Shown one piece after another: positions 1 through 64,000 of a stretch of DNA of 64,000 bases (its first letter is position 1; every line of letters starts with the position of its first letter). A model generated the notes under the pieces. It was not told the origin of the DNA. It saw only the letters and a list, made by a program, of their open reading frames with translations, and did not search any database. A program made the translations under genes and the position numbers. This DNA comes from a virus, in IMG/VR virus record IMGVR_UViG_3300031576_000022, positions 22,249 through 86,248 of that record; one strand, 5' to 3'.

Positions 1-258
1 CATCAGGTACATACTCGCAGTCGAAGCCATTTTTTTTATGCAAATATCAATCCAGCGGCAACACCATGAGAAATATTCCGTATCAGACTCCCATTTGTCG
101 TCAAAATCACCGAATTTCTTTCCTATATTGTATGGAGGATCTGCAAATATTAGGTTGATAGAACCATCAATAACCGATTCGTCAAGAATTTCAAGACTAT
201 CTCCGTGTATTATTCGGCATCCATCTTTTTCATATATACTTTTCTTGAAATTATTCAT
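1..258 (-). CDS. DNA adenine/cytosine-N4 methyltransferase, N-terminal part (cut by window edge)
   Basis: The frame is open from an ATG at 258 to the window edge (86 codons), so only the N-terminus is present. It shows a 'HGDSLEIL' stretch followed near residue 43 by 'ADPPYNIG', the catalytic (D/N)PP(Y/F) motif of amino-methyltransferases that modify adenine-N6 or cytosine-N4. With the DPPY motif so close to the N-terminus the AdoMet-binding motif I should follow it, as in beta-class enzymes. The start overlaps the stop of the 109-residue gene upstream by 8 nt, suggesting translational coupling. A role in protecting phage DNA from host restriction is inference. Confidence 0.85.
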   Translation of the reverse strand, partial: MNNFKKSIYEKDGCRIIHGDSLEILDESVIDGSINLIFADPPYNIGKKFGDFDDKWESDTEYFSWCCRWIDICIKKMASTASMYLM

Positions 259-580
259 GTTTGTTGTTCTTGGCGTCCGCTGCGATTGACGCACGCACCG
301 CATCGCGAGCGGAGTTTATGGGAGGAAACCCGAGTACGACGACTGCTTCAAGAGTGCCGTCGTCCCGTTCGCGTTCCCAAGCATAGACGCGCAAAGAAGA
401 TGGGCCAATTTCAAAAATTTCGACGACGCCGTCCCACGCAACTTTTCCCTGCCACAATTCCTTGACATGAATAGGCTTAAGTAGGTTTTTGGCGGTGCTG
501 CCTGCGGCTCTCTCGACCGCGACGAGCAGGCTATCGATTTCATCGATCTTGTCTGGCAGGCTAGCCACTGTTAGAGTCAC
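251..580 (-). CDS. Small conserved hypothetical protein (109 aa)
   Basis: GC-richer than the phage genes. The pattern 'WDGVVEIFEIG', 'RVYAWERE', 'VVVLGFPPINSARDAVRASI' resembles a small family I remember from bacterial genomes, in which a G-V-E-V-F strand is followed by YAW and a P-(V/I)-x-S-x-x-A-A-V-(R/K) helix. No function is known to me. It starts at GTG without a clear ribosome site, and a second in-frame GTG lies 12 nt downstream. Its last codons overlap the methyltransferase start, so the two are probably co-translated. Host-derived cargo is a reasonable guess. Confidence 0.6.
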   Translation of the reverse strand: MTLTVASLPDKIDEIDSLLVAVERAAGSTAKNLLKPIHVKELWQGKVAWDGVVEIFEIGPSSLRVYAWERERDDGTLEAVVVLGFPPINSARDAVRASIAADAKNNKHE

Positions 581-898
581 GAATGAGGTTGATGAAGCCG
601 ATTTGCCATGGAAAATACGTGAGACGAAACACTAGCAAGCATCGGAAATCGGTACCATAAATATTTGCAATAGTTTGAGATAAAAAAGATAGCAACAATT
701 GCGTATCGAAAAGTCGGCACAAAACCATTCCATGGATTATGGAGAAAAACATGAGGCTAGTGAAGGCCCTGACGATTGCAGGTAGTGGACGGATTGTCAG
801 GGCTGTAGAAACACGATGACCGTAGCTGATTCCCTGAGAAGGTCGGCTACGGCCATCGCCAGTCCACTCTACATGCCAATGAGGTAATCGACGTAATC
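581..898. other. Non-coding stretch with two hairpins
   Basis: I see no convincing gene here. It contains GCCCTGAC (766-773) paired with GTCAGGGC (796-803), and CCGTAGC (820-826) paired with GCTACGG (846-852). The second hairpin ends about 45 nt before the tRNA-like element. The stretch may be the leader of a structured RNA ending at that element, or simply an intergenic region with a terminator-like fold. Confidence 0.4.
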
Positions 899-970
899 GG
901 GGAGCCAGGTGGCCCGGCGCGGTCGTTTAGAGGCTTAGCGCGAGGGGTTCGATTCCCCTGCTCTCCACCA
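899..970 (+). tRNA. tRNA-like element with encoded CCA, non-canonical core
   Basis: GGGGAGC (899-905) pairs with GCTCTCC (960-966) with one G-U. A canonical T arm follows the normal layout: AGGGG, loop TTCGATT, CCCCT (943-959), then A and CCA (967-970). The remaining core is only 37 nt, and I cannot fold it into both a normal D arm and a 5-bp/7-nt anticodon arm. 'TCGTTTAGAGGCTTAG' looks like a D-arm sequence. It may be a degenerate tRNA, a tRNA-like mimic, or part of a larger RNA with the hairpins upstream. The stop codon of the neighbouring leftward gene lies 2 nt beyond its CCA. Confidence 0.5.
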
Positions 971-971
971 T

Positions 972-1145
972 TTACGTCAACAACCTCTGACGCACCCAAT
1001 CTACCAAAACCATGCCTTTGGCACAAGCTTTGTCTTCGATTACCGCAAGCTCATCCGGGGTGAGTCGGACTTGAAGACGTTTCGTTTTCCCTTCTCCGGT
1101 GGGGAGGCGTGGACGACCGCGTTTTGGCTTCACTTTTTTCTTCAT
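972..1145 (-). CDS. Ribbon-helix-helix DNA-binding protein (57 aa)
   Basis: The frame runs ATG 1145 to TAA 972. A basic N-terminus containing 'KRGRPRLPTGEG' is followed by 'TKRLQVRLTPDELAVIED' and a final helix ending 'WVRQRLL'. That is the beta-strand, helix, helix layout of Arc/MobC-type RHH proteins, which bind DNA as dimers. An internal GTG (1133) has better spacing from the GAGGA element and could be the true start. It is divergent from the transposase, and three copies of TGTCGTC(C/T) lie in the shared upstream region, so autoregulation is plausible. A mobilisation-accessory role is an alternative. Confidence 0.7.
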   Translation of the reverse strand: MKKKVKPKRGRPRLPTGEGKTKRLQVRLTPDELAVIEDKACAKGMVLVDWVRQRLLT

Positions 1146-1171
1146 CCTCGAATTTTATGGCCTGAATTTTG

Positions 1172-1229
1172 TGTCGTCCATAAATGGCAGCGGATTTTTT
1201 GTCGTCTGAAAATTCTTTTTTGTCGTCCA
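1172..1229. promoter_or_regulatory. Triple TGTCGTCYR direct repeat, candidate RHH operator
   Basis: TGTCGTCCA occurs at 1172-1180, TGTCGTCTG at 1200-1208 and TGTCGTCCA at 1221-1229. They sit between the divergent RHH gene and transposase gene. RHH repressors commonly bind short repeated half-sites near their own promoter, so these are candidate operator copies. They could instead be part of the left end of the insertion element. Confidence 0.45.
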
Positions 1230-1238
1230 GGAAAATCC

Positions 1239-1266
1239 TCGACACCTAGAATTTCGGGAGTACAAT
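1239..1266 (+). promoter_or_regulatory. Candidate sigma70-type promoter for the transposase
   Basis: TCGACA (1239-1244) and TACAAT (1261-1266) are separated by 16 nt. The transposase ATG lies only 6 nt after the -10 box, so the mRNA would be nearly leaderless. That would keep expression low, as is usual for transposases. Confidence 0.4.
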
Positions 1267-1272
1267 ATTTCC

Positions 1273-2097
1273 ATGGCCAACGTACTCCGGTTCGACGTTC
1301 AGGTTGCGGTGGTTACCGCGCTCATCGAAGGGAACAGTACCCGTTCCGTCGAGCGGATGACCCGTGTTCATCGTGACACGATCACGCGCCTGGGCGTGCG
1401 GGTCGGTGAGGCGTGCGCCGCGATGATGGATCGCGAGATGCGCGATCTCGAATGCGAACGGATTCAGGTAGACGAAATTTGGGGATTCGTCGCGAAGAAG
1501 CAGAAGCACGTTCTTCCCACTGATGATATTTCGCTTGTTGGCGATCAGTGGACCTGGGTTGCGATTGACGCCGATACGAAAATTGTTCCATCACATCTTG
1601 TCGGAAAACGCGATGGTGCTCATGCTCGTGCCTTTATTTGCGACCTTGCCTCGCGCCTGAAAAACCGCGTTCAAATTTCATCGGATGCGCTGGCGAGCTA
1701 CGTTGAAGCAATCGAGGTTGGATTTGGTGGTGACGTCGATTACGGCCAACTAGTCAAAGTCTACGCAGCTACTACCGAAGGCCCGGCGCGCTATTCCCCA
1801 CCAAAAATCATGCAGGCGACCAAAAACGTAATCGTCGGGCATCCGAGACACGAGCACATTTGTACCTCATACGTCGAGCGGCAGAATCTTACGATGCGAA
1901 TGGCGATGCGTCGGTTGACTCGCCTTACGAATGCCTTCTCAAAGAAGGTCGAAAACCTTCGTGCAGCGGTCGCGCTTCATTTTGCGTACTACAACTATTG
2001 TCGTCGCCATCTCACGTTGAAGACGGCACCAGCTATCGCGGCCGGGCTGACCGATCGTCGGTGGACGGTTTCCGATCTTCTCGATCTTTCAAATTAG
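1273..2097 (+). CDS. IS1-family-type DDE transposase (274 aa)
   Basis: An N-terminal helix-turn-helix region ('RSVERMTRVHRDTITRLG') precedes a DDE domain: 'IQVDEIWGFV' (D67), 'ISSDALASY' (D138) and 'YVERQNLTMRM' (E202). This layout and the 'VERQNL' motif are typical of the single-frame IS1-like transposases widespread in GC-rich bacteria. It appears full length, and its base composition is GC-richer than the virion genes that follow, indicating acquisition. I could not identify convincing terminal inverted repeats or target duplications, so element ends are not called. Confidence 0.85.
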   Translation: MANVLRFDVQVAVVTALIEGNSTRSVERMTRVHRDTITRLGVRVGEACAAMMDREMRDLECERIQVDEIWGFVAKKQKHVLPTDDISLVGDQWTWVAIDADTKIVPSHLVGKRDGAHARAFICDLASRLKNRVQISSDALASYVEAIEVGFGGDVDYGQLVKVYAATTEGPARYSPPKIMQATKNVIVGHPRHEHICTSYVERQNLTMRMAMRRLTRLTNAFSKKVENLRAAVALHFAYYNYCRRHLTLKTAPAIAAGLTDRRWTVSDLLDLSN

Positions 2098-2159
2098 GAC
2101 ACCACCATCGGTTTGGTTTCGTCATTTGCTGTGATAGATTGTGGTGAGCGGCAATCCTC

Positions 2160-2242
2160 ATCATCGTCGTAATGCTGTTCAGGGTGGAGAGGCTAGGACC
2201 TTTCCCCTACCGGGCCTTCTAAGGTTTACGGACGACGATGAT
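2160..2242. repeat. 11-bp inverted repeat enclosing a copy of the dispersed motif
   Basis: ATCATCGTCGT (2160-2170) and ACGACGATGAT (2232-2242) are perfect inverted copies separated by 61 nt. The interval contains a dispersed-motif copy (2199-2216). The right arm overlaps the first codons of the 705-codon reading frame. It may be an attenuator, an element end, or a recombination scar at the border between the GC-rich island and the virion block. Confidence 0.6.
2199..2216 (+). repeat. Dispersed motif, copy 1
   Basis: CCTTTCCCCTACCGGGCC, a near-perfect match to the consensus CCTTYYCCCYTACYGGGC. It is intergenic, upstream of the capsid protease gene. Confidence 0.85.
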
Positions 2243-4355
2243 CGCTTTGTTTACTCTTTTACGTAGATCGCAGCATGCTGCTGCTGCCGCTGATGATAGC
2301 GCGCAGGTTGTTTTGTTTGATCTATACATTGCGCTGCCAACTGAGACACAGGCTCGTCATGTAACCATGACTGAGAGCCCGTTGGAGGCATCCAGGCTAG
2401 TCGGAGAGCTTGGGCAGCCTGTGAGCAAGGATAAGCTCACCATGGCCAGTAAACAGCCTGAGATCGTACAGGCTGGCGCTGTGGGAGCGCGCGAACAAGG
2501 TCAATCTGTTTCTAGTGACAATACGAATACTCGTATCGAAATGATCGATACTGGTGAAGTCGAGATTGTTTCTGATGAAAATGATTCAAAAATCTTCAAT
2601 TTTTCTGGAAAGAAATTAATTGGAAGAATGATGATGACTCGTGATCCAGGGACGAGTCGTTTTAATATGACAATTGATAGTAATGGTGGTGATAATAGTA
2701 TCATTAGTGATAATGGTAATGGTAATGGTAATAATAATAATATTATAGATGATAAAAAACCAAAAGAAGATACAAAAAAAGATCCTGAACCTCTTTCTGT
2801 TGATGATTTTATTAGTCCTGAATTTGCTGAAGTTATTAATGAATTGATTAATCAAAATATACATATATCTGATGACGTAAAAGAACGTCTTACAGCTATT
2901 AGCCATCGTCTTTCTGATAAAAAACTTACAAATCGTGATGTTATTTTTGTTCTTAAATTTATTTCTGGCGGTGAAACCGCTGCATTGAATTCTATTGAAT
3001 CTACTACAGATACAATTTCTCTTTCTTTATGGGATACATCTGATAAAAAGAATGAAATTATATATCTTGACCAAGAAACAGGCGATCAATACAGGCTTGT
3101 TCCTTCTGAAAAAAATGATGGAACTTTTACTATTCCTCGTTTTCAGTTTATTTCAGAAGGTATGTATAATGATGAATTGTTTGATAGTAAAAAGGTTGCT
3201 AAAATTATTTCTAATTTTGCTGAATTGTCAAAAACTAAGATTCTTGATGTACCAGCAAAGATTGGACATCATAGGTCGCAGTCTTTACTTGGAAATACTG
3301 GTGAACTTGCCCATGGATGGGTTAACAATGTTTGGGGTGAAGAAACGGCAAATGGAACAAAAGGTTTTCTTTCTCTTGAAGGTATTCCGCAAACCCTTGC
3401 ATATTTGATTTCTAAAAAAGCATTGAAAAATCGTAGCGCTGAAATCTTTAAAAATGTCAATTACAATGGAAAGGATTATGGTCCTACCCTTAAGGCGATT
3501 TCGTTTCTTGGCGCGTCTACTCCTGCTGTTTTAGGAATGCAACCGGATGCGTCTGGCGCTGTTGTATTGAATTCGGCCGTGCAAATGTATACGCAGGAAG
3601 ACGGATCAAAAGTAATCATCGTAAAACCTAACGGGGGTAAGACTGTGAGCGATGCCAAGAAGACGATTGAAATTTCCGTTGATGATCTCAACAAACGTAT
3701 TTCTGATGCAGTTCAGGATGCTATGGAGAGGGCTAAGAAGATTGCTGAAGTTGATTCTAAGAAGATGAGTGATCAAGTTGTTGAACTTTCTGCAAAACTT
3801 AAAAACGAGCAAGATTCTCGTCGTAAGGATTTAGTTAAGTCAAATAAAGCAACAAATGAGTCTGAGTTTGATTCTCTTGTAAAGAATGGAAGTATTCTTC
3901 CTGTACAGAAGGATGATTTTATTTCTCTTTGCAAGATTATTGATGGTGTGAATGATATGGCTATGGGTCGTGATCTTAGCGATATGCTTTCTACTGTCAA
4001 ATGTGATAAAGATACTCTTGAGTTTTCTGTTGAAACAATGGAAGCTGACAAGAAGGTTGAGATTAAGGTTCCACTCAAGAATCTTTTTTTTCGGTTTGTT
4101 AAGGGGATCAAGCAGATTGATCTTTCTCGTCAGACGAATGATGGGAAAACCTCTACTAAAAATCCTGTCGATAAGAAGGTGCTTACAAAGAGCGATGAAA
4201 TTGATGAACTTACCCGTAAGTTGATGAAGGATAGCAACCTTCAATATGCTGAAGCTTTTATCAAGGCATATGATCTCAAGTTTGTTGGTGATGCAGGAAT
4301 TGATGCTGCAATTGATGGTGCTACCTCTGTTCCCTCTACTAGCGATTCGGAGTAA
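2238..4355 (+). CDS. Capsid maturation protease fused to a scaffold-like domain
   Basis: The middle part ('VPAKIGHHRSQ', 'GWVNNVWGEE', 'LEGIPQTLAYLISK', 'RSAEIFKNV', 'KDYGPTLKAISFLGA') matches the Mu-I-like/phage protease family that processes procapsids. The C-terminal third is highly charged and coiled-coil-like, as in protease-scaffold fusions. Residues about 70-200 are low-complexity, rich in Asp, Asn and Ser. The first ~68 codons are odd and GC-richer. An ATG at 2442 preceded by AAGGA is a better start (637 aa). It precedes decoration and major capsid genes, the usual order, but portal and terminase are missing upstream. Confidence 0.75.
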   Translation: MIALFTLLRRSQHAAAAADDSAQVVLFDLYIALPTETQARHVTMTESPLEASRLVGELGQPVSKDKLTMASKQPEIVQAGAVGAREQGQSVSSDNTNTRIEMIDTGEVEIVSDENDSKIFNFSGKKLIGRMMMTRDPGTSRFNMTIDSNGGDNSIISDNGNGNGNNNNIIDDKKPKEDTKKDPEPLSVDDFISPEFAEVINELINQNIHISDDVKERLTAISHRLSDKKLTNRDVIFVLKFISGGETAALNSIESTTDTISLSLWDTSDKKNEIIYLDQETGDQYRLVPSEKNDGTFTIPRFQFISEGMYNDELFDSKKVAKIISNFAELSKTKILDVPAKIGHHRSQSLLGNTGELAHGWVNNVWGEETANGTKGFLSLEGIPQTLAYLISKKALKNRSAEIFKNVNYNGKDYGPTLKAISFLGASTPAVLGMQPDASGAVVLNSAVQMYTQEDGSKVIIVKPNGGKTVSDAKKTIEISVDDLNKRISDAVQDAMERAKKIAEVDSKKMSDQVVELSAKLKNEQDSRRKDLVKSNKATNESEFDSLVKNGSILPVQKDDFISLCKIIDGVNDMAMGRDLSDMLSTVKCDKDTLEFSVETMEADKKVEIKVPLKNLFFRFVKGIKQIDLSRQTNDGKTSTKNPVDKKVLTKSDEIDELTRKLMKDSNLQYAEAFIKAYDLKFVGDAGIDAAIDGATSVPSTSDSE

Positions 4356-4374
4356 ACAACCGAAAACGCTAGCG

Positions 4375-4388
4375 TTCTCCCTACAGGG
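4375..4388 (+). repeat. Dispersed motif, copy 2
   Basis: TTCTCCCTACAGGG lies between the protease and decoration genes. The perfect 12-bp palindrome AACGCTAGCGTT (4365-4376) abuts it on the left. Confidence 0.65.
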
Positions 4389-4430
4389 AAATCAAGGTAA
4401 AGATTAACAACAAAAACGAGGAACAGAGAA

Positions 4431-4814
4431 ATGACTACGACTTATGGAACGGCCCCTCGCAAAGCATTCGAAGCAATCTTTCAGTATGCATTCGTTAAGA
4501 TTCTTGGCACTACTGATGTCGAGATTCTTGATGGTGCCGTTGCAACTGATTTTGCGTGGGGTGTTTGTCAAACGCTTGCAGCGATTGGAGATCCAGTAGA
4601 AGTTGAGACACGCCGCGGTATGATTGGTCGCGCTGTCGCTTCTGCTGCGTTTGCTGCTGGTGTTCGCCTGAAGGTTGGTTCTGGTGCAGATCATGGCAAG
4701 GTTTTGACGCAAACGGCTGGTACGTTTACTGTAGCTACTGCACTTGAAACTGCTACTGCGGCTGGTGCAATTGTTCGTGTTGTGTATGTGTTTGAGACGA
4801 TCGCGCTTCCGTAA
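4431..4814 (+). CDS. Capsid decoration protein
   Basis: A 127-aa Ala/Thr/Val-rich beta protein. The repeated hydrophobic strands and the stretch 'GVRLKVGSGADHGKVLTQ', together with its place between the protease and the major capsid protein, fit small capsid cement proteins (DUF2190- or gpD-like). Such trimers stabilise the expanded capsid. AGGAACAGAGAA precedes the ATG. Confidence 0.65.
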   Translation: MTTTYGTAPRKAFEAIFQYAFVKILGTTDVEILDGAVATDFAWGVCQTLAAIGDPVEVETRRGMIGRAVASAAFAAGVRLKVGSGADHGKVLTQTAGTFTVATALETATAAGAIVRVVYVFETIALP

Positions 4815-4916
4815 TAATCGTGCTGTTGTAATAATCGGCCTACTAAAACGATCAATCCGTGTGACAGCGGAATTTGTATCAAGAAAAAAACAGAAACATA
4901 AACAGAGGATACGTAA

Positions 4917-5837
4917 ATGCCAGTCGCACGGAGCGAAGTGCATGTCGATACCGCACTTGGTAATCTAGCTCGGGAATTTATGTTTCCAGGCTTGATTGCT
5001 GATGTTATTGCGCCGCGGGTTAAGGTTAAGAAGGATAGTGATATTTATTGGACATTTGGACGCGAAGAAATTCGTATGAAATTGGATGGTGAGGGTGACC
5101 TTACTGCGCCTGGTTCTCCTGCGCCGGATTTTGATTGGAAGCCAAGCGGAAGGGAAACATATACGGCTTTTAAGCGTGCGTTTGTGGATAAGGTTCTTGA
5201 TGAAACAATCCGCAATGCTGATAGTCCGATTGCTCCGGTTTCGCGTACAATTGAAAAGTTGACACGACATTTACTGCTGCATCGTGAACGTCGTGTTGCA
5301 AAGCTTTTCACTACTGGTGTTGCATCTACTTCAACGCCTGCCATTAAATGGGATATTGCAACCGCAGATATTGAAGATGATGTTCGTGCTGCAAAAGAAA
5401 GCTTTAAGCTTTCTGCTGGTGGTTATCCGAATACAATTGTTATGTCTAGTTCTGTTGCTGGATTAGTTCGGTTGTATTTGAAGGCTGCTAGTGAGATCAG
5501 CTTCAAAGAGAAGGCAACTATCGATAAGATTCCTGATGAGCTTTGGGGTATGAAGGTTGTTGTGTCAGAGGCGATGATGAATACTGCTGGTGAGGGTATT
5601 GCGGAGGTTATTACAGATATTTGGCCGGATACCGTAACGCTTGCGTATATTAATCCGTCGAAGAATCCAACGCTTCAGGACAGTACGTTTGTGTGGACGT
5701 TTACGCCTGTTCCATTTCGTGTACGTCGTTGGCGCGATGAGGTTATCGAGGCAACTATGTACGAAGTTGGCATGTATGTTGCTGAGAAAGTTGTTGCTCC
5801 GTTTGCTGCTCATACTATCACGGATGTTTTGACTTAA
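4917..5837 (+). CDS. Major capsid protein (HK97 fold)
   Basis: 306 aa, the right size and position. Features seen in gpE/Mu-like capsid proteins include an N-terminal segment on DNA entry side ('FPGLIADVIAPRVKVKKDSD'), 'ERRVAKLFTTG', 'PNTIVMSSSVAGLVRLY' and a C-terminal domain with 'VPFRVRRWRDE'. It forms the icosahedral shell after cleavage of the scaffold by the upstream protease. AGAGGATACGTAA precedes the ATG. Confidence 0.85.
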   Translation: MPVARSEVHVDTALGNLAREFMFPGLIADVIAPRVKVKKDSDIYWTFGREEIRMKLDGEGDLTAPGSPAPDFDWKPSGRETYTAFKRAFVDKVLDETIRNADSPIAPVSRTIEKLTRHLLLHRERRVAKLFTTGVASTSTPAIKWDIATADIEDDVRAAKESFKLSAGGYPNTIVMSSSVAGLVRLYLKAASEISFKEKATIDKIPDELWGMKVVVSEAMMNTAGEGIAEVITDIWPDTVTLAYINPSKNPTLQDSTFVWTFTPVPFRVRRWRDEVIEATMYEVGMYVAEKVVAPFAAHTITDVLT

Positions 5838-5850
5838 TCTTAGTATATTG

Positions 5851-5900
5851 ATCTAACATTGCTGTGCGCTGGTTGTAATAAGTGCGCGGCAATGTTAGAT
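5851..5900 (+). terminator. Long stem-loop after the capsid gene
   Basis: ATCTAACATTGC pairs with GCAATGTTAGAT, and the stem continues for 7 more pairs, three of them G-U, to give a 19-bp stem with a 12-nt loop. There is no U run, so it may be a processing or mRNA-stabilising hairpin that separates high capsid expression from downstream genes. It lies 13 nt after the capsid stop. Confidence 0.65.
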
Positions 5901-5941
5901 TGGTATTAGTATTAAGCAAAATGGAATGGCAATAAAAAGAT

Positions 5942-5956
5942 CCTGGTAGGGGAAAG
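5942..5956 (-). repeat. Dispersed motif, copy 3 (inverted)
   Basis: The complement reads CTTTCCCCTACCAGG. On the coding strand it supplies AGGGGAAA immediately before the GTG start of the connector gene, so here it also serves as the ribosome binding site. Confidence 0.8.
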
Positions 5957-6492
5957 TGGCTGATAAATATATCGATGTTATAACTGGCACCTTTTACCTT
6001 AAGAAAATCTTCTTGAGCATGGGTGTTGGAGTAGATAATCTTGATATTACGGCTGAAGAAATAGCATATTGTGAAACATGGGCTGAGAATCAAATTGATG
6101 GTTTGTTTGGTTTATCGTTTCCGTTATTTCCTGCAACACCATTGATAATTCGCGATATAGCACTTGCGCTAACTGCGTATAAAATCAGGCAGTTTCTTGT
6201 AACAGCTAATAGTCCAAATCTAGACGAACATACAAACGAAATTAGAGATGAAGCATATAGACTTATTCAAAGTATTATCCATGGCGATTTTTCGATTATT
6301 ATGCCAGATCTCAGTTATCATCCAAAATATCCTGGTCCGTCTGGTGGAGAAAGGTTTATGGTTCAGCCTGAATCATCTTTGAGGTTATTTTTTACAAATA
6401 TGGATAAAGAGTTTTATGCGATGCACCAAAAGGCTGAACCAGATGGGATTGAGCCAGCTTTTAGTGATCCCGAGTATGCAAACCAATCGTAA
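5956..6492 (+). CDS. Head-tail connector protein (DUF1320/gp36-like)
   Basis: 178 aa, starting at GTG after AGGGGAAA. The acidic helical protein with 'ITAEEIAYCETWAENQID' and 'RDIALALTAYKIRQFL' resembles the small adaptor proteins encoded right after the major capsid protein in Mu-like and lambda-like phages. By position it should join the portal to the tail. The assignment rests on position and general pattern. Confidence 0.55.
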   Translation: MADKYIDVITGTFYLKKIFLSMGVGVDNLDITAEEIAYCETWAENQIDGLFGLSFPLFPATPLIIRDIALALTAYKIRQFLVTANSPNLDEHTNEIRDEAYRLIQSIIHGDFSIIMPDLSYHPKYPGPSGGERFMVQPESSLRLFFTNMDKEFYAMHQKAEPDGIEPAFSDPEYANQS

Positions 6493-6512
6493 TAAGACAG
6501 GTATTACATTAA

Positions 6513-7019
6513 ATGGTAAAGTTTCATTTCAGGGCAACAAATATAAACGATATAGTTTCGAGAGTATCCAAGTTAGTAGGAGGTTTAACTACAGGTGTAG
6601 GAGCAAGAGAGATCAAGGTTAATAGTGAACAAATAGTTGTTGATGAATATTTAAAGGCTTTCGATCGAGGTGGATTTCAGGGAAATAAATGGAGATCGTA
6701 TAAGGGAAAGGTTTCTTTGATAAGATCAGAAGATTTTATGAAGTCTTTTTTAAAGAAAGGATCAAATGGTTTAGAAACTAAAATTGTTGCTGGTAAAACA
6801 TATTTGTTAATAAGAATTGCTAGTGGATTTATTCATCCAAGAATGAATACTGAATATGTTGTAGCATTAAGACAAGGTATAGATCTTAGTGAAAAACATT
6901 CAATACAATTAGAGATAGGTGGTAAGGTTGGTGGAATTTCTCGGGGTGGAGAAATGGAGCTTTTTAGGAAGTTTCATCAAACGGTTGTAAAAGAAGCAAA
7001 ACGGGTTGGATATACCTAA
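6513..7019 (+). CDS. Probable tail-completion protein
   Basis: 168 aa basic protein. 'VDEYLKAFDRGGFQGNKWRS' and the following 'SLIRSEDFMKSFLKK' resemble phage virion-morphogenesis (gpG/Mu G-like) proteins, where an N-terminal helix precedes a 'G..W...' segment. It sits in the connector cluster between capsid and tail tube genes. Function by context. Confidence 0.45.
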   Translation: MVKFHFRATNINDIVSRVSKLVGGLTTGVGAREIKVNSEQIVVDEYLKAFDRGGFQGNKWRSYKGKVSLIRSEDFMKSFLKKGSNGLETKIVAGKTYLLIRIASGFIHPRMNTEYVVALRQGIDLSEKHSIQLEIGGKVGGISRGGEMELFRKFHQTVVKEAKRVGYT

Positions 7020-7072
7020 TAAAACCAAAATCAAGAACAAACAACCTAGTAGTCGTTGGGGTATAATTTGTT

Positions 7073-7600
7073 ATGGACAGCATCCTGAGTCTCGAAGAAA
7101 TAATCGAGAGGATGCTAACAATTTTTCGAATTAAGTGGGAGCCTGAAAAAACCAAGGATACGGCATCAGCAAAGGCGCCACTGCTTGTTGACGAGCATTT
7201 TATGTTTGGTAACCCATCGTTGATTCCACAATCTGATGCAGTAGTTATTTTTCCAGAAGGTCAAGAAGAAATAGATAAAGAGGGTGGAATAACTAGGGCT
7301 GGTCCGTGTTGTATTATTGAAGATGGGTTGATTCACATTCGTTGGTACCATAAGGAGCATGAACAAGCTAGAGGACATCGAGTAATTAATCAAATGGGAG
7401 AAGTTATCAAGAGGATGTTGCTGAGAAACAAGCAGTTAATTTTTCTTGGTTTGGGTTTAATACACGGATTAACGATAGAATCGATTACATATGGCGAACA
7501 AGTAAGAGACGCATACGAAGGTACGCGAGTTTTTTTCCCTAAAGGTGATATGCTTGTTAGAGTCGAATACGCTGAAGGGCTGGACGAAGACTTGGCTTAA
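7073..7600 (+). CDS. Probable tail terminator or connector protein
   Basis: 175 aa, no family recognised. Position after the completion protein and before the tail tube genes fits a tail terminator (gpU-like) or DUF1834/gp37-type protein. A TATAAT at 7064-7069 lies just before the ATG but I see no matching -35. Confidence 0.4.
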   Translation: MDSILSLEEIIERMLTIFRIKWEPEKTKDTASAKAPLLVDEHFMFGNPSLIPQSDAVVIFPEGQEEIDKEGGITRAGPCCIIEDGLIHIRWYHKEHEQARGHRVINQMGEVIKRMLLRNKQLIFLGLGLIHGLTIESITYGEQVRDAYEGTRVFFPKGDMLVRVEYAEGLDEDLA

Positions 7601-7658
7601 CAATTGATTGTAAGATCGGTTGTTAGGTAAAACGCAAAAAAAAAGAGGAAACGCTGCC

Positions 7659-8063
7659 ATGGCCGATACTACTCCGGGTTCAGCCCTAGTAACTCCGGTT
7701 TCGTTTGGTACGAGCAATGAGACGGTTTCGATCGATTTTGATCGTATTCGAATCCGGTTGCTTAATTGGAATTATGTTGCTGATTCGCTTTCTATTGGTG
7801 TTGATTATGGGCGTGAAGATCCGCTTAATCCACCATTTAGTGAATGGTTTTTAAAGAGTCAGGCGCATCCTATTGTTAATCTTGCTGCAAATGATACGGT
7901 TATTTTGAATGGAATTACGTTTAATCGCCTTGCTGGTACACACTATACAAACTTGAAAGCAACACTAACTACTGCTGCAATTACGGTAATGGAAAACGTT
8001 GAAGATATTGTGTTTTTTGCGTTGGTTGCGATTGGCTACTTCCCGCTTGGCGTTGAAACCTAG
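7659..8063 (+). CDS. Hypothetical virion protein (134 aa)
   Basis: The start is the ATG at 7659, preceded by AAGAGGAAA. It is an all-beta, Thr-rich protein with no recognised family. It sits between the putative tail terminator and the tail tube candidate, so a tail-associated role is likely. Confidence 0.55.
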   Translation: MADTTPGSALVTPVSFGTSNETVSIDFDRIRIRLLNWNYVADSLSIGVDYGREDPLNPPFSEWFLKSQAHPIVNLAANDTVILNGITFNRLAGTHYTNLKATLTTAAITVMENVEDIVFFALVAIGYFPLGVET

Positions 8064-8114
8064 TAGTTACGCTTCCAAAAAAGTAGTATGTAAAAAACAA
8101 ACTGGAGGCGTGCA

Positions 8115-9026
8115 ATGGCACTGGTACGGCTACGCGATATTGGCGATGCTACATTTTTTGGTGATGAATCTGGTAGTATGGGTTGTCCGAGAAGTGCTAC
8201 AATCACTCTTGATTCAGAAATTTTACGAGCCAAATGTGGTGCGGCAATTTCTGAAAGATATCAGGGCATTACTAGTCTTTCAATTGAGATTTCTATTGAA
8301 ACTCTTGACCCATTTGCTGATATCCATCCCGGTGATTTTGCAACATTTGGTATTACAATTCCTGGTGCTGTAGATGGAAGTGGACTCCCTGGTATTGGAA
8401 TTGGAATTACTGTTGCTGGTGTTGTAACTGGTACTGTTCGTAGGTTTGTTAGAAACGATTTATCAAACGGAACGTATACATTGCGTGGCATTAGTGCAGA
8501 TGGAATTACATGTCCAATTACATTTCTTGATGGTGTTCCAGCTATTGATTCTGGTGCTGGACCATCTGATTTTATTCGAGATATTGTTAGTTTCGACTTT
8601 GATGATGGGAAAATTACTGCTGATGATTTTTGTCCAGAATCTATAGAAATGACAGAAGCTGCTGAACTAATTGAAGATTCATGTCAAGGTCAATTGTGGC
8701 CGACATATGTTGGTGTAACAGGGTTAAATGTTACTGTTACTGCTACAGGTAAGGGTGTTAAGCATGGGTTTGATGGTGGGTCAAGTGCATTTACTTGTCT
8801 TGGTCGCAAGGGTAGAATTGAAGTTGAAGTTGCTGTTGGTTCGGATGTTGACTGTGCTTCTTTGACGCCAAGCTCAGACATTGCAATCGTTGCTCGTGCA
8901 AATGTTACATCAATGACAATTACTGCCACTAGTGGTGAAATTTCTACGATTTCTTTAACATGGGTTGGCCATGGTGAAGCTGGTGAGTTTACCGATGAGT
9001 CGAAGCGTGCATATGTTTTTGTGTAG
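8115..9026 (+). CDS. Probable major tail (tube) protein
   Basis: 303 aa beta-rich protein. Location directly upstream of the tail chaperones and tape measure is the standard place for the major tail protein. A strong terminator follows. CTGGAGGCGTGCA precedes the ATG. No specific motif was recognised, so position carries most of the call. Confidence 0.55.
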   Translation: MALVRLRDIGDATFFGDESGSMGCPRSATITLDSEILRAKCGAAISERYQGITSLSIEISIETLDPFADIHPGDFATFGITIPGAVDGSGLPGIGIGITVAGVVTGTVRRFVRNDLSNGTYTLRGISADGITCPITFLDGVPAIDSGAGPSDFIRDIVSFDFDDGKITADDFCPESIEMTEAAELIEDSCQGQLWPTYVGVTGLNVTVTATGKGVKHGFDGGSSAFTCLGRKGRIEVEVAVGSDVDCASLTPSSDIAIVARANVTSMTITATSGEISTISLTWVGHGEAGEFTDESKRAYVFV

Positions 9027-9062
9027 TAGGTTGATTGAAATCTTGGTCAAGAATCTGGTAGC

Positions 9063-9103
9063 AACGGACAATCATATTTTTTTGGTTGTCCGTTTGTTTT
9101 TTT
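9063..9103 (+). terminator. Rho-independent terminator
   Basis: AACGGACAA (9063-9071) pairs with TTGTCCGTT (9086-9094), followed by a T-rich run. It closes the capsid/tail-tube transcript. Confidence 0.8.
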
Positions 9104-9105
9104 GT

Positions 9106-9135
9106 ATGACAAAATGATTTTATTTATGGTATAAT
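9106..9135 (+). promoter_or_regulatory. Sigma70-type promoter for the tail assembly genes
   Basis: ATGACA (9106-9111), 18 nt spacer, perfect TATAAT (9130-9135). It starts just after the terminator, so the chaperone/tape-measure unit can be transcribed separately. The leader contains CTCGC/GCGAG (about 9148-9170) as a small hairpin. Confidence 0.7.
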
Positions 9136-9207
9136 TTCTGTTGATTGCTCGCGATTTCTTAAAAAGCGAGTGTTTTGTATCCATCTACCAGAACGAGGAA
9201 AAAAAAC

Positions 9208-9744
9208 GTGATCAAGAAGGACCTGCTTGAAGAGAAGTGTTTAGAGCTTTATCAATCTGGAAAGAAATTTAAGGTTAATAACGGTGCTGAAGTTCTAATT
9301 CCATCGCTTCCAATTGGCACTAAGGCAAGTCGTTTTCTTCGTATGCGCGATGCAATTGCAAAACCAGAATTTATTGATGGAAAAGATAGGGATTGTGATG
9401 GAAAAATTATTCAGGTAAAAAATCCTGAACATATTGATCTTACTACCGATGTTGGAATGAATGCAATTGCAAAAATGTTACATGAGATTATGTCTTTGAA
9501 TTATAATATTACTTCAGAAGAATGTGATGGACTTTTTTCAATGGCACATTTCGATCAAGTTATTACTTGGTTCTATACTGGTCAAGAAAATATTGGTGCA
9601 AGTATTGCCGTTAATTCTTCGGCGAATCGCCCTACACAGGCGCCGGAAATCGACGGCGCAGGAATGAGCACGAACAAGGCACAGGAAAACGGTACGACAA
9701 CCCGCTTGAACGTAGGCGTGAAAAATCAGGAGATATTGCGCTAA
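9208..9744 (+). CDS. Tail assembly chaperone (G-like)
   Basis: The GTG at 9208 preceded by GAGGAAA is the likely start (178 aa). The acidic helical protein sits directly before the tape measure gene, the standard place for the tail chaperone. The -1 frame is open across its 3' end from 9615 and runs on into the next gene, so a G-GT fusion is expected from ribosomal frameshifting. The part from about 9620 is GC-richer than the rest. Confidence 0.7.
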   Translation: MIKKDLLEEKCLELYQSGKKFKVNNGAEVLIPSLPIGTKASRFLRMRDAIAKPEFIDGKDRDCDGKIIQVKNPEHIDLTTDVGMNAIAKMLHEIMSLNYNITSEECDGLFSMAHFDQVITWFYTGQENIGASIAVNSSANRPTQAPEIDGAGMSTNKAQENGTTTRLNVGVKNQEILR

Positions 9745-10028
9745 GTGATGATTATCTAGAAAGGCATATTCGTTGGCTACGTGCAAACATAATGGTCAAT
9801 AGAGATATTGAAAATATATGTTTGCATGAAGCTAATGATATTGTTATGGTTTTAGGCGGAACTTTCAGGGCTATTAGTATGGATGATTTTCAAGATTATT
9901 GTGATGGAGTAGTGAGAGATACGAAACATTTAGCGGGGAAGAAGGTTAGCGGTGTTAGTGGAGATGAAATTAGTTTGCCTGCTTTTATGCAAATGGTAAA
10001 AGGGATGTCTTTTGGTGGTAAAAAGTAA
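9615..10028 (+). CDS. Tail chaperone frameshift extension (GT-like T part)
   Basis: The -1 frame relative to the chaperone is open from 9615 to 10028. Around the chaperone stop it reads 'DIALSDDYLERHIRW', which looks like real protein. The ATG at 9792 would give only 78 aa and has no ribosome site, so synthesis as a frameshift fusion is more likely. Candidate slip sites are GAAAAAT (9720-9726) and GGAAAAC (9684-9690). The T part normally recruits tape measure and tube subunits. Confidence 0.65.
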   Translation, partial: FFGESPYTGAGNRRRRNEHEQGTGKRYDNPLERRREKSGDIALSDDYLERHIRWLRANIMVNRDIENICLHEANDIVMVLGGTFRAISMDDFQDYCDGVVRDTKHLAGKKVSGVSGDEISLPAFMQMVKGMSFGGKK

Positions 10029-10073
10029 AAGTAAATACAAGAAAAATTAGAAGTAAAAGAAAGGAGGTAAAAC

Positions 10074-13000
10074 ATGGCTGATATTAATGATAAATTGATT
10101 TTTAATCTTGAAGTTAATGCGGCAAGTTTTGCCTCTGAGTTGAAAAAAGCTGTAAATTCTGCTGTCAAAAATCTCACACCAACATTAATTGTTAAAGCTT
10201 CTGATATAAAATTGCAGGGTAAGGTCAAGGCTCTTGACCTGATTGACCTGACCGGATTTGCAGAAGCGCTGAAAGCCTCTATACAGTCCGCAGCGGGGAG
10301 TTTCTCCCCTACTGGGCAGGCTATCAGTAAGGCTATTGCCCAAGGTGGCGTGTTGTTACCTAGACCTTCTGTGCGGCCTGATGGGTTGACGGCTAAGGCT
10401 GTACCGGGTGGAAATGTTGTAGATATACCATTAATTGCTGCTAAAGAGCGTGCAGCATTATTGAAGGCAATTGATAAAGAAGTAAATGCATTTGCAAGAG
10501 CTGGTGAAAGAATTAGAGTTTCCGAATTTAAGCAAGCTGAAAAAGAAAAGGTTCAGGCAGCGAAAGATGCTGCAAATGAAAGGTCCGCTGCTGAATCTCG
10601 TTTTGTAAAAAGATTGCGTGGAATACCAGATACTACTGGTTTGGCTAGTGATTCAAGAACACCAATAAAAGCCTTTCCGCTTCCTGCAATTGTTCCTGGG
10701 TTAAATACTGCTACAACTAGTATTGCTGGACTTTCATCTATTATTGGTAATTTGAATGATTCTCTTACAAAAACTAGAACTATATCTCAATCATTATCTC
10801 AGATTTTATCGACGATTGGGGCACCAGCTATTGCTTTATTTGGTAAATTTAATATTTCTGTTCAAAATGTGTTGCGTTCATTTGGTACATTAATATCTCA
10901 ATCACTTAGGTTTGCTTCTATTTCATTTGGTGCAATAATTAGTGCATTTTCTAAAATAGCTGGTGCGGCAAGATCTGCATTAAGTCCTGTTTTATCATTA
11001 ACATCTGCTTTAGTTAGATCAACAGCAATCCTTACTGGATCTGGACTTTTATTTGGTGGTCCAGCATTTATTCCAGTTGCAACTGTTCGCGCTGCTTCTG
11101 TGGCGTTTGATGAGCTTAATTCATTTACAAAAGATGTTTCATTATCTGTTGTTCAGTTTAGTGATAAAATAGCTGCATTACAAGGTAGTGATCGTGTTGC
11201 ATTTATATCTGATAAGTTCAGAGAACTTTCTGCTAGTGTTCAAGATACTTCTACAAAGTTTGGATTAACATCAAAAGATATTGCTAGTGGATTATTTGAG
11301 ATTTTATCGGCTCAGGTTGGTATTTCATCTACCGCAGAAAGGCTTGAAGCGCTTAATGCATCGGCACGGGTTGCGGTTGGCGGTGCAACTGATGTTGCAT
11401 CAGCATTCAAGGGTCTTGTTGCAATTAATGCTGCTTTTAATACGTCGTTTGAGCAAGCATCTGATAAATTATTTGCTATTCAGAGATTGGGCATTGCTCC
11501 TGTTAAAGAGCTGGGTCCTCAGCTTGGTAGGGTGGCAAGTATTGCGTCTGAAGCTGGTGCAAATATTAATGAACTTGGTGCAGCTATTTCTACGATTACG
11601 TCTCGTGGTATTCCATTGGAGACAACATTTACAGGATTGCGTCAAGTGTTTGCTGAGCTTGCTTCTTCTGGTGGTGCTAGTATTCAAAAATTAGTGAAAG
11701 AAATACGAGAAACAAAAGGTATTGATATTACGTTTGATATTAATACATTACGTGCAGAAGGTGGTCTTAAGAGTTTCCTTGATAAATTGAATGAAATTAG
11801 AAGGATTGATCCTGGGTTAATTGGTAAGTTATTTCCTGATACTAGGTCTATTAGTGTAATTCTTCCTTTATTGGGAAGCGTTAGTAGATTTTCAAAAGAT
11901 TTAGTACAAGTAGCTGGTGCAAGGGGTGAGGCTGAAGCCGCAAGCGATGCGATTGTTAATACATTAGCTGGTTCTTATGATCGATTAAAGGCTGCCATTT
12001 CAAACAATGTTGTTGCTGGTGCAGATCATATAGCTTCTATTATCGGGTTAAAAGAAGTTATTGATGATATTATAAAAAGTTTGGATGATTTCCAGAAAAA
12101 AATTAGAGGAATTTCTTTTCTTGATTTGAAAAAATTTCTTGGTGATCTTGTAACAACCAAAGATGGAATTTCTTCAATTGTTGAGTTTTTGTCTAGAAAA
12201 TTTGGTGAGATTTCTGGTGTTCTATTAAAACAAACCGCTCCAATTTTACGTATTGGAGCGGTTCTTGGGCTTACTCTTGGAAAGATTATAGGTGATGCTA
12301 TATTTGGACAGATACAAGAATCAATTAGAAAATCATTGCCAAAAGTGGTTGCATTAACTGATATATTTGATGATTTTGGAACTGAAGGAAAATCATTAGA
12401 AAGTCGCAGGATAGGTCCAAAAAAAGATGTTAGCATTGCTAGTTCAATAAATGATTCACTAAAAGAATCATTTAAACTGATTGGTAATCTTGAGGCTTTT
12501 TCTGCTGGTATTGATGTAATATTTTCTGAAATGGAAGGTGTTGGTAAGAATTTTTCTAAATCGATTTTAGGTGCAGGTCTTACTCTTGAAAAACAATTTT
12601 CTAAATTAACCGTTTCTATTGATGCAGGTAGGATAGTTGATGATGCTAAATCATTGCGTAATGTTCTTGAACAAGAAATTGAGGGGATAAAGCCATTTGA
12701 TCCTACTATAATAAATTCATTTGTTAATGTTATTCAAAAACTTCAAGCTACTAATATATCTAAATCTGTTCTTGGTGGTATTGATGATAAAAATATTAAT
12801 GATTTATTTAAATCAATAGGTGGACTTGGAAGTGCAACAATAGAATTAAAGAAAGCATTTATAGATCTTGGCGCCGATATAAAGATTCCAGGTATTGGTG
12901 AAAGTGTTGAGGTGATTGATGAACAAATTAAAAAATTAAGGGTTGGTATTGCTTTCCTTGAAAGAAAAGGATTTTCTGATGCCGCTAAGAATCTTTCTAA

Positions 13001-13931
13001 TGGAATCAAAAGGTTAGAAGATTCTGTTGCTGGAACTTTTGATAAATCTGTTTTTGAAAAGCTTGGAATTAAAGATGCTGGAAATGATATACGTTCTCAG
13101 CTTGTTGCTGTAACAAATGCTGTGCGTGAGTTTGATAGTCAAATTAAAGGAAGGATAGGAACCGATGAAATTAAAAAGAAATTTATCGCATTAAGAAGTT
13201 TACTTAAATTTCTTGCAATTGAAAACTTGAGATTAGATGTTAGGTTCGATTTTTCAAGTACAGAAGAACAGGCTAAAATTGGTGCTGCAAAGGCATCTGA
13301 ATTTATAAAGGATGCATTGAAGACTGTATCTGATCAGGTTTTCACAGAGATTCCTTCAATATTTGGAATATCATCGTTTAAAATACCAAAATTTGAAATA
13401 TCTAAAATAGATAGAGATAGTTTGCAAAAACAAATCCAGCAAACACTTGGAAACTTTAAGGGGATTCTTTCTGGTATAGAAAATATTAGTGGTTTTGAAA
13501 TATTAAAAAAGCAGGTTCAAGATGCTATAAAAGAAATGGAAAAAATGCCAGGTATTGTAGAAAAGATTAAGGATTCAAGTAAAACAATTGGTGATGGTTT
13601 TGGTGAAGGATTTGATCAAATAACAATTCTTGTTGCAGATCAAGAGAGAGCATTTGAATCTTTTAATAAAGCTTTGCGGGATACATTTTTGACTCAAGAA
13701 CAGGCTGCAAAACGTGCCGCTGAAGCTCAAGCAAAACTTACTGAGGCTTACGAAAAAACTGCTGCTGCGGCACAAAAAGTTGCAGAATTACAAGCCGCTA
13801 ATGCTGGACTTGTAGGTGTTCAATCTGCTCCAACATCAATAATTGATGCTAGAAATCAAACATTAAATGTAATACCTGGAATTGGATTCAACACTGGTCC
13901 GATTTTTTTCCCAAAAATTCCACCTAAATAA
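10074..13931 (+). CDS. Tail tape measure protein (1285 aa)
   Basis: This is the longest gene of the window. Residues about 400-540 contain the TP901-type tape-measure signature, with 'LTSKDIASGLFEILSAQ', 'ATDVASAFKGLVAINAAF' and 'GAAISTITSRGIPLETTF'. Hydrophobic segments lie around 240-360, and a coiled coil ends the protein. The ribosome site AAAGGAGGTAAAAC is excellent. An atypical GC-richer patch near residues 50-130 contains a dispersed-motif copy. Confidence 0.9.
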   Translation: MADINDKLIFNLEVNAASFASELKKAVNSAVKNLTPTLIVKASDIKLQGKVKALDLIDLTGFAEALKASIQSAAGSFSPTGQAISKAIAQGGVLLPRPSVRPDGLTAKAVPGGNVVDIPLIAAKERAALLKAIDKEVNAFARAGERIRVSEFKQAEKEKVQAAKDAANERSAAESRFVKRLRGIPDTTGLASDSRTPIKAFPLPAIVPGLNTATTSIAGLSSIIGNLNDSLTKTRTISQSLSQILSTIGAPAIALFGKFNISVQNVLRSFGTLISQSLRFASISFGAIISAFSKIAGAARSALSPVLSLTSALVRSTAILTGSGLLFGGPAFIPVATVRAASVAFDELNSFTKDVSLSVVQFSDKIAALQGSDRVAFISDKFRELSASVQDTSTKFGLTSKDIASGLFEILSAQVGISSTAERLEALNASARVAVGGATDVASAFKGLVAINAAFNTSFEQASDKLFAIQRLGIAPVKELGPQLGRVASIASEAGANINELGAAISTITSRGIPLETTFTGLRQVFAELASSGGASIQKLVKEIRETKGIDITFDINTLRAEGGLKSFLDKLNEIRRIDPGLIGKLFPDTRSISVILPLLGSVSRFSKDLVQVAGARGEAEAASDAIVNTLAGSYDRLKAAISNNVVAGADHIASIIGLKEVIDDIIKSLDDFQKKIRGISFLDLKKFLGDLVTTKDGISSIVEFLSRKFGEISGVLLKQTAPILRIGAVLGLTLGKIIGDAIFGQIQESIRKSLPKVVALTDIFDDFGTEGKSLESRRIGPKKDVSIASSINDSLKESFKLIGNLEAFSAGIDVIFSEMEGVGKNFSKSILGAGLTLEKQFSKLTVSIDAGRIVDDAKSLRNVLEQEIEGIKPFDPTIINSFVNVIQKLQATNISKSVLGGIDDKNINDLFKSIGGLGSATIELKKAFIDLGADIKIPGIGESVEVIDEQIKKLRVGIAFLERKGFSDAAKNLSNGIKRLEDSVAGTFDKSVFEKLGIKDAGNDIRSQLVAVTNAVREFDSQIKGRIGTDEIKKKFIALRSLLKFLAIENLRLDVRFDFSSTEEQAKIGAAKASEFIKDALKTVSDQVFTEIPSIFGISSFKIPKFEISKIDRDSLQKQIQQTLGNFKGILSGIENISGFEILKKQVQDAIKEMEKMPGIVEKIKDSSKTIGDGFGEGFDQITILVADQERAFESFNKALRDTFLTQEQAAKRAAEAQAKLTEAYEKTAAAAQKVAELQAANAGLVGVQSAPTSIIDARNQTLNVIPGIGFNTGPIFFPKIPPK
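10301..10317 (+). repeat. Dispersed motif, copy 4 (inside tape measure)
   Basis: TTTCTCCCCTACTGGGC, read in the gene as F-S-P-T-G. GGGGAG just upstream can pair with CTCCCC of the motif. Confidence 0.85.
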
Positions 13932-13944
13932 ACGATAAAATTAT

Positions 13945-14349
13945 ATGGCTGATTCAGCTTGTCCAAAATGGGATACACTTGAGTTTGAAAACGGTGAAGA
14001 ATCGTATGGAAATATTATTATGTCAGTCAAGGAGGCTTCTCCGCCAGGTATTTCTGGTGTTGCGGTTATGCCTCTTGGTCTTACTAAACGATTTATTACA
14101 GTAAAGGGGATTATGGAGGGCGGTGTAGGTGAAGGAGATTCTTTAGCAACAAAACAAGCATTGCATGAAGCTGCTTGTGAAACAATGGGAATTAAAAAAT
14201 ATGTTACTGGAAATGGTCGTGAGTTTGACAAGGTTAGATATGTAACTATTATTTGGGGACGGATTTTTGGAAATGCGTCTTCCGGTGGTCAGGATGCAGA
14301 ATATACGGCAACATTAGAACAAATTATTCCACCAGAACCGGCGACGTAG
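13945..14349 (+). CDS. Hypothetical tail protein (134 aa)
   Basis: Follows the tape measure by 13 nt in the same transcript. The C-terminal half ('FDKVRYVTIIWGRIFGN') is beta-rich. By position it is a distal-tail or baseplate-ring component. No family recognised. Confidence 0.6.
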   Translation: MADSACPKWDTLEFENGEESYGNIIMSVKEASPPGISGVAVMPLGLTKRFITVKGIMEGGVGEGDSLATKQALHEAACETMGIKKYVTGNGREFDKVRYVTIIWGRIFGNASSGGQDAEYTATLEQIIPPEPAT

Positions 14350-14361
14350 TATAATAATCCC

Positions 14362-15516
14362 ATGACATTTCCAAATACGCTTCATACTCCGGTATCGAAA
14401 GATACAAGTGCTGATGAAATTGTTAATCCGCAATTTTATATTAATGGTGTTGATGTAAATCAGATTAATGCGGAGATATTTGGAATTGAAGTTCAGCTTG
14501 GGTTATCTAAAAAGCTTGATCTAACTGTTAGTGTAAATACATTACAAATTGCTGGTCCGGCTCAGTCAACGATTGGCGGTATTATTGTTTCTATTCCCGG
14601 TGGAAGTATTACATTTATTATTGCTGGTGTATTTTTTGTTTGGGTTGATTCTTTTGGTGTTTTATTTAGTGGTGCATCGTTACCAACTACTTCTAATTAC
14701 CTTCCCATCGCACAAGTAGTTTGTGGTGTTGGTGGTACAATTATTTCATTTGTTGATTTGCGTCCATGGCTTAATGGTACTGGTGGCGGTGGTAGTGGAT
14801 CTTTTCCAGCTAATTATCGTGCAACAACAACTGAGCCTAGATATGCTAGGCGTGATGTTATTGTACTTGCTGCTACTGATTTTCTTCCTGCTGGGTTGAT
14901 TCCACTTAGTTCATCTGCGTATTTTGATATTGATATTGTTACAAGTATTGCGGTTGAGGTTACGATCTTTCAGATTGAAGGGATTAATGTAACACCAATC
15001 ATTCTCGGAACAACCGTTGCTGGTGTTAATAAAAGGTTTAGGGTACAAGCTCCTAAAAATTATGATGGAAGTGTTGTTGATATTGAATATCAAATGCAAG
15101 TTGATTTTGCCTGTACTGTTGAGTTTCTTGGAATCATGGAGATTGATTTTGATGCGTTACTTGAAAGTACACCAGCAAGTCTTGGCGGTACTGAATTGAT
15201 TCCGTTCCAGGTTGCGTTCTTGTTCTCTGATATTAGTCCAGTTGTATTGTTCAATATGCTTGCTGGTGATGTACTTACCGAATGCGAGGTTATTATTCAA
15301 ACAGTGTTCAATACTGTGTCCGCTACGCTTGAGGTTGGGGTCATCGGCGATCTTGGTGCAGTGCTTGATAGTGGTGAGATTGATGCTGACGTAGTTGGAC
15401 AATATGCAACTATAGCTGATAGGACTTCTGCTATTGCAGATAATTTATTGTTAACTATTACGCCTTCAGGGTCAACAAGTGGAAGTGGATACGTTTCGGG
15501 TATTATTAGGCGATAG
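14362..15516 (+). CDS. Tail fibre-like structural protein (384 aa)
   Basis: Gly/Ser/Thr/Ile-rich beta protein with a flexible 'GTGGGGSGS' linker near residue 140 separating two domains. The N-terminal domain repeats 'VNTLQIAGPAQSTIGG'-type strands. Probably a distal tail or fibre component. Function inferred from composition and context. Confidence 0.55.
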   Translation: MTFPNTLHTPVSKDTSADEIVNPQFYINGVDVNQINAEIFGIEVQLGLSKKLDLTVSVNTLQIAGPAQSTIGGIIVSIPGGSITFIIAGVFFVWVDSFGVLFSGASLPTTSNYLPIAQVVCGVGGTIISFVDLRPWLNGTGGGGSGSFPANYRATTTEPRYARRDVIVLAATDFLPAGLIPLSSSAYFDIDIVTSIAVEVTIFQIEGINVTPIILGTTVAGVNKRFRVQAPKNYDGSVVDIEYQMQVDFACTVEFLGIMEIDFDALLESTPASLGGTELIPFQVAFLFSDISPVVLFNMLAGDVLTECEVIIQTVFNTVSATLEVGVIGDLGAVLDSGEIDADVVGQYATIADRTSAIADNLLLTITPSGSTSGSGYVSGIIRR

Positions 15517-15525
15517 GAACTACGA

Positions 15526-15543
15526 CCTTCTCCCCTACCAGGC
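15526..15543 (+). repeat. Dispersed motif, copy 5
   Basis: CCTTCTCCCCTACCAGGC between two fibre-like genes. It is preceded by CGA and flanked by AACT and AGTT. Confidence 0.85.
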
Positions 15544-15559
15544 TTGAGTTACATTAGAA

Positions 15560-16354
15560 ATGTCGTCACAAGATTTTATAAATGCATTAGGAACACTTGC
15601 GAATCAATTTCGCATTGGGCTTAATGGACCAATGTTTGTTGCTGTTGGTGCAGAAAAATTTAGGTTAGTTAATATTGAAAATACTCAATATCTTAGACTT
15701 GAAACAAATAATCCAATTGATCCACAAGATGTTGTTACTCTTGCTTATTTAACATCATTATTTGCATTATTGGTTTCTAAAGGAACAACTATTAGTACGA
15801 TTGAAGGTATTCAAGGTGGTGGAGATTTATCAACTAATAGAACATTTAAGCTTGATATTAATGGACTTGTAGAAGTAGCTACGGTTGATCCACTTGTTGA
15901 TTTTATTGTTATATATGATTTTAGTGCTGGTTTTCATAGAAAGATAAAACCATCTGCTTTTGTTGCTTCAACAATTGCTGCCTATCCAATTTATTTTGGT
16001 GCCTCATCTGTTACTGGAAGCACAACTACTAGATATTTATATCCTTGCTTTGATTCGTCTATTGCACAAACCATTGAGATTGGTGTTAGAGTTACAAGGA
16101 ATGGAACATTACAAAACTTATTTATTGTTCAAAACAATCCAGCCGGTAATGGTAATAGTATAGTTTATACTGTTCGTATTAATGGGGTAGATACTTTGTT
16201 AGTAGTTACAATCGCTAGTAATGTTCAGAATGGATCAAATATTGTTGATACTGTTATTGTTTTAGCTGGTGATAGGGTTTCCATTAAGGTAACGAAATCT
16301 CTTACGATTGGTGTAAGTCCAGATGATATTCTTGCTACGTTGGAGTTAACTTAA
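15560..16354 (+). CDS. Tail fibre-like protein (264 aa)
   Basis: It contains 'IEGIQGGGDLSTNRTFKLD', a sequence type common in fibre and collar proteins of phages of many hosts, near residue 80. The C-terminal half is a beta-rich head that may be a receptor-binding or capsid-surface domain. It abuts the next gene with a 1-nt gap. Confidence 0.65.
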   Translation: MSSQDFINALGTLANQFRIGLNGPMFVAVGAEKFRLVNIENTQYLRLETNNPIDPQDVVTLAYLTSLFALLVSKGTTISTIEGIQGGGDLSTNRTFKLDINGLVEVATVDPLVDFIVIYDFSAGFHRKIKPSAFVASTIAAYPIYFGASSVTGSTTTRYLYPCFDSSIAQTIEIGVRVTRNGTLQNLFIVQNNPAGNGNSIVYTVRINGVDTLLVVTIASNVQNGSNIVDTVIVLAGDRVSIKVTKSLTIGVSPDDILATLELT

Positions 16355-16355
16355 A

Positions 16356-17414
16356 ATGGCTAATGTAACTAGACGGTATCGAAGGACCGATATAAAATTA
16401 GAATCTTCTATATCAAAGCTTATTGCTTCTGGTGTTTTTATTTCTTTATCATCACCAGAACCAGGACAAATGGTTGATGCTATTGTTGATAATACGAATA
16501 CAAATTATGCAATAGATTCAGATAATATAATGAACTTAGAAGGGTTTACTTTTGTTTCTGAGAATCCAGTTACATCTTTAGAGATTGATGCTGCGGGTGA
16601 AATCCCTCCAGTAAATCGTATTAGAGAGTCTGGTGGAACAGAATTATCGATTGGTTCTGTATCAAATGGTCAAAATTTGCAACGATCTGGTTCAAGTATT
16701 ATTGGTGTAGCTCCCGGTGGTGGTGGTTCATTTGATCAAAGAGATGTGTTTCTTCACGAACATTTTTTATCTGGAAATACAGATATTGATGAAATTGGTG
16801 TAATGGGATGGAGAACATATTCTATTGGCACTGGAAATGATATTACATTTTTTATGTCTCAGGCTGGCCGTCCAGGAATACTGCAATTAAATGGTGGAAC
16901 TGCTGGTACATCTAGGGCAGCTATTGCTTTGGGTGATGAGCTTGGTGTTGGTGGTAGAACGATACTTGGTGGTACAAATCCAATCAATCTTGAATTTTTA
17001 ATGCGATTTCCATCTGCTTCAGATTTGTTGGTTGCAAATATTGAAAGGATGGAGTGTGGTTTTGGTTTAGATTGGAATCCAGATGTTCAATTACCTAATG
17101 CGTTGGTTGTGAGATATGATCCAGCGGCAAGTTCGTTTTGGAGTTTGGTTGCAGCAAATGCTGGTGTAAGAACCGTTGTGTCTACTGGAATTGCTCCTGT
17201 AGCTGGAATATGGGCAAGATGTAAAATAGTATTTACTACTGGTCTAGGGGCGGAATTATTTATCAATGGTGCATCGGTTGCTTCACTGAATACAAATATT
17301 CCTGTTATAGCTGTTGGTGTAGGGATTAAGATTAGTGCGAACAGTGGTATTGGATGTATGGGTCAGTGGGATTACATCATCGGAACACAGGTCACCAACA
17401 AAGAGGGGGCTTAA
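16356..17414 (+). CDS. Tail fibre with lectin-like domain (352 aa)
   Basis: An N-terminal fibre segment is followed from about residue 128 by a domain resembling ConA-like/LamG lectins: 'FLHEHFLSGNTD', 'NPINLEFLMRFPS', 'CGFGLDWNP', and a final strand 'GQWDYII'. Such domains bind sugars, so host-surface recognition is a reasonable inference. Identity of the fold is by eye. Confidence 0.6.
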   Translation: MANVTRRYRRTDIKLESSISKLIASGVFISLSSPEPGQMVDAIVDNTNTNYAIDSDNIMNLEGFTFVSENPVTSLEIDAAGEIPPVNRIRESGGTELSIGSVSNGQNLQRSGSSIIGVAPGGGGSFDQRDVFLHEHFLSGNTDIDEIGVMGWRTYSIGTGNDITFFMSQAGRPGILQLNGGTAGTSRAAIALGDELGVGGRTILGGTNPINLEFLMRFPSASDLLVANIERMECGFGLDWNPDVQLPNALVVRYDPAASSFWSLVAANAGVRTVVSTGIAPVAGIWARCKIVFTTGLGAELFINGASVASLNTNIPVIAVGVGIKISANSGIGCMGQWDYIIGTQVTNKEGA

Positions 17415-17417
17415 GAA

Positions 17418-18038
17418 ATGCCTGTTCCAGCAAATCATGGGTTTCCGATTCAACGTCCTGGTTTTATTACAGGAGCATCATGGCTGGGTGCCGATAATGA
17501 TCTTGATCTTCAGGTTAGTTATACCAATGCATTAGGAAACCCAGCCGTCATTCAGTTTGCAGCGCAAGCTGTTGGAAGGCCTGGTGAAGTTTGTGTTCCT
17601 GCTAGTTCTGATTTTAATAATCTTGGTCCACGCGCACGAGATATTCTTGCGGCACACCTTCGTATGGCATGCATGGTTGCTGGTCATGCTGTTCCAGGTT
17701 CCCGTGAATTTAATGATGTGTTTATTCAATCAGGATCGAATAATTTTCAAACTTCAATTAGTAATGCAGCAAAGGTTAATTCATCGGCAATGGTTTCTGA
17801 TACAGAAGTGGATATTCTTTGGAAAATCGGTGCCAATGGTCCTATATACACAACCAGGCTTGGTCATGGTGAATTGGGAAATTATGTATTTGTTCCTCAA
17901 ACACAATTGCTAGTTATTCCTGGTGCAGTAAAGGCGCAGTTTTCGAATTATGTTCACAATCATCCTAGCCAGGTATTAACTCAGGCTCAAAAAGATGATA
18001 TCGTAGCATATGTCATTGGATTAAAGCCTTGGGTTTAG
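17418..18038 (+). CDS. Hypothetical protein at the end of the fibre cluster (206 aa)
   Basis: No family recognised. The C-terminus 'LTQAQKDDIVAYVIGLKPWV' is helical, and the middle is beta-rich. Same operon as the fibres (3-nt gap), so a virion or fibre-assembly role is plausible. Confidence 0.55.
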   Translation: MPVPANHGFPIQRPGFITGASWLGADNDLDLQVSYTNALGNPAVIQFAAQAVGRPGEVCVPASSDFNNLGPRARDILAAHLRMACMVAGHAVPGSREFNDVFIQSGSNNFQTSISNAAKVNSSAMVSDTEVDILWKIGANGPIYTTRLGHGELGNYVFVPQTQLLVIPGAVKAQFSNYVHNHPSQVLTQAQKDDIVAYVIGLKPWV

Positions 18039-18060
18039 TTTTATAATAAATAAAAACATA

Positions 18061-18088
18061 CCTAGTCATATAGAAATATATGACTAGG
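18061..18088 (+). terminator. 11-bp hairpin after the fibre cluster
   Basis: CCTAGTCATAT (18061-18071) pairs with ATATGACTAGG (18078-18088), loop of 6 nt. No U run follows. It sits between the fibre cluster and the next gene, so it may terminate or stabilise the upstream message. Confidence 0.55.
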
Positions 18089-18103
18089 TTATGGAGTTTT
18101 AAA

Positions 18104-18601
18104 ATGCCAGCTATAGTTGAATTGCGTAAAAATTTATATCGAGTTGTTAGGTCTGAAGATGGTAGATTAATTAGGCATGAAAATGGAAAGCCTATTGATG
18201 GCGGTGGACACAAAACCAAGAAGAAAGCCGTATCTCAGGTTTGTAAAATAAACACATCATTACAATTGCGCGATTCTTTGATCAAAGAAAAAACAGTGGA
18301 ATTAGCGCTAGAGTCTGCGGATCGATCGCGACTACCAGATAGTTCCTTTGCCCTAGTATCACCAGGGGGCGAGATCGACGATTCTGGACGTACCGTGCCC
18401 AGGTCGAATCGGAAGCTGCCCTACCGCAATGTAGATGGGTCGGTGATGATCGAGAACGCCTATGCCGCTATAGCTGCCCTCAATGGAGCGCGGGATGGTG
18501 TAGATGCGACCAAAGAACAAAAGGATCGTGCATGGAATAAAATCATTGCGGCAATTAGAGAAAAATTTCTTGATTACAATCCGCCAAATAAAATGTTTTA
18601 A
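18104..18601 (+). CDS. DUF6582-like protein (165 aa)
   Basis: The start is the ATG at 18104 after GGAG. The C-terminal half has 'RLPDSSFALVSPGG', 'RKLPYRNVDGS', 'ENAYAAIAALNGARDG' and a final helix, a pattern I associate with the small DUF6582 domain often attached to phage structural or protease proteins. The middle is clearly GC-richer than both ends, suggesting domain exchange. Function unknown. Confidence 0.5.
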   Translation: MPAIVELRKNLYRVVRSEDGRLIRHENGKPIDGGGHKTKKKAVSQVCKINTSLQLRDSLIKEKTVELALESADRSRLPDSSFALVSPGGEIDDSGRTVPRSNRKLPYRNVDGSVMIENAYAAIAALNGARDGVDATKEQKDRAWNKIIAAIREKFLDYNPPNKMF

Positions 18602-18616
18602 TTATAATAAAATTAT

Positions 18617-18748
18617 ATGTTATCTTATGTTTATAGTTTTTTTTATCGATATATTGAAATAGTATTTATGGCAATATTTTTTATAGTATTAGGATTTTTG
18701 ATTTTGTTGTTTCAAGTTCTACTTGACAAGAAAAAAAATGAGAAGTAA
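18617..18748 (+). CDS. Small single-span membrane protein (43 aa)
   Basis: ATG 18617 to TAA 18746-18748. A hydrophobic stretch around residues 16-34 is followed by the basic tail 'DKKKNEK', so an N-out/C-in single span is predicted. No clear ribosome site. An internal ATG (18668) gives a 26-aa version. Position at the end of the virion block is where a holin could lie, but nothing proves it. Confidence 0.4.
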   Translation: MLSYVYSFFYRYIEIVFMAIFFIVLGFLILLFQVLLDKKKNEK

Positions 18749-18756
18749 TGTCCAGC

Positions 18757-18773
18757 ACTTTTCCCTACTGAGC
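18757..18773 (+). repeat. Dispersed motif, copy 6
   Basis: ACTTTTCCCTACTGAGC between convergent genes. Confidence 0.7.
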
Positions 18774-18783
18774 TATTTTTTAT

Positions 18784-19233
18784 TTATATAATTCCAAGTT
18801 CAGCACATCTTTTGTGCCATGACCACTCCAACAATCTTAATGTTGTAGTTTTTCCTAGTGTTCTTGATCCTACAAAAAAAATATGAACATTATACCTAAC
18901 ACTAAATGCAAGATACGATTGTACAACAGCTTTTGGATTTGCACGAGATCTTTGGTATGGTTTCAGTAAATCTTCCATAGTAGATTCAATTATAATTGCC
19001 CGATATTTATATGATTGCATTCTCTGCATTTCATCAATAAATCTTTCTCTATGATTTATAATTGTAGTAACAGCATCTTCTGGATTCTTGCGTTCAATTA
19101 CTATGCATGTTGGTGATTCGATTATTGCATAGTCTCCAGTTTCAAGGGTTACTGATGTCGAATTTACAAAAGAATATGGATATTTTTCGCGAGTATCTAT
19201 TGCTATAGTAAATGGTGGAATGTTTTTTTTCAT
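18784..19233 (-). CDS. ERCC4/XPF-type nuclease (149 aa)
   Basis: The ERCC4 active site is intact: 'IAIDTREKYPY', 'ETGDYAI', 'IVIERKNPEDAV' (ERK triad) and 'RERFIDEMQRM'. The family cuts branched or 3'-flap DNA. A lone nuclease domain of this length without a helicase or HhH tail is what is seen in phages, where it can act in recombination or junction cleavage. It is the most downstream gene of a leftward recombination/replication cluster with RecD2- and Sak4-like genes. Confidence 0.85.
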   Translation of the reverse strand: MKKNIPPFTIAIDTREKYPYSFVNSTSVTLETGDYAIIESPTCIVIERKNPEDAVTTIINHRERFIDEMQRMQSYKYRAIIIESTMEDLLKPYQRSRANPKAVVQSYLAFSVRYNVHIFFVGSRTLGKTTTLRLLEWSWHKRCAELGII

Positions 19234-19255
19234 TATATTTTATATGTGTATAATA

Positions 19256-19708
19256 CTATATAAGAGCAAGTGTTCTGTTATTATCACCTATATTTTTTTC
19301 TGCAAAAAATATTTCGAGCCATAAATTATGAATTTCTATTGTTGGTTTTGCGTTAGATGGAAGAAATACGGATTGTTTAAATGTAAGTATAATTACAATT
19401 TTAATTACATAGCATTCATTAATATTTTTAATTGTATGTAGATTTATTTCTTCAAATTTATTATCTGATAAGCAAAAATGAAAACTTTGTGTTATAACAT
19501 TTTCTTTTGTTGGTGTTAAAATAGATATCTGTGCGTCACATGGTAAATCGTGTTTAGAGTTCATCCATGTTTTTAATGAAATATTTTGATCTTTTTCAAT
19601 TATAAATGGAGGGCAGGTTGTAGAGTAAATAATAGATCCTGTTTGTGTAGTCGCAATCATTTGTGTTGAAATTTTTTCGATATGGTTTTTGCTATGAATT
19701 GATTGCAT
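19256..19708 (-). CDS. Hypothetical protein (150 aa)
   Basis: The start is the ATG at 19708 preceded by AAGGAAG. Beta-rich with the alternating hydrophobic 'CYVIKIVIILTFK' strand. No family recognised. Starts 2 nt from the stop of the next upstream gene. Confidence 0.55.
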   Translation of the reverse strand: MQSIHSKNHIEKISTQMIATTQTGSIIYSTTCPPFIIEKDQNISLKTWMNSKHDLPCDAQISILTPTKENVITQSFHFCLSDNKFEEINLHTIKNINECYVIKIVIILTFKQSVFLPSNAKPTIEIHNLWLEIFFAEKNIGDNNRTLALI

Positions 19709-19709
19709 G

Positions 19710-19916
19710 TTAATCTTCCTTGTTACTAAAAAATACTGCATTGTTTTTTATTTGTTGATAGACCATTCGTGAGGCCCTTGTTGCTCCTGGTAGCCTGGAA
19801 TAGCTTTGAGCGCTATCTGCAATGATACGATTATTGCTAGAAATAAGTCGCCATCGCCATTTTTTAGCTGCATCGCGATAATGTTCAAACGTAATACCAA
19901 ATGGTGGATTGCTCAT
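19710..19916 (-). CDS. DUF1508/YegP-like protein (68 aa)
   Basis: 'WRWRLISSNNRIIADSAQSY' followed by a Ser/Ala-rich helix is the DUF1508 (UPF0339) pattern, F-R-W-x-L-x-(A/S)-x-N-x-x-I-(I/L)-A-x-S. The family is small and of unknown function, often tandem; here there is one copy. Confidence 0.7.
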   Translation of the reverse strand: MSNPPFGITFEHYRDAAKKWRWRLISSNNRIIADSAQSYSRLPGATRASRMVYQQIKNNAVFFSNKED

Positions 19917-19958
19917 TTATTATCTCGATTTTTACTGGATGTTTGTTTTTTGGTTAAA

Positions 19959-20231
19959 TTATATATTTGATTCAAGGGTTACCGATATAATTTCTCCTGT
20001 TGTTTCATCAAGTTGAAGCGACATGGTTACCGCAAGTCCAATGCATGGAGATCCGTCATTGCCAGATCCAAGCGCACCAATCGATCCAATTTCTCTTATA
20101 GATCCTGTTATATCTTTGCACAATAACTTTGGGAAGATTTGATCTAGAGCATTTTTATTAAATATGTCTTGCATTGCGTTAAATACATCTTCTGGTATTG
20201 CACCTTTATTGCATATTTGTATTGTTATCAT
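19959..20231 (-). CDS. Hypothetical protein (90 aa)
   Basis: No family recognised. Helical N-terminus, then a Gly-rich loop ('IGALGSGNDGS') and a C-terminal beta hairpin. Overlaps the start of the upstream zinc-ribbon gene's 3' end by 26 nt. Confidence 0.5.
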   Translation of the reverse strand: MITIQICNKGAIPEDVFNAMQDIFNKNALDQIFPKLLCKDITGSIREIGSIGALGSGNDGSPCIGLAVTMSLQLDETTGEIISVTLESNI

Positions 20232-20421
20232 TGTTTGCCTCTATTTTTGTTTGTTGATCTGATTTGTTGTTGTTGAATGGGTCATAATTATAATGGTTAG
20301 AACCTATAATATGCCATCCAGCATTGCATGATTCGCAGAGTCTTCCTTGCTTGCTTCCTGATAATACAAGTATTGCTGGAGAACCGCACCTTGGACATAA
20401 ACCTTCAAGATGTTGATGCAT
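20206..20421 (-). CDS. Small zinc-ribbon protein (71 aa)
   Basis: 'CPRCGS' at residues 9-14 and 'CESCNA' near residue 29 form a Cys4 zinc ribbon. The Asn-rich C-terminus is disordered. It overlaps the RNase H gene by 17 nt. Likely a DNA- or RNA-binding accessory. Confidence 0.6.
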   Translation of the reverse strand: MHQHLEGLCPRCGSPAILVLSGSKQGRLCESCNAGWHIIGSNHYNYDPFNNNKSDQQTKIEANNDNNTNMQ

Positions 20422-20899
20422 GTGTATTCAATTTTTCTAGAAATTGTTTTGATTTTTGTTGGCAAGCCTTATCACACCAAACATTATTAATATTACATTT
20501 ATTACCGCGCTTACCAATTCCAATAGATAATTGAAGTTTTGTTGGATGACCATCTACAATTTCATGCAATAAAAACCCTTTCAATCTGTTGTATTCTGTA
20601 TTCATTTTATTTTTCCATTGTTCGAAAATTCCGTTTGTTTTCCATCCATGAAAAATACGTCCTAATGTTATTTGGCTATCACTAAAAAGTGTGGCTGGTA
20701 TGTTTGATGGTGTTTTTGTCATACCGTATAATGCTGCAAGATATTCTGACATATTGTTTGTACATCCTGGATATAATATAATTTCACATCCTTCTGATAA
20801 TACGTTTCCATCTTCATGTACTAAACGATAAGCATATGTACCACCATATGGTGAAGGATTGCGAGATATTACACCTCCGTCTACATAGATAAATAACAC
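20405..20899 (-). CDS. Ribonuclease H-like protein (164 aa)
   Basis: The four acidic RNase HI positions are visible: 'YVDGG' (D7), 'NNMSEYLAAL' (E52), 'LFSDSQITLG' (D74) and 'NVWCDKAC' (D143). It would degrade the RNA strand of RNA-DNA hybrids, for example primers. It starts at GTG, and its ribosome site AGGGGAAA comes from the inverted reading of a dispersed-motif copy. Confidence 0.85.
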   Translation of the reverse strand: MLFIYVDGGVISRNPSPYGGTYAYRLVHEDGNVLSEGCEIILYPGCTNNMSEYLAALYGMTKTPSNIPATLFSDSQITLGRIFHGWKTNGIFEQWKNKMNTEYNRLKGFLLHEIVDGHPTKLQLSIGIGKRGNKCNINNVWCDKACQQKSKQFLEKLNTHASTS

Positions 20900-20904
20900 G
20901 AGAC

Positions 20905-20921
20905 GTTTCCCCTACTTGGCC
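20905..20921 (+). repeat. Dispersed motif, copy 7
   Basis: GTTTCCCCTACTTGGCC on the + strand; its complement supplies AGGGGAAA before the leftward RNase H start. Confidence 0.85.
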
Positions 20922-20936
20922 TTTAATGCTTTTAAT

Positions 20937-23324
20937 TTAGAACAGAAGTTCTTCTTCTTCAATATCTTTCCATCCAACGTCCTCAATGCTTTTTTTTATT
21001 TCAATTGTTTCACCAATTTTATTTATTTCATTTTTAATAAAGTATGATAGATAGCTATCCCTACTTTTGTCTGGTGTTAGGCAACAATATTCAAATGCAT
21101 TTCTTGGACTAACCACTATTACTAGATTTTTTCCACGCGATAAAGCTGTATATATCCAACTCCTGTTTAATAAATTATTGTTACCTTTTGGTAGTGGAAT
21201 TATTACTACTGGACATTCGCTACCCTGAAATTTGTGTGCAGTGACTGCATAACTTAAATCAATATTGTTCTTTTTTATTGGTACTCCAACTGTAACCTGT
21301 GGGAATTCAATAATCATATGAAGTTCTTTTGGACGAGCATTAAGAACTTCATACCTTGATCCATCATTGAGTTGTTCTAGATCGTATTGTGAGTAAAATG
21401 CGCCGCGCCAAAGTAATCCAATAATAAATCCTATATCACCATTTACTATTGGCACTTCTTTTAAAAGTATATTTTCATTTGGTATATATTCATATGATTC
21501 ACAGTTTTTTGTGTTTATTACCCTATCACCGATTTTAAATGAAATTTTATTATCTTTTGTAATTGTTTTTTCGCTTGCTTCAATAACAAAATTATTATTA
21601 ATAAGTCTTTGAATTTCATTGTTAATTTTATATGTTGATATAGGAAGATCTGGATTTTTATTTGGAGTTACAACTTGAATATCATTGATGGTATATCCAA
21701 ATTTTGATGTTATTTTTTTTGTAAAGAGATCAATGGTTGATGATATAGTATTTTCATCGCATGTAGAAGGCCAGAGATATAAATCGGTGTTTTCTGAGTT
21801 AATAATTTCTGGAACAAGATGATTTTTTATTTCATGACAAGCCTTGATGATTGCGGATCCTTCTCCTTGTCTTTTGATCTTTTTTAATTCGACGTGTGGA
21901 AAACATTGGCTGCGAATAGAGTCTACAAGAAATTTACCAGGACCAACACTCGGTAATTGATTTGGATCTCCAACAATAATCAATCTGGTTCCGTGACGAA
22001 TAGAACTGATTAATGAATATGCAAGTTCTATGTCAAGAAGAGACGATTCATCTACGATGATGATGTCTAGTTCTAGTTTGCAATTTTTTCCATGCATAAA
22101 AGAAAATGATACATCATCATCATCGCCTTTTGTAGCGATTGGAACTAATAGTGAGTGGATTGTTGTAGCTTGGCGGCCGGTAGACTCTGTCATACGCCTG
22201 GCTGCTTTTCCAGTTTGAGCACACAGTGCTGTACTGAAACCAGCGAATGACTCACATATCTTCTTAATTGTAAAGGTCTTTCCGACCCCCGGCGAACCAG
22301 TCATTAATAATACTGAATTTTTACAAGCAAGTGTTACTGCTTCTGCTTGGTCATCTTCAAGCCCTCCAGTACGCGGAGTCACTTCTCCTACTGGGCTCGT
22401 AGATAACAATACCAGCATCTTTGCAATTTCTTTTTCCATATGATACATACTTCTTCTATAAATATAATCGCTTACAGCAATAAATTTTCCAAGTTCAATA
22501 TGTTGATCTAATATTTGAACAATTATGTCTTTATCAAGGTTTGTTTCTGTACAAATATATTGAATTAATAATGTTTTCAGAATACATGTATGCCCGCCTC
22601 CACGTTCCCAGTTCTTGATTACATACTCGCCACAAGCAGATATTCTTTCTGGTGATTGAAGATCAATACCATTCTTTACAGCAATAGAATCTGCAATTTT
22701 GAATCCAATACCAGAAATTTCTGTAAGTGTATATGGTTGATGTAAAACAATATCTGGTCCAGATGATTTATATTTTTTAATTATTGAATTGATATGACCT
22801 TTGTGCGCCAGTGTTCCGCTTAGTAGGGAAGAAAGCTGCAATTTTAAAGACTCATTATCTTCAATGTCTTCGAGGCGCTTTGATGCTTCAATTGCCCTAT
22901 CTACTGATATGCCAATTTTATCTGCGATACGAAGTGGTTCTGATTTAAGTATTTCAATTGATTCAGAACCAAATATGTTATAGATTTTTTTGGCTGTTTG
23001 AACACCAATACCCTTACAATTAAATGCTAGATAATCTGTAATTGCTTTTTCTGAAATTGGACGTTGACGGGAGTATTCCGAAAAATTGAATTGCATTCCA
23101 TATTCTTTTTGTAATTGAAGTTCTCCAGTAAAATTATATTCAATAGCAAGAGCTGGATGCAACATTGTTCCTTTAACACAAATTTCTGTATCGCGATTTG
23201 ATTGTTCCCATAGAAATGTTTCTCCGTCTTGAGATGAAACATTTCCTTTAGCTAGTACACGAAGGATTACAAATCCATTATCTTCATAGATTATTCGACT
23301 AATTTTTCCAGTTATTGTTTGCAT
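20937..23324 (-). CDS. RecD2-like superfamily 1 DNA helicase (795 aa)
   Basis: The RecD2 layout is complete: OB-like N-terminus ('ITGKISRIIYEDNGFVILRV'), HhH segment with 'CKGIGVQTAKKIYNIFG', Walker A 'GSPGVGKT' (343-350), Walker B 'IIIVDESSLLD' (DE 425-426), motif III 'VGDPNQLPSVGPG' and the C-terminal 'AVTAHKFQGSEC'. RecD2 proteins unwind DNA 5'-3'. It sits with ERCC4 nuclease, SSB and Sak4 genes, so recombination-dependent replication is likely. A dispersed-motif copy encodes residues 309-314. Confidence 0.9.
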   Translation of the reverse strand: MQTITGKISRIIYEDNGFVILRVLAKGNVSSQDGETFLWEQSNRDTEICVKGTMLHPALAIEYNFTGELQLQKEYGMQFNFSEYSRQRPISEKAITDYLAFNCKGIGVQTAKKIYNIFGSESIEILKSEPLRIADKIGISVDRAIEASKRLEDIEDNESLKLQLSSLLSGTLAHKGHINSIIKKYKSSGPDIVLHQPYTLTEISGIGFKIADSIAVKNGIDLQSPERISACGEYVIKNWERGGGHTCILKTLLIQYICTETNLDKDIIVQILDQHIELGKFIAVSDYIYRRSMYHMEKEIAKMLVLLSTSPVGEVTPRTGGLEDDQAEAVTLACKNSVLLMTGSPGVGKTFTIKKICESFAGFSTALCAQTGKAARRMTESTGRQATTIHSLLVPIATKGDDDDVSFSFMHGKNCKLELDIIIVDESSLLDIELAYSLISSIRHGTRLIIVGDPNQLPSVGPGKFLVDSIRSQCFPHVELKKIKRQGEGSAIIKACHEIKNHLVPEIINSENTDLYLWPSTCDENTISSTIDLFTKKITSKFGYTINDIQVVTPNKNPDLPISTYKINNEIQRLINNNFVIEASEKTITKDNKISFKIGDRVINTKNCESYEYIPNENILLKEVPIVNGDIGFIIGLLWRGAFYSQYDLEQLNDGSRYEVLNARPKELHMIIEFPQVTVGVPIKKNNIDLSYAVTAHKFQGSECPVVIIPLPKGNNNLLNRSWIYTALSRGKNLVIVVSPRNAFEYCCLTPDKSRDSYLSYFIKNEINKIGETIEIKKSIEDVGWKDIEEEELLF
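22381..22396 (+). repeat. Dispersed motif, copy 8 (inside recD2-like gene)
   Basis: ACTTCTCCTACTGGGC on the + strand of a leftward gene; the coding strand reads S-P-V-G-E-V. Confidence 0.8.
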
Positions 23325-23345
23325 TAGATATTTTAATCGGGGATC

Positions 23346-23360
23346 ATTTCCCCTACCTGG
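23346..23360 (+). repeat. Dispersed motif, copy 9
   Basis: ATTTCCCCTACCTGG, 22 nt upstream of the RecD2-like start. GGGGA upstream can pair with TCCCC. Confidence 0.8.
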
Positions 23361-23417
23361 ATTTTAGTAGATTGAGATTATGTCAAAAAGTGAATTTGAA
23401 ATCAATCAATTTAGACG

Positions 23418-23453
23418 AAACCGGCCGATGGGCTTGTCTTCATCGGCCGGTTT
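23418..23453 (-). terminator. 13-bp hairpin with 10-nt loop
   Basis: AAACCGGCCGATG pairs perfectly with CATCGGCCGGTTT, loop GGCTTGTCTT. It lies in the gap between the SSB-like gene and the RecD2-like gene. No U run follows, so it may act as a processing or stabilising element. Confidence 0.75.
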
Positions 23454-23478
23454 ACATTCAATAGCCTTAGCTTAGATC

Positions 23479-23964
23479 CTAAAAGGGCAATTCTGGATCG
23501 TTGTCTGGTGTTCCTTGTGCCGCTACAGTAGTTTGTGCGGCTGTACCGACCTTCCTGGCGTCTTTGGGCTCCCATGATTCATGGTTTGGACTAATAAAAT
23601 CGTTACGACGATCTAACTCAATCCATGCCATTTTTCCGTTAAAGGATTTTGGTGTAAATGCCATCTTGCCTTTTGTACCTGGAAGGAGGTTTTGAATCAT
23701 ACGTCGCATTGTTCTCATACCACGATCATCTTTAGAAACAACAATATTAAAATTGTACTTAGCCCAATCTTTAAGACCGTTTGCATCCATGACAATACCG
23801 CATTTGAATAATATCATGGGACAACCATCATCCCGTTTACGTGGGGTTTCGTTACCGGATGCATCTTTTTTTGTGTCTTCTCCATCAGTTATTTCGATGA
23901 GATATACACCTTTCGGTGGATGAATCTCGGTACTTCCTTCTGTATCAATATCCCATTCGTTCAT
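23479..23964 (-). CDS. DUF669/SSB-like ssDNA-binding protein (161 aa)
   Basis: The N-terminal 'PPKGVYLIEITDGEDTKK' beta segment and length match DUF669-type phage proteins, which accompany single-strand annealing or RecA-like recombinases. The C-terminal tip 'DNDPELPF' mimics the acidic SSB tail that recruits partner enzymes. It is adjacent to the Sak4-like ATPase, the usual pairing. Confidence 0.75.
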   Translation of the reverse strand: MNEWDIDTEGSTEIHPPKGVYLIEITDGEDTKKDASGNETPRKRDDGCPMILFKCGIVMDANGLKDWAKYNFNIVVSKDDRGMRTMRRMIQNLLPGTKGKMAFTPKSFNGKMAWIELDRRNDFISPNHESWEPKDARKVGTAAQTTVAAQGTPDNDPELPF

Positions 23965-24022
23965 TGTTGTATTCCCCGATACAAGGTTTCGGTTGCTGTA
24001 GTTTTGTCGCAGACAATTGTAG

Positions 24023-24940
24023 TTAGAATGGTGTCACTTTAGCTAGTTTATTTTCAAGCTTTAAGACGATTTCGTTTGCTGAATCTAAAAGCAAATCGTC
24101 TATTTGGCTGACACCCCATTGGTTTAGTGCTGCGTATTTTTTTTCTTCTGTTACTCCAAGTGTGTTAAGTAGAAGTTCTATTTTTTGTTTTATTTCTTGT
24201 GTTATATATTGAATTGGAATAGCTTTTCTAGTTATGGATTCTCCATAATATTTTTTAAAAAAATCCATATTTGCACCAGTCCAATCGATCGATACAGGCA
24301 TTTTATTGTAAAAAGAACGATGCTTATCAGTATAAAGAATATATTGATCTGTCTCTTTAATCCTGGTTGAAGAAAACACTGTATCAAATTCATAATCAGT
24401 AGACTTTTGAGAATCAAAGGTTTTTCCTATTGATTTCATCATCACTTCACTGGATGTATCATATAATGTTTTCGATCTGGCGGTACAGATAACATTAAGA
24501 TCCATATTCCTTAGTCTTAAGAAGATTCTACTCCAGAATCTATTGATGAGTTTATAATCCAATGGCTGTACTTCATAAAAATCTCCATGGTGGCCTTTCT
24601 TTTTTTCTCTTGTTCTTAGAAAAATCTTGTCCCAATATAATAAAGTTAAATCATATACAATAGTTAGTGGGTCAATTACAATAGTAGTAAAATCGTGGTC
24701 TTTTGTTCCGAGGAAGTCAAGGATAGACAGTATTTCTTCGATGCTTGTTGGGATCGGATTCCATCGATAAAATTTGAATTCATTATCATATCGATTGGTT
24801 CCACCCTCAAGATCAATATATGCAAGCTTTCCTCCAAGCTCGCTCCATTTTAAAGGAAATGACGTTTTTCCTGTCCCAGATTCTCCGTAAATAAATATTT
24901 TGGCGCGTGGAATAGATTTTGATGCTAGTTCAAACGGCAT
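24023..24940 (-). CDS. Sak4-like RecA-fold ATPase (305 aa)
   Basis: The start is the ATG at 24940 after AAGGGAAATAA. Walker A 'GESGTGKTSF' (residues 19-28), 'IDLEGGTNRYD', Walker B-like 'TTIVIDPLT'. This is the AAA_24/Sak4 pattern of phage single-strand annealing and strand-exchange recombinases. It pairs with the DUF669/SSB-like gene. Confidence 0.8.
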   Translation of the reverse strand: MPFELASKSIPRAKIFIYGESGTGKTSFPLKWSELGGKLAYIDLEGGTNRYDNEFKFYRWNPIPTSIEEILSILDFLGTKDHDFTTIVIDPLTIVYDLTLLYWDKIFLRTREKKKGHHGDFYEVQPLDYKLINRFWSRIFLRLRNMDLNVICTARSKTLYDTSSEVMMKSIGKTFDSQKSTDYEFDTVFSSTRIKETDQYILYTDKHRSFYNKMPVSIDWTGANMDFFKKYYGESITRKAIPIQYITQEIKQKIELLLNTLGVTEEKKYAALNQWGVSQIDDLLLDSANEIVLKLENKLAKVTPF

Positions 24941-25403
24941 GATTATTATTTCCCTTGTTCTTATATGGCTTACCAGATCCATACTCTTTATTTTCGTATC
25001 TCTTTATATAATTACAATTAGCACAAAGTAATTGGTAGATTCCTTGTGGTCCATTTTTTCTAATATCTCGATATACTGATTTACTGCATCCGTAAATGTT
25101 CCTTCTTCTTTCTGCACCATCTCCATTTATATGATCAACATGAAGTGCAGCGAAATGTTCATTGTATCCACACGTTATGCACCTGCCACCAAGAATCTGT
25201 ATTACTTGTAATTTTAATTGAAATGAACGATTAATATTCTGAGTATTTCTTTGGATTCTATTCCTAACATAGAAATTATTCGCATCGACCCTTCTTCTCG
25301 CCCTTCTTATTTCCTTTTTCATTTTTTCTTCAATATCAATATTATTAATAAGATCAATCAGTATGGAATCATTCTTATTGGTATCAATAAATTTATCAAA
25401 CAT
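24930..25403 (-). CDS. HNH endonuclease (157 aa)
   Basis: 'CITCGY' and 'CANCNY' zinc knuckles flank 'LHVDHINGDGAERR', giving a Cys4-type beta-beta-alpha-Me HNH domain at residues about 75-140. A basic helical N-terminus may bind DNA. Free-standing HNH genes between phage genes usually are homing endonucleases. It overlaps the Sak4-like gene start by 11 nt. Confidence 0.85.
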   Translation of the reverse strand: MFDKFIDTNKNDSILIDLINNIDIEEKMKKEIRRARRRVDANNFYVRNRIQRNTQNINRSFQLKLQVIQILGGRCITCGYNEHFAALHVDHINGDGAERRRNIYGCSKSVYRDIRKNGPQGIYQLLCANCNYIKRYENKEYGSGKPYKNKGNNNHAV

Positions 25404-25408
25404 CAGTA

Positions 25409-25837
25409 TTAACCTTTTCTTTTGTTAGAATCGTTAATTTTACCATGACGAACGATCATCGATCCTTCGGCAATTTTTGTTTTTAAGCTTTGATTTATTC
25501 TCCATTTCTCAAGATTTTTCATGTTGGTAGAATTAATATTTTTTTTCTTTAAGTCTTTTACAACCAATTTTTTACAGCATTTTGCATATTTTCTCAAGCT
25601 TCCGCAGATACAAGGATTATTTTTAGATGGAAATGGATTTGGATCGTTAAGCACTGGAAGGCTTGTATTTTCGTAAACTAATACACGATGACGCGCGCAA
25701 CGTCTTGTGTCCTTTTTTGATTTAGCAAGATTGAAAATAACTTTTTTACTAATAGGTCCAAAACTAACCGGCTTTGAAATATTAGTAATTTTTTCTGTTT
25801 TAATTGTATTATCTTGATCATCTTCTGCTTGATTCAT
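25409..25837 (-). CDS. SEC-C motif protein (142 aa)
   Basis: The start is the ATG at 25837 after AAAGGA. 'NPCICGSLRKYAKCC' is a clear SEC-C zinc-binding motif, the same one that ends SecA. The rest is basic and Lys-rich. In phages the motif appears in small proteins of unknown role; protein or nucleic acid binding is possible. Confidence 0.7.
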   Translation of the reverse strand: MNQAEDDQDNTIKTEKITNISKPVSFGPISKKVIFNLAKSKKDTRRCARHRVLVYENTSLPVLNDPNPFPSKNNPCICGSLRKYAKCCKKLVVKDLKKKNINSTNMKNLEKWRINQSLKTKIAEGSMIVRHGKINDSNKRKG

Positions 25838-26021
25838 CTTGATATTCCTTTGCTGCCTCAATCAGTGATCGAATTAAATATTCGATATTACAAACAGTTG
25901 CTGATTCTCGTTGTCCAGGAGCTTGATGTCTTTTTTTAACTTTGGAAATGATATTAGATAGTGATTCTTCCCATTGAGCTATAATTCCATTGTTAGGTGG
26001 AAGGCATTCGAGCAATGCCAT
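25818..26021 (-). CDS. Hypothetical protein, uncertain 5' end (67 aa or longer)
   Basis: The annotated ATG at 26021 is preceded by AGAGG at only 2-nt spacing. The same frame continues upstream for 33 more codons that look like protein ('PPKWICDLDAASWKKSV') but offers no ATG, GTG or TTG before a stop. An 8-A run lies in that stretch. So the true product may begin by frameshift or the gene may be broken. Confidence 0.5.
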   Translation of the reverse strand: MALLECLPPNNGIIAQWEESLSNIISKVKKRHQAPGQRESATVCNIEYLIRSLIEAAKEYQDESSRR

Positions 26022-26107
26022 AACCTCTTGAATTTGTGCAACAGATTTTTTCCAACTTGCTGCATCAAGATCGCAGATCCATTTTGGTGGTTTTTTTTGT
26101 GAACTAC

Positions 26108-27349
26108 TTAGGTAGGGTTTTCATTATTAATGGGTTCGATTGAATCTTGGTTTGTGTATTTATTTTTGATTGTTTTTGCATGAATAGCATAAGCACAAAG
26201 CTTTCGCCATGTTGCTTCATCGAATGTCGCAGGTATGATTTGATCTGGATGTTTTCCAAGATGGTATGCTGTCCATATGCGAACATCTGGTTTTTCAATA
26301 ATACCAATTTCGGAAAGAGTCGAAATGAATCCACTACGAATTTTTTCAATTGGAAGAGTTTCAATATGTTCTGGCTTAACCTTATCTTGATTTGTAAGAA
26401 GTCGTACAATATCTGATTCAATAAAAGTTGTTGCATTAATTTTAAGGGCTGAATCGACAAAATGATGCGCCTGGGGAATAGAGAAAAATCTTGGACGAAG
26501 ATCAATATTGGTGCCAGATGGTCCGCCAGATGGCCCAGTAGGAGAATGGGTTGACGTTTCTTGCGTTTTTTGAATAATTGGTTTATTGGTTGTTTTATTG
26601 GTTGTTTTCTTTGTTTTTTCGGTATCAACATCTTCAATCAATTTATTCATTGGGCTAGACGTAACGATTGGAGTAAGAGGAGGTTTATCATTTACTAGGA
26701 TTGGAGTTACAGGCGATTCATCATTTACTAAATCCTTGTTTTGTTTTGGAATATTATCTTTATCATAAAACGTAGGATTAGTCTTATGGATGATTTCAGC
26801 CCAATCAATTTTATGTCCAGATTTGATGGCTAATTTGATATTATCTAGTGCTGGTTCGTATTTTATACGGACACATGCTTTTAGAATTGGATCTGAAGAT
26901 GTTGATAGTTTTTCGAGAATACTATTTAGTTCTTCATTATCAATCTTTATTTCGATAGGATATGATCCATGTAATTGCATACGACCACTTGGACAATCAT
27001 AGTGTTGTCCAACTAATTTATCTTTTGTATATGATATCAATGCTTTTTGTACTTGATGTTTTACTGATGAAATTATATCTTTTGTTTCTTGGCGATCCCT
27101 TGAGTGACGATCCATGACAGTTTTATATGCAGAATCTTTTGTTTCGGCAATGGCATCGAGTTTGATAATAATTCGCATTGCATCATCAGCATCAGCTTGT
27201 GTCCATTCTTTTGAATCGATAATATTTAATTTGTTTAAATCAACACTAGAAATTTCATGTGGAATTCGATCAATAATTTTTGGATTAATAGAAGGAATCA
27301 AGTTCATCAACATATTATTGATAGCAGAGATTGCGCTGGCCTTACTCAT
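26108..27349 (-). CDS. Gp157-like protein with C-terminal extension (413 aa)
   Basis: Residues about 45-150 resemble siphovirus Gp157: a long charged helix ('AETKDSAYKTVMDRHSRDRQ') and a following strand ending near 'PIEIKI'. A Pro/Thr-rich linker (about 200-275) leads to a separate helical C-terminal domain. In this family the N-terminal part is associated with recombination modules, consistent with the SSB/Sak4 neighbours. The function is not known. Confidence 0.55.
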   Translation of the reverse strand: MSKASAISAINNMLMNLIPSINPKIIDRIPHEISSVDLNKLNIIDSKEWTQADADDAMRIIIKLDAIAETKDSAYKTVMDRHSRDRQETKDIISSVKHQVQKALISYTKDKLVGQHYDCPSGRMQLHGSYPIEIKIDNEELNSILEKLSTSSDPILKACVRIKYEPALDNIKLAIKSGHKIDWAEIIHKTNPTFYDKDNIPKQNKDLVNDESPVTPILVNDKPPLTPIVTSSPMNKLIEDVDTEKTKKTTNKTTNKPIIQKTQETSTHSPTGPSGGPSGTNIDLRPRFFSIPQAHHFVDSALKINATTFIESDIVRLLTNQDKVKPEHIETLPIEKIRSGFISTLSEIGIIEKPDVRIWTAYHLGKHPDQIIPATFDEATWRKLCAYAIHAKTIKNKYTNQDSIEPINNENPT

Positions 27350-27743
27350 GGTTCATCATCTCCTTGAATTCCTCACGAATTGAATCTGAGGTATCGGTAA
27401 TATACTTTTCAGTTATATTACCATTGCTTTCTTTTGCTATTTCTTTTAGTAGTAATTTTAGGTGATCTACCCAAATCGCTACTATACTGGTAGGTGTTCC
27501 GAGTCTGATTGGTTTGAATATAAATATTTCTTTTCCATTTTTTACGGATGTTTCGGTATATGTAACTCCAAATGTTGGAGTATCATCGTGAAAGTCGTAC
27601 CAAAATCTTTGGATATAAAATGGTCCTGTTTTTATCTTTAGTCCTTCAATACATATTGATGTTGGATTCAATACGATGCCTTCTAGATCAAGTTCTAGGT
27701 CGCTGATCTTTTGAATGAATTCTTCATCCATCAGTGTCATCAT
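27342..27743 (-). CDS. Hypothetical protein (133 aa)
   Basis: Beta-rich middle, helical C-terminus. No family recognised. Its stop overlaps the start of the Gp157-like gene by 8 nt, suggesting translational coupling within the recombination cluster. Confidence 0.6.
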   Translation of the reverse strand: MMTLMDEEFIQKISDLELDLEGIVLNPTSICIEGLKIKTGPFYIQRFWYDFHDDTPTFGVTYTETSVKNGKEIFIFKPIRLGTPTSIVAIWVDHLKLLLKEIAKESNGNITEKYITDTSDSIREEFKEMMNHE

Positions 27744-27789
27744 GTTTATATGTTACCAACAATGATTGGAAATGGAAGAGAAATAGAAA

Positions 27790-27999
27790 TCATTTTTTCG
27801 ATGAACTGATAATTTCTATGATTGGGGGAGGAAATGGAATAGCTACTACTATTGGTGGTGGTTGAGACGTTTGATGTACTAGGTAGGGTTGGATCGGTCT
27901 AGAAGTCGGTTTGAGGTTGGTGTTGTTCGTGCAGTCCGCTTGGCCTGACACGCAGGAAGCCATGGAGCTGCTGTATTTCAGAGTTTTTTTCCGCGCCAT
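27790..27999 (-). CDS. Pro-rich small protein (69 aa), doubtful
   Basis: Open frame with a Pro/Ile-rich C-terminus ('PPPIVVAIPFPPPIIE'). It overlaps the upstream gene by 22 nt and has no clear ribosome site. It may be real because nothing else fills the gap, but evidence is thin. Confidence 0.3.
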   Translation of the reverse strand: MARKKTLKYSSSMASCVSGQADCTNNTNLKPTSRPIQPYLVHQTSQPPPIVVAIPFPPPIIEIISSSKK

Positions 28000-28361
28000 C
28001 TACACGAAAAAATTAACGTATTATCCTTAATCATTTCTTCTGGATCTAATACACAAGGTTTATCCTTTTCAGGATTTCTACAATAAACAGTATTACAAAG
28101 GCATCTACGATATACATATTTGATGGATTGATCAAAAAATTTACGAAGCTCTAGAATATCTGCTATTTCTCGTGGAGATAATGGAATGGGTTGCCCTTTG
28201 CGACCAATAAATGCATCGTTGATCCGAAAAACGATCTCGAAAACATCGCGAATATTCCAGTTAACCTGAATCCTTTCCCTGATTTTCGCTTCTTCCTGTT
28301 CTTTTTCTGTTTGTTCTGGTTCTTGTTCTGTTTTTCTTGCTTTGTCTGGTAGATCGTTCAT
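27978..28361 (-). CDS. Hypothetical protein with acidic N-terminus (127 aa)
   Basis: Residues 5-30 are Glu/Gln-rich and probably helical. The C-terminal half has four Cys around 'CLCNTVYC' and 'CVLD' that could bind metal. It follows the large virion-type gene by 21 nt. Confidence 0.55.
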   Translation of the reverse strand: MNDLPDKARKTEQEPEQTEKEQEEAKIRERIQVNWNIRDVFEIVFRINDAFIGRKGQPIPLSPREIADILELRKFFDQSIKYVYRRCLCNTVYCRNPEKDKPCVLDPEEMIKDNTLIFSCRWRGKKL

Positions 28362-28382
28362 GTATGCTGTTATACCATATTT

Positions 28383-29924
28383 TTATGGTGGTGGAATAGG
28401 CGGAGGCGGCGGTGCCGGTTCTGCTGGTGGCGGTGCTGATGGTGGTGGTAAAACTGGCGGTGGTTCATCCTTGCATACATCTGGCAATGGTATTTCTGTT
28501 TTTAGTAATTCTAAATCTAAATCGATGGATATTAATGGAAACATAATTGGTGGAAATGCAGGATCTTTTGGTTCTAATTTTGGTATGTTTTCAAGTAGCC
28601 AGGCTATTATAGAACTTGTTGCCGTAATATGATCTTCTGTTAATACGGCCAATTTTTCAATTTTAAAATCTAAAGCTTTTACTATACAATATAAATGATC
28701 TATTTCATTGAGGAGGCTATTAAACCTATCTGTAATTGTTATCCATCTGTTATTATAGCTTTGAGATGAAACCTCTTCGCATGGTAGGTATGATGTTAGT
28801 AGTGATGTTTCGCATATTGTATCAAAACCAAGTGTTTCAATATCCGGGCATTTTGGTTCAGAAAATACTTTTATTCTTTCATCAATCGTTACTCCAGCAT
28901 CATGTTCTTCAAATGGTGTTGGGCTGTCTTTTGGATCTATGAAAATATCTTTTACTGTTGGGTCTTCTTCGAATGTTGCTGCAATGAGATCTTCATTGAG
29001 AATATTGCAATTATCAATTGCTGGTAAGGATACAAGAATCCCCCAGGCATGGTGTGTACGATTAAATGCGAAGGCTCCAGTCAAAATTTGACCAGACATT
29101 CTTGTTTTTTTTGTTGTTTCTATTTTTTCTTCTTCAAATTCTGTAGCTTCAATTGTAGTTTCGGTTAATTTTGCTGTTGATTCTACCTTTAACTGATCTA
29201 GTTCAACCGGACGATCTATTCCTCTTGGAAATACCGTTTCTCCATCTTCGTCGCTATCCCTAGGCCACGAAAATCCAGAAAAAAATAATGGCCCAGTTCG
29301 TTGATCGCTTTTATAGAAGTGTGCTGTAATACGAATCTCAAATCGACCATATAATAGATCTTTTCTTCCTGGAAACGCTCCAAATAAATCGTTATAAGAC
29401 GATCTTGATTCATATGCTTCAGCTAATGCTGCGTCATCGTCTACTGAACTTCCGCCAGTTCCAGTGACAGTCGGTGGAATTGGTGTATTTTTTGCTATAC
29501 TAACACGAAAAATATCTGTAAATTTTCCGATAGCTCCCATTTCTGATGGGTTCATTCCTGCATCGCCAGCCATACCGCTACGTGCGTTGTATTCTGTATC
29601 TCTACCGAATTTTTGTGGTCTTGTTGGTTCTAAATAATGTTGTATTACATATGCCTTATCAAGATTTATTCCAGCACGAGTTACTCTTGGTATGATTCTT
29701 TCACCTAGGCTTCCTGTATCAATATCTGCTTCGGATTCTGGTGGATCATCTGGATCAAATGGGATCTCTGGAATCCCATCTGGTGTAAACCTCATAAATT
29801 TATCGGATACGGTTCCAATACTCATTTCTTTTATAGAAAGCATATCAGATAGGACACCCCATATTCTGGTGTCACCACTAAATATTTCGTTACTATCTTG
29901 TCCATCTAATATACCAACAGTCAC
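28383..29924 (-). CDS. Large hypothetical virion-type protein with Pro tail (513 aa)
   Basis: No family recognised. The last ~30 residues are almost all Pro/Ala, typical of an extended surface tail. The body is acidic. It lies directly downstream of tail-hub-like genes in the same direction, so a virion role is likely. GTG start with AGGGAAAGG as ribosome site, supplied by the inverted reading of a dispersed-motif copy. Confidence 0.6.
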   Translation of the reverse strand: MTVGILDGQDSNEIFSGDTRIWGVLSDMLSIKEMSIGTVSDKFMRFTPDGIPEIPFDPDDPPESEADIDTGSLGERIIPRVTRAGINLDKAYVIQHYLEPTRPQKFGRDTEYNARSGMAGDAGMNPSEMGAIGKFTDIFRVSIAKNTPIPPTVTGTGGSSVDDDAALAEAYESRSSYNDLFGAFPGRKDLLYGRFEIRITAHFYKSDQRTGPLFFSGFSWPRDSDEDGETVFPRGIDRPVELDQLKVESTAKLTETTIEATEFEEEKIETTKKTRMSGQILTGAFAFNRTHHAWGILVSLPAIDNCNILNEDLIAATFEEDPTVKDIFIDPKDSPTPFEEHDAGVTIDERIKVFSEPKCPDIETLGFDTICETSLLTSYLPCEEVSSQSYNNRWITITDRFNSLLNEIDHLYCIVKALDFKIEKLAVLTEDHITATSSIIAWLLENIPKLEPKDPAFPPIMFPLISIDLDLELLKTEIPLPDVCKDEPPPVLPPPSAPPPAEPAPPPPPIPPP

Positions 29925-29931
29925 GGCAGTT

Positions 29932-29947
29932 CCTTTCCCTACTGGGA
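29932..29947 (+). repeat. Dispersed motif, copy 11
   Basis: CCTTTCCCTACTGGGA; its complement provides the Shine-Dalgarno sequence of the 513-codon leftward gene. Confidence 0.85.
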
Positions 29948-29994
29948 CTTGTTTTTGTTATGTTTATATAAATACTAAAATAGTTACTGGAATA

Positions 29995-30273
29995 TTATGG
30001 GATAAGTGGTGATGGTGGTGTAGCTGCTGGTTTTTTTGGTGGCTTTGGTACAAATGGGTCATGTTTTTTTGTAAGAGCATCAATGAATTCTTCGCTTTTA
30101 CTCCATGTAACTCTAGATTTAGAAACATTATCAATATTACTTGCAATAAGTAGATCCATGAATTCGCCATTATCGGCTTTTAGTATTGTTTTATGTCCAA
30201 ATTGTGATGGTTGATGGATCTTTTTAGAAATTATTTCTTCAATTAGTTGCAGTAAATATCTTTCTTCGGCCAT
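29995..30273 (-). CDS. Hypothetical protein (92 aa)
   Basis: A basic helical protein ending in a Pro-rich tail ('PKPPKKPAATPPSP'). Starts 2 nt after the stop of the tail-hub gene, so probably part of the same virion transcript. Confidence 0.5.
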   Translation of the reverse strand: MAEERYLLQLIEEIISKKIHQPSQFGHKTILKADNGEFMDLLIASNIDNVSKSRVTWSKSEEFIDALTKKHDPFVPKPPKKPAATPPSPLIP

Positions 30274-30275
30274 TT

Positions 30276-32708
30276 TTATTCGACTCCAACACCAAGGTTT
30301 GGATTCATAACTTCTGATTCAACACTAATTATTGTGTTCATTGATTTAAGATCAAATTGAATTGCAACAATAATACAAGCGGAAAATGGTTCTGGAGTAA
30401 AGTCTAGTCTATCTACTATACCAAAAATTGAATTTCCAGGTTTATATGCGATACTGATTGTTGGAATTCTTGCTCTCATAGAGATTATTGGAACAGTAAA
30501 ATATGGTATATCTGAATCAATATCTAATCCCATTTTTATTTTTTCTGCTATACTATAACTAGCCAAGCTTGGACTTGCTATTGCTGTTGCACCAGCCTTT
30601 GCTTGTTCTGGACTTACTGATGTTGTTGTATCGATTGCATTTACAATATCAATTCTGTATTTTTTTCCATCTACCCACCTTCTTCCAGACATCATTGTTC
30701 CAATTTTTCCAATAGAAAATAGTCCTCTTTTTATAACAAGTCCAGCTTGATCATGTTCTACTGCTCCAATTACCATTGGAGCTAAAAACGAAATTTTATT
30801 TGTTTTTGGATCAATAGTAACATTAACCATATTTAAATCGCCACTTTCTAAAAAAATACCAGATCTATCTTCAAGAATTCTAACGCTTCCTTTTTTTGAT
30901 CCGAATGGATAAAAATCTTTTCCATCTTTCTTAATTGTAGATTTATCTTTATCTATTGTTTCTCTTAAATCTATGTTTTCTGATACAAAATCTACAGCTA
31001 GTTGGGCTTCTTTTGTTTGTCCTGGACTAAATTTTGGAAAGTATGTTTTTGGTGGAGATGGATCGCCAGATTTTGCTGTAGCAATATTTCTTGAAAGAAA
31101 TGGTCTAGGTTTAATCATATATGTAGATCCATTTACCTTGAATAATGTAGGAATAAAATTAAATGGATCTCTTTTTTCATCTTTTGTTGTTGTAATCAAT
31201 CCCGTTTCATCTGTAATCCATCTTCTCATGGTCGAAAAAAATGAATCTTGACCTTTGAGTTTAATCGCTTCATCTTCTGCAAGATTATTGATACGAATTT
31301 TTATCATATTGTTTTGAAGTCTTTGCCATTCATATCTTGTAGATTTTCCCGTTGATTCTCCATCAATAAATGTTCCAGACATTCCTTCAAGTTTTATTTG
31401 ATCATTGCCTGTTGTTGCGTCGGCTACAGATACTTTTTTGATAATTTCAAACCATACTTCACTTGTCCATCCCTTTCTAAGATAGAATGCATTTTGTACA
31501 CGAATGTTTTGTGTTGTTCCAATTAATGCACCAATTACTTGTGTATAGTCTACGTTTATATCAATATCATCAATATTCCATTTTTCTTTATTAACAAGTG
31601 GATATGCGAGTGGTCCGGTGGATGCAATATTATAAAGTCCTACTGGCATTCCACTTCCACCTGATCCCATAAATATTTTTATAGCTTTTGTTGCTAATCC
31701 AGTTCTCCATACATTAAGTATTGAAGCTGATTCTGTTGGTTCAAGCCACCAATTATATCCAACAGATTGACATATTTTAGTAATTGCATCTGTTGCCCTT
31801 AATCCTTGAATGTCAATAGTTTCTGGATACAAATCATCCATCCCGGTTGGAGGCCCTAGTATTATTCTTTTTGTTTCTACAAATATATCTTCTACTGGTG
31901 CGCCACCACCAAATGGGCCTGCGTCAGCAACCGCATCTTCAAATGAATATGGTGGTGAATAACAATAAAACATTACATATTTTATCATATCCCATGCAGA
32001 CCATGCAATATTTCTATCTGCTGGTGGCGCCCCACCAAAACTTTTTATGTTTAATGCAAAATAATCTCCATCAAAAATTATTTCTGGTAAAATTCCAAAT
32101 GAATCTCCTGCTCCGACTGCTGGAGATTTTCTTCCATTTCCGTGTGGTGATATAATACCAAAATGTGACCATGATGATTCTGCTAGTTTAGAAAATGTTC
32201 GATCGTTGAATACACATGGAAGTCCAGTAAACCATCCAGATCCAGCACCATATATCCCGCCAGATACAGCTTCAGTACCATCATCATCTGCTTGAATGCC
32301 AACTTGACCTATAATAATTTCTCTGTATAAGTCATATTTATAATCAACACATTTTAATATAATTGTTTCATCTTTTGAATCATCCGATCCACCAGACGCT
32401 CTTAACGATTGAGCCATTATGTATCCACTGAAAAGTATGCTTTTAGTACCATCAGACAATGATGCGGAGATAGCTATTTCTGTTCCAACTGCTAAAAATT
32501 CAGATCCAAGATATGTGTCTTTATCTATTCTATTTTCAACTATTTCAATTTCTGCTGTTGAAAATTCGCTATTTCTTTTCCAATTAACATTACCAGCCTT
32601 TACATAGAATCCCAATAATGAATCTTTTGCTATAACAGTAATAATTGGTAAATCTATTTTACCATCTTTATCAACAAATCCAACCGTATCTGTTATTGAG
32701 AATGACAT
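30276..32708 (-). CDS. Tail hub/baseplate-like protein (810 aa)
   Basis: The N-terminal 150 residues ('AEIEIVENRIDKDT', 'ILFSGYIMAQ', 'ETIILKCVDYKYDLYR') and 'LRATDAITKICQSVGYNWWL' near residue 320 follow the pattern of late-control-D/gp27-type hub proteins, in which a G-x-I strand and an 'hl..h.' helix precede the central domain. It would form the ring from which the tail tip extends. It lies on the strand opposite to the tape measure gene, which is unusual. Confidence 0.6.
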   Translation of the reverse strand: MSFSITDTVGFVDKDGKIDLPIITVIAKDSLLGFYVKAGNVNWKRNSEFSTAEIEIVENRIDKDTYLGSEFLAVGTEIAISASLSDGTKSILFSGYIMAQSLRASGGSDDSKDETIILKCVDYKYDLYREIIIGQVGIQADDDGTEAVSGGIYGAGSGWFTGLPCVFNDRTFSKLAESSWSHFGIISPHGNGRKSPAVGAGDSFGILPEIIFDGDYFALNIKSFGGAPPADRNIAWSAWDMIKYVMFYCYSPPYSFEDAVADAGPFGGGAPVEDIFVETKRIILGPPTGMDDLYPETIDIQGLRATDAITKICQSVGYNWWLEPTESASILNVWRTGLATKAIKIFMGSGGSGMPVGLYNIASTGPLAYPLVNKEKWNIDDIDINVDYTQVIGALIGTTQNIRVQNAFYLRKGWTSEVWFEIIKKVSVADATTGNDQIKLEGMSGTFIDGESTGKSTRYEWQRLQNNMIKIRINNLAEDEAIKLKGQDSFFSTMRRWITDETGLITTTKDEKRDPFNFIPTLFKVNGSTYMIKPRPFLSRNIATAKSGDPSPPKTYFPKFSPGQTKEAQLAVDFVSENIDLRETIDKDKSTIKKDGKDFYPFGSKKGSVRILEDRSGIFLESGDLNMVNVTIDPKTNKISFLAPMVIGAVEHDQAGLVIKRGLFSIGKIGTMMSGRRWVDGKKYRIDIVNAIDTTTSVSPEQAKAGATAIASPSLASYSIAEKIKMGLDIDSDIPYFTVPIISMRARIPTISIAYKPGNSIFGIVDRLDFTPEPFSACIIVAIQFDLKSMNTIISVESEVMNPNLGVGVE

Positions 32709-32720
32709 GTTATTGTATAC

Positions 32721-35198
32721 CTAACATGGATTGCCTTTAAGGCCGAGCGGATTTGATGGTTTTGTTGCATCTGGTGTAAATCTTACTACAAATGGATTTC
32801 TTGTTTCAAAATCTCCGTCATCAGACATAACTCTAGCAACAGCATAATGTGGAATTTCTGAAAATGGACCAACAGTAGTTGATGTTAAAAAAAAGGTTTG
32901 GTCATATCCAATCTGATGAAATGGAATAAACATTGTTACGATAGGTGGTCCAGTAAAATCGGCAGGAACATTTTGTTCAAACATCCATATTTGTACGCTA
33001 TTTCCAATCGCTGGCTCACGAAATGCTTTATAAATGGCTGAAAATTCAATAAATCCATTTGGCTTAAGTGTTACAGTGAATTGTGATACTGGATTTGGTT
33101 GTGGTCCAATGAGCTTAAGTATTCCTGGCGAATCTTCAATAACAGTTATATCAAGTCTGTTTTCAAAATTACCGTCTTCTGTTATTCCATTACTGGCTCT
33201 AATTACAAATCTCCATATTCCAGGAGTCATTAGTATAATAAATCCAGGGATTGCTCCGGTTGCTGCTGGTACTGTAAAATCTGGAAATTCAAGCGTACCA
33301 TTATTGTGGTATAGGTTGTATGTAGTAACTGATGGGCTTGGACTTGAACTTGATGATACGGTTCCAAATAATCCTGTAAAAGATATTGTCATCCCGGTAG
33401 GGGCAATGATCATTTCTGGAATGATAAATGCTGTTGGATTATTTGATTCTGATGTAAGCAGATTAATTAATTGAGATGAAATTAATATTGGTTGTGGTAT
33501 GATAAAAGTAATTATTGGTCCAACAAATCCATCGATTCCTTTTCCTGGACTTGCTTCACCCCATACCCTTACATCTGTTGGTGCTATTGGTCCTGGAGCA
33601 GAAACAAATGCTGATATATTGTTTATTGTAAGAGCAAAATCTGTTCCATCGTATGAGGCACGGATTATGTTGATTTCTTCAAGAATTATTGGTAATACCG
33701 TTAATTTCATTCCTGATCCAGTATATATACGTGCAATGATTGCATATCCTGTGTTATAATCATTATCTGGTGTCTCAAAGAATTCATTTGAAAATTTTGC
33801 AGCTATTAATTCAAAAAAACTCTCAAATGAAAATATTTTTGTATATGTAGTTGTAGCGAAACTATCTAATGGTAATGTTGTTGGAGCGCTTCTTAGTAGT
33901 ACAGACATATAAATATCAAATTCTTGGCCTACACCGATCCATGAACCAGGCACAGACCCATCAAGGTTAAATGATGCACCCTGAAGTTCAATTCCTGCAC
34001 CATGATTAATCCCTTCGTAAACAAATATTGGTCTATTAGCTAGTATAGGTTGATTAATATTTGTTATTAATGAACCCTTGCTATCTATTCTTGCTACTCT
34101 ATCCTGATCATTTTCTATTTGAATTGTTCCAGCAAGATCTGTAAAAGTATTTGCTGGGTCAACTGGATCAAACCATGTTCTAGGTAAAAAATCTGCAAAT
34201 GTAATAGAATCTCCAATGTTTCCTGCTATATCTTTCGATCTAAGTCTAAAACGATATGCACCTTGAATTAATTGTGCTGTCGTATATTCGGTAGCTCCTG
34301 GCTGGATACTATCAAATTGAATATATGGTGCTCCATCTTTTGATATTTCAATAATAATTGCTGCATATCCATCTCTAATTAAAAAATGATTCCATTTTAA
34401 ATGTATTCGATTTGATGGACAATATTCAAGAATACCGCGCGCCTCAAGCTCGCGTCCTTCTAGTGAAACCCTTGATCCAGATATTGCAGCGCTGAACGTA
34501 CTGCGCTGAACTCCAAGTATTTGTTCATCAAAATCAATTATAAATTTGAATATATTATGAAACGATATGATACCATCAAGTAGATCATATGCTATTGCAG
34601 ATGATCCGGTTAATCCGTTTGCAACAATGGGATCGTCCCATAATGTCATATCTGATGTTAAATCAAACCTCATGTGTCCGTTTTCAATTCCAACAAATTC
34701 AACAGCACCTACACGAGTATTTCCACCAGATATTGTAAACGATAATTTATATTGATCTCCAAGAGAAGAAGATAGTTTCATTAAAATACTAAACCAACCA
34801 CCACCAAGTGAAGTTATTGTTTGTACTGAATTAAAACTATTTGTTTCGTTTATTCCAATACCTGTTAATTCAAGTTCTGTAAAGAATTGAACGATATCTG
34901 GATTATCACGACGAAATATTGAAGCTGTAAATATAGAAAATCCTCCAGTATCTTCAACTTCGAATGAAATAAAAATATCAATAGGAGTAAACTGAATATT
35001 TTTTGTTTGACGGTATTGACCATTTTTAAATAAGTGTGTTAGGTGCTCGAATCGTGGAACACCAAGCCAAATACGAATAGATGAAGATACTTTGTCAATC
35101 AATCTCATATCAAGGAATGGAACATTTGGTGGAAATCCAGGAAGATTTTCCGGTAAGAACCTTCCAAGCGGATTTCCTAAACGTCTACCAGCATGCAT
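32721..35198 (-). CDS. Large multi-domain tail/fibre protein (825 aa)
   Basis: Beta-rich throughout. 'RIHLKWNHFLIRDGYAAIII' to 'YRFRLRSKDIAGNIGDS' (about residues 255-330) looks like a fibronectin-III domain; a LamG/ConA-like region follows at about 390-580, then Ig-like segments. Such a chain fits a long tail tip or fibre that contacts the host. It is co-oriented with and 12 nt from the hub gene. It contains an inverted dispersed-motif copy. Confidence 0.55.
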   Translation of the reverse strand: MHAGRRLGNPLGRFLPENLPGFPPNVPFLDMRLIDKVSSSIRIWLGVPRFEHLTHLFKNGQYRQTKNIQFTPIDIFISFEVEDTGGFSIFTASIFRRDNPDIVQFFTELELTGIGINETNSFNSVQTITSLGGGWFSILMKLSSSLGDQYKLSFTISGGNTRVGAVEFVGIENGHMRFDLTSDMTLWDDPIVANGLTGSSAIAYDLLDGIISFHNIFKFIIDFDEQILGVQRSTFSAAISGSRVSLEGRELEARGILEYCPSNRIHLKWNHFLIRDGYAAIIIEISKDGAPYIQFDSIQPGATEYTTAQLIQGAYRFRLRSKDIAGNIGDSITFADFLPRTWFDPVDPANTFTDLAGTIQIENDQDRVARIDSKGSLITNINQPILANRPIFVYEGINHGAGIELQGASFNLDGSVPGSWIGVGQEFDIYMSVLLRSAPTTLPLDSFATTTYTKIFSFESFFELIAAKFSNEFFETPDNDYNTGYAIIARIYTGSGMKLTVLPIILEEINIIRASYDGTDFALTINNISAFVSAPGPIAPTDVRVWGEASPGKGIDGFVGPIITFIIPQPILISSQLINLLTSESNNPTAFIIPEMIIAPTGMTISFTGLFGTVSSSSSPSPSVTTYNLYHNNGTLEFPDFTVPAATGAIPGFIILMTPGIWRFVIRASNGITEDGNFENRLDITVIEDSPGILKLIGPQPNPVSQFTVTLKPNGFIEFSAIYKAFREPAIGNSVQIWMFEQNVPADFTGPPIVTMFIPFHQIGYDQTFFLTSTTVGPFSEIPHYAVARVMSDDGDFETRNPFVVRFTPDATKPSNPLGLKGNPC
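33393..33404 (-). repeat. Dispersed motif, copy 10 (core only, inverted)
   Basis: The complement reads GCCCCTACCGGG. The core fits but the left part (CATT) deviates, so this is the weakest copy. It encodes A-P-T-G. Confidence 0.5.
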
Positions 35199-35208
35199 TT
35201 TTTATTGC

Positions 35209-35448
35209 CTATTTACTGGTTTCAGTTTTATCGCATGAGACTGATTGAATCGAATGTTTTGGTATAATCATTAATTCTGATTCTATAATTGATATCTCAT
35301 ATCTTGTAACAAACCTAAGTATTCCTGATGCTATTTTATCGCCTCCATACCTAACAATGACCCTTTTCCCTACCAAGCTAATGAACAAATCAAGATTGTA
35401 TAAATTTTTTTTATGTTTTTTATCTATTGGTTTCTTTTCAGTTGACAT
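35209..35448 (-). CDS. Hfq/Sm-like small RNA-binding protein (79 aa)
   Basis: 'LDLFISLVGKRVIVRYGG' to 'SGILRFVTRYEISIIES' (residues 19-57) follows the Sm1 pattern, and 'IPKHSIQSV' (62-70) matches the Sm2 motif of bacterial Hfq (YKHAIST). The Lys-His pair that defines Hfq is kept. Hfq rings bind A/U-rich RNA and pair sRNAs with mRNAs, or, for phages, could act in RNA replication or host takeover. Length is close to the Hfq core (~70-80 aa). A dispersed-motif copy lies within the Sm1 strand. Confidence 0.6.
   Translation of the reverse strand: MSTEKKPIDKKHKKNLYNLDLFISLVGKRVIVRYGGDKIASGILRFVTRYEISIIESELMIIPKHSIQSVSCDKTETSK
35361..35378 (+). repeat. Dispersed motif, copy 12 (inside Hfq-like gene)
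   Basis: CCCTTTTCCCTACCAAGC on the + strand; the coding strand reads S-L-V-G-K-R. Confidence 0.75.
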
Positions 35449-35501
35449 TATTGATCAATTATACTGCAACAGTATGTTTTAGTCAAAAATTATTTAGATT
35501 A

Positions 35502-35660
35502 TTAAATTGTTGGATTGCTTTGGTAGGTAAGAAGTTCTTTGTATTTTTTATATTGATTTTCAATCATATCATTTGGTGTAATTTTTATTCTCATTAGTTC
35601 ATTATTCCTGCAATACCAACAACACGGATTATTTGGTTCGTCTTTTTTTTCCTCCTGCAT
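35502..35660 (-). CDS. Small Cys-containing protein (52-64 aa)
   Basis: A short frame with 'CCWYC' near its N-terminus. Two starts are possible (35696 or 35660); I prefer 35660. No family recognised. It begins the leftward cluster at the divergent promoter region. Confidence 0.45.
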   Translation of the reverse strand: MQEEKKDEPNNPCCWYCRNNELMRIKITPNDMIENQYKKYKELLTYQSNPTI

Positions 35661-35803
35661 GATATCCGCAGTAATGACAATTTTCGGTGCGAGCATTCAA
35701 TTCTTCGCTCATTGGTTCTTCCACTAAACTGATTTTATTGGTACTGCCGCTTGTGTTTGTTACGATTCATCAACCACAAGCTATTGACATTCAAGGGTTT
35801 GCG

Positions 35804-35832
35804 TTGACCTTCGTTTTGTGGTCGGTTAGGAT
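35804..35832 (+). promoter_or_regulatory. Candidate promoter for the primase-helicase cluster
   Basis: TTGACC (35804-35809), 17-nt spacer, TAGGAT (35827-35832). The upstream TTGACA (35784) may be an alternative -35 or a regulator half-site. Confidence 0.4.
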
Positions 35833-35845
35833 TCCGCCTATAGAA

Positions 35846-35881
35846 AACGCCCCGGCCTGATTCAGCGCAGGCCGGGGCGTT
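35846..35881 (+). promoter_or_regulatory. Perfect 14-bp GC-rich hairpin in the primase leader
   Basis: AACGCCCCGGCCTG pairs with CAGGCCGGGGCGTT, loop of 8 nt. It is followed by non-U sequence and the ribosome site GGGGAGAGG, so it would be part of the 5' leader of the primase message. It could attenuate, protect the mRNA, or act on DNA as an origin-like cruciform. Confidence 0.75.
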
Positions 35882-35923
35882 CGATCGAGGTTACGTATCT
35901 TGCCTCCGGGGAGAGGTCAGACA

Positions 35924-38900
35924 ATGGATAAGATCGCATCTGATGGCGTGTCTGTCAATTATGAATCACGGTTTTCTCGTGTCAGGGATGATGTGGAGAC
36001 ACTGTTGGCGCGTGATCCTGTTGGAGTAATTTTTAGTTTATTAAGTTGCCATATATCTAGTATAGAACGTCCAAATGGTACGCTTAGTATATGGGGTATG
36101 ACGTGTCCATGGTGTAATGGAGGCGGCAATAAAGAATCATCGCCACTTTTTTTATCGAGTCATGGAAGAAAGAAGCTTCATTGTGAGAAATGTGGTAAGT
36201 CTGAATCTATTGTTTTTTTATTTATAGAACAACATGGACTTTCATTAAAATCTAATATTGGGCTATGTTCAGAAAAGCTTGCTAATGCTGCTGGTGTGAG
36301 TTCTCATGACGAATATATAAAACAAAGAGCTACAGGAAGGTTTACTGATGATTTTATAATTGATATGGATGATAATCCGGTACAGGCGCAGGGACGAATT
36401 TTCTCCCCTACTGGGACTATGCCTCAAGATAAAAAGAATTGGATAATTAGAGGTATAGAATTTTTTTTAAATAGGGCTGATTTAGGAGAATTGAGCAAAC
36501 AAGAATCTGTAGCTATTTCATATGTTATGAAACGTGGTATATCACAGAATACTATTAGAAGCTGTAAACTATTTACTAGTATAAATTCAAACAAAATAAT
36601 GGTTGTAATGCCATCATATGATTGTAACAAAGATTTAGTTGGATATCAATGGTTTGATTATGCTAATGTTGATAAGAATGGTAAAGCTGAATATCGTGCA
36701 TGTAAAAATGAATTTGGTAGTTGTAGATTTCCGTTTGGGATGGAGGATTGTGTAGGAAATAATAATCCAATACTTATGGTTTGTGGGTTCTTTGATTATT
36801 TATCTGCTAAAGAAATTGGATTTGATAATGTACTTAGTCCATTTGGAACCAATATGTTATCTACTGATTGTTCTCATATAAAAGATGTAGTAAATGGAAG
36901 GTCTGTTTCTATTTTATTTGATAGACAGATTCAAGAATTAGATCAATCTTTATTGGTGGCAGAATCATTAAGAAAAGTTGGTGCAAAAGTAAACATATTA
37001 TTATGGATGAAAGGAAAGGAAGGATTTGATTTTAATGATTTTTTGTTGGGATGTAGAAAGAAAAACATAGAAAATCCTAGAGAATTTATTGGTAGTTTGA
37101 TTAAAGATGGTATGATCAGGTTGATTAAACATGGTAAAAATATAGATATTGATCAGATTATTAAAGATTCTGGTATTGAGATTGGTTCATATATAATGCG
37201 TGGCTCATGGCCTGCATCTAATATTATCGTAAAAAATCAAGAAAAACAATTATCAAACATTGATATATCTAAAAATGTTCATGGTAGGGGAAAAGGTGCT
37301 AGCTTCGAGCCTGATTTAGAAAAGGCCATATCTGGATTATCTCCAATGGGAGAATTTCATACTTTAATTATGTTTACAGACATTCATTCACGATTTGAAA
37401 TGTGTACTGTTCTTGATGTTAAGAGATGTGCATTGAGCGATAATTGTGGTTGCGCTGTTAACAATAGGTTAGATATATCAGATGGAAAATATTCATCTGC
37501 TTTTGTTAACAATACAAAGATGTTACCAGCAATAGAATCAATTAATGAAAGTTTCCAGTTTTTATGTCCAAATTCAAAAGGTTGGGATAAAAAGGAACCC
37601 AAAAAAATACTATATAAGGCTTCAACCAAATCAAATACGTGGTCTATTATTCATGCTAGATCATTATTTTCAAGTAGTTCAAAAATTAATATGGTTACAG
37701 ATATTAGTGATATAAGAACAGGTATATATGAGGTATATGGTTATAAATCAAATCATTGTGGTATGACCGGATCTGTATTTGTAATAAAAGAAATGAAACC
37801 ATATACGATTGAATCAGTTCTTCAGTCGATGCCACATGAAGAATCAAATTCTACTGAAATAGATTTTTTTGATGGGGTATCTGTTATATTAGATTCTGGA
37901 ATGATAGGTACCCCAGATATGATTTTTATTTCAACTGTTTGTGTATGGGCTTTTAGTCCTCCTGTTATTCCATTAATTAAAGATATTGGTAAAGATATAA
38001 TTAATCACAGGCAACCATCTCTTTCTATTTATGCTATTGGTGATCCTGCAACCGGAAAAACAAATACAATTAGAGAAGTGTCGGAACTTGCTGGACATAG
38101 ATGTGATCCAACTGATGCAAAAATGGCTACAAAGCCTGGTTTGGTTATTAGTGGTGCTGATGGGTCTCCAGGTCAGATGCCAAGATCCATTGGACGTGCA
38201 ATGGGGCTTGATGAGATTACTGATAGAAAATCTGTATTAGAAGTTATTCAGTTACTTGTTGAGAATCGCGTTTCTATTTCAATGAGTGGAAGAAATATAG
38301 ACGAAGTTGTACCAGTAAGAATTGCATTACTTAGTAATGCAAATGCTGAAAGAAAAAAACTACATGAATTTAGAACTCCAATGGAAGCAGCATCAGATTT
38401 AATTAAAGAACATCTTATTCGTAGAATAGATATGTGTGTAGCTACTATTAGTTTATCTAGTGAGGTTGATATAGATGAAAGAAATACGAATATATATCGT
38501 AAAGATATTAATATAAATATTGATAGAAATTATTTGATAAATCTTGGGAAAAGATGTTGGAGACAAAATCCAAAAAATATTATTGTTGATGATGTAGCCA
38601 TAGAATTTCTTTCTGATGAAAAAAACATTATATCAAAGATAGATCATATTCGTACTGGAAATCCAATGATGTATGGTGATATTTCTCAGCGTATATTTAG
38701 AATCGCATGTGGGATAGCTGGATTCTCTGGATCTTTCAGTGGTGAAAATATGATCGTAAAAATTAATCATATTATGTATGCGATATTATTGATGAATGAA
38801 ATGATGGATACTATGGGTGCATCTAAGGAAGCTAGGTTTCATATGAGAACAATGGATGTTGAAGGTGCGTATAAAGTTCTTGTTGATGTTTGTACAGAAG

Positions 38901-39241
38901 CTTTGAGTATGATGGATTCTACACAGGATTCTATGATGTATGCCGGAAAGGTAATTATTGCTTTTATTCAGACATGTAATGCTCACGATCCAGGATCGTT
39001 TGTTGATACTGGCATCAAAGAATTACATAGAGATTTGAAAGATTCCAAGAGTGAAGCATTATCTTCTGAAAGAAAATTAGCACCATATAAACGTGCATGG
39101 AAAATTATAGATAGAATGAAGAGAAATGGATTAATTAAATCTGAAGGACATGGATCATATTCTATTACTGAAACATTTGCAAGGTCTGTTTCGATTATGG
39201 AAACTGATGCGCCTGTTATTTACAAGAAAATACTTGAATAG
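35924..39241 (+). CDS. Primase-like/MCM-like helicase fusion (1105 aa)
   Basis: The ATG at 35924 follows GGGGAGAGG. An N-terminal zinc finger ('CPWC' ~62, 'CEKC' ~90) and a TOPRIM-like region ('GFFDYLSA' ~288, 'ILFDRQ' ~330) suggest a DnaG-like primase, but the TOPRIM Glu and second Asp appear replaced. The C-terminal half is MCM-like AAA+: Walker A 'GDPATGKTN' (~706), 'PGLVISGADGS', Walker B 'GLDEI', sensor 'LLSNANA' and a winged-helix end. It would prime and unwind at the phage fork. Two dispersed-motif copies lie inside. Confidence 0.75.
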   Translation: MDKIASDGVSVNYESRFSRVRDDVETLLARDPVGVIFSLLSCHISSIERPNGTLSIWGMTCPWCNGGGNKESSPLFLSSHGRKKLHCEKCGKSESIVFLFIEQHGLSLKSNIGLCSEKLANAAGVSSHDEYIKQRATGRFTDDFIIDMDDNPVQAQGRIFSPTGTMPQDKKNWIIRGIEFFLNRADLGELSKQESVAISYVMKRGISQNTIRSCKLFTSINSNKIMVVMPSYDCNKDLVGYQWFDYANVDKNGKAEYRACKNEFGSCRFPFGMEDCVGNNNPILMVCGFFDYLSAKEIGFDNVLSPFGTNMLSTDCSHIKDVVNGRSVSILFDRQIQELDQSLLVAESLRKVGAKVNILLWMKGKEGFDFNDFLLGCRKKNIENPREFIGSLIKDGMIRLIKHGKNIDIDQIIKDSGIEIGSYIMRGSWPASNIIVKNQEKQLSNIDISKNVHGRGKGASFEPDLEKAISGLSPMGEFHTLIMFTDIHSRFEMCTVLDVKRCALSDNCGCAVNNRLDISDGKYSSAFVNNTKMLPAIESINESFQFLCPNSKGWDKKEPKKILYKASTKSNTWSIIHARSLFSSSSKINMVTDISDIRTGIYEVYGYKSNHCGMTGSVFVIKEMKPYTIESVLQSMPHEESNSTEIDFFDGVSVILDSGMIGTPDMIFISTVCVWAFSPPVIPLIKDIGKDIINHRQPSLSIYAIGDPATGKTNTIREVSELAGHRCDPTDAKMATKPGLVISGADGSPGQMPRSIGRAMGLDEITDRKSVLEVIQLLVENRVSISMSGRNIDEVVPVRIALLSNANAERKKLHEFRTPMEAASDLIKEHLIRRIDMCVATISLSSEVDIDERNTNIYRKDININIDRNYLINLGKRCWRQNPKNIIVDDVAIEFLSDEKNIISKIDHIRTGNPMMYGDISQRIFRIACGIAGFSGSFSGENMIVKINHIMYAILLMNEMMDTMGASKEARFHMRTMDVEGAYKVLVDVCTEALSMMDSTQDSMMYAGKVIIAFIQTCNAHDPGSFVDTGIKELHRDLKDSKSEALSSERKLAPYKRAWKIIDRMKRNGLIKSEGHGSYSITETFARSVSIMETDAPVIYKKILE
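36399..36417 (+). repeat. Dispersed motif, copy 13 (inside primase-MCM gene)
   Basis: TTTTCTCCCCTACTGGGAC, read as F-S-P-T-G, the same frame as copy 4. Confidence 0.85.
37281..37296 (-). repeat. Dispersed motif, copy 14 (inverted)
   Basis: The complement reads CCTTTTCCCCTACCAT; in the gene it encodes G-R-G-K-G. Confidence 0.7.
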
Positions 39242-39270
39242 TTTTAATTGTTTTTTCCGTATTCCTGGTC

Positions 39271-39487
39271 AAATCCTTGAAATCCCGGTTAAGTCCCGTG
39301 GAGCTAAGTTCATATGGACAAACGATTTACGTTCCAAATCCCGAAATCCCGGGGTTCCCGAAAAAATGAAGCCGTCCATTTTGGGCGCGTACCTGATCCT
39401 ACCTATATATGTAATATTTTATTACAAATACAGTTACATACGTGGGTACCTATTTTTAATAAGGGAATTCGGGATTTCCGGGATTTG
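39271..39487. other. Candidate replication origin: AAATCCCG iterons around an AT-rich core
   Basis: (G/C)AAATCCCG occurs at 39279, 39335 and 39343 on the + strand and twice inverted at 39470-39478 and 39478-39487. The outer copies form a near-perfect inverted repeat: 18 nt at 39271-39288 match the complement of the right end at 17 of 18 positions. Between them is an AT-rich stretch (39395-39460). It directly follows the primase-MCM gene, the usual place for a phage origin. Not a gene: the short frames here have no support. Confidence 0.6.
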
Positions 39488-39491
39488 AAGG

Positions 39492-39527
39492 ATTTTGCTG
39501 GCGCCTTTCGAAAAGCGTCAGCAAAAT
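39492..39527 (+). terminator. 13-bp hairpin with 10-nt loop
   Basis: ATTTTGCTGGCGC pairs with GCGTCAGCAAAAT (one G-U), loop CTTTCGAAAA. Placed just after the candidate origin. A terminator for the primase transcript or part of the origin. Confidence 0.7.
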
Positions 39528-39581
39528 AGCACTATGTTATCCCGGGAACACCCGGGAACACGATCAGCCCGAGAATTATTC

Positions 39582-40190
39582 ATGAGATCCTATTGTAAAT
39601 TACACCAGGAAAAGTGCAGTATAATTAAGAATGAAAATCGTCAAGGGGATTACATGCTTGTATGTTTGTCATGTTTGCGAGAAGAAAATATTGCAAAAAG
39701 AAAATATGAAGAAATCTTAATTAATAAAATTGAAAAATCTACACCAATCAATTATGAAGAAATATATTCAAAAAATCAATCAATTAAAAGAAAAAGATAT
39801 CGTCGTGATAAAATTAGGAAGGGTACCGTTGAGTATTGTTTATATTCTATTTTTTCTAATGTGATCAGTAGATCAAAACTTACCGGAATTCCTACAGACA
39901 TTGATCATGAATATTTAAAAGAATTATTAAGAGTTCAAAACAATAAATGTGCAATAACAGGATTAGATTTAGAATTTGAGTCTGGTTCCATTAAAAATAA
40001 AAATAAAAGAAAAATCAGTCTTGATCGTATAGATTCTAGCAAATTTTATTTAAAGGACAATGTATGGTTCGTATGCTGGTTCGTTAATCAATTGAAAAAT
40101 AATCTATCAATTGATGATCTTATATTTTTTGCTAGGTGTGTAGTAAGAAAATTTGGTGAAAATAACGGAGATCAGTCTTATGTCCCGTAA
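39582..40190 (+). CDS. HNH-type endonuclease (202 aa)
   Basis: 'QNNKCAITGLDLEF', 'RKISLDRIDSSKFY' and a helix with 'NVWFVCWFVNQLKNN' form an HNH-like fold in which the histidine position is replaced (the 'LDRI' strand). An N-terminal CxxC pair ('CLSC') precedes a coiled linker. Free-standing HNH genes are often homing endonucleases. The start at 39582 is a choice between several; a longer version begins in the origin region. Confidence 0.65.
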   Translation: MRSYCKLHQEKCSIIKNENRQGDYMLVCLSCLREENIAKRKYEEILINKIEKSTPINYEEIYSKNQSIKRKRYRRDKIRKGTVEYCLYSIFSNVISRSKLTGIPTDIDHEYLKELLRVQNNKCAITGLDLEFESGSIKNKNKRKISLDRIDSSKFYLKDNVWFVCWFVNQLKNNLSIDDLIFFARCVVRKFGENNGDQSYVP

Positions 40191-40770
40191 CGATAGTTCC
40201 GATCTATTGATTAGTTATATAGCTGCTATAGGATCTATGTTAGTCGATGACGATCCGGTTCGGTCAGATGAAGCTATGGCTTGGATTTATACCTTACATG
40301 TCGTAGGCAAGCCCTGGATCGTTGGGGCGCTTGACGAAGGGGTTAGCGTTAGTGTAATGGTCAAGTCGATAGGGAGCTTGTCTAGGGCTATTCTTCGTCC
40401 ATCAGCAATTATAATCCATGAAAAGGATGCGACTTATTCTCATCTCGGGAATCTACTTCCCTACGGGGAATTATTGCGTGCAGTTTTAAGTAATTTCAAT
40501 GCATTAATAATTGCAAGCGAAGAAACTGCTAGTATATTTAGACGCGGTCCAGATCCTCAACCTTGGATTGTTGATTGGAATGATCCGCGAGGTAATCCAG
40601 TAAAATGTGCAATTGATGATGGTATTATTTCAAGAGAAAATTGTGAAGAAAAATTTAAAAAATATATTCATAATATGAAGCATAGCCCTATTAGCGAAGG
40701 AAAACGCAAGCAGTTCTTGATGGATGCATCTCGTGCCTGTCCGTTGACTATTGAAAAAAAAATCTATTGA
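40180..40770 (+). CDS. Hypothetical protein (196 aa)
   Basis: The start is the ATG at 40180 after CGGAGA, overlapping the HNH gene by 11 nt. The first third is GC-richer than the rest. No family recognised; 'NALIIASEETASIFRRGP' suggests an alpha/beta fold. Confidence 0.55.
   Translation: MSRNDSSDLLISYIAAIGSMLVDDDPVRSDEAMAWIYTLHVVGKPWIVGALDEGVSVSVMVKSIGSLSRAILRPSAIIIHEKDATYSHLGNLLPYGELLRAVLSNFNALIIASEETASIFRRGPDPQPWIVDWNDPRGNPVKCAIDDGIISRENCEEKFKKYIHNMKHSPISEGKRKQFLMDASRACPLTIEKKIY
40455..40469 (+). repeat. Dispersed motif, copy 15 (inside gene)
   Basis: ACTTCCCTACGGGGA, read as L-P-Y-G-E, a different frame from other copies. Confidence 0.7.
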
Positions 40771-40826
40771 AAATAAAAATTTGCACTTGTGAACTATTTT
40801 GAATCTGATACTGTTATTTTGTCCTG

Positions 40827-40868
40827 GCTCAAAGATGGCTTCAACAAAAGGAGGAAGCCTCAATGAGC
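40827..40868 (+). promoter_or_regulatory. RNA hairpin masking a start site
   Basis: GGCTTC (40837-40842) pairs with GAAGCC (40854-40859), and GCTCA (40827-40831) with TGAGC (40864-40868). The loop and stem hold AAAGGAGG and part of the ATG of the 58-aa gene, so initiation could depend on unfolding. Confidence 0.5.
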
Positions 40869-41039
40869 AACCCGATAGTGATTTCCATCCTGGTGCTTTC
40901 TGAAGCTGCTGTTGCCGGGATTCCTGGTTCATTCGATCGTCTGCGTAAGGTTTTTTGTACGATTTGTGTCGATGAAATGACACATGAATTGGTGCGCGAG
41001 ACGATTGGAGGCGATAGGTATCGTAAGCTTGTTGCTTAG
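40863..41039 (+). CDS. Small hypothetical protein (58 aa)
   Basis: ATG after a near-perfect AAAGGAGG. The N-terminus 'IVISILVLSEAAVAGIPG' is hydrophobic enough for a signal or membrane segment, followed by a charged helix. Not recognised. The strong ribosome site makes it a real gene. Confidence 0.65.
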   Translation: MSNPIVISILVLSEAAVAGIPGSFDRLRKVFCTICVDEMTHELVRETIGGDRYRKLVA

Positions 41040-41058
41040 GATTTAGGTGTTTGTTGTG

Positions 41059-41463
41059 ATGAAAACCAAGAATAGGTTGCGCGATCATTCCCATGGAAGG
41101 CGTGATAGAAGGTGTGATAGAAGGTGTGATAGAAGGCGTGGTCGCGTCGCTTCTACTTTGGATTTATGCGCTGCACAATATGGATTGGATAGTTTGATGG
41201 AAAACAGGCCTATTGTTTCTCTTGCTCCTGCTCCAATAAAAATTCATGAAAATCATAAGATAAGAATTGTTGAACAAAAAAATCCTAATTGGTTTAGAGA
41301 TTTATGTAGTTCTAAAGATTATCAATCATCTATTAGAAAACGAATTATTCGATTATTGAATTTAGTAAAAGAAAGATCCTATGTTCCACCCGGACCATGG
41401 AATATGACGGAACAAGCCTTATCGCTCATTCTTGAAGAGATGCAAAATTTATTTTTGATTTGA
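41059..41463 (+). CDS. Hypothetical protein with Arg-rich repeat (134 aa)
   Basis: The first 30 residues come from a 12-bp tandem repeat and read as an Arg/Asp/Cys-rich segment. The following part ('WFRDLCSSKDYQSSIRKRII') looks like ordinary protein. A start at 41196 (after the repeat) would remove the odd part. No clear ribosome site at either. Confidence 0.45.
   Translation: MKTKNRLRDHSHGRRDRRCDRRCDRRRGRVASTLDLCAAQYGLDSLMENRPIVSLAPAPIKIHENHKIRIVEQKNPNWFRDLCSSKDYQSSIRKRIIRLLNLVKERSYVPPGPWNMTEQALSLILEEMQNLFLI
41102..41137 (+). repeat. 12-bp tandem repeat, three units
   Basis: GTGATAGAAGG(T/C) occurs three times in a row. In the alternative frame starting at ATG 41093 the repeat reads E-G-V-I three times and leads to a 34-aa hydrophobic ORF ending at 41197. 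Confidence 0.85.
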
Positions 41464-41494
41464 AAGAAATAGATTTAGATGGTTATATAAAGAT

Positions 41495-42373
41495 ATGACT
41501 TTTCAATATTATAAAATTGGCGACCGCTTCGAGGCGCGTCGTGGTGATCAAACATTTACTGTTCTAGTTGCAGATATTTCTGCATATCAACGTGAAGTTG
41601 AGGGTCCGGCATTATGCTGGGTAAATCCTCCATTTCGAACGGGAAGCCTGTGTGAGTTTCAGCGTCAAGCGGCTCAAACCACACATGGAATTCGATTTGT
41701 TACTATTGATTTGATTTATCGTCAGATTGCGTCTATGTTGCATAATGACGATGAATTTGTTTGGATGATGCCACCAAATGACGAAATTGAGGACTTCTTT
41801 TCATCTTTAGGAATTTCAAAACAGGTTGTTTGGAGAAAAAATATAGCAAAAAATACTGCACATTTAGTTTATTCAATTGGTTTAGAGGGTAAAATTAATG
41901 TTTCTTCAGTTTCATTATCTAGAATAATGACAAACGATACCAATCACAGTTTCTTGACATTATTTCCAAATGGTATTACTGGATTTAAGAATATTTTTGA
42001 TCCATGTGCCGGATCAAATCCATTGCTTTCTTATGCATTTCGTCTTGGTATGGGATATTTTGGTGTTGAATTGAACAGTTTTAAGGCATTAAATATTCCA
42101 TTACTAAAAAAATTGATTAGAAAATATAACGCAGAAATTACAATAATTCCTGATGCAATGAATTATGCTCCGAATGGTGAAATAATTGATGCGCCTCAGA
42201 CCGAAAAATATAAACCAGAAGATCAACAGCGAAACTTTCGCGAAGGGCGATTGATTTCTAATATATCAATTCCTAGAGAAACAGGAGGTATTGTTGATAA
42301 AAACAATTTAATTTATTTAAATGATAAAATGTCAAGAAAAAATGCGCTTAAAAATAGGTTTCGTGGACAGTGA
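41495..42373 (+). CDS. DNA methyltransferase (292 aa)
   Basis: 'CWVNPPFRTG' (near residue 42) is the catalytic NPPF motif, and 'FDPCAGSNPLLSYAFRLG' with 'YFGVEL' (near 165-190) is the AdoMet-binding motif I. The order, catalytic motif first, indicates the beta-type permuted arrangement. N6-adenine or N4-cytosine methylation; target unknown. No restriction partner is next to it, so protection or regulation is more likely than a restriction system. Confidence 0.75.
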   Translation: MTFQYYKIGDRFEARRGDQTFTVLVADISAYQREVEGPALCWVNPPFRTGSLCEFQRQAAQTTHGIRFVTIDLIYRQIASMLHNDDEFVWMMPPNDEIEDFFSSLGISKQVVWRKNIAKNTAHLVYSIGLEGKINVSSVSLSRIMTNDTNHSFLTLFPNGITGFKNIFDPCAGSNPLLSYAFRLGMGYFGVELNSFKALNIPLLKKLIRKYNAEITIIPDAMNYAPNGEIIDAPQTEKYKPEDQQRNFREGRLISNISIPRETGGIVDKNNLIYLNDKMSRKNALKNRFRGQ

Positions 42374-42379
42374 TTCGGT

Positions 42380-42397
42380 CCCTTCTCCTACTTGGCC
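42380..42397 (+). repeat. Dispersed motif, copy 16
   Basis: CCCTTCTCCTACTTGGCC between the methyltransferase and the next gene. Confidence 0.8.
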
Positions 42398-42421
42398 TAT
42401 AAAAACAAAAAAAGAGGAAAA

Positions 42422-43108
42422 ATGGTAAACCAGACAAATCAATCAAATAAAACGACAAAAGTTCCTCATCCTGCTAGAGATGCAAACAAGCTTGCTGGTG
42501 CATTTCAGTGTGCATGGGATGGTTGTGGAAAATCTATAGATGATGGTCCGTTGATTGAATTTGTTGTGTGCTGTGGAAGGAACAGAAAAACTCGAATTTG
42601 GACATGTGTTGAACATATTTTGGGTATTGAAGCTTTAAAGGTTCCTGCGATTGCTGATAATGTTCGTAGTTCTGCTCATCATCGAAGAATTGATGAGAAT
42701 AGGCGTATTGCAGGTCGTAATGCAATACTTGCTAGTAGATTTACCAATAAATCCTCTGTAGATATTATTAGTAACAAGGATCATGATTTTGTAAAAGATG
42801 AAACTCATACTGAACAACGCAGAAAATCTTCTCATGATTCTTTTGTTCCAGCAAATACTCTTGTTGCCCGGCTTGGAATTCCTAGTGTAGCGATTGCTGA
42901 ACTTGTTAAAAATATGAATATTGTTATGGTTAATCATAATGGTATTCAATCTGTCAAGACTGAAGATTTTGATTTATTGAGTGGAGAGGTACGTAGAAGG
43001 ACAATCGAAAACCGCATGGCTGAAAAGAATTCGAATAGTAGCTTCGATATTTCCGATAATGAAGGTCAATCTGATAGTGATGAAAATATTGAAATTGATA
43101 GTCAATAA
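42422..43108 (+). CDS. Hypothetical Cys-rich protein (228 aa)
   Basis: The ATG at 42422 follows AGAGGAAAA. 'CAWDGCGKSI' and 'CCGRNRKTRIWTC' give four or more Cys that could bind zinc. The C-terminus is acidic and Ser-rich ('EGQSDSDENIEIDSQ'). Unknown function. Confidence 0.55.
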   Translation: MVNQTNQSNKTTKVPHPARDANKLAGAFQCAWDGCGKSIDDGPLIEFVVCCGRNRKTRIWTCVEHILGIEALKVPAIADNVRSSAHHRRIDENRRIAGRNAILASRFTNKSSVDIISNKDHDFVKDETHTEQRRKSSHDSFVPANTLVARLGIPSVAIAELVKNMNIVMVNHNGIQSVKTEDFDLLSGEVRRRTIENRMAEKNSNSSFDISDNEGQSDSDENIEIDSQ

Positions 43109-43129
43109 CTAAAAAAAATAGAATTATCT

Positions 43130-43747
43130 GTGTCGATTAATTTTATTACTGGTTTGCCATGTTCTGGGCTTGGGTTGATTGAATTAGCATTGAATAGGAG
43201 CGGGGTTTTACAGGTAAAGGATTGGATTGAAGGACCAATAAAAAATTCAAAAGATTTTACTTATAATGATAATACGATTTATTTTGTTACCAAGAATATT
43301 AATTGGTTAAAAAATTTTATTGAAAAATCTGTAATTATTATTCGTTGTCCAATTACATCATTATTGTGTATTTTTGAAAGATATTACGAAAGGCTTGGTC
43401 GCGAATTAACGGATGATGAAGTTGAGTTTCATTCAAAAGTTTTTATAAACAAATTGATATTTATTAATAGTTTAATTGAAAATGGAATGAATTATTTTAT
43501 AATAAAAGATGATGAAAAATTGTTAGAAAGGATGAAAGGTTTTATTGATGTGATTTTTGTTAGGAATAAAATTAATAGAGAATTATTGGTGGTTGAATCA
43601 ATAAAAGAGAGTGATTTAATTTTATTTTATAAATCTTCAGAAAGAAACTTTTATACTGATTTAAGTTTTTTATCTCGTAGTAATAGAGAGCAAATTAATA
43701 GGATAGGTACGATTTATGGAAAACTTGAGATCGAATTAGAAATTTAG
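43130..43747 (+). CDS. Possible sulfotransferase-like P-loop protein (205 aa)
   Basis: GTG start. 'FITGLPCSGLGLIELAL' resembles the phosphosulfate-binding loop of sulfotransferases (GlPRSGTT) or a degenerate P-loop, and 'SVIIIRCPITSLLC' resembles their RdP motif. The fit is loose, so the call is tentative. Confidence 0.35.
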   Translation: MSINFITGLPCSGLGLIELALNRSGVLQVKDWIEGPIKNSKDFTYNDNTIYFVTKNINWLKNFIEKSVIIIRCPITSLLCIFERYYERLGRELTDDEVEFHSKVFINKLIFINSLIENGMNYFIIKDDEKLLERMKGFIDVIFVRNKINRELLVVESIKESDLILFYKSSERNFYTDLSFLSRSNREQINRIGTIYGKLEIELEI

Positions 43748-43846
43748 TTGTCAGCAGTTTTTTTTTATTTGAATGATATTCTTTGAGAGAATAGATATAG
43801 ATTGTATGGATCAAAAGCGATTTGTTGGCAATGGTAGAGGGAAATC

Positions 43847-44161
43847 ATGAATGAAATATCGTGGGGATTATCTGGTGTTGTTGTATCACTTGCTGGTGTG
43901 ATCGGTTATCTTGCATTACATATTAGAGATTTAAATAAATCAAATGATGAAGCAAGGAAGGAACAGGTTAAACAGGCAGAAATGCATTCAAAGGAAAAAG
44001 ATAAGATCTATTCATTATGGATGGCTAATGAATCTTCTATAAGAAATGAATGCAAGCAAGAGTTAAAAGTTTTACTTGATAAAGATCAAGATTTACTTTT
44101 GAAGGTAACAATGACATTAAAGAGTCTTTTGGGAGATAGGGAGATTGAAAATGATACCTAA
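43847..44161 (+). CDS. Single-span membrane protein with coiled coil (104 aa)
   Basis: GAGGGAAA precedes the ATG. A transmembrane segment at about residues 8-26 is followed by a long charged coiled coil. This layout is that of inner-membrane spanins or of phage membrane-anchored accessory proteins. No lysis genes are recognisable nearby, so the role is open. Confidence 0.5.
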   Translation: MNEISWGLSGVVVSLAGVIGYLALHIRDLNKSNDEARKEQVKQAEMHSKEKDKIYSLWMANESSIRNECKQELKVLLDKDQDLLLKVTMTLKSLLGDREIENDT

Positions 44162-44417
44162 TAATAGTATTGATCATACGGAAAGCAGTGATCAGTTAAA
44201 AGCGCATGTCAATGTTCTTCATGAACAGGCTAATCATCAAATAGATAGATTGGTTATGTGTGGTAAGCGGATCATTTCTAATAGTGGTGATTGTGCAAAA
44301 AATACAATAAAGGACCTGCTTGGAGATATTTCTAGTCATCGGGTCGAAACAGATAGAATAAGAAAGGCAATGCAAAATGATATTAATCAATTACTAGATG
44401 ATGATAGTCATGTATAA
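44151..44417 (+). CDS. Hypothetical helical protein (88 aa)
   Basis: The ATG at 44151 overlaps the upstream gene by 11 nt and is preceded by GGGAGA. Mostly helical and charged. Translationally coupled with the membrane protein upstream. Confidence 0.5.
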   Translation: MIPNNSIDHTESSDQLKAHVNVLHEQANHQIDRLVMCGKRIISNSGDCAKNTIKDLLGDISSHRVETDRIRKAMQNDINQLLDDDSHV

Positions 44418-44446
44418 TATTTTTTGTAGTTTAGTTAATAATAAGA

Positions 44447-44530
44447 TTATTCATCGTTTTGTGTTAATAAAGCCAACACAAAAGCTATTAATGAAAGTCC
44501 AATAATTATTATATATAATAGTTTTATCAT
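44447..44530 (-). CDS. Tiny membrane peptide (27 aa)
   Basis: ATG 44530 to TAA 44447-44449. Residues 3-22 are strongly hydrophobic, and a polar 'TQNDE' ends it. It starts 3 nt after the stop of the upstream leftward gene, which suggests re-initiation, but there is no ribosome site. Confidence 0.35.
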   Translation of the reverse strand: MIKLLYIIIIGLSLIAFVLALLTQNDE

Positions 44531-44533
44531 TAT

Positions 44534-44959
44534 TTATGGTTTTATTATTTTTTTAACACCATTTACACCATGAGATTGTATTTGAGCAACCAAATCTCTT
44601 CTAATAACATTTGACATATTTTTTGGAACCTGAATTGATTCGCGTAAAAATTTTTCTAAACATAATGTAAATTTTATATCGATCATTAGTTCGTTTAATG
44701 GTTTATCAAAATTTACTTCTTTCCCGAAACATTTTTCAATACTTTCACATGCTGCTTGCACTGTAGCGAATCTAGCACGACCAATACGAAGGCCGGATAT
44801 AATATGCGTGCATGTCATTATATTTGGTTCTTCTGGAATTTGATGGATAGCTAATCCATCTAATCCACTGTGGAATGATGCAAGGTTTCGTATGTAAGGA
44901 CGACCATCCCTTCCGGCAATACTTAGCAATGGTCCGGGTGTACCTGCGCGAGCAGCCAT
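44534..44959 (-). CDS. Hypothetical protein (141 aa)
   Basis: No family recognised. Helical C-terminus. The start overlaps the upstream gene by 37 nt; a later ATG is possible. Confidence 0.5.
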   Translation of the reverse strand: MAARAGTPGPLLSIAGRDGRPYIRNLASFHSGLDGLAIHQIPEEPNIMTCTHIISGLRIGRARFATVQAACESIEKCFGKEVNFDKPLNELMIDIKFTLCLEKFLRESIQVPKNMSNVIRRDLVAQIQSHGVNGVKKIIKP

Positions 44960-45495
44960 TCTTCAAGGCTCCATTTTTCTCCAGTGTTCATATTGAAGGT
45001 AATACTATCACCTTCTGTAAATAATCTACCACCACTACCAAAAATAGTTAATTGGTATTTACCATTTTTATATGATCTTTTTTCTATTAATTTATTTTCA
45101 TTTATCTCAATTCTACCATTTTTTAGTCCACTAGCCCATCTTATTTGAGCGGTTTCTTTTCCAGATTTTACTATAGTTCTTGTTAGGACGGTTTCTCCAT
45201 GTTTGTTTGTGTAATTAATAATTATTGAATTTACTCTAGTTAAAAAATTTTTAATACTGATTGGAAAAATAGGATCATTTTTAATTAGAGGAAATAATTG
45301 GAGACCTTCTTCCCTACTGGGCTCTAAATAATTATCTGAACCTTCGGTTAATGATTGCGCAAGAGATGTTGCAAGTGATGGTTGTTTATTTTGATTTTTT
45401 TTAGTTAATGATTCAGCTAGTGTTAGTTTTGTTGGTTTTTTTGTTGAATCATTATTATGATCATTAATTGTGGTAATGAATTTCACTCCTTTCAT
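44923..45495 (-). CDS. Hypothetical protein (190 aa)
   Basis: Two repeated segments 'LTLAESLTKKNQNKQPSL' and 'ATSLAQSLTEG' lie near residues 23-52, then a beta-rich domain. A dispersed-motif copy lies between. Function unknown. Confidence 0.5.
   Translation of the reverse strand: MKGVKFITTINDHNNDSTKKPTKLTLAESLTKKNQNKQPSLATSLAQSLTEGSDNYLEPSREEGLQLFPLIKNDPIFPISIKNFLTRVNSIIINYTNKHGETVLTRTIVKSGKETAQIRWASGLKNGRIEINENKLIEKRSYKNGKYQLTIFGSGGRLFTEGDSITFNMNTGEKWSLEEWLLAQVHPDHC
45305..45322 (+). repeat. Dispersed motif, copy 17 (inside gene)
   Basis: CCTTCTTCCCTACTGGGC on the + strand of a leftward gene; coding strand reads P-S-R-E-E-G. Confidence 0.85.
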
Positions 45496-45847
45496 ATGTT
45501 GTTTTTACTTGATTAATATTTGATCCGAATCCTGGTCTTTTTTGTTTGATACATTGATTCATAATTATATATAATTTTTTGTATACATCTATATATGATT
45601 CGCATTTGCTGATTTTATTAACTGTTTTATTCATAGCTGAAAACAATTCTTTAGATATCTTAAGAATTGTTTTGTTTTCTGGATAGTTATCTGAGTATAA
45701 TTCTAATGTATTTATTTCGATTGTACGAAGCAATTCGGCAATATCATGCATTCTTTGTTCATTGAATTTATTTGGATATTTAATAATAAATAATGATTGG
45801 TCAGTTATTTGATATGCTTTGTTGTGATTATTGTTGTGATTATTCAT
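45464..45847 (-). CDS. Hypothetical protein (127 aa)
   Basis: Start taken at ATG 45847, next to the Asn/His repeat 'NNHNNNHNK'. Mostly helical. It overlaps both neighbours slightly, as is usual in this cluster. Confidence 0.5.
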   Translation of the reverse strand: MNNHNNNHNKAYQITDQSLFIIKYPNKFNEQRMHDIAELLRTIEINTLELYSDNYPENKTILKISKELFSAMNKTVNKISKCESYIDVYKKLYIIMNQCIKQKRPGFGSNINQVKTTYERSEIHYHN

Positions 45848-46256
45848 TTTTATTAACCAGAAATAAAACCATTCTATATAATGTATCATATACGTCGTTA
45901 TCTGTCAAGTTTGGAGAATTCGAAACATCTATGCATAGATCCTGGAATAGTTCTTGAGAATTATAGTAAGAAGAAAGTATTTTACTAATAATAAATCGTG
46001 GATTGGGAGCGGGAGTACATGAAGTGCATATCCATGAATCAAACTGTTTTGTTAGTTCAGGTCTTCCGATAAAAATATATGGTGTTTGACACCAACGACA
46101 CAAAGCGATACTTTCTTTATATGGATCAATTTTATTTTGTGGAAATTTCCATGGAATATTATTTGATATTAGAAATTCGACAAAGTTATCCATACATGAT
46201 CTTGTTTTGATTTTTAGATCATGAATGAGGTGATTAATTTCTTGGTTTTTATTCAT
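45840..46256 (-). CDS. Zinc-binding hypothetical protein (138 aa)
   Basis: 'CRWCQTPY' and 'CTSCTPAP' form a Cys4 site in the middle. No further recognition. The gene's start overlaps the stop of the next upstream gene by one base. Confidence 0.5.
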   Translation of the reverse strand: MNKNQEINHLIHDLKIKTRSCMDNFVEFLISNNIPWKFPQNKIDPYKESIALCRWCQTPYIFIGRPELTKQFDSWICTSCTPAPNPRFIISKILSSYYNSQELFQDLCIDVSNSPNLTDNDVYDTLYRMVLFLVNKNE

Positions 46257-46534
46257 TACTTCATTGTGAATGGGTATTCGTTATTTATAAAGTTTTGTCT
46301 TATTTTTTGAGTATTTTCGTCTGTTAATGAAATTAGCAGACGAGACAATCCTTCTCTACATTTTAAGCATCTTGTCGATTGCATTTTTTCTGTAGATTCT
46401 ATAAATGGATTTATATATGGAATTGAAGCTTCGAATTCAATTCCACATTTTGCACGAAATATAATTGTATCATATGATGTTGATATCGATACTATCATAT
46501 GATTGTAAAATTCGGCTGATGTGTCTTTTAGCAT
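46256..46534 (-). CDS. Hypothetical protein with Cys pair (92 aa)
   Basis: One 'CLKCREG' pair plus an upstream Cys. Possibly a zinc-binding accessory to the SNF2 helicase that precedes it by 2 nt. Confidence 0.5.
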   Translation of the reverse strand: MLKDTSAEFYNHMIVSISTSYDTIIFRAKCGIEFEASIPYINPFIESTEKMQSTRCLKCREGLSRLLISLTDENTQKIRQNFINNEYPFTMK

Positions 46535-46536
46535 GT

Positions 46537-47817
46537 TTAATTCCTAACTGTAATTGGCTCACAAACAGAATTGAACAGTTTTTGTTTACCAGAAAGTAGT
46601 GCTCCAAGCCTATTGTCAAGTGGATGATCAAAGCAAACAAATCTGTAGTGAACTGATTCACTTGTTTGTCCTATACGGCACGTCCTGTCTTCCATTTGTA
46701 GGTTCAATGCTAGATTATAATGCAGGTCATTTATAATAGTTTCATTGGCTGATTGTAAATTAATTCCACATGATCCTGCTCCGATTGTTGCAGCAAGTCC
46801 GATGAGCTTGTTTTCTTTTAATCCATCAGCGGATTTTTGTCTTTTTGTTGTACTTATACTTCCTTCAATAATACCCCATTTATCTTGTAAACCAAAATGC
46901 CTGACAGGTTTTTTGTGTGCAGAATAAACCAAAACTTGTTTTCCGCATTCCAAAATTGAATCCACTAAAGATTGTGTATGTGGAATTTTTTCTACACTCA
47001 TATCATGTCGAGCGCGGGATAGTTCTGCTAGTGGAGGCAGTGTACCGTTTGCTATTGGTCCATTCATTGCTTCAAAAGCTTCGAGGGATGATAGTCCGCT
47101 ATTCATTACAGCATTAAGTGATCCAGTCCATGTATCGATTCTATGGACAGAGTAGACCTTTTTTGGCATATCTTCCATAACGTCTTTTTTCATGCGTCGA
47201 AGCATGATTTGAGAAAGTTTATCAGTAAATTCTTTTGTAATAGTTGGATTACGTATATCACCACGTTTACCGATTTTAGTATTTAGAATATCTGTAAATC
47301 CTTTTTTGCCACCAAAGTGATCGGTAAGTCCGATTAAATCGATAATATTAAAAATATCGTTTATTCTATTACAAATTGGTGTGCCTGTCATTGCAATGAC
47401 TTGCGAATCAATTCCAGCACGACGAAGTACATATTTCATATTCAAATATTTTTGTGGTCTATTGTTTCTATAGAAATGAGCCTCATCTATAATAATAGTA
47501 ATTGGTGATTGAGGCTCAAAACAAAAATCAGGAATAAGTTCGTAATTACAAATCACAGCTTCTCCGGGATTTGCCCATACAAAACTGTAAAGACCTTTAC
47601 ATACAATTGGCTTTAGATTTGTCCATGCAAGAACTTCGTTTGCCCAGTTGAGTTTAGTAGATGCAGTTGTAATAATGTTTACCGACTCGTGATGGCGAGC
47701 AAGCAAAGATTGTGCAGATTTTCCGAGTCCGCAATCGTCCGCGAGAATACATTTGCTTTTTGATTTAATCCAATCAATTCCTGTTTTTTGATATGGATAA
47801 AGTTCATGAGATTTCAT
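46537..47817 (-). CDS. SNF2-type DEAH helicase (426 aa)
   Basis: Motif I 'ADDCGLGKSAQ' (~residues 26-36), II 'IIIDEAHFYRN', III 'AMTGTPICNR', V 'GSCGINLQSA' and VI 'EDRTCRIGQTSE' are all present. SNF2 translocases move along duplex DNA and in phages are thought to help replication or transcription or to remodel protein-DNA complexes. The length is that of the minimal two-domain core. Confidence 0.85.
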   Translation of the reverse strand: MKSHELYPYQKTGIDWIKSKSKCILADDCGLGKSAQSLLARHHESVNIITTASTKLNWANEVLAWTNLKPIVCKGLYSFVWANPGEAVICNYELIPDFCFEPQSPITIIIDEAHFYRNNRPQKYLNMKYVLRRAGIDSQVIAMTGTPICNRINDIFNIIDLIGLTDHFGGKKGFTDILNTKIGKRGDIRNPTITKEFTDKLSQIMLRRMKKDVMEDMPKKVYSVHRIDTWTGSLNAVMNSGLSSLEAFEAMNGPIANGTLPPLAELSRARHDMSVEKIPHTQSLVDSILECGKQVLVYSAHKKPVRHFGLQDKWGIIEGSISTTKRQKSADGLKENKLIGLAATIGAGSCGINLQSANETIINDLHYNLALNLQMEDRTCRIGQTSESVHYRFVCFDHPLDNRLGALLSGKQKLFNSVCEPITVRN

Positions 47818-47835
47818 TAATAAACTCCGTAAGCT

Positions 47836-48060
47836 TTATGCTTTATGTAATTTTTCTTGATTTTCTTTTGAGAACATTGTATTGATATTTGGCCGTTCTG
47901 CCGCACGCCATTCATTTTCATCCAACCATTCATTTAATGCTCGCGAACAAATAGCACTAATATTTATATTAAAGTCTATTGATTTTAGTTTAAGAATTCT
48001 TTCCCAAACAAACGGATCTATACAAATGTTTGTTCGTACATGTCTTTTTTCTTTTGACAT
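47836..48060 (-). CDS. RHH-type regulator (74 aa)
   Basis: 'RHVRTNICIDPFVWERILKL' and 'INISAICSRALNEWLDE' follow the ribbon-helix-helix pattern, strand then two helices, with a C-terminal tail. Its promoter lies inside a 17-bp inverted repeat 22 nt upstream, the expected operator for a dimeric repressor. Such genes often are antitoxins, but no toxin-like partner is seen: the next gene downstream is the SNF2 helicase. Confidence 0.65.
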   Translation of the reverse strand: MSKEKRHVRTNICIDPFVWERILKLKSIDFNINISAICSRALNEWLDENEWRAAERPNINTMFSKENQEKLHKA

Positions 48061-48081
48061 TTTATTTATCCTTAAATAATT

Positions 48082-48140
48082 GTAGGAGAATGATTATCAT
48101 ATTTGCCAGTGTTAATGACAATCGATAACCATTCTCCTAC
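48082..48140. promoter_or_regulatory. 17-bp inverted-repeat operator with a promoter inside
   Basis: GTAGGAGAATGATTATC (48082-48098) and GATAACCATTCTCCTAC (48124-48140) are inverted copies with one mismatch, spaced by 25 nt. The right arm continues into ATTCTCCTACGGAGAAT (48131-48147), a second perfect palindrome. This is a strong candidate operator for the adjacent RHH protein. Confidence 0.75.
48093..48121 (-). promoter_or_regulatory. Sigma70-type promoter of the RHH gene
   Basis: On the leftward strand TTGTCA (48121-48116), 17-nt spacer and GATAAT (48098-48093). The -10 lies inside the left operator arm and the -35 directly abuts the right arm, so binding would block transcription. Confidence 0.7.
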
Positions 48141-48168
48141 GGAGAATCTATTTCTGAAAATTTACTTT

Positions 48169-48714
48169 CTACTCTTTGTCATAATTATCATCCTTTGATT
48201 CACGTGAATCTTCGTACTCTCGTGCGTTACGCTCTTGGCGACGATTGGCTGATTCACTTGTCTTTTCGTAATATTCATCACGGTCGCTTAGGCGAAATTT
48301 CATATAGATTTTTGCGCGATTTTCGCCTTCTCCTGGAATATTTACAATAAATACAAGTTTGAACAAGAAAAGGTTGACGTAAAATACGATCATTTCTGAA
48401 TCGGATTTTGTTGGTTTTACGTTTCCCCAAATTACGACTTGGTGTGGATCTTGATCGTTGTTTTGGTTTGCTCCTTGTTGAGAACGCAACATCTTTTTTA
48501 GCGTATCGATTTCGCTAAGAAGCATTGTGTTTGATACTTCGGCTCCTGTTTCCCGATCGTCGTTGATAGGAATATTTGAATCTGGCATTGAATGATTACT
48601 CCTGGATTTTCTGGAAAAAGAGGTTGTGTTTTCTGAATCTGTCCAAGCTGATTCGGGCGAAAGTCCCGAGAGATTGGTTGGATTCCATGGATCGTGTGTG
48701 GATTGATGTGGCAT
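48169..48714 (-). CDS. Hypothetical protein (181 aa)
   Basis: The N-terminal half is Ser/Asn/Pro-rich and likely disordered. The C-terminal third has a beta-rich stretch ('VVIWGNVKPTKSDSEMIVFY') and ends in a very acidic, Arg/Glu-rich tail. Function unknown. Confidence 0.5.
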   Translation of the reverse strand: MPHQSTHDPWNPTNLSGLSPESAWTDSENTTSFSRKSRSNHSMPDSNIPINDDRETGAEVSNTMLLSEIDTLKKMLRSQQGANQNNDQDPHQVVIWGNVKPTKSDSEMIVFYVNLFLFKLVFIVNIPGEGENRAKIYMKFRLSDRDEYYEKTSESANRRQERNAREYEDSRESKDDNYDKE

Positions 48715-48995
48715 TTTAGCTTGAATCGTTTTGATTTCAATGGGTTGGATTGGATTTTTAATGGAACATGACTTTGCTTCCTTTCCAGTTGATTTCGATT
48801 TTATTTTGCCTGAATCTTCCTTTTCTATAGTGTATGTTTCTATTTATATCGCAAATTTCAGTGTGAACTGTTACTTGGTGTTTTTTGGTTGTACAACTAT
48901 GGGTAAATTTTACATATAATATTCCAATGGAATAAAGCGCGTTCAAATCACTTATATTTATTGAATGAAAAATATTGGATTTTTTTGATTTAGAT
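48715..48995. other. Gap without a clear gene
   Basis: The short frames on both strands have no ribosome site and no protein-like pattern. It may hold the leftward promoter and leader of the 181-aa gene, but I cannot identify the boxes with confidence. Confidence 0.4.
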
Positions 48996-49187
48996 TTATT
49001 TTTGATTGATCGGTTTGACAAAGGCTTCATATTGTCCGACCTCAAGATGATCTTCAATGGATAATACGTCATCATTGAAGCATTCAGCTTCAAGTTTTGC
49101 GATCTGTTTTGGAGTTAGGTTTTGGTCGAGTTTTGAATCAATGAGGTAATCGAAGATGATTATAGCTCTCATTTTTAGTATTGTCAT
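48996..49187 (-). CDS. Hypothetical protein (63 aa)
   Basis: Starts directly at the stop of the coiled-coil gene upstream, with 'LTPKQIAKLEAECFNDDV' as a helical segment. Small early-type phage protein of unknown function. Confidence 0.5.
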   Translation of the reverse strand: MTILKMRAIIIFDYLIDSKLDQNLTPKQIAKLEAECFNDDVLSIEDHLEVGQYEAFVKPINQK

Positions 49188-49460
49188 TTATTTTTTATTA
49201 TTTTCAGAGATCAGTATATTTAATTCTTTTCTTGTTGATGACCACAAATTGAATATATCTGAGATCTTTCCGTTATAATCTTCTAGAAGCTTACTGTAAT
49301 CCATTGTATGATCAGTATATTGGTTTTCTTGCATAATTTCTATTAGATTTTTTTCATGTATTTTTAATTTAACTTCTACCAAATGAATTTTTGCTTCGAT
49401 TTCTTTTTGAAATATTTTTCCATCGTCTGTAAGGAATGCCTGGATTTTATTGAAAGTCAT
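49188..49460 (-). CDS. Coiled-coil hypothetical protein (90 aa)
   Basis: TTGGAGAAACC precedes the ATG. Almost entirely helical with heptad spacing. Function unknown. Confidence 0.55.
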   Translation of the reverse strand: MTFNKIQAFLTDDGKIFQKEIEAKIHLVEVKLKIHEKNLIEIMQENQYTDHTMDYSKLLEDYNGKISDIFNLWSSTRKELNILISENNKK

Positions 49461-49504
49461 GGTTTCTCCATTGTTGGTTGGCGTTAATCAAACATGATAG
49501 GTAT

Positions 49505-49702
49505 TTAATTACGCTCCATAATGCCCCATTCAAGGTCTTCGCGTAGCGTTGCTTTACTGGTTGATCTTTTTTGATAACATACAAATATATAATAATCGTT
49601 GAATGAGGTAATTACTCCATAATCTTCTGCTATGCGAACGAAATTTATTGTTACAAAATATGTTACGCGCCGTCCGATATCTTGTTTTGTTGGATTTATC
49701 AT
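49505..49702 (-). CDS. Hypothetical protein (65 aa)
   Basis: The ATG at 49702 overlaps the stop of the gene upstream (TGATG). 'DIGRRVTYF' and 'AEDYGVITSFNDYYIFVCY' is a pattern I recall from small phage proteins with an SH3-like fold. GGAGG lies 12 nt upstream. Confidence 0.6.
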   Translation of the reverse strand: MINPTKQDIGRRVTYFVTINFVRIAEDYGVITSFNDYYIFVCYQKRSTSKATLREDLEWGIMERN

Positions 49703-49857
49703 CAGCAATTAGATCCTCCACGAAATTCCGGTGATCTTTGTGTAGTTTTTTTCATGGATACTGCTTCAATTTCGTCGGCAAGATTTTCTAGTTCGTGCCA
49801 TTTTAGTAGAAGTTTTTGTTGTTCCCTCCTGATTTGATTGGTAGTTTGTTTATTCAT
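49702..49857 (-). CDS. Small helical protein (51 aa)
   Basis: ATG 49857 to TGA 49702-49704. Basic helix 'QIRREQQKLLLKWHELENL' then an acidic helix. The GGAG ribosome site lies in the 3' end of the tRNA-Glu gene, so translation and tRNA processing would compete. Confidence 0.55.
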   Translation of the reverse strand: MNKQTTNQIRREQQKLLLKWHELENLADEIEAVSMKKTTQRSPEFRGGSNC

Positions 49858-49861
49858 TAGA

Positions 49862-49937
49862 TACTCCGTGTCGGATTCGAACCGACGATTTTTTCAGTGA
49901 AAATGAAATGTCCTGGGCCTGACTAGACGAACGGGGC
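49862..49937 (-). tRNA. tRNA-Glu (UUC)
   Basis: Leftward. Acceptor GCCCCGT with ACGGAGT (one mismatch, one G-U), D arm GTTCGTCTAG..., anticodon arm TTTCA/TGAAA with loop TTTTCAC (anticodon UUC), T arm GTCGG TTCGAAT CCGAC. CCA is not encoded. Confidence 0.8.
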
Positions 49938-49939
49938 AT

Positions 49940-50011
49940 GAATGGTGTGGCAATCTGCGGATTATGAGAAATCTGATGTTATAGACCTGACTAGACAATA
50001 TTGATATGAAT
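49940..50011 (-). pseudogene. tRNA-like remnant between tRNA-Glu and tRNA-Met
   Basis: The leftward sequence TTGTCTAGTCAGGTCTATAAC closely resembles the 5' half of the tRNA-Glu gene, followed by an imperfect anticodon-like arm with CAT in its loop, but no T arm or acceptor match is present. CAATATT/AATATTG next to it (about 49997-50016) forms a small hairpin. Confidence 0.4.
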
Positions 50012-50016
50012 ATTGG

Positions 50017-50088
50017 TGGGCGCGGAAGGACTCGAACCTTCACTCTTTCCGTTATGAGCAGATTGCTTCGCCTTTAAGCTACGCGCCC
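50017..50088 (-). tRNA. tRNA-Met (CAU)
   Basis: Leftward. Acceptor GGGCGCG/CGCGCCC, D arm GCTT...AAGC, anticodon loop CTCATAA (CAU), T arm GAAGG TTCGAGT CCTTC. The stem below the anticodon loop has one mismatch. CAU could also be tRNA-Ile after lysidine modification. Confidence 0.8.
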
Positions 50089-50099
50089 AATACGGTGAT

Positions 50100-50195
50100 T
50101 TATTCGTAGTATTCTCTTATTACGTGATCTTCTAATGATTTCTTTACTATATCATCTATTCCGTTTTGATTTATATATGCGCTGATTTTTCCCAT
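50100..50195 (-). CDS. Tiny protein (31 aa), doubtful
   Basis: ATG 50195 to TAA 50100-50102. Its ATG overlaps the stop of a 10-codon leader frame (TAAATG) that itself has GGAAAAGG upstream, so coupled translation is possible. Confidence 0.3.
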   Translation of the reverse strand: MGKISAYINQNGIDDIVKKSLEDHVIREYYE

Positions 50196-50233
50196 TTATT
50201 GCAATTCTTGAGTAAATCTATTTCTCATTGTAA

Positions 50234-50374
50234 TTACCTTTTCCGTTTATTTCCAGTGATTTTTAAAAATCGATTTTTGTTAATCGAAAAATCCGAGTTT
50301 AATATTTCTGGAGGTTTAGGCCCTGGAAATCGATGTGGAAGAAATCGTTTTATTTCAGTCAACCGCTGGTTCAT
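50234..50374 (-). CDS. Small basic protein (46 aa)
   Basis: ATG 50374 to TAA 50234. It starts inside the last codons of the 71-aa gene upstream. Rich in Arg/Lys, Pro and Phe ('FLPHRFPGPKPPE'). Plausible because coding-type sequence fills an otherwise empty stretch. Confidence 0.4.
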   Translation of the reverse strand: MNQRLTEIKRFLPHRFPGPKPPEILNSDFSINKNRFLKITGNKRKR

Positions 50375-50570
50375 TTTCTGAAACATATCCGATGATGTTC
50401 ATTAAGTCAAGTGCTTTAGTTATTGCGCGACGTTCGATAGTGTCGCCCCATTGATTTCTGAATCCGACTATGGCTAGTGATTCTAATACTCGCGGGAATC
50501 CTGCGGCGATTACATATGGTTCATTGAATATTTTCTTGCCAAGATCCATGATTTGATTTCTTAGTGTCAT
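50355..50570 (-). CDS. Hypothetical protein (71 aa)
   Basis: Helical, no family recognised. Its start is 2 nt from the stop of the upstream gene. Confidence 0.5.
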   Translation of the reverse strand: MTLRNQIMDLGKKIFNEPYVIAAGFPRVLESLAIVGFRNQWGDTIERRAITKALDLMNIIGYVSENEPAVD

Positions 50571-50572
50571 GA

Positions 50573-51019
50573 TTAATTGAATCCTTCGATAAAGTCGATC
50601 ATTTCTTGGTTGCTACTGAGGAATCCACCAGAAAATAGTTCGATACCAATTTTGATAAATTGGTGATCTCGTGTTTCATTGTGTTTTGATAAGTCGGAGA
50701 TCATAGATCCAAATGCGCCAAGGAGATTGCCATGATTTGCATAGGGGATTGCGCGGGATTTGCACCAGGCGAGGTGCGCCATACGTGTCTGTTGATTTAG
50801 CGTAGGAGGTTCTAGTGGTGGATTGTTTCGATCTGGATCATCGATTGAGAATTGTGAAAGATCGGTAATATCTTCTAGATTTCCGATCCTTTTGATATAA
50901 TCAAATCCTCCATCAACTGCGACAGATCGACATTTACACCAAATAAAATCATATCGGTGTAATGATGTAATAATGTCTTTGCATTTATTGCACTGGATTC
51001 GATTATAGATGATTGCCAT
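50573..51019 (-). CDS. Phage protein with N-terminal zinc finger (148 aa)
   Basis: 'IYNRIQCNKCKDIITS' to 'FIWCKCRSVAVDGG' forms a Cys4 domain (residues 9-29) followed by 'DYIKRIGN'. I recall this N-terminal pattern as a small domain common in phages (DUF7695-like). The C-terminal half is a separate helical region. Function unknown. Confidence 0.6.
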   Translation of the reverse strand: MAIIYNRIQCNKCKDIITSLHRYDFIWCKCRSVAVDGGFDYIKRIGNLEDITDLSQFSIDDPDRNNPPLEPPTLNQQTRMAHLAWCKSRAIPYANHGNLLGAFGSMISDLSKHNETRDHQFIKIGIELFSGGFLSSNQEMIDFIEGFN

Positions 51020-51024
51020 TTCTG

Positions 51025-51372
51025 TTACTCCGCGAGCCTCATTTGGTAATCGTGACAGTAAACCGTGTATTCCTTATATTCAAATTTAACGTAGTAAATA
51101 GTTTCACGCCCATTGCTTGACGAATTGATAACGGTTCCTATTTTGTCTTTTAATCCAATATCGAATGTGGCAGGATTGACCAGTGTTACCTTGTCATTGT
51201 GGTTAAACTGGTTCGCTGATAGTTCGTGTCGTTCAGGGAATCTGCATGGAGGGTCGTAGTATGGAAGTCTGCAATAATCACAAAGATTGTCCGCGTGGCA
51301 TTTTTAGCGGCGACGAAGTTCTGTTGTAAGTTCATCGAATGAGTATTCGTCAAGGTCGCGTGGATATGTCAT
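51025..51372 (-). pseudogene. Cys-rich protein interrupted by one in-frame TAA
   Basis: From ATG 51372 the frame encodes 22 residues ('DEYSFDELTTELRRR'), meets TAA at 51304-51306, and continues open for 93 codons to 51025 with 'CHADNLCDYC' and 'CRFPERHEL'. The order, D-E-Y-S-F-D-E-L, an Arg-rich helix, then C-D-Y-C and P-C-R-F-P-E-R-H, is one I recall in single uninterrupted phage proteins. So this is one gene with a nonsense codon, or it is read through. Confidence 0.65.
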
Positions 51373-51491
51373 GGATTTATACTCTACTATTCTTGTTGAT
51401 GTTTTGCCTATGCATTATTGTTATTCATATTTTATGGATTTCTCGACTAGATCGATCTTGTTTGTATCTAACTAGCATGGATGAGTATCCT

Positions 51492-51992
51492 TTAGGATTG
51501 CCCCCAGTCTGATGTTCTATCTGGAGGTCTTCCAGTATCCTTGCATCCGTCATGTCCATGCGGCTTGTCTGGATGTTTTTCGCATACAAAATCTGTTTCC
51601 CAGATTTTACCAGCAATAGTACGACGCTGCTCTAATGTTTTATGTACATCACATGGATTGTCATATGGGCAGCAATCGGTAATTCCGATTCTTTTGCCAG
51701 TTTCATCGTATACTACTTTCAGCCAAACATGATTTCCATCGTGATTGATGACGTGATCGTTTTCTTTCCAGCGTAGATTGTCTAATTCATCTTTGGCATT
51801 GAAACTATTCTCAATATTTTCTAGATTAGTTTCAAGACGATCGATATGTTTTATGTTATGTTTTATGCACAAAAATGTGTTCCACCATGTTCCGGCTGGA
51901 TTACTGCATCCAGGCTCGATGCATCGTTTACCTGTATGATAGTAATCGCTATTACCTGGATGGGACAGGTCGCGATATGCGCGTTCTTGCAT
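51492..51992 (-). CDS. Cys/His-rich hypothetical protein (166 aa)
   Basis: It has several metal-ligand pairs: 'CIEPGC', 'CIKH', 'CCPYDNPC' and 'CEKHPDKPHGHDGC'. A multi-zinc fold seems likely. Unknown family. Confidence 0.55.
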   Translation of the reverse strand: MQERAYRDLSHPGNSDYYHTGKRCIEPGCSNPAGTWWNTFLCIKHNIKHIDRLETNLENIENSFNAKDELDNLRWKENDHVINHDGNHVWLKVVYDETGKRIGITDCCPYDNPCDVHKTLEQRRTIAGKIWETDFVCEKHPDKPHGHDGCKDTGRPPDRTSDWGQS

Positions 51993-52003
51993 TTGATTGT
52001 CCT

Positions 52004-52279
52004 TTAGGATTGCAGGCCAGTAAGGTAAATCGTATTAGTATTCCATGTGAATTTAATTTCATCGTTTAGTAGGTATGTGCCATTGCGCGTAGTAACACTA
52101 TTATCTACTCTTGTTACGATAATGAGTGGGAATCTGCGGCTGATAATGAGTGGGAATCTGTTGCTGACAGTATTGCACCTGTATCTCCTATACTTATATT
52201 TAATGACGATTGATTTGATACCATAAGATTTGGCTGTCTCTATGTCGCCAAATTTGATTCTGATTTTCTTGGTAGGCAT
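52004..52279 (-). CDS. Hypothetical basic protein with internal duplication (91 aa)
   Basis: A 24-bp tandem duplication (52118-52165) doubles the segment F-P-L-I-I in frame. The rest is beta-rich and basic. No family recognised. Confidence 0.5.
   Translation of the reverse strand: MPTKKIRIKFGDIETAKSYGIKSIVIKYKYRRYRCNTVSNRFPLIISRRFPLIIVTRVDNSVTTRNGTYLLNDEIKFTWNTNTIYLTGLQS
52118..52165 (+). repeat. 24-bp in-frame tandem duplication
   Basis: Two copies of GATAATGAGTGGGAATCTG followed by CGGCT or TTGCT (22 of 24 identical). Confidence 0.85.
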
Positions 52280-52295
52280 TTCAATATTGCCTCTG

Positions 52296-52463
52296 TTAGA
52301 GTGATGTTAGCACAGATTTACAGATATCCCTTAATCTATCAAATTCGTAGCATGGAGCTACGAAATACGTGTAGCCATCTGTGTCAATTTTATCGCCCAT
52401 CCTTTCTCTGCCCGTTTCGTCACCACCGAACGCAAATCGCGAAAACCTGCTACCGGCGGACAC
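52296..52463 (-). CDS. Small hypothetical protein (55 aa)
   Basis: GTG 52463 to TAA 52296-52298, starting directly at the stop of the preceding micro-ORF (TAGGTG). The first 20 codons are GC-rich, the rest phage-like in composition. Confidence 0.4.
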   Translation of the reverse strand: MSAGSRFSRFAFGGDETGRERMGDKIDTDGYTYFVAPCYEFDRLRDICKSVLTSL

Positions 52464-52547
52464 CTAACGGTCCTCCACGATTGTGCACCACGGACACCGC
52501 AGGGCCGCGCCGCCCTGCATCGTCACCGTCATGTTTTGGCTGCTCAT
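52464..52547 (-). CDS. GC-rich 27-aa micro-ORF with CPWC
   Basis: ATG 52547 to TAG 52464-52466, after GGAGGGTAGAACG. It ends 'LRCPWCTIVEDR'. The block 52390-52547 is markedly GC-richer than its surroundings. It may be a zinc-finger fragment of an imported gene. Confidence 0.4.
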   Translation of the reverse strand: MSSQNMTVTMQGGAALRCPWCTIVEDR

Positions 52548-54013
52548 CGTTCTACCCTCCTTTTTAGTAATCTTGCGATCGATGTCGCAAGTAATTCAGA
52601 CATATCTCTACTGAAGTCTGTTGCACCGCTGGCATGATGACAGCACTCTTCAACCGCAGTAATCATCAACGATTCGTTATCGCCTCCAGCATAATCGGTA
52701 TGGTAGTAGCAAGTTTGTTTGGTCGGATCATAGTATCCGAACACGTTCTTACCGCATTCTGTTGGTTGATAAAAACATTCGCATCCAGGCTTGTTCTTAT
52801 TCTTGTGTAGATTTTCTTGTATTAGAAAATCCCATACGATATCGTGAGCCTTTTGCACGGAAATCGTTACTGGACTAAACGTGCGCCCCTTTTGGTCATT
52901 ATCGGATAGGATTGTTTTTTCTGTCTTAAGATCAAACGTGCGAGCTGCTTGTGCCCAACAATTCGGCAGGACGATCGGATTGTAGCCTTTTCCCTTAATC
53001 ATCCCTTCAATCAGGTTGTTAGCGGACTTTTCCGTGAAGATTCCGTTGTCACCAAGTATGGCATTGCTCGCTTGCTGCCAATTTTCTTTGCGTTGTTCGC
53101 TGTTGACCGCACCATCATCACCGTAATCGTACATAATGGAATCCATGCTAGATTCCCAGTATTCATTCTTCTCTCCGTTTTCGTTTGTGCCCGGGTTGCA
53201 AATATGGAATAACGCTTCTGTCAAAATATCAACAGGAGCGTTACGCAATGCTAGCGCGCAAAAGTGCTTGGCGCGGAAGTCGTCAAATGTGCGTGATTCG
53301 TTCAGTTCAGGGTCTATATTGTAGTCGAAGATGGAGTCTTTGCCATGTTGGATTTGACGGACAAGCACACCGCGACGATAGATGTTTGCGCGACCTGAAC
53401 GTCCCTGTACTTTACGTAGAATTTTTTCTCGTTTACGCAATACATCTGGATTAGAGAAATGAAGGAAGAACATTCCAATATTCCGATGAAACATAACAAT
53501 ATCGTCGGTAATGCGAATGAAAATTCGCGTTACACCTTGCTTTGCACGAACCTGATTATCTTCAACCTCACAGATGCTTACTCCGGTGAAATCTCCTGTC
53601 GCATCAATTTGACCATCGATTGCGTTAGAGATGAATTCTCGTAGGGCTAAGGCGCATGTCTTCCAATCAGTTCTTCCGTAGTCGAGAGTGAATGACATAT
53701 CCTCTGTTCGGTTTACTGTTGATCCATCTTGGAGCTTTCCTGTGAGTTTACAGCAAACCTTGTGGTGTTCGGATTCTACGCCAGTTGACGAACGAATGTT
53801 GATTGGCTTAGTAAAGAATTCGAGTTTGGTGGAACCACAAAAGATGATTGGTGGATTGCTTTGACGAAGGAGGATTCCGAGACTGTGCTTAAAACCACTA
53901 CCAAATTGGCCGATTTGTAGTGGATGGATTGAATCCTTTTTTGTCGTTGCTCCAAATAAGAGAAATAGACTGATATCTCCGACTCCAATATTTTCGATCT
54001 TAAGATAAGGCAT
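52544..54013 (-). CDS. GHKL ATPase with C-terminal zincin-like motif (489 aa)
   Basis: The ATG at 54013 follows GGAGAAAAG. The GHKL N-box is 'LREFISNAID' and the G1-like box 'IGQFGSGFKHSLG', in permuted order relative to Hsp90/histidine kinases. The C-terminus has 'VEECCHHASGATDFSRDMSE', matching the zincin pattern HE-x-x-H...G...D...R...E with the first His and following residue altered. An ATP-dependent chaperone or protease fusion is plausible. Full function unknown. Confidence 0.65.
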   Translation of the reverse strand: MPYLKIENIGVGDISLFLLFGATTKKDSIHPLQIGQFGSGFKHSLGILLRQSNPPIIFCGSTKLEFFTKPINIRSSTGVESEHHKVCCKLTGKLQDGSTVNRTEDMSFTLDYGRTDWKTCALALREFISNAIDGQIDATGDFTGVSICEVEDNQVRAKQGVTRIFIRITDDIVMFHRNIGMFFLHFSNPDVLRKREKILRKVQGRSGRANIYRRGVLVRQIQHGKDSIFDYNIDPELNESRTFDDFRAKHFCALALRNAPVDILTEALFHICNPGTNENGEKNEYWESSMDSIMYDYGDDGAVNSEQRKENWQQASNAILGDNGIFTEKSANNLIEGMIKGKGYNPIVLPNCWAQAARTFDLKTEKTILSDNDQKGRTFSPVTISVQKAHDIVWDFLIQENLHKNKNKPGCECFYQPTECGKNVFGYYDPTKQTCYYHTDYAGGDNESLMITAVEECCHHASGATDFSRDMSELLATSIARLLKRRVER

Positions 54014-54052
54014 TTTACTTTTCTCCATGAAGGATGATTGTAGAAATCCTGG

Positions 54053-54342
54053 TCACGGACGCACCTCCGGTATCGGCGTAGCTGGCACGCGGCACGACAC
54101 GAGCCAATCGTGGAGCGCGTAGAGGTCGTCCGAGGTGACGGGCGGGTCCCTCTCCGGCGCGTCGTCCGAGTGTAGCTCGCGGTCGTTCTCGGCGGCGTTG
54201 TCCGCGGACTCCGTGCAGTAGCGCTCCAGCTCGGCGCCGTCCAGGTCGCGCAGCTCGTCTAGCTCGCCAGCGGCGTCGGTCCAGTTGTAGGCCGCAAAGA
54301 GCGGTTCGGGCAGCTTCGGTAGGGTCTGCATATCAGGGACTC
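54053..54342 (-). other. GC-rich imported block with own start
   Basis: By eye over 60% G+C, against an AT-rich context. AGGAG precedes the in-frame ATG at 54342. It is a diverged paralogue of the 56867-57088 gene and was probably acquired from a GC-rich phage or host. Confidence 0.65.
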
Positions 54343-54772
54343 CTGAAGGTGTCGGTGAAGTTTCCTCTTCAAAGATGAAAGGATTAGACCTGACACCTTT
54401 CACGTATTGCGCGATTGTACAGTTATACATTAGATCGATTTCCTCAAAATCATGTACATATTTTGTTGTACTGTATTTGATTTGGATAATGTTAGGAACA
54501 AGTCCGAGACGATGAGCCGCACGAATACGATGCGTACCTTCAAGTGCAATCCATGAGTATGCGTATTGTTTTGTGTATTTGTTTCGGTAGTTGTAGTGAA
54601 CAGCTCGCAAGGTAGGACGACCAAGAAGTTTCATTTGTACGATGACATCTTCAAGGTGCTCTTTATCGTAGTGGTTATGCGGTGGGATTATGATCATGGT
54701 TCGTGAAGGCCATTGCTTATAGTCCCTAGTCTTCGTTATGGTGTGGTTTAATCTTGATTTCGTATACCTCAA
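54053..54772 (-). CDS. ParB-like domain fused to a GC-rich phage domain (239 aa)
   Basis: Residues about 60-115 have 'ALEGTHRIRAAHRLGLVP', the ParB/Srx-type nucleotide-binding signature. From residue ~145 the protein repeats the sequence of the separate 73-aa gene at 56867-57088 ('AYNWTDAAGELDE' vs 'AYNWVDAAGEIHI'). This second part is very GC-rich. An internal ATG at 54340-54342 with AGGAG could yield it alone. The TTG start at 54772 overlaps the next gene, so the exact start is uncertain. Confidence 0.6.
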   Translation of the reverse strand: MRYTKSRLNHTITKTRDYKQWPSRTMIIIPPHNHYDKEHLEDVIVQMKLLGRPTLRAVHYNYRNKYTKQYAYSWIALEGTHRIRAAHRLGLVPNIIQIKYSTTKYVHDFEEIDLMYNCTIAQYVKGVRSNPFIFEEETSPTPSGVPDMQTLPKLPEPLFAAYNWTDAAGELDELRDLDGAELERYCTESADNAAENDRELHSDDAPERDPPVTSDDLYALHDWLVSCRVPATPIPEVRP

Positions 54773-54896
54773 TCTCGCTTTCGCGGAGTAATGGCATTGC
54801 TTTTAATAGTAAATCTTTAAGCTTATTTGGTCTTGAAAGATTGATTTCAAGTTCTTTTGCAATTTCAATCCTGAATATCCAAATATCTTTGTCCAT
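54726..54896 (-). CDS. Small hypothetical protein (56 aa)
   Basis: The ATG at 54896 follows TAGGAA. 'IAKELEINLSRPNKLKDLL' is a helical segment. It overlaps the next gene downstream by 47 nt if the TTG start there is right. Confidence 0.45.
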   Translation of the reverse strand: MDKDIWIFRIEIAKELEINLSRPNKLKDLLLKAMPLLRESEIEVYEIKIKPHHNED

Positions 54897-54913
54897 TGTA
54901 TTCCTATTAATTG

Positions 54914-55222
54914 TCAAGAGTGATACGCAATGCCCACTGCGTATTTAATTTCACGAAAGGTTGCACGATACCATCTGTTGAAGCAACAACCATGAAGAAG
55001 TTCGTGAATACCGTAGATTGTTGGACACAATTGTGCTTCACTGTAATCAGGTGGTTCATTTCTTGTTAAGAAGTTTCCATCAGGATCTTCAATGAGTAGC
55101 ATGTAGTCCCAATCATCCATGCGAACATCTTGGTCCCAAAATGATTGAATTTCATCTCTGGTAATATCGTCATATCTGCTAATGTATAAAATCTTAAGTG
55201 GTTGTTTTAATGATTGGCTCAT
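54914..55222 (-). CDS. Hypothetical protein with HELLH motif (102 aa)
   Basis: The ATG at 55222 follows AAGGATATACC. 'YGIHELLHGCCFNRW' near residue 80 fits HExxH of zinc metallopeptidases, but the length is short and a third ligand is not obvious. Function uncertain. Confidence 0.45.
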   Translation of the reverse strand: MSQSLKQPLKILYISRYDDITRDEIQSFWDQDVRMDDWDYMLLIEDPDGNFLTRNEPPDYSEAQLCPTIYGIHELLHGCCFNRWYRATFREIKYAVGIAYHS

Positions 55223-55463
55223 TGGTATATCCTTCTGGTTTGTATGCAATACGCATTAGGCTGACTTGTTCGTATGTGTATTTAGGTGGTCGTGCTTTTG
55301 AAAAGATTACATCGTTTGATTTGAGATATTTCATTTGAGAGATACAGGCTTGATGGGATGAATGAATGGATACAATGTCAGATTGTAAGGTAATCGCGTA
55401 TTGTTTACGCCGGATGATCTTCCCGTTTTTGTTCTTGATGACGTTTGTTGCTAATGCGATCAT
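55194..55463 (-). CDS. Hypothetical protein (89 aa)
   Basis: The ATG at 55463 follows GAGGAAAT. Basic, helix-rich. Overlaps both neighbours. Confidence 0.5.
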   Translation of the reverse strand: MIALATNVIKNKNGKIIRRKQYAITLQSDIVSIHSSHQACISQMKYLKSNDVIFSKARPPKYTYEQVSLMRIAYKPEGYTNEPIIKTTT

Positions 55464-55701
55464 TACGTTCAATTTCCTCGTAAAGTTTCTCTAGATTTAT
55501 CTGTTCAAGTGCATTTAATGTAGCACCAAGTATGCCATCTGTTGCTGATAGCATATTTTTGCATTTCTCTGTGATGATAGACTGGCGAAGTTCAGGTAAA
55601 AATGAAGTCCAAAATCTTACAAGGCAGAATACTTTGACGATTTCGCTTGTTGATTTTTTGAATTCTCCGCGAACATCGAAATGGATGTTTTCGATTTTCA
55701 T
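55405..55701 (-). CDS. Hypothetical protein (98 aa)
   Basis: Mixed alpha/beta with a charged C-terminal helix. No family recognised. Confidence 0.5.
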   Translation of the reverse strand: MKIENIHFDVRGEFKKSTSEIVKVFCLVRFWTSFLPELRQSIITEKCKNMLSATDGILGATLNALEQINLEKLYEEIERNDRISNKRHQEQKREDHPA

Positions 55702-55706
55702 TACTA

Positions 55707-55985
55707 TTAGGATACTTCTAGTATGACTGAATCAAGATTCCTGATATCTACATTTTGATTTTCAAAATCTTGATTATGCACTAAGAGTTGAATCTTGTGG
55801 TATTCAGCGCAGATTTGCGTGATTAGGACGATTGGTGAATAATGATGCCCAAGTTCTGAGTGATTACTGTCGTAAAGAATCGCCTTAATATGTAATCCTG
55901 ATCTATTGTCTTCGAGAAATTCCTGGAATTGATCTGCAATACTCTCGATGAGTCTGATTTTATCATATGGTGATTTGCTTGGCAT
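55707..55985 (-). CDS. Hypothetical protein (92 aa)
   Basis: Alpha/beta protein with a helix near the N-terminus ('RLIESIADQFQEFLED'). Not recognised. Confidence 0.5.
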   Translation of the reverse strand: MPSKSPYDKIRLIESIADQFQEFLEDNRSGLHIKAILYDSNHSELGHHYSPIVLITQICAEYHKIQLLVHNQDFENQNVDIRNLDSVILEVS

Positions 55986-56016
55986 ATTTATGTCCTATTT
56001 TAGTGTTTATTAAAGA

Positions 56017-56442
56017 CTATCGTAGATACTTTATACCGTGCGGCCCGCAACCTTCAATTGGATTTACTGCGTAGATATTACCCCGTGGGATTCTTTTAGG
56101 TTCCGGCGCTTTCCATCCAGCGGCTTTCAGAATATCTCCTGTTGCCTTGTCGATAAAGCAAAAGACTGATCGTCCATTGTTGTGTGACTCATTGCGAATA
56201 ATCTTGACATTGCGAGTGCCATATTCAGCGGTGAATGTTGGTGGAGTGAGATTCGAGTAATTGATTCGGAAGTATTCGTTGACGAAATCTTGGTAGATTG
56301 AAAGGAACTTAGCCAGTGCTAAGTCAAAAGCTTGATCTTCTATGAGTGTTGCTATCGCAGATTTTTTACACGTATGTCCGAGTCGGATAATTTCATCGCA
56401 GTGTGGGCAACGATCGGCTTCTTCAAGAGTAAGATCTGGCAT
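56017..56442 (-). CDS. Phage hypothetical protein with zinc knuckle (141 aa)
   Basis: 'CPHCDEIIRLGHTC' (residues 12-25) is a zinc knuckle. The C-terminal 'VFCFIDKATGDILKAAGWK' is a pattern I recall in many phages. Function unknown. Its start overlaps the stop of the upstream gene by one base. Confidence 0.6.
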   Translation of the reverse strand: MPDLTLEEADRCPHCDEIIRLGHTCKKSAIATLIEDQAFDLALAKFLSIYQDFVNEYFRINYSNLTPPTFTAEYGTRNVKIIRNESHNNGRSVFCFIDKATGDILKAAGWKAPEPKRIPRGNIYAVNPIEGCGPHGIKYLR

Positions 56443-56633
56443 TACAATTCTCTTTCAATTGACTTGATAAAAGATTTAGCGTCTGGCTTTTCGTAGAATG
56501 CAGCAATTTCAGTGTTGCGTCTACCTGTTTCTCGGACAATATACCATCCACAGGGGAATTTATTGTATAGATTGCCGCTAGCTGGCTTGTGTGGATCTTC
56601 GTAGTTATAGAAGATTTCGTATTCTGTTTTCAT
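56442..56633 (-). CDS. Hypothetical protein (63 aa)
   Basis: Small beta-rich protein with a 'CGWYIVRET' strand. Overlaps the next gene by 4 nt. Confidence 0.5.
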   Translation of the reverse strand: MKTEYEIFYNYEDPHKPASGNLYNKFPCGWYIVRETGRRNTEIAAFYEKPDAKSFIKSIEREL

Positions 56634-56854
56634 TTGAAGATTTCATTGATCTGTTTATTTGCAATTCTTTCGTTATCAGCTAGCGCTACCCTTGTATCGT
56701 ACAAGATATATTCGTAATGTCTTCCACGGATCAACCACGTAATTAGCATCCTAAGCTTATGGTCATTTTTGTTTTTGAGAAAGCCGATGATTTCATCGAT
56801 GTTATAGTTGTTGTAATTGATACTGTCGAGACTTGCGTCTGATTCGATTAGCAT
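56630..56854 (-). CDS. Hypothetical protein (74 aa)
   Basis: Mostly helical, no family recognised. Confidence 0.45.
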   Translation of the reverse strand: MLIESDASLDSINYNNYNIDEIIGFLKNKNDHKLRMLITWLIRGRHYEYILYDTRVALADNERIANKQINEIFK

Positions 56855-56866
56855 TTGTATTGATCC

Positions 56867-57088
56867 TTATTTGATTGATTGAAGCCAATGATATAGACGA
56901 TATATATCATTTTCTGTTATATCAATATTATGTGAATGTGCATTTTCGCTAGCATCTTTACAGTATTGTTTCGCGCTATCTTCATTCATAGAAGAAAGTA
57001 TGTGAATTTCTCCTGCTGCATCAACCCAGTTATATGCTGAAAATAGATTAAGAGGAAGCTCCACCTTTTTTGACATTGCAATATCCAT
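56867..57088 (-). CDS. Hypothetical protein, paralogue of the fusion C-terminus (73 aa)
   Basis: 'LNLFSAYNWVDAAGEIH', then a helix rich in Cys/Ala/Asn and an end helix 'YRLYHWLQSI'. The 54053-54342 part of the ParB-like fusion follows the same layout (LFAAYNW...AAGE...YALHDWL). AT-rich copy, hence the resident version. Confidence 0.6.
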   Translation of the reverse strand: MDIAMSKKVELPLNLFSAYNWVDAAGEIHILSSMNEDSAKQYCKDASENAHSHNIDITENDIYRLYHWLQSIK

Positions 57089-57300
57089 TAGTGGTCCTTG
57101 TTTGATTTCCAGTAGAACCTAAGTGAGATGGTCCAGAAGATGAACGTAAGTCGTAATTCTCGCATATGGTTGAACCCAGGCTCATTGTATGTAGAGCCTA
57201 GGCAACCACCTTTGGTTGTGAATGAGAATCCGTATTCTGGCATGTATTCTTTGATTGATTCAAATATGTACCTCATTGATTTAGTTCGATAATCAGGCAT
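57088..57300 (-). CDS. Hypothetical basic protein (70 aa)
   Basis: Aromatic- and Arg-rich. Starts where the upstream gene ends. Confidence 0.45.
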   Translation of the reverse strand: MPDYRTKSMRYIFESIKEYMPEYGFSFTTKGGCLGSTYNEPGFNHMRELRLTFIFWTISLRFYWKSNKDH

Positions 57301-57452
57301 TCAACTTTAAGTTCGTCAACTAGGCTATCTTTAACGATGAAATCTGCAATGATATTTCTACAGATAACATCAATTAGTTTTTGACCGAGAGTCGGAAGCT
57401 TTTGTACGGCGCGGCACGCTTTGAACATGCAGCGCTTTTCGAATTTAGTCAT
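57273..57452 (-). CDS. Small hypothetical protein (59 aa)
   Basis: ATG 57452 to TGA 57273-57275, preceded by GGAGCATTAAGCA. Basic N-terminus with two Cys, then a hydrophobic C-terminal half. Real by its ribosome site and by filling the gap between two genes. Confidence 0.5.
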   Translation of the reverse strand: MTKFEKRCMFKACRAVQKLPTLGQKLIDVICRNIIADFIVKDSLVDELKVECLIIELNQ

Positions 57453-57505
57453 TGCTTAATGCTCCATTGCTTGAGAAAGTAGAATATGGTTGTTATTTAT
57501 TCTAC

Positions 57506-57769
57506 CTAAAATTTTAGCCATATTGCCGGTTCGATTTTTACTGTATTAATCATGTCAATTACATCTTTCATATCACAAATATCACTTTTACAAATAACCT
57601 TGTGATCTCCGTAGCATGAGATATTAATGTGTTCATCTACGATAATAAAGACTATCTCGGCTTCATTTAGATCATCTACGCCATCTTCGTATCCACGAAC
57701 AACGATGCGAACATTACCAGCTTTTGCTTGAATGGTTTTCAACGTTTTGATCAATTCGCTGACTAGCAT
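57506..57769 (-). CDS. Phage hypothetical protein (87 aa)
   Basis: 'MLVSELIKTLKTIQ' and 'VVRGYEDGVDDL' match a widespread small phage protein that begins M-x-V-S-E-L-I and contains V-R-G-Y-E-x-G-x-D-D. Function unknown. It is followed upstream by a 120-nt non-coding stretch with a hairpin and a dispersed-motif copy. Confidence 0.65.
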   Translation of the reverse strand: MLVSELIKTLKTIQAKAGNVRIVVRGYEDGVDDLNEAEIVFIIVDEHINISCYGDHKVICKSDICDMKDVIDMINTVKIEPAIWLKF

Positions 57770-57797
57770 GATTTTTTGCCCTCACCCCTCACACCTC

Positions 57798-57847
57798 GTT
57801 TTGCTTCGCAAAACATTCGGAGCCTTCTTTCCCTACTGGGCTACTCC
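57798..57847. repeat. Hairpin plus dispersed motif in a second hairpin loop
   Basis: GTTTTG/CAAAAC (57798-57814) is a 6-bp hairpin. Then CGGAG (57818-57822) can pair with CTCCG (57844-57848), enclosing the motif copy in the loop. CTTCGCAAAAC upstream of the motif recurs at the same place next to copy 19. Confidence 0.6.
57823..57841 (+). repeat. Dispersed motif, copy 18
   Basis: CCTTCTTTCCCTACTGGGC, intergenic, between a leftward gene and tRNA-Thr. Confidence 0.85.
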
Positions 57848-57887
57848 GTGGGATCTTTTGTCGGCCTTGTTTTTAGTATAAAAGTGA

Positions 57888-57960
57888 TGCCGATTACAGG
57901 GCTTGAACCTGTAACATCCAGCTTACAGGGCTGGCGCTCTGCCAATTGAGCTAAATCGGC
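57888..57960 (-). tRNA. tRNA-Thr (UGU) with C at position 33
   Basis: Leftward. Acceptor GCCGATT/AATCGGC, D arm GCTC...GAGC, anticodon arm CCAGC/GCTGG with loop CCTGTAA, T arm ACAGG TTCAAGC CCTGT. All stems are complete. Position 33, almost always U, is C. Confidence 0.85.
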
Positions 57961-58053
57961 TTTTGTATGTCATTGTGATGAGTTTTGTGGTATAATTGTG
58001 GGAAGATATTCTAGAATGGTTCGTTATAATAATGGTCAATCTTATTGATTGTT

Positions 58054-58263
58054 TTATCCGCTTGCTAGCTTAATCCCATCGCGAATTGCTTTTTGTGTAG
58101 CTGCATTCCACTTATACAATCGCGCATCCATATTCAGGTTTGCAAGGGCGCATGACGTATCTGGATTTGAAGTTAATGTTATCAGGAAGTTTTCAACTGC
58201 AATTTTCTTGACTTTCGCTCGCGAAGCGAGCTTGTCAATTTCGACCATCGTCAGTTCGCGCAT
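58054..58263 (-). CDS. Conserved phage hypothetical protein (69 aa)
   Basis: The whole sequence fits a small phage family I recognise by 'MRELTM.EIDKLASR', 'KKIAVENFL.TL' and 'DARLYKWNAATQKAI'. Its function is not known to me. All positions look conserved, so it is complete. Confidence 0.7.
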   Translation of the reverse strand: MRELTMVEIDKLASRAKVKKIAVENFLITLTSNPDTSCALANLNMDARLYKWNAATQKAIRDGIKLASG

Positions 58264-58265
58264 TA

Positions 58266-58742
58266 CTAGAGTCCTCCGATTGTTCCGTAATTGTATTGTT
58301 CAATACATTTGCTAACTAACGATATCGTCAATGATTTGCAATTACTTTTTGTGCTAATCGTATCTCTAGCCCAGTATCCTACTGTCCTGTCTAAATTATC
58401 TCCTGTAGCAAAGAAAAGTTCAAACGATCCGTCGTCAAGAATTTGCAGTTTGACATCAATAGCAAATCCTGGAGCTAGCAGATTCCTGTATGCCAATAGT
58501 TGTTGATGAATCCCATTGTTATCGATATTCAATTGGTTGTTCATTTTCCTCCAGTCTGGAAAGGTAAGCCGTCTTGGATAGTCTGGAAAGGTAAGCTGTC
58601 TTGGATGGTGCTTAATATTGATCCTAACACATTCAAGTTCTTTGATAAGCCAATTCATATATGCTTTACTAAATTCATCCTTTTCGGATTTAGGTATGAT
58701 TTTCTGATGATCCGTTGATTCTACGTTTTTGTCTGGAATCAT
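58266..58742 (-). CDS. Hypothetical protein with duplicated segment (158 aa)
   Basis: A 27-bp tandem duplication gives 'RQLTFPDYP' and 'RRLTFPDWR' side by side. The rest is alpha/beta. No family recognised. Confidence 0.5.
   Translation of the reverse strand: MIPDKNVESTDHQKIIPKSEKDEFSKAYMNWLIKELECVRINIKHHPRQLTFPDYPRRLTFPDWRKMNNQLNIDNNGIHQQLLAYRNLLAPGFAIDVKLQILDDGSFELFFATGDNLDRTVGYWARDTISTKSNCKSLTISLVSKCIEQYNYGTIGGL
58554..58607 (+). repeat. 27-bp in-frame tandem duplication
   Basis: Two consecutive copies (58554-58580, 58581-58607), 25 of 27 identical. Confidence 0.85.
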
Positions 58743-58826
58743 AGCGATTTTTCCGCTTCTGATTTTCCTGGACTTTTAGTCCTCGAAAACGATCGTATCA
58801 AAATCGTTTTGGAAGTCAAATACAGC

Positions 58827-59357
58827 TTAACTGTAACCATCACCGTAACCGTCACCGGAACCGGAACCGTAACCGGAACCGTAACCGTCACCGGAACCGT
58901 AACCGTCACCGTAACCGTAACCGGAACCGTAACCGGAACCGGAACCGTAACCGGAACCGTAACCGTAACCGTCACCGTAACCGTAACCGGAACCGTAACC
59001 GGAACCGGAACCGTAACCGGAACCGTAACCATCACCGGAACCGGAACCGTCATCGTAACCGTAACCGTCACCGTAACCGTAACCGGAACCGTAACCGGAA
59101 CCGTAACCGGAACCGGAACCGTAACCGGAACCGTAACCGGAACCGTAACCGGAACCGTAACCGGAACCGTAACCGGAACCGGAACCGTAACCGGAACCGT
59201 AACCGGAACCGGAACCGGTTCCGGTTGGTAATACATACGAGCTTCTTAAGATTTTCGAACTACATTTTTTCCCTATTTCCTCAAGGAAATCCGCTCTTAC
59301 TAATCTTGCATTTTTACCTTTAATTTTCAATAATAGCTTATATGTATCTCTTACCAC
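58827..59357 (-). CDS. Gly/Ser/Tyr repeat protein (176 aa)
   Basis: The first ~43 residues are ordinary ('ARLVRADFLEEIGKKCSS'), then ~125 residues of G-S-G-Y-G-S/G-D-type repeats. I recall phage proteins with the same leader before a G-Y/S/D repeat. The repeat is a flexible, possibly adhesive, low-complexity tail. GTG start, overlapping the stop of the next upstream gene. All six frames are open through the repeat, but only this frame has a non-repeat leader. Confidence 0.6.
   Translation of the reverse strand: MVRDTYKLLLKIKGKNARLVRADFLEEIGKKCSSKILRSSYVLPTGTGSGSGYGSGYGSGSGYGSGYGSGYGSGYGSGYGSGSGYGSGYGSGYGYGDGYGYDDGSGSGDGYGSGYGSGSGYGSGYGYGDGYGYGSGYGSGSGYGSGYGYGDGYGSGDGYGSGYGSGSGDGYGDGYS
58838..59221. 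repeat. Hexanucleotide satellite (~64 units)
   Basis: Units of the form G(G/T)(A/C)ACC in 6-bp register continue for about 384 bp, with few other variants, such as ATCACC and ATCGTAACC-type. Confidence 0.9.
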
Positions 59358-59611
59358 ATTGGATCTAATGTTTCTGCAATCCAGATTGCATTGATTGGAT
59401 TGATTCTGATGTATCCATTTACCCCAACATTATTTGTTACCGCATTTTTCGCAAGACCTGAATGAGATGCTGTTCCGTGGTCGCGTCCAGCATTGGTAAT
59501 GAATCTTGCGCTTGTTAACCTCCAATCAAAGTCGTCTTCGATTGACTCTAGTTTTCCGATAATTACCCAGCCAAACGGCAGGATGCAATACAGCCAGTCG
59601 CCGATTTTCAT
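59351..59611 (-). CDS. Phage hypothetical protein (86 aa)
   Basis: 'FGWVIIGKL' and 'TSARFITNAGRDHG' match a small phage protein I recall (FGW-V-x-G...ARFITNAGRDHG). Unknown function, likely conserved. Confidence 0.6.
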   Translation of the reverse strand: MKIGDWLYCILPFGWVIIGKLESIEDDFDWRLTSARFITNAGRDHGTASHSGLAKNAVTNNVGVNGYIRINPINAIWIAETLDPMW

Positions 59612-59647
59612 TTTTTATAGCTCCATGTAGTATCGGATTTCCTTTAT

Positions 59648-59833
59648 CTAGAATGGATTTCTTCCGTAGATTTCAATCAGAATCGGGAAAAGATCTCGCC
59701 TGATTTCTCCAGCATCTACAGTCCAGTCGGTATACTCAAATTCAATCTCATTTCCATCGTCATCTTCACCTAATTCGATTGCAGTATACTTGTAATCCTC
59801 GATGCTATCCCATACCTTTTCGATGATCTTCAT
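59648..59833 (-). CDS. Hypothetical acidic protein (61 aa)
   Basis: 'ELGEDDDGNEIEFEYTDW' central acidic strand. Overlaps the next gene by 4 nt. Confidence 0.5.
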   Translation of the reverse strand: MKIIEKVWDSIEDYKYTAIELGEDDDGNEIEFEYTDWTVDAGEIRRDLFPILIEIYGRNPF

Positions 59834-60075
59834 AGCCTCATCAACGGAATAAGGTTCGCGACCATGTAAGGATGAATGTCAATTCCAGCAAGAAATTCGA
59901 CCAACAGGGCAATTGCATGGTCTTTGTTTTTTGCGCTTGAAACAAGGTGAACGGTTGTCATGCTGCATGACAATCTGTCTCTGTTTTTTCCTGTAATTTC
60001 GCCTCCGCGATGGAATCTGATTTGCGGACAGTGGCCATCATAAGGATGATAGGTTTCGATGTAGTATGTGACCAT
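59830..60075 (-). CDS. Hypothetical protein (81 aa)
   Basis: Contains a His-rich N-terminal part and a C-terminal helix. No family recognised. Shares one base with the next gene upstream. Confidence 0.5.
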   Translation of the reverse strand: MVTYYIETYHPYDGHCPQIRFHRGGEITGKNRDRLSCSMTTVHLVSSAKNKDHAIALLVEFLAGIDIHPYMVANLIPLMRL

Positions 60076-60335
60076 TAGTTATCGCTCCCGCATTCGTTGT
60101 CAATGATGGTAGTAATCCACTTCATTACTGAGAAATTCTGACGATACTCAGTGTTTTCAACAAATCCCCCGTCTCGGTATAGCTCGTAAAACCTACCACC
60201 TTCGTACAGTGGTGCCGGTTTGTATGTTACATCGTATAAAATCCAAGTGGATTTATATTTGTCGATTTGACAGATTTCCTTGGAAGATATATAGCAAGGA
60301 TGGTCGGCGCAAGGATGGTCTAGATTGCTGTCCAT
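60075..60335 (-). CDS. Hypothetical protein with duplicated DHPC (86 aa)
   Basis: A 15-bp tandem duplication (60294-60323) gives 'DHPCADHPC' at the N-terminus. The remainder is alpha/beta. Confidence 0.5.
   Translation of the reverse strand: MDSNLDHPCADHPCYISSKEICQIDKYKSTWILYDVTYKPAPLYEGGRFYELYRDGGFVENTEYRQNFSVMKWITTIIDNECGSDN
60294..60323 (+). repeat. 15-bp tandem duplication
   Basis: GCAAGGATGGTC begins both consecutive units, at 60294 and 60309; the last 3 nt differ. Confidence 0.75.
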
Positions 60336-60528
60336 TTATTTATCCTTGTGTTTCTTTACGTTACGAAGTAGCGCACATAATAGTAGCGCGAAAGCCTTTC
60401 AAATCTTTCGCGCTATGGACTACGTTTCAATTATCAGCCTAGTGAAAATCGGACCATAAACTCTCCCAGGGTTTGAAGCTAGGAAAAACGCTCGCAACGA
60501 AATCGTTTTGTTTGCTATCTAGTGTTAT
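60336..60528. other. Non-coding stretch with hairpin
   Basis: No gene seen. It contains the 10/10/10 hairpin at 60385-60414 and the short direct repeat CTATCTAGTGTTATCTAG near 60512-60530. Confidence 0.5.
60385..60414 (-). terminator. 10-bp hairpin with 10-nt loop
   Basis: AGCGCGAAAG pairs perfectly with CTTTCGCGCT, loop CCTTTCAAAT. It lies after one leftward gene and before the next. Confidence 0.75.
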
Positions 60529-60753
60529 CTAGTCGTGCTTGACGTAGTGGCAAGTAGTCTGCCACGCCAAAAGACGCGCTCGATCTGACAGGGCTTGCAA
60601 AGCGCTACGCTGCGAAACATCGCGCTTGCGTCGGTCAATCATGCGATCAAGCATACGATCAATCGCTGGATCGGGTCGCGGCGGATTCTGCGAGCAAAAA
60701 GCAATTGGATCAAACAACTGCGGATCATTGGTATAGATATGACTGTCGAACAT
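60529..60753 (-). CDS. Hypothetical Arg-rich protein (74 aa)
   Basis: The ATG at 60753 follows AGGAGTTCTTACC. 'AIDRMLDRMIDRRKRDVS' is a basic helix. No family recognised. Confidence 0.5.
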   Translation of the reverse strand: MFDSHIYTNDPQLFDPIAFCSQNPPRPDPAIDRMLDRMIDRRKRDVSQRSALQALSDRARLLAWQTTCHYVKHD

Positions 60754-60773
60754 GGTAAGAACTCCTAAAAGAA

Positions 60774-60799
60774 AATCCGCCATGACAGTATGGCGGATT
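60774..60799 (-). promoter_or_regulatory. 10-bp hairpin in the leader of the 74-aa gene
   Basis: AATCCGCCAT pairs perfectly with ATGGCGGATT, loop of 6 nt (GACAGT). It ends 21 nt before the start codon. Confidence 0.7.
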
Positions 60800-60840
60800 G
60801 GTTATTAGCTAATCGGTGGGCCTTCTTCGCAAAACTTTGA

Positions 60841-60859
60841 ACCTTCCCCTTACTAGGCC
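60841..60859 (+). repeat. Dispersed motif, copy 19
   Basis: ACCTTCCCCTTACTAGGCC, with one extra T after the C run. CTTCGCAAAAC precedes it as in copy 18. Flanked by CTTTG and CAAAG. Confidence 0.75.
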
Positions 60860-60877
60860 AGCGCAAAGCGTGTTAGC

Positions 60878-61192
60878 CTAGCTATCTGCCCATGTTACAA
60901 ATACTACTTGATTCATTCCATGCGGGCGAATCTCGATCATATCGCCCATATCACAAACACTTGCCCTTATACCAGACAATCCGCATAGTGCTTTAGCGCG
61001 TCGGACTAGTGCGAGCCTCGACCCGTTATGGATTGTGTATCTGTCTACCCAACAGTAGTTGGCTTCACCACCAAAAGTATCGGTATGCTCTACATTGTAA
61101 ATTGTACTATCTCCACATACATTGTTTCGCGGTAGCACGTCTGCTCCACAATGGCCATTTCCCCGTAATTTCCATGGTATATAATTCATCAA
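60878..61192 (-). CDS. Phage hypothetical protein (104 aa)
   Basis: 'STIYNVEHTDTFGGEANYCW' continuing into 'DRYTIH' and the later 'RRAKALCGLSG' match a small family I remember in several phages. Unknown role. The start is uncertain because the frame overlaps the upstream gene by 86 nt. Confidence 0.6.
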   Translation of the reverse strand: MMNYIPWKLRGNGHCGADVLPRNNVCGDSTIYNVEHTDTFGGEANYCWVDRYTIHNGSRLALVRRAKALCGLSGIRASVCDMGDMIEIRPHGMNQVVFVTWADS

Positions 61193-61328
61193 GTGCTTCG
61201 CGTTGTGTATTGAATGAGATAGATCCTTGGGGGATTCCTTTTTTAGTCATTTTGACCAGTTTTTCATTGTGATTTCTATTGACAAGAACTAGCCCAGTAT
61301 CGTCAATCAATATCCATGTATTATACAT
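61107..61328 (-). CDS. Hypothetical protein (73 aa)
   Basis: The start is the ATG at 61328. Beta-rich N-terminus. Overlaps the next gene strongly, so one of the two starts is wrong. Confidence 0.45.
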   Translation of the reverse strand: MYNTWILIDDTGLVLVNRNHNEKLVKMTKKGIPQGSISFNTQREALDELYTMEITGKWPLWSRRATAKQCMWR

Positions 61329-61329
61329 T

Positions 61330-61896
61330 TTAGTCACCCCTCTTCAATCTCACATAGAGATTGTTTTCGTCGTCGCACTCTACTTCTAACCCTTCACACT
61401 TGGCGCTATCGACAATATTTCCTGAATCCTCCATGTTGATTTTAGTTACATACCACGACCTGCCTTCCGATTCGTCGTAGTAGTCATCGAATTTCAGGTC
61501 GAAAATACTAGCTAAATGCTTGATCGCATTATCCTCTTGCTCGTCCCATTCCTCATTTTCCAGTGTAGAGAAATCACTCCCGTCTAGAATGGGATAGCTC
61601 TCTATACTATCTTCGATTTCTTTAGCGATTCTTTCACAATCTGAACCGGGCTTGACAATCAAAATCTCAAACCAGCCACAAGCCCAGTGCCCGAAACGAT
61701 GATTTTCGTAGCAATCATTATCGGACGGATCTTGTGATACAGAAAGCATTTGTTCCGCCATGCGGAAATTGCTACGATCAAGTGCTTCGCTATTACGATT
61801 TTGTCCGACTGGTACGACTAGCCAATCTTGTTGGTCGTGTAGGAAAGACCCGGGATGATCGAATTCCGTTGGGCGATAGTCGCTATATTTTTGCAT
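61330..61896 (-). CDS. Phage hypothetical protein (188 aa)
   Basis: 'FGHWACGWFEILIVKPGS' followed by an acidic helix and 'YPILDGSDFSTLENEEW' is a pattern I recall in many phages (HWACGWFE...YPVLDE.DFS). Function unknown. Very acidic. Confidence 0.65.
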   Translation of the reverse strand: MQKYSDYRPTEFDHPGSFLHDQQDWLVVPVGQNRNSEALDRSNFRMAEQMLSVSQDPSDNDCYENHRFGHWACGWFEILIVKPGSDCERIAKEIEDSIESYPILDGSDFSTLENEEWDEQEDNAIKHLASIFDLKFDDYYDESEGRSWYVTKINMEDSGNIVDSAKCEGLEVECDDENNLYVRLKRGD

Positions 61897-61898
61897 TG

Positions 61899-62144
61899 TT
61901 ATTCAGATCCATTGATAAAGAGTACGTGATCCGTCGTAGGGTTTACAGATATGTCTGTTTCTAGGTCTTTCAAGTATTCGGCGATTTGTTCTGGATCGCA
62001 CCAATCCCTATTATCATTGATCCATTTACCAAAATTCAATCTAACTAAAATCCTGGCACATTCAATGCTGCCAGCAATAGCAATAACATATCCTTTTGCC
62101 CAATTTTTGAGCATACTGCTTCGCCACATATACATGGTTGCCAT
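61899..62144 (-). CDS. Hypothetical protein (81 aa)
   Basis: 'WAKGYVIAIAGSIECARIL' may be a membrane-associated or buried helix. Start ambiguous (three ATG codons). No family recognised. Confidence 0.5.
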   Translation of the reverse strand: MATMYMWRSSMLKNWAKGYVIAIAGSIECARILVRLNFGKWINDNRDWCDPEQIAEYLKDLETDISVNPTTDHVLFINGSE

Positions 62145-62148
62145 TGTA

Positions 62149-62616
62149 CTATCTATCCGTGTTTATGTGCTTGACTTTCCATCCCATCGGGAGTTTCGCA
62201 TACATTTCGTACAGATTCTTTTCCATGTTCCTGATAGTGTGCTCGGGAACATTGTGCGTTTTCCGTGCAAGGCAAGTCTCGACGCTGGCATTGCAACAAA
62301 CAATGAGATGATCGTAGTCATATGCTTGTGCCGCGAGAATATACGGGGAAACGTTGTGGAGTTTCGACCCGCAGTTATCGACGATGATAGTATCAATTAC
62401 TTCATTGATGTTTCTGATATAAGATCTGAAGCATTTACCGTGGCACTCACCAAGCATGGTTGGGTTGAACTTATAATTTCCGTTACTGTCTATCATATAA
62501 TAATCTGATGATACGCAAATCGAGTCTAGATTATTTCGCATAAGGTATAGCGAATAGTAACTTTTGCCGCTGCCTGGTAAACCGGACATGATAACAACAG
62601 TCGGGCGATCAAACAT
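62149..62616 (-). CDS. P-loop kinase (AAA_33 / polynucleotide-kinase-like, 155 aa)
   Basis: The ATG at 62616 follows AGGGAGA. Walker A 'SGLPGSGKSYYS' (residues 11-22), 'ICVSSDYYM', 'IIVDNCG' and a lid helix with 'CLARKTHNVPEH' match AAA_33 kinases such as the 5'-kinase domain of T4 Pnk. It may repair RNA or DNA ends. Short, with no phosphatase domain. Confidence 0.7.
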   Translation of the reverse strand: MFDRPTVVIMSGLPGSGKSYYSLYLMRNNLDSICVSSDYYMIDSNGNYKFNPTMLGECHGKCFRSYIRNINEVIDTIIVDNCGSKLHNVSPYILAAQAYDYDHLIVCCNASVETCLARKTHNVPEHTIRNMEKNLYEMYAKLPMGWKVKHINTDR

Positions 62617-62650
62617 TGCGTGTCTCCCTGATATGTAATCAGTAAATGAC

Positions 62651-62680
62651 AGCGCCGACACTTGTTATGTTGTCGGCGCT
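62651..62680 (-). ncRNA. 10-bp hairpin with 10-nt loop (pair member 1)
   Basis: AGCGCCGACA pairs with TGTCGGCGCT, loop CTTGTTATGT. In the 5' leader of the kinase gene. Confidence 0.8.
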
Positions 62681-62689
62681 GTATTAGCT

Positions 62690-62773
62690 AGTATTGGTGA
62701 TATGCCATGATTCTAACATGGTCAACCTGCTAAGTCGCACCTAGCAGGTTGTTTCAGATAAAGCCTCAATACT
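62690..62773 (-). ncRNA. Three-way junction RNA candidate
   Basis: AGTATTG (62690-62696) pairs with CAATACT (62767-62773), closing a junction with CCATG/CATGG (62705-62721, 7-nt loop) and AACCTGCTA/TAGCAGGTT (62724-62750, 9-nt loop). The general shape is tRNA-like but no real T arm or anticodon arm can be assigned. Confidence 0.5.
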
Positions 62774-62896
62774 GAGGAACCGCGTGCAACAGTATATCTC
62801 GACCGTATCTCATATCCGTGGCGAACTGCACCGGTCCTAGCCTTTGCTCGCGATGTATTCGCACTCCCATTTACTGTAAAGCTACCAGTAAATATT

Positions 62897-62926
62897 AGCG
62901 CCGAATCTTGTTATGTATTCGGCGCT
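62897..62926 (-). ncRNA. 10-bp hairpin with 10-nt loop (pair member 2)
   Basis: AGCGCCGAAT pairs with ATTCGGCGCT, loop CTTGTTATGT, identical to member 1. The two stems differ at three pairs with matching changes on both sides, as in a conserved structure. Confidence 0.8.
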
Positions 62927-62945
62927 ATAGCGTTGACGCTATGTG

Positions 62946-63506
62946 TTACTCGTCATAATCGTGATTGTCAAGATGCTCTTGCAACGCATCCCTTACAATT
63001 GCGAACACTTCGCGCAATTCAGTATCCATGCCAAGCTTGATCCGCGTGTCCATGTTCGAGGATTCCATGCCGTACTCTTTTACTGCATCATCGCAATAAT
63101 ACATACGATCATTTCTGCTAGAAAGCCAAGCAAGATGCTCGTGATAGTGAATGTATGCGTTGTCAAGCCATTCTCCGAAACTCTCGTCACTATCCACGCT
63201 TTCATCTGAAAGGCTTGTGAGAGCATCGCCGATGAATTCATATCGCCAGTCGTCTGGCATCATGTCGCCATGAGCATCATGGCACATATCAATGATCCAC
63301 TGTGGGCAATCGTCTGCATGAATGAAGATACGGCCGATCCCAGGCGTTTCAAGGTCACCACGCTTGAAATGCGTGAGAACTTCCGCAGCAAGTTCACTGA
63401 TATTGGTAGCCTTGATTTTACGATCCACAGTAAACACTAGCCCTTCCCCTACTGGGAATGCAGTTTGATGATCACACAAAATGATAACAGCGTCGCGATA
63501 TTTCAC
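62946..63506 (-). CDS. Phage hypothetical protein (186 aa)
   Basis: The GTG at 63506 follows AAAGGAG. 'GDMMPDDWRYEFIGDAL', 'WLDNAYIHYHEHLAWLSSR' and 'YYCDDAVKEYG' match a family common in phages of several hosts (D-M-M-P-D-D-W-R-Y-E). Function unknown. The start lies in a strong hairpin. A dispersed-motif copy encodes F-P-V-G-E-G in the N-terminal part. Confidence 0.7.
   Translation of the reverse strand: MKYRDAVIILCDHQTAFPVGEGLVFTVDRKIKATNISELAAEVLTHFKRGDLETPGIGRIFIHADDCPQWIIDMCHDAHGDMMPDDWRYEFIGDALTSLSDESVDSDESFGEWLDNAYIHYHEHLAWLSSRNDRMYYCDDAVKEYGMESSNMDTRIKLGMDTELREVFAIVRDALQEHLDNHDYDE
63441..63457 (+). repeat. Dispersed motif, copy 20 (inside gene)
   Basis: CCCTTCCCCTACTGGGA on the + strand; coding strand reads F-P-V-G-E-G. 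Confidence 0.85.
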
Positions 63507-63783
63507 GCGACGCTGCTCCTTTAGTATAACAGGTATCATCAATAATAATTGTATGGTGGAGGGATATTGGAGTATCCGTCATATTCCAATATTCATTTAT
63601 CATATTTTTGGTATACATACTTGTCGTGTTGTCGATGTTCCATGCTCTAGCCTTACTCCACATTCCGATTGGTTTTCCGAATTTATCATGGAATCTTGCT
63701 ATAGCAGCATCTTCACTGTCTGCTATTACCTGTAATTCTTTCGATTCTTCGCAGAAGTCAGACGATACAATGTATCTTGCCAT
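63472..63783 (-). CDS. Hypothetical protein (103 aa)
   Basis: Alpha/beta protein with an N-terminal strand 'MARYIVSSDF'. Its 3' end overlaps the next gene by 35 nt. No family recognised. Confidence 0.55.
   Translation of the reverse strand: MARYIVSSDFCEESKELQVIADSEDAAIARFHDKFGKPIGMWSKARAWNIDNTTSMYTKNMINEYWNMTDTPISLHHTIIIDDTCYTKGAASREISRRCYHFV
63489..63514 (-). promoter_or_regulatory. 9-bp hairpin around a GTG start
   Basis: AGCGTCGCG pairs with CGCGACGCT, loop of 8 nt. The GTG start (63506-63504) spans the stem-loop border, 9 nt after AAAGGAG, so initiation may need melting or upstream translation. Confidence 0.65.
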
Positions 63784-63822
63784 TTTTGATTTTCTCCATT
63801 GTCATCGTGGCTTGTAAATGAA

Positions 63823-63852
63823 AACCCCGCAGCATTTTCACGCTACGGGGTT
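63823..63852 (-). terminator. 10-bp hairpin with 10-nt loop
   Basis: AACCCCGTAG pairs with CTGCGGGGTT on the leftward strand (one G-U), loop of 10 nt. It separates the pentapeptide gene from the next leftward gene. Confidence 0.7.
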
Positions 63853-63870
63853 ATGGATTATGATGATCTT

Positions 63871-64000
63871 TTATTTAGTGAGTTTCCATCCTGGAAATAG
63901 GATAGCGTCTCGTAAGTTTGCGCCTTGCAAGCTTGCACCTCGCAAGTTTGCGTCTCGCAAGTTTGCGCCTAGCAAGCTTGCGCCTTGTAAGTTTGCGTCT
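63871..64000 (-). CDS. Pentapeptide-repeat protein, C-terminal part (cut by window edge)
   Basis: The frame entering at 63999 reads A-N-L-Q-G, A-S-L-L-G, A-N-L-R-D, and so on, then ends 'FPGWKLTK' at TAA 63871-63873. A(D/N)LXX repeats fold as a right-handed quadrilateral beta helix. Some members mimic DNA (Qnr, MfpA) and inhibit gyrase. The N-terminus is outside the window. Confidence 0.8.
   Translation of the reverse strand, partial: DANLQGASLLGANLRDANLRGASLQGANLRDAILFPGWKLTK

Follow-up and report, generated by a model that had tools for sequence, protein, structure and literature searches.

Intrinsic (Rho-independent) terminators and phage mRNA boundary hairpins combine a G+C-rich, perfectly paired stem just past a gene with a T-rich tail on the coding strand. 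Hairpins in front of a gene can also serve as protein-binding sites, as in phage T4, where gp43 binds a hairpin before its own gene; in both T4 and RB69 this gene 43 operator precedes the start codon by about 40 bases, and the two hairpins agree in their top 10 bases and in their loop sequence, UAAC (PMC3014915). At the DNA level, IS200/IS605 ends and lox/Xer-type sites are palindromes in direct repeat with an identical asymmetric centre. The duplicated phage hairpin described here shares features with each of these systems and departs from each of them in others.

The window analysed here comprises the final 64 kb of a linear virus record of 86,248 bp in total. The capsid gene shows a distant relationship to its counterparts in Arthrobacter, Roseobacter and Rhizobium phages, and on this basis we assign the record to a tailed phage; scans with the capsid gene or with the kinase-like gene described below revealed no closer relatives in the collections searched. 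The region of interest is a gap (62617-62945, minus strand, possibly a leader) between two leftward genes, in agreement with the sequence-only reading. The upstream gene (62946-63542, minus strand) has no assigned function and carries a motif, AHGDMMPDDW, that is invariant among its relatives. The downstream gene (62149-62616, minus strand) encodes a P-loop kinase (AAA_33) resembling phage ATPase/polynucleotide kinase families and is preceded by the ribosome-binding site GGGAG. The AHGDMMPDDW protein family is present in several unrelated phage contigs, and in one of these (L003) its gene lies near a relative of the window gene 61330-61896, as judged by eye from the translations.

Based on the open reading frame lists and a codon-usage test the gap is non-coding. 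The claim that it holds no ORF at all was nearly right: a single leftward frame of 34 amino acids (62766-62870, minus strand) lies wholly within it, and we dismissed this frame as a gene because its codon-usage score falls below that of all 45 in-frame gene segments compared. It has no clear ribosome-binding site, and chance alone would yield a frame this long in 59% of randomised gaps. No sigma-70-like promoter site was found in the gap.

Two strong hairpins lie within this gap on the minus strand. Hairpin A (62896-62927, 11 bp, loop ACATAACAAG on the minus strand) starts 19 nt past the stop codon of the upstream gene, while hairpin B (62649-62682, 12 bp) ends 20 nt before the ribosome-binding site of the kinase-like gene. 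Both present the same 10-nt loop, CTTGTTATGT, on fully paired stems, as the sequence-only reading had described, and both belong to a longer direct repeat of 44 nt that also includes CAGTAAAT. The copies of this repeat (62640-62683 at hairpin B and 62886-62929 at hairpin A) are 246 nt apart and 82% identical. Six of their eight differences correspond to three stem pairs altered on both sides with pairing kept (C-G/T-A, C-G/A-T and A-T/T-A), two of them adjacent; the remaining two fall at the end of the stem or outside it, and there the copy around hairpin A has lost one outer pair. In simulations placing eight random substitutions, at least three such double-sided changes arose at a frequency of 3.4e-5 under a simple model of independent substitutions. 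The hairpins described earlier and their matched stem changes are real, and the duplicated pair probably acts at the RNA level.

Matched changes can, however, also stem from template switching, which can introduce multi-base matched changes in a single event and has been documented for RNA hairpins (PMC8794818), and the two hairpins were possibly kept perfect in this way. An unlikely alternative is a DNA-level repeat with no RNA function: either a 44-nt unit that was duplicated, with arms held complementary by template switching within the palindrome, or a recombination or transposon-end site of the lox-like or IS200/IS605-like kind. The direct orientation of the copies, the identical asymmetric 10-bp centre and the symmetric arms are consistent with such a site, and the two adjacent changed pairs are what a single template switch is expected to leave (PMC8794818). 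In contrast to IS200/IS605 elements and lox/Xer-type sites, neither a Y1 transposase (PF01797) nor a tyrosine recombinase (PF00589) was matched in the record, although mobilisation of an IS200/IS605-type element in trans, or a host recombinase acting on a lox/Xer-type site, may take their place. There are also only two copies: no other copy of the hairpin or of the 44-nt repeat was found in the 86-kb record, where the direct hairpin search covered the window and one further stretch and a pattern search completed the whole record, and other sites in the window matching the hairpin loop occur at chance level only. In addition, a DNA site leaves unexplained both the strand bias of the sequences following the hairpins and their positions at gene boundaries.

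These two properties fit hairpins at transcript boundaries. On the minus strand the stems have predicted stabilities of -16 to -21 kcal/mol and contain 6-8 G-C pairs, i.e. the G+C-rich stem of a terminator is present. The leftward tails ATATTTAC and CATTTACT are T-rich, with 4-5 T in 8-9 bases. In a comparison of terminator tail scores devised after inspection of the region and taking the best of three offsets, the leftward tail of A ranks in the top 5.6% and that of B in the top 2.4% of positions, while their plus-strand tails score unexceptionally. The same applies to four more leftward hairpins nearby (at 63823, 63486, 60774 and 60384), whose leftward tails are also T-rich and high-scoring; all six tails between 60.3 and 63.9 kb fall within the top 0.8-9% of positions by this post hoc, best-of-three measure. 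The gap at 60336-60528 is arranged in much the same way: a weak hairpin is found 19 nt past a stop codon and a strong hairpin before the next gene. Perfect hairpins are in excess in the window, with 23 found compared to 2-9 in randomised sequence. Chiefly because the pattern recurs in the same gene cluster, we prefer to regard hairpins A and B as a duplicated transcript-boundary hairpin of the leftward strand, a reading to which we give close to an even chance.

As a transcript-boundary hairpin, hairpin A would end the mRNA of the upstream gene, or define and protect its 3' end, acting as a weak intrinsic terminator or as a processing or stability hairpin. Hairpin B, directly before the ribosome-binding site of the kinase-like gene, might cause partial termination or shield the 5' end of the mRNA, and its action could uncouple expression of the two genes. 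Both hairpins differ from typical intrinsic terminators in their 10-nt loop, their weak, interrupted T tract, their duplication with an identical loop and the placement of the second copy directly before the next gene. Neither was listed by a strict terminator scan, owing to the weak tails and the long loops. Further points against the boundary reading are that terminators need no identical loop and that a terminator directly before the kinase gene leaves the promoter of that gene unexplained. As regards the loop, we estimate that 10 unchanged nucleotides would be seen roughly one time in ten given 8 changes over 44 positions, which is not unusual.

The identical loop on stems that vary in matched pairs is also what would be expected if a phage RNA-binding protein read the loop ACAUAACAAG, carried by a stem that varies, and controlled how the flanking genes are translated or processed. 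By analogy with the T4/RB69 gene 43 operator, hairpin B lies shortly before a ribosome-binding site, and the preserved loop contains UAAC as well, a match short enough that it may be due to chance. In contrast to that operator, the stem here measures 11-12 bp, the hairpin occurs in two copies, the downstream gene is a different one and there is no known binding protein. Conservation of the loop is by itself weak evidence for operators where 8 of 44 nt have changed; moreover, the record has only two copies, there is no candidate binding protein, and hairpin A lies past a gene rather than before one. We consider a role as protein-bound operators improbable.

The sequence-only reading had further proposed that the sequence between the hairpins forms part of one integrated 276-nt structured RNA around a three-way junction (62690-62773, minus strand) closed by AGTATTG/CAATACT. 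These two segments are present in the sequence, but the helix has a predicted pairing probability of only ~0.05 and competes with the local hairpin CCUCA-GUAU-UGAGG (predicted probability 0.56), and at least one inverted pair of 7 bp occurs in 41% of randomised cores. The junction is thus not supported. The two inner hairpins of the proposal, at 62723-62751 (minus strand, 13 bp including one G-U pair that reads A-C on the plus strand) and a small one formed by CCATG/CATGG, are both predicted well. Another local hairpin, ATTTACTG/CAGTAAAT (62869-62893, minus strand), comes from single-sequence prediction, in which CAGTAAAT pairs long range with an alternative partner, ATTTACTG at 62640-62647, with a probability of 0.86 compared to 0.14 for the local pairing.

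The whole region folds with a z-score of -7.5 on the minus strand and -5.8 on the plus strand, and the core between hairpins A and B with -3.8. Without the 62723-62751 hairpin and the ATTTACTG hairpin the core folds like its shuffles (z -0.6; its 5' part 0.0). Given this value and the improbable junction helix, the stability of the gap is accounted for by three separate hairpins rather than by an integrated fold. In a scan of the same sequence in 426 windows of 300 nt, about a dozen reached z near -5 or lower, values that are rough owing to the few shuffles per window. The most extreme, z -8, belongs to the plus-strand window from 39301. Overlapping it, another structured non-coding gap (39242-39494, z about -4) lies between two rightward genes and contains a long inverted repeat made of AAATCCCGG-type segments. 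The leftward orientation proposed for the element is favoured on modest evidence, i.e. the G-U pair in 62723-62751, the more extreme z on the minus strand and the leftward orientation of both neighbouring genes.

Taken as a dedicated structured non-coding RNA or cis-acting leader of about 280-330 nt, the region could, in one form, act as a switch between two pairings of CAGUAAAU, one local and following hairpin A, the other long range and following hairpin B. The minus-strand folding score, the matched stem changes, the G-U pair, the non-coding gap and the two predicted pairings of CAGUAAAU are consistent with this. The shuffle-like core left after removal of one hairpin and the low probability of the junction helix argue against it, as does the lack of any Rfam match or of a homologue in the collections searched, and we regard it as unlikely.

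Searches for relatives covered IMG/VR, 84,980 species genomes, phage and plasmid records and Rfam, and yielded no homologous hairpin or gap from which covariation could be drawn. The hairpin patterns required an exact loop or stem, so that diverged relatives could be missed. At the gathering threshold Rfam recognised tRNAs alone in the window, and by E-value the gap gave chance matches only (E about 1 or worse); a tRNA or tmRNA identity was tried and rejected. The loop-plus-flank pattern, run against viral and genome contigs, gave matches whose complementary stems never exceeded 3 bp and which we therefore attribute to chance, while the stem-plus-loop pattern had zero matches. The stem-only pattern matched at least 119 sites; none of the 80 inspected shared the loop or flank, and 15 of the 80 had T-rich tails. 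The pattern GGCGCTNNNATTTACTG proved too unspecific as a query. Blastn against phages and plasmids returned nothing or 25-base matches at chance level, and contigs L002-L004 and L158-L164, in which the upstream protein has relatives, contain no similar gap.

Several other repeats were observed towards the end of the window. A large tandem array at 58739-59357 consists of 12- and 18-base units, and its minus strand reads as VTVPVPV or GSGYGSG repeats; the overlapping long ORFs in several frames at this site are due to the tandem repeat. Positions 63890-64000, at the end of the record, contain 15-base tandem repeats resembling a sequence that codes for pentapeptide repeats, and a plus-strand ORF (63818-64000) is open at the record end. 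A second hairpin-like pair, 85% identical, is found in the same gene cluster as hairpins A and B (58786-58811 and 60485-60510), one of its members 19 nt past a stop codon.

The perfect hairpins and their matched changes are no proof of a new RNA, a caution that follows from the failure of the junction in its control and from the fit of the hairpins to the boundary pattern of their own gene cluster. It is improbable that a new phage RNA, with same-loop twin hairpins read by a phage protein or a two-state CAGUAAAU fold, controls the kinase-like gene. If the locus turned out to produce a discrete transcript or to be recognised by a binding protein, it would represent a compact new phage regulator.
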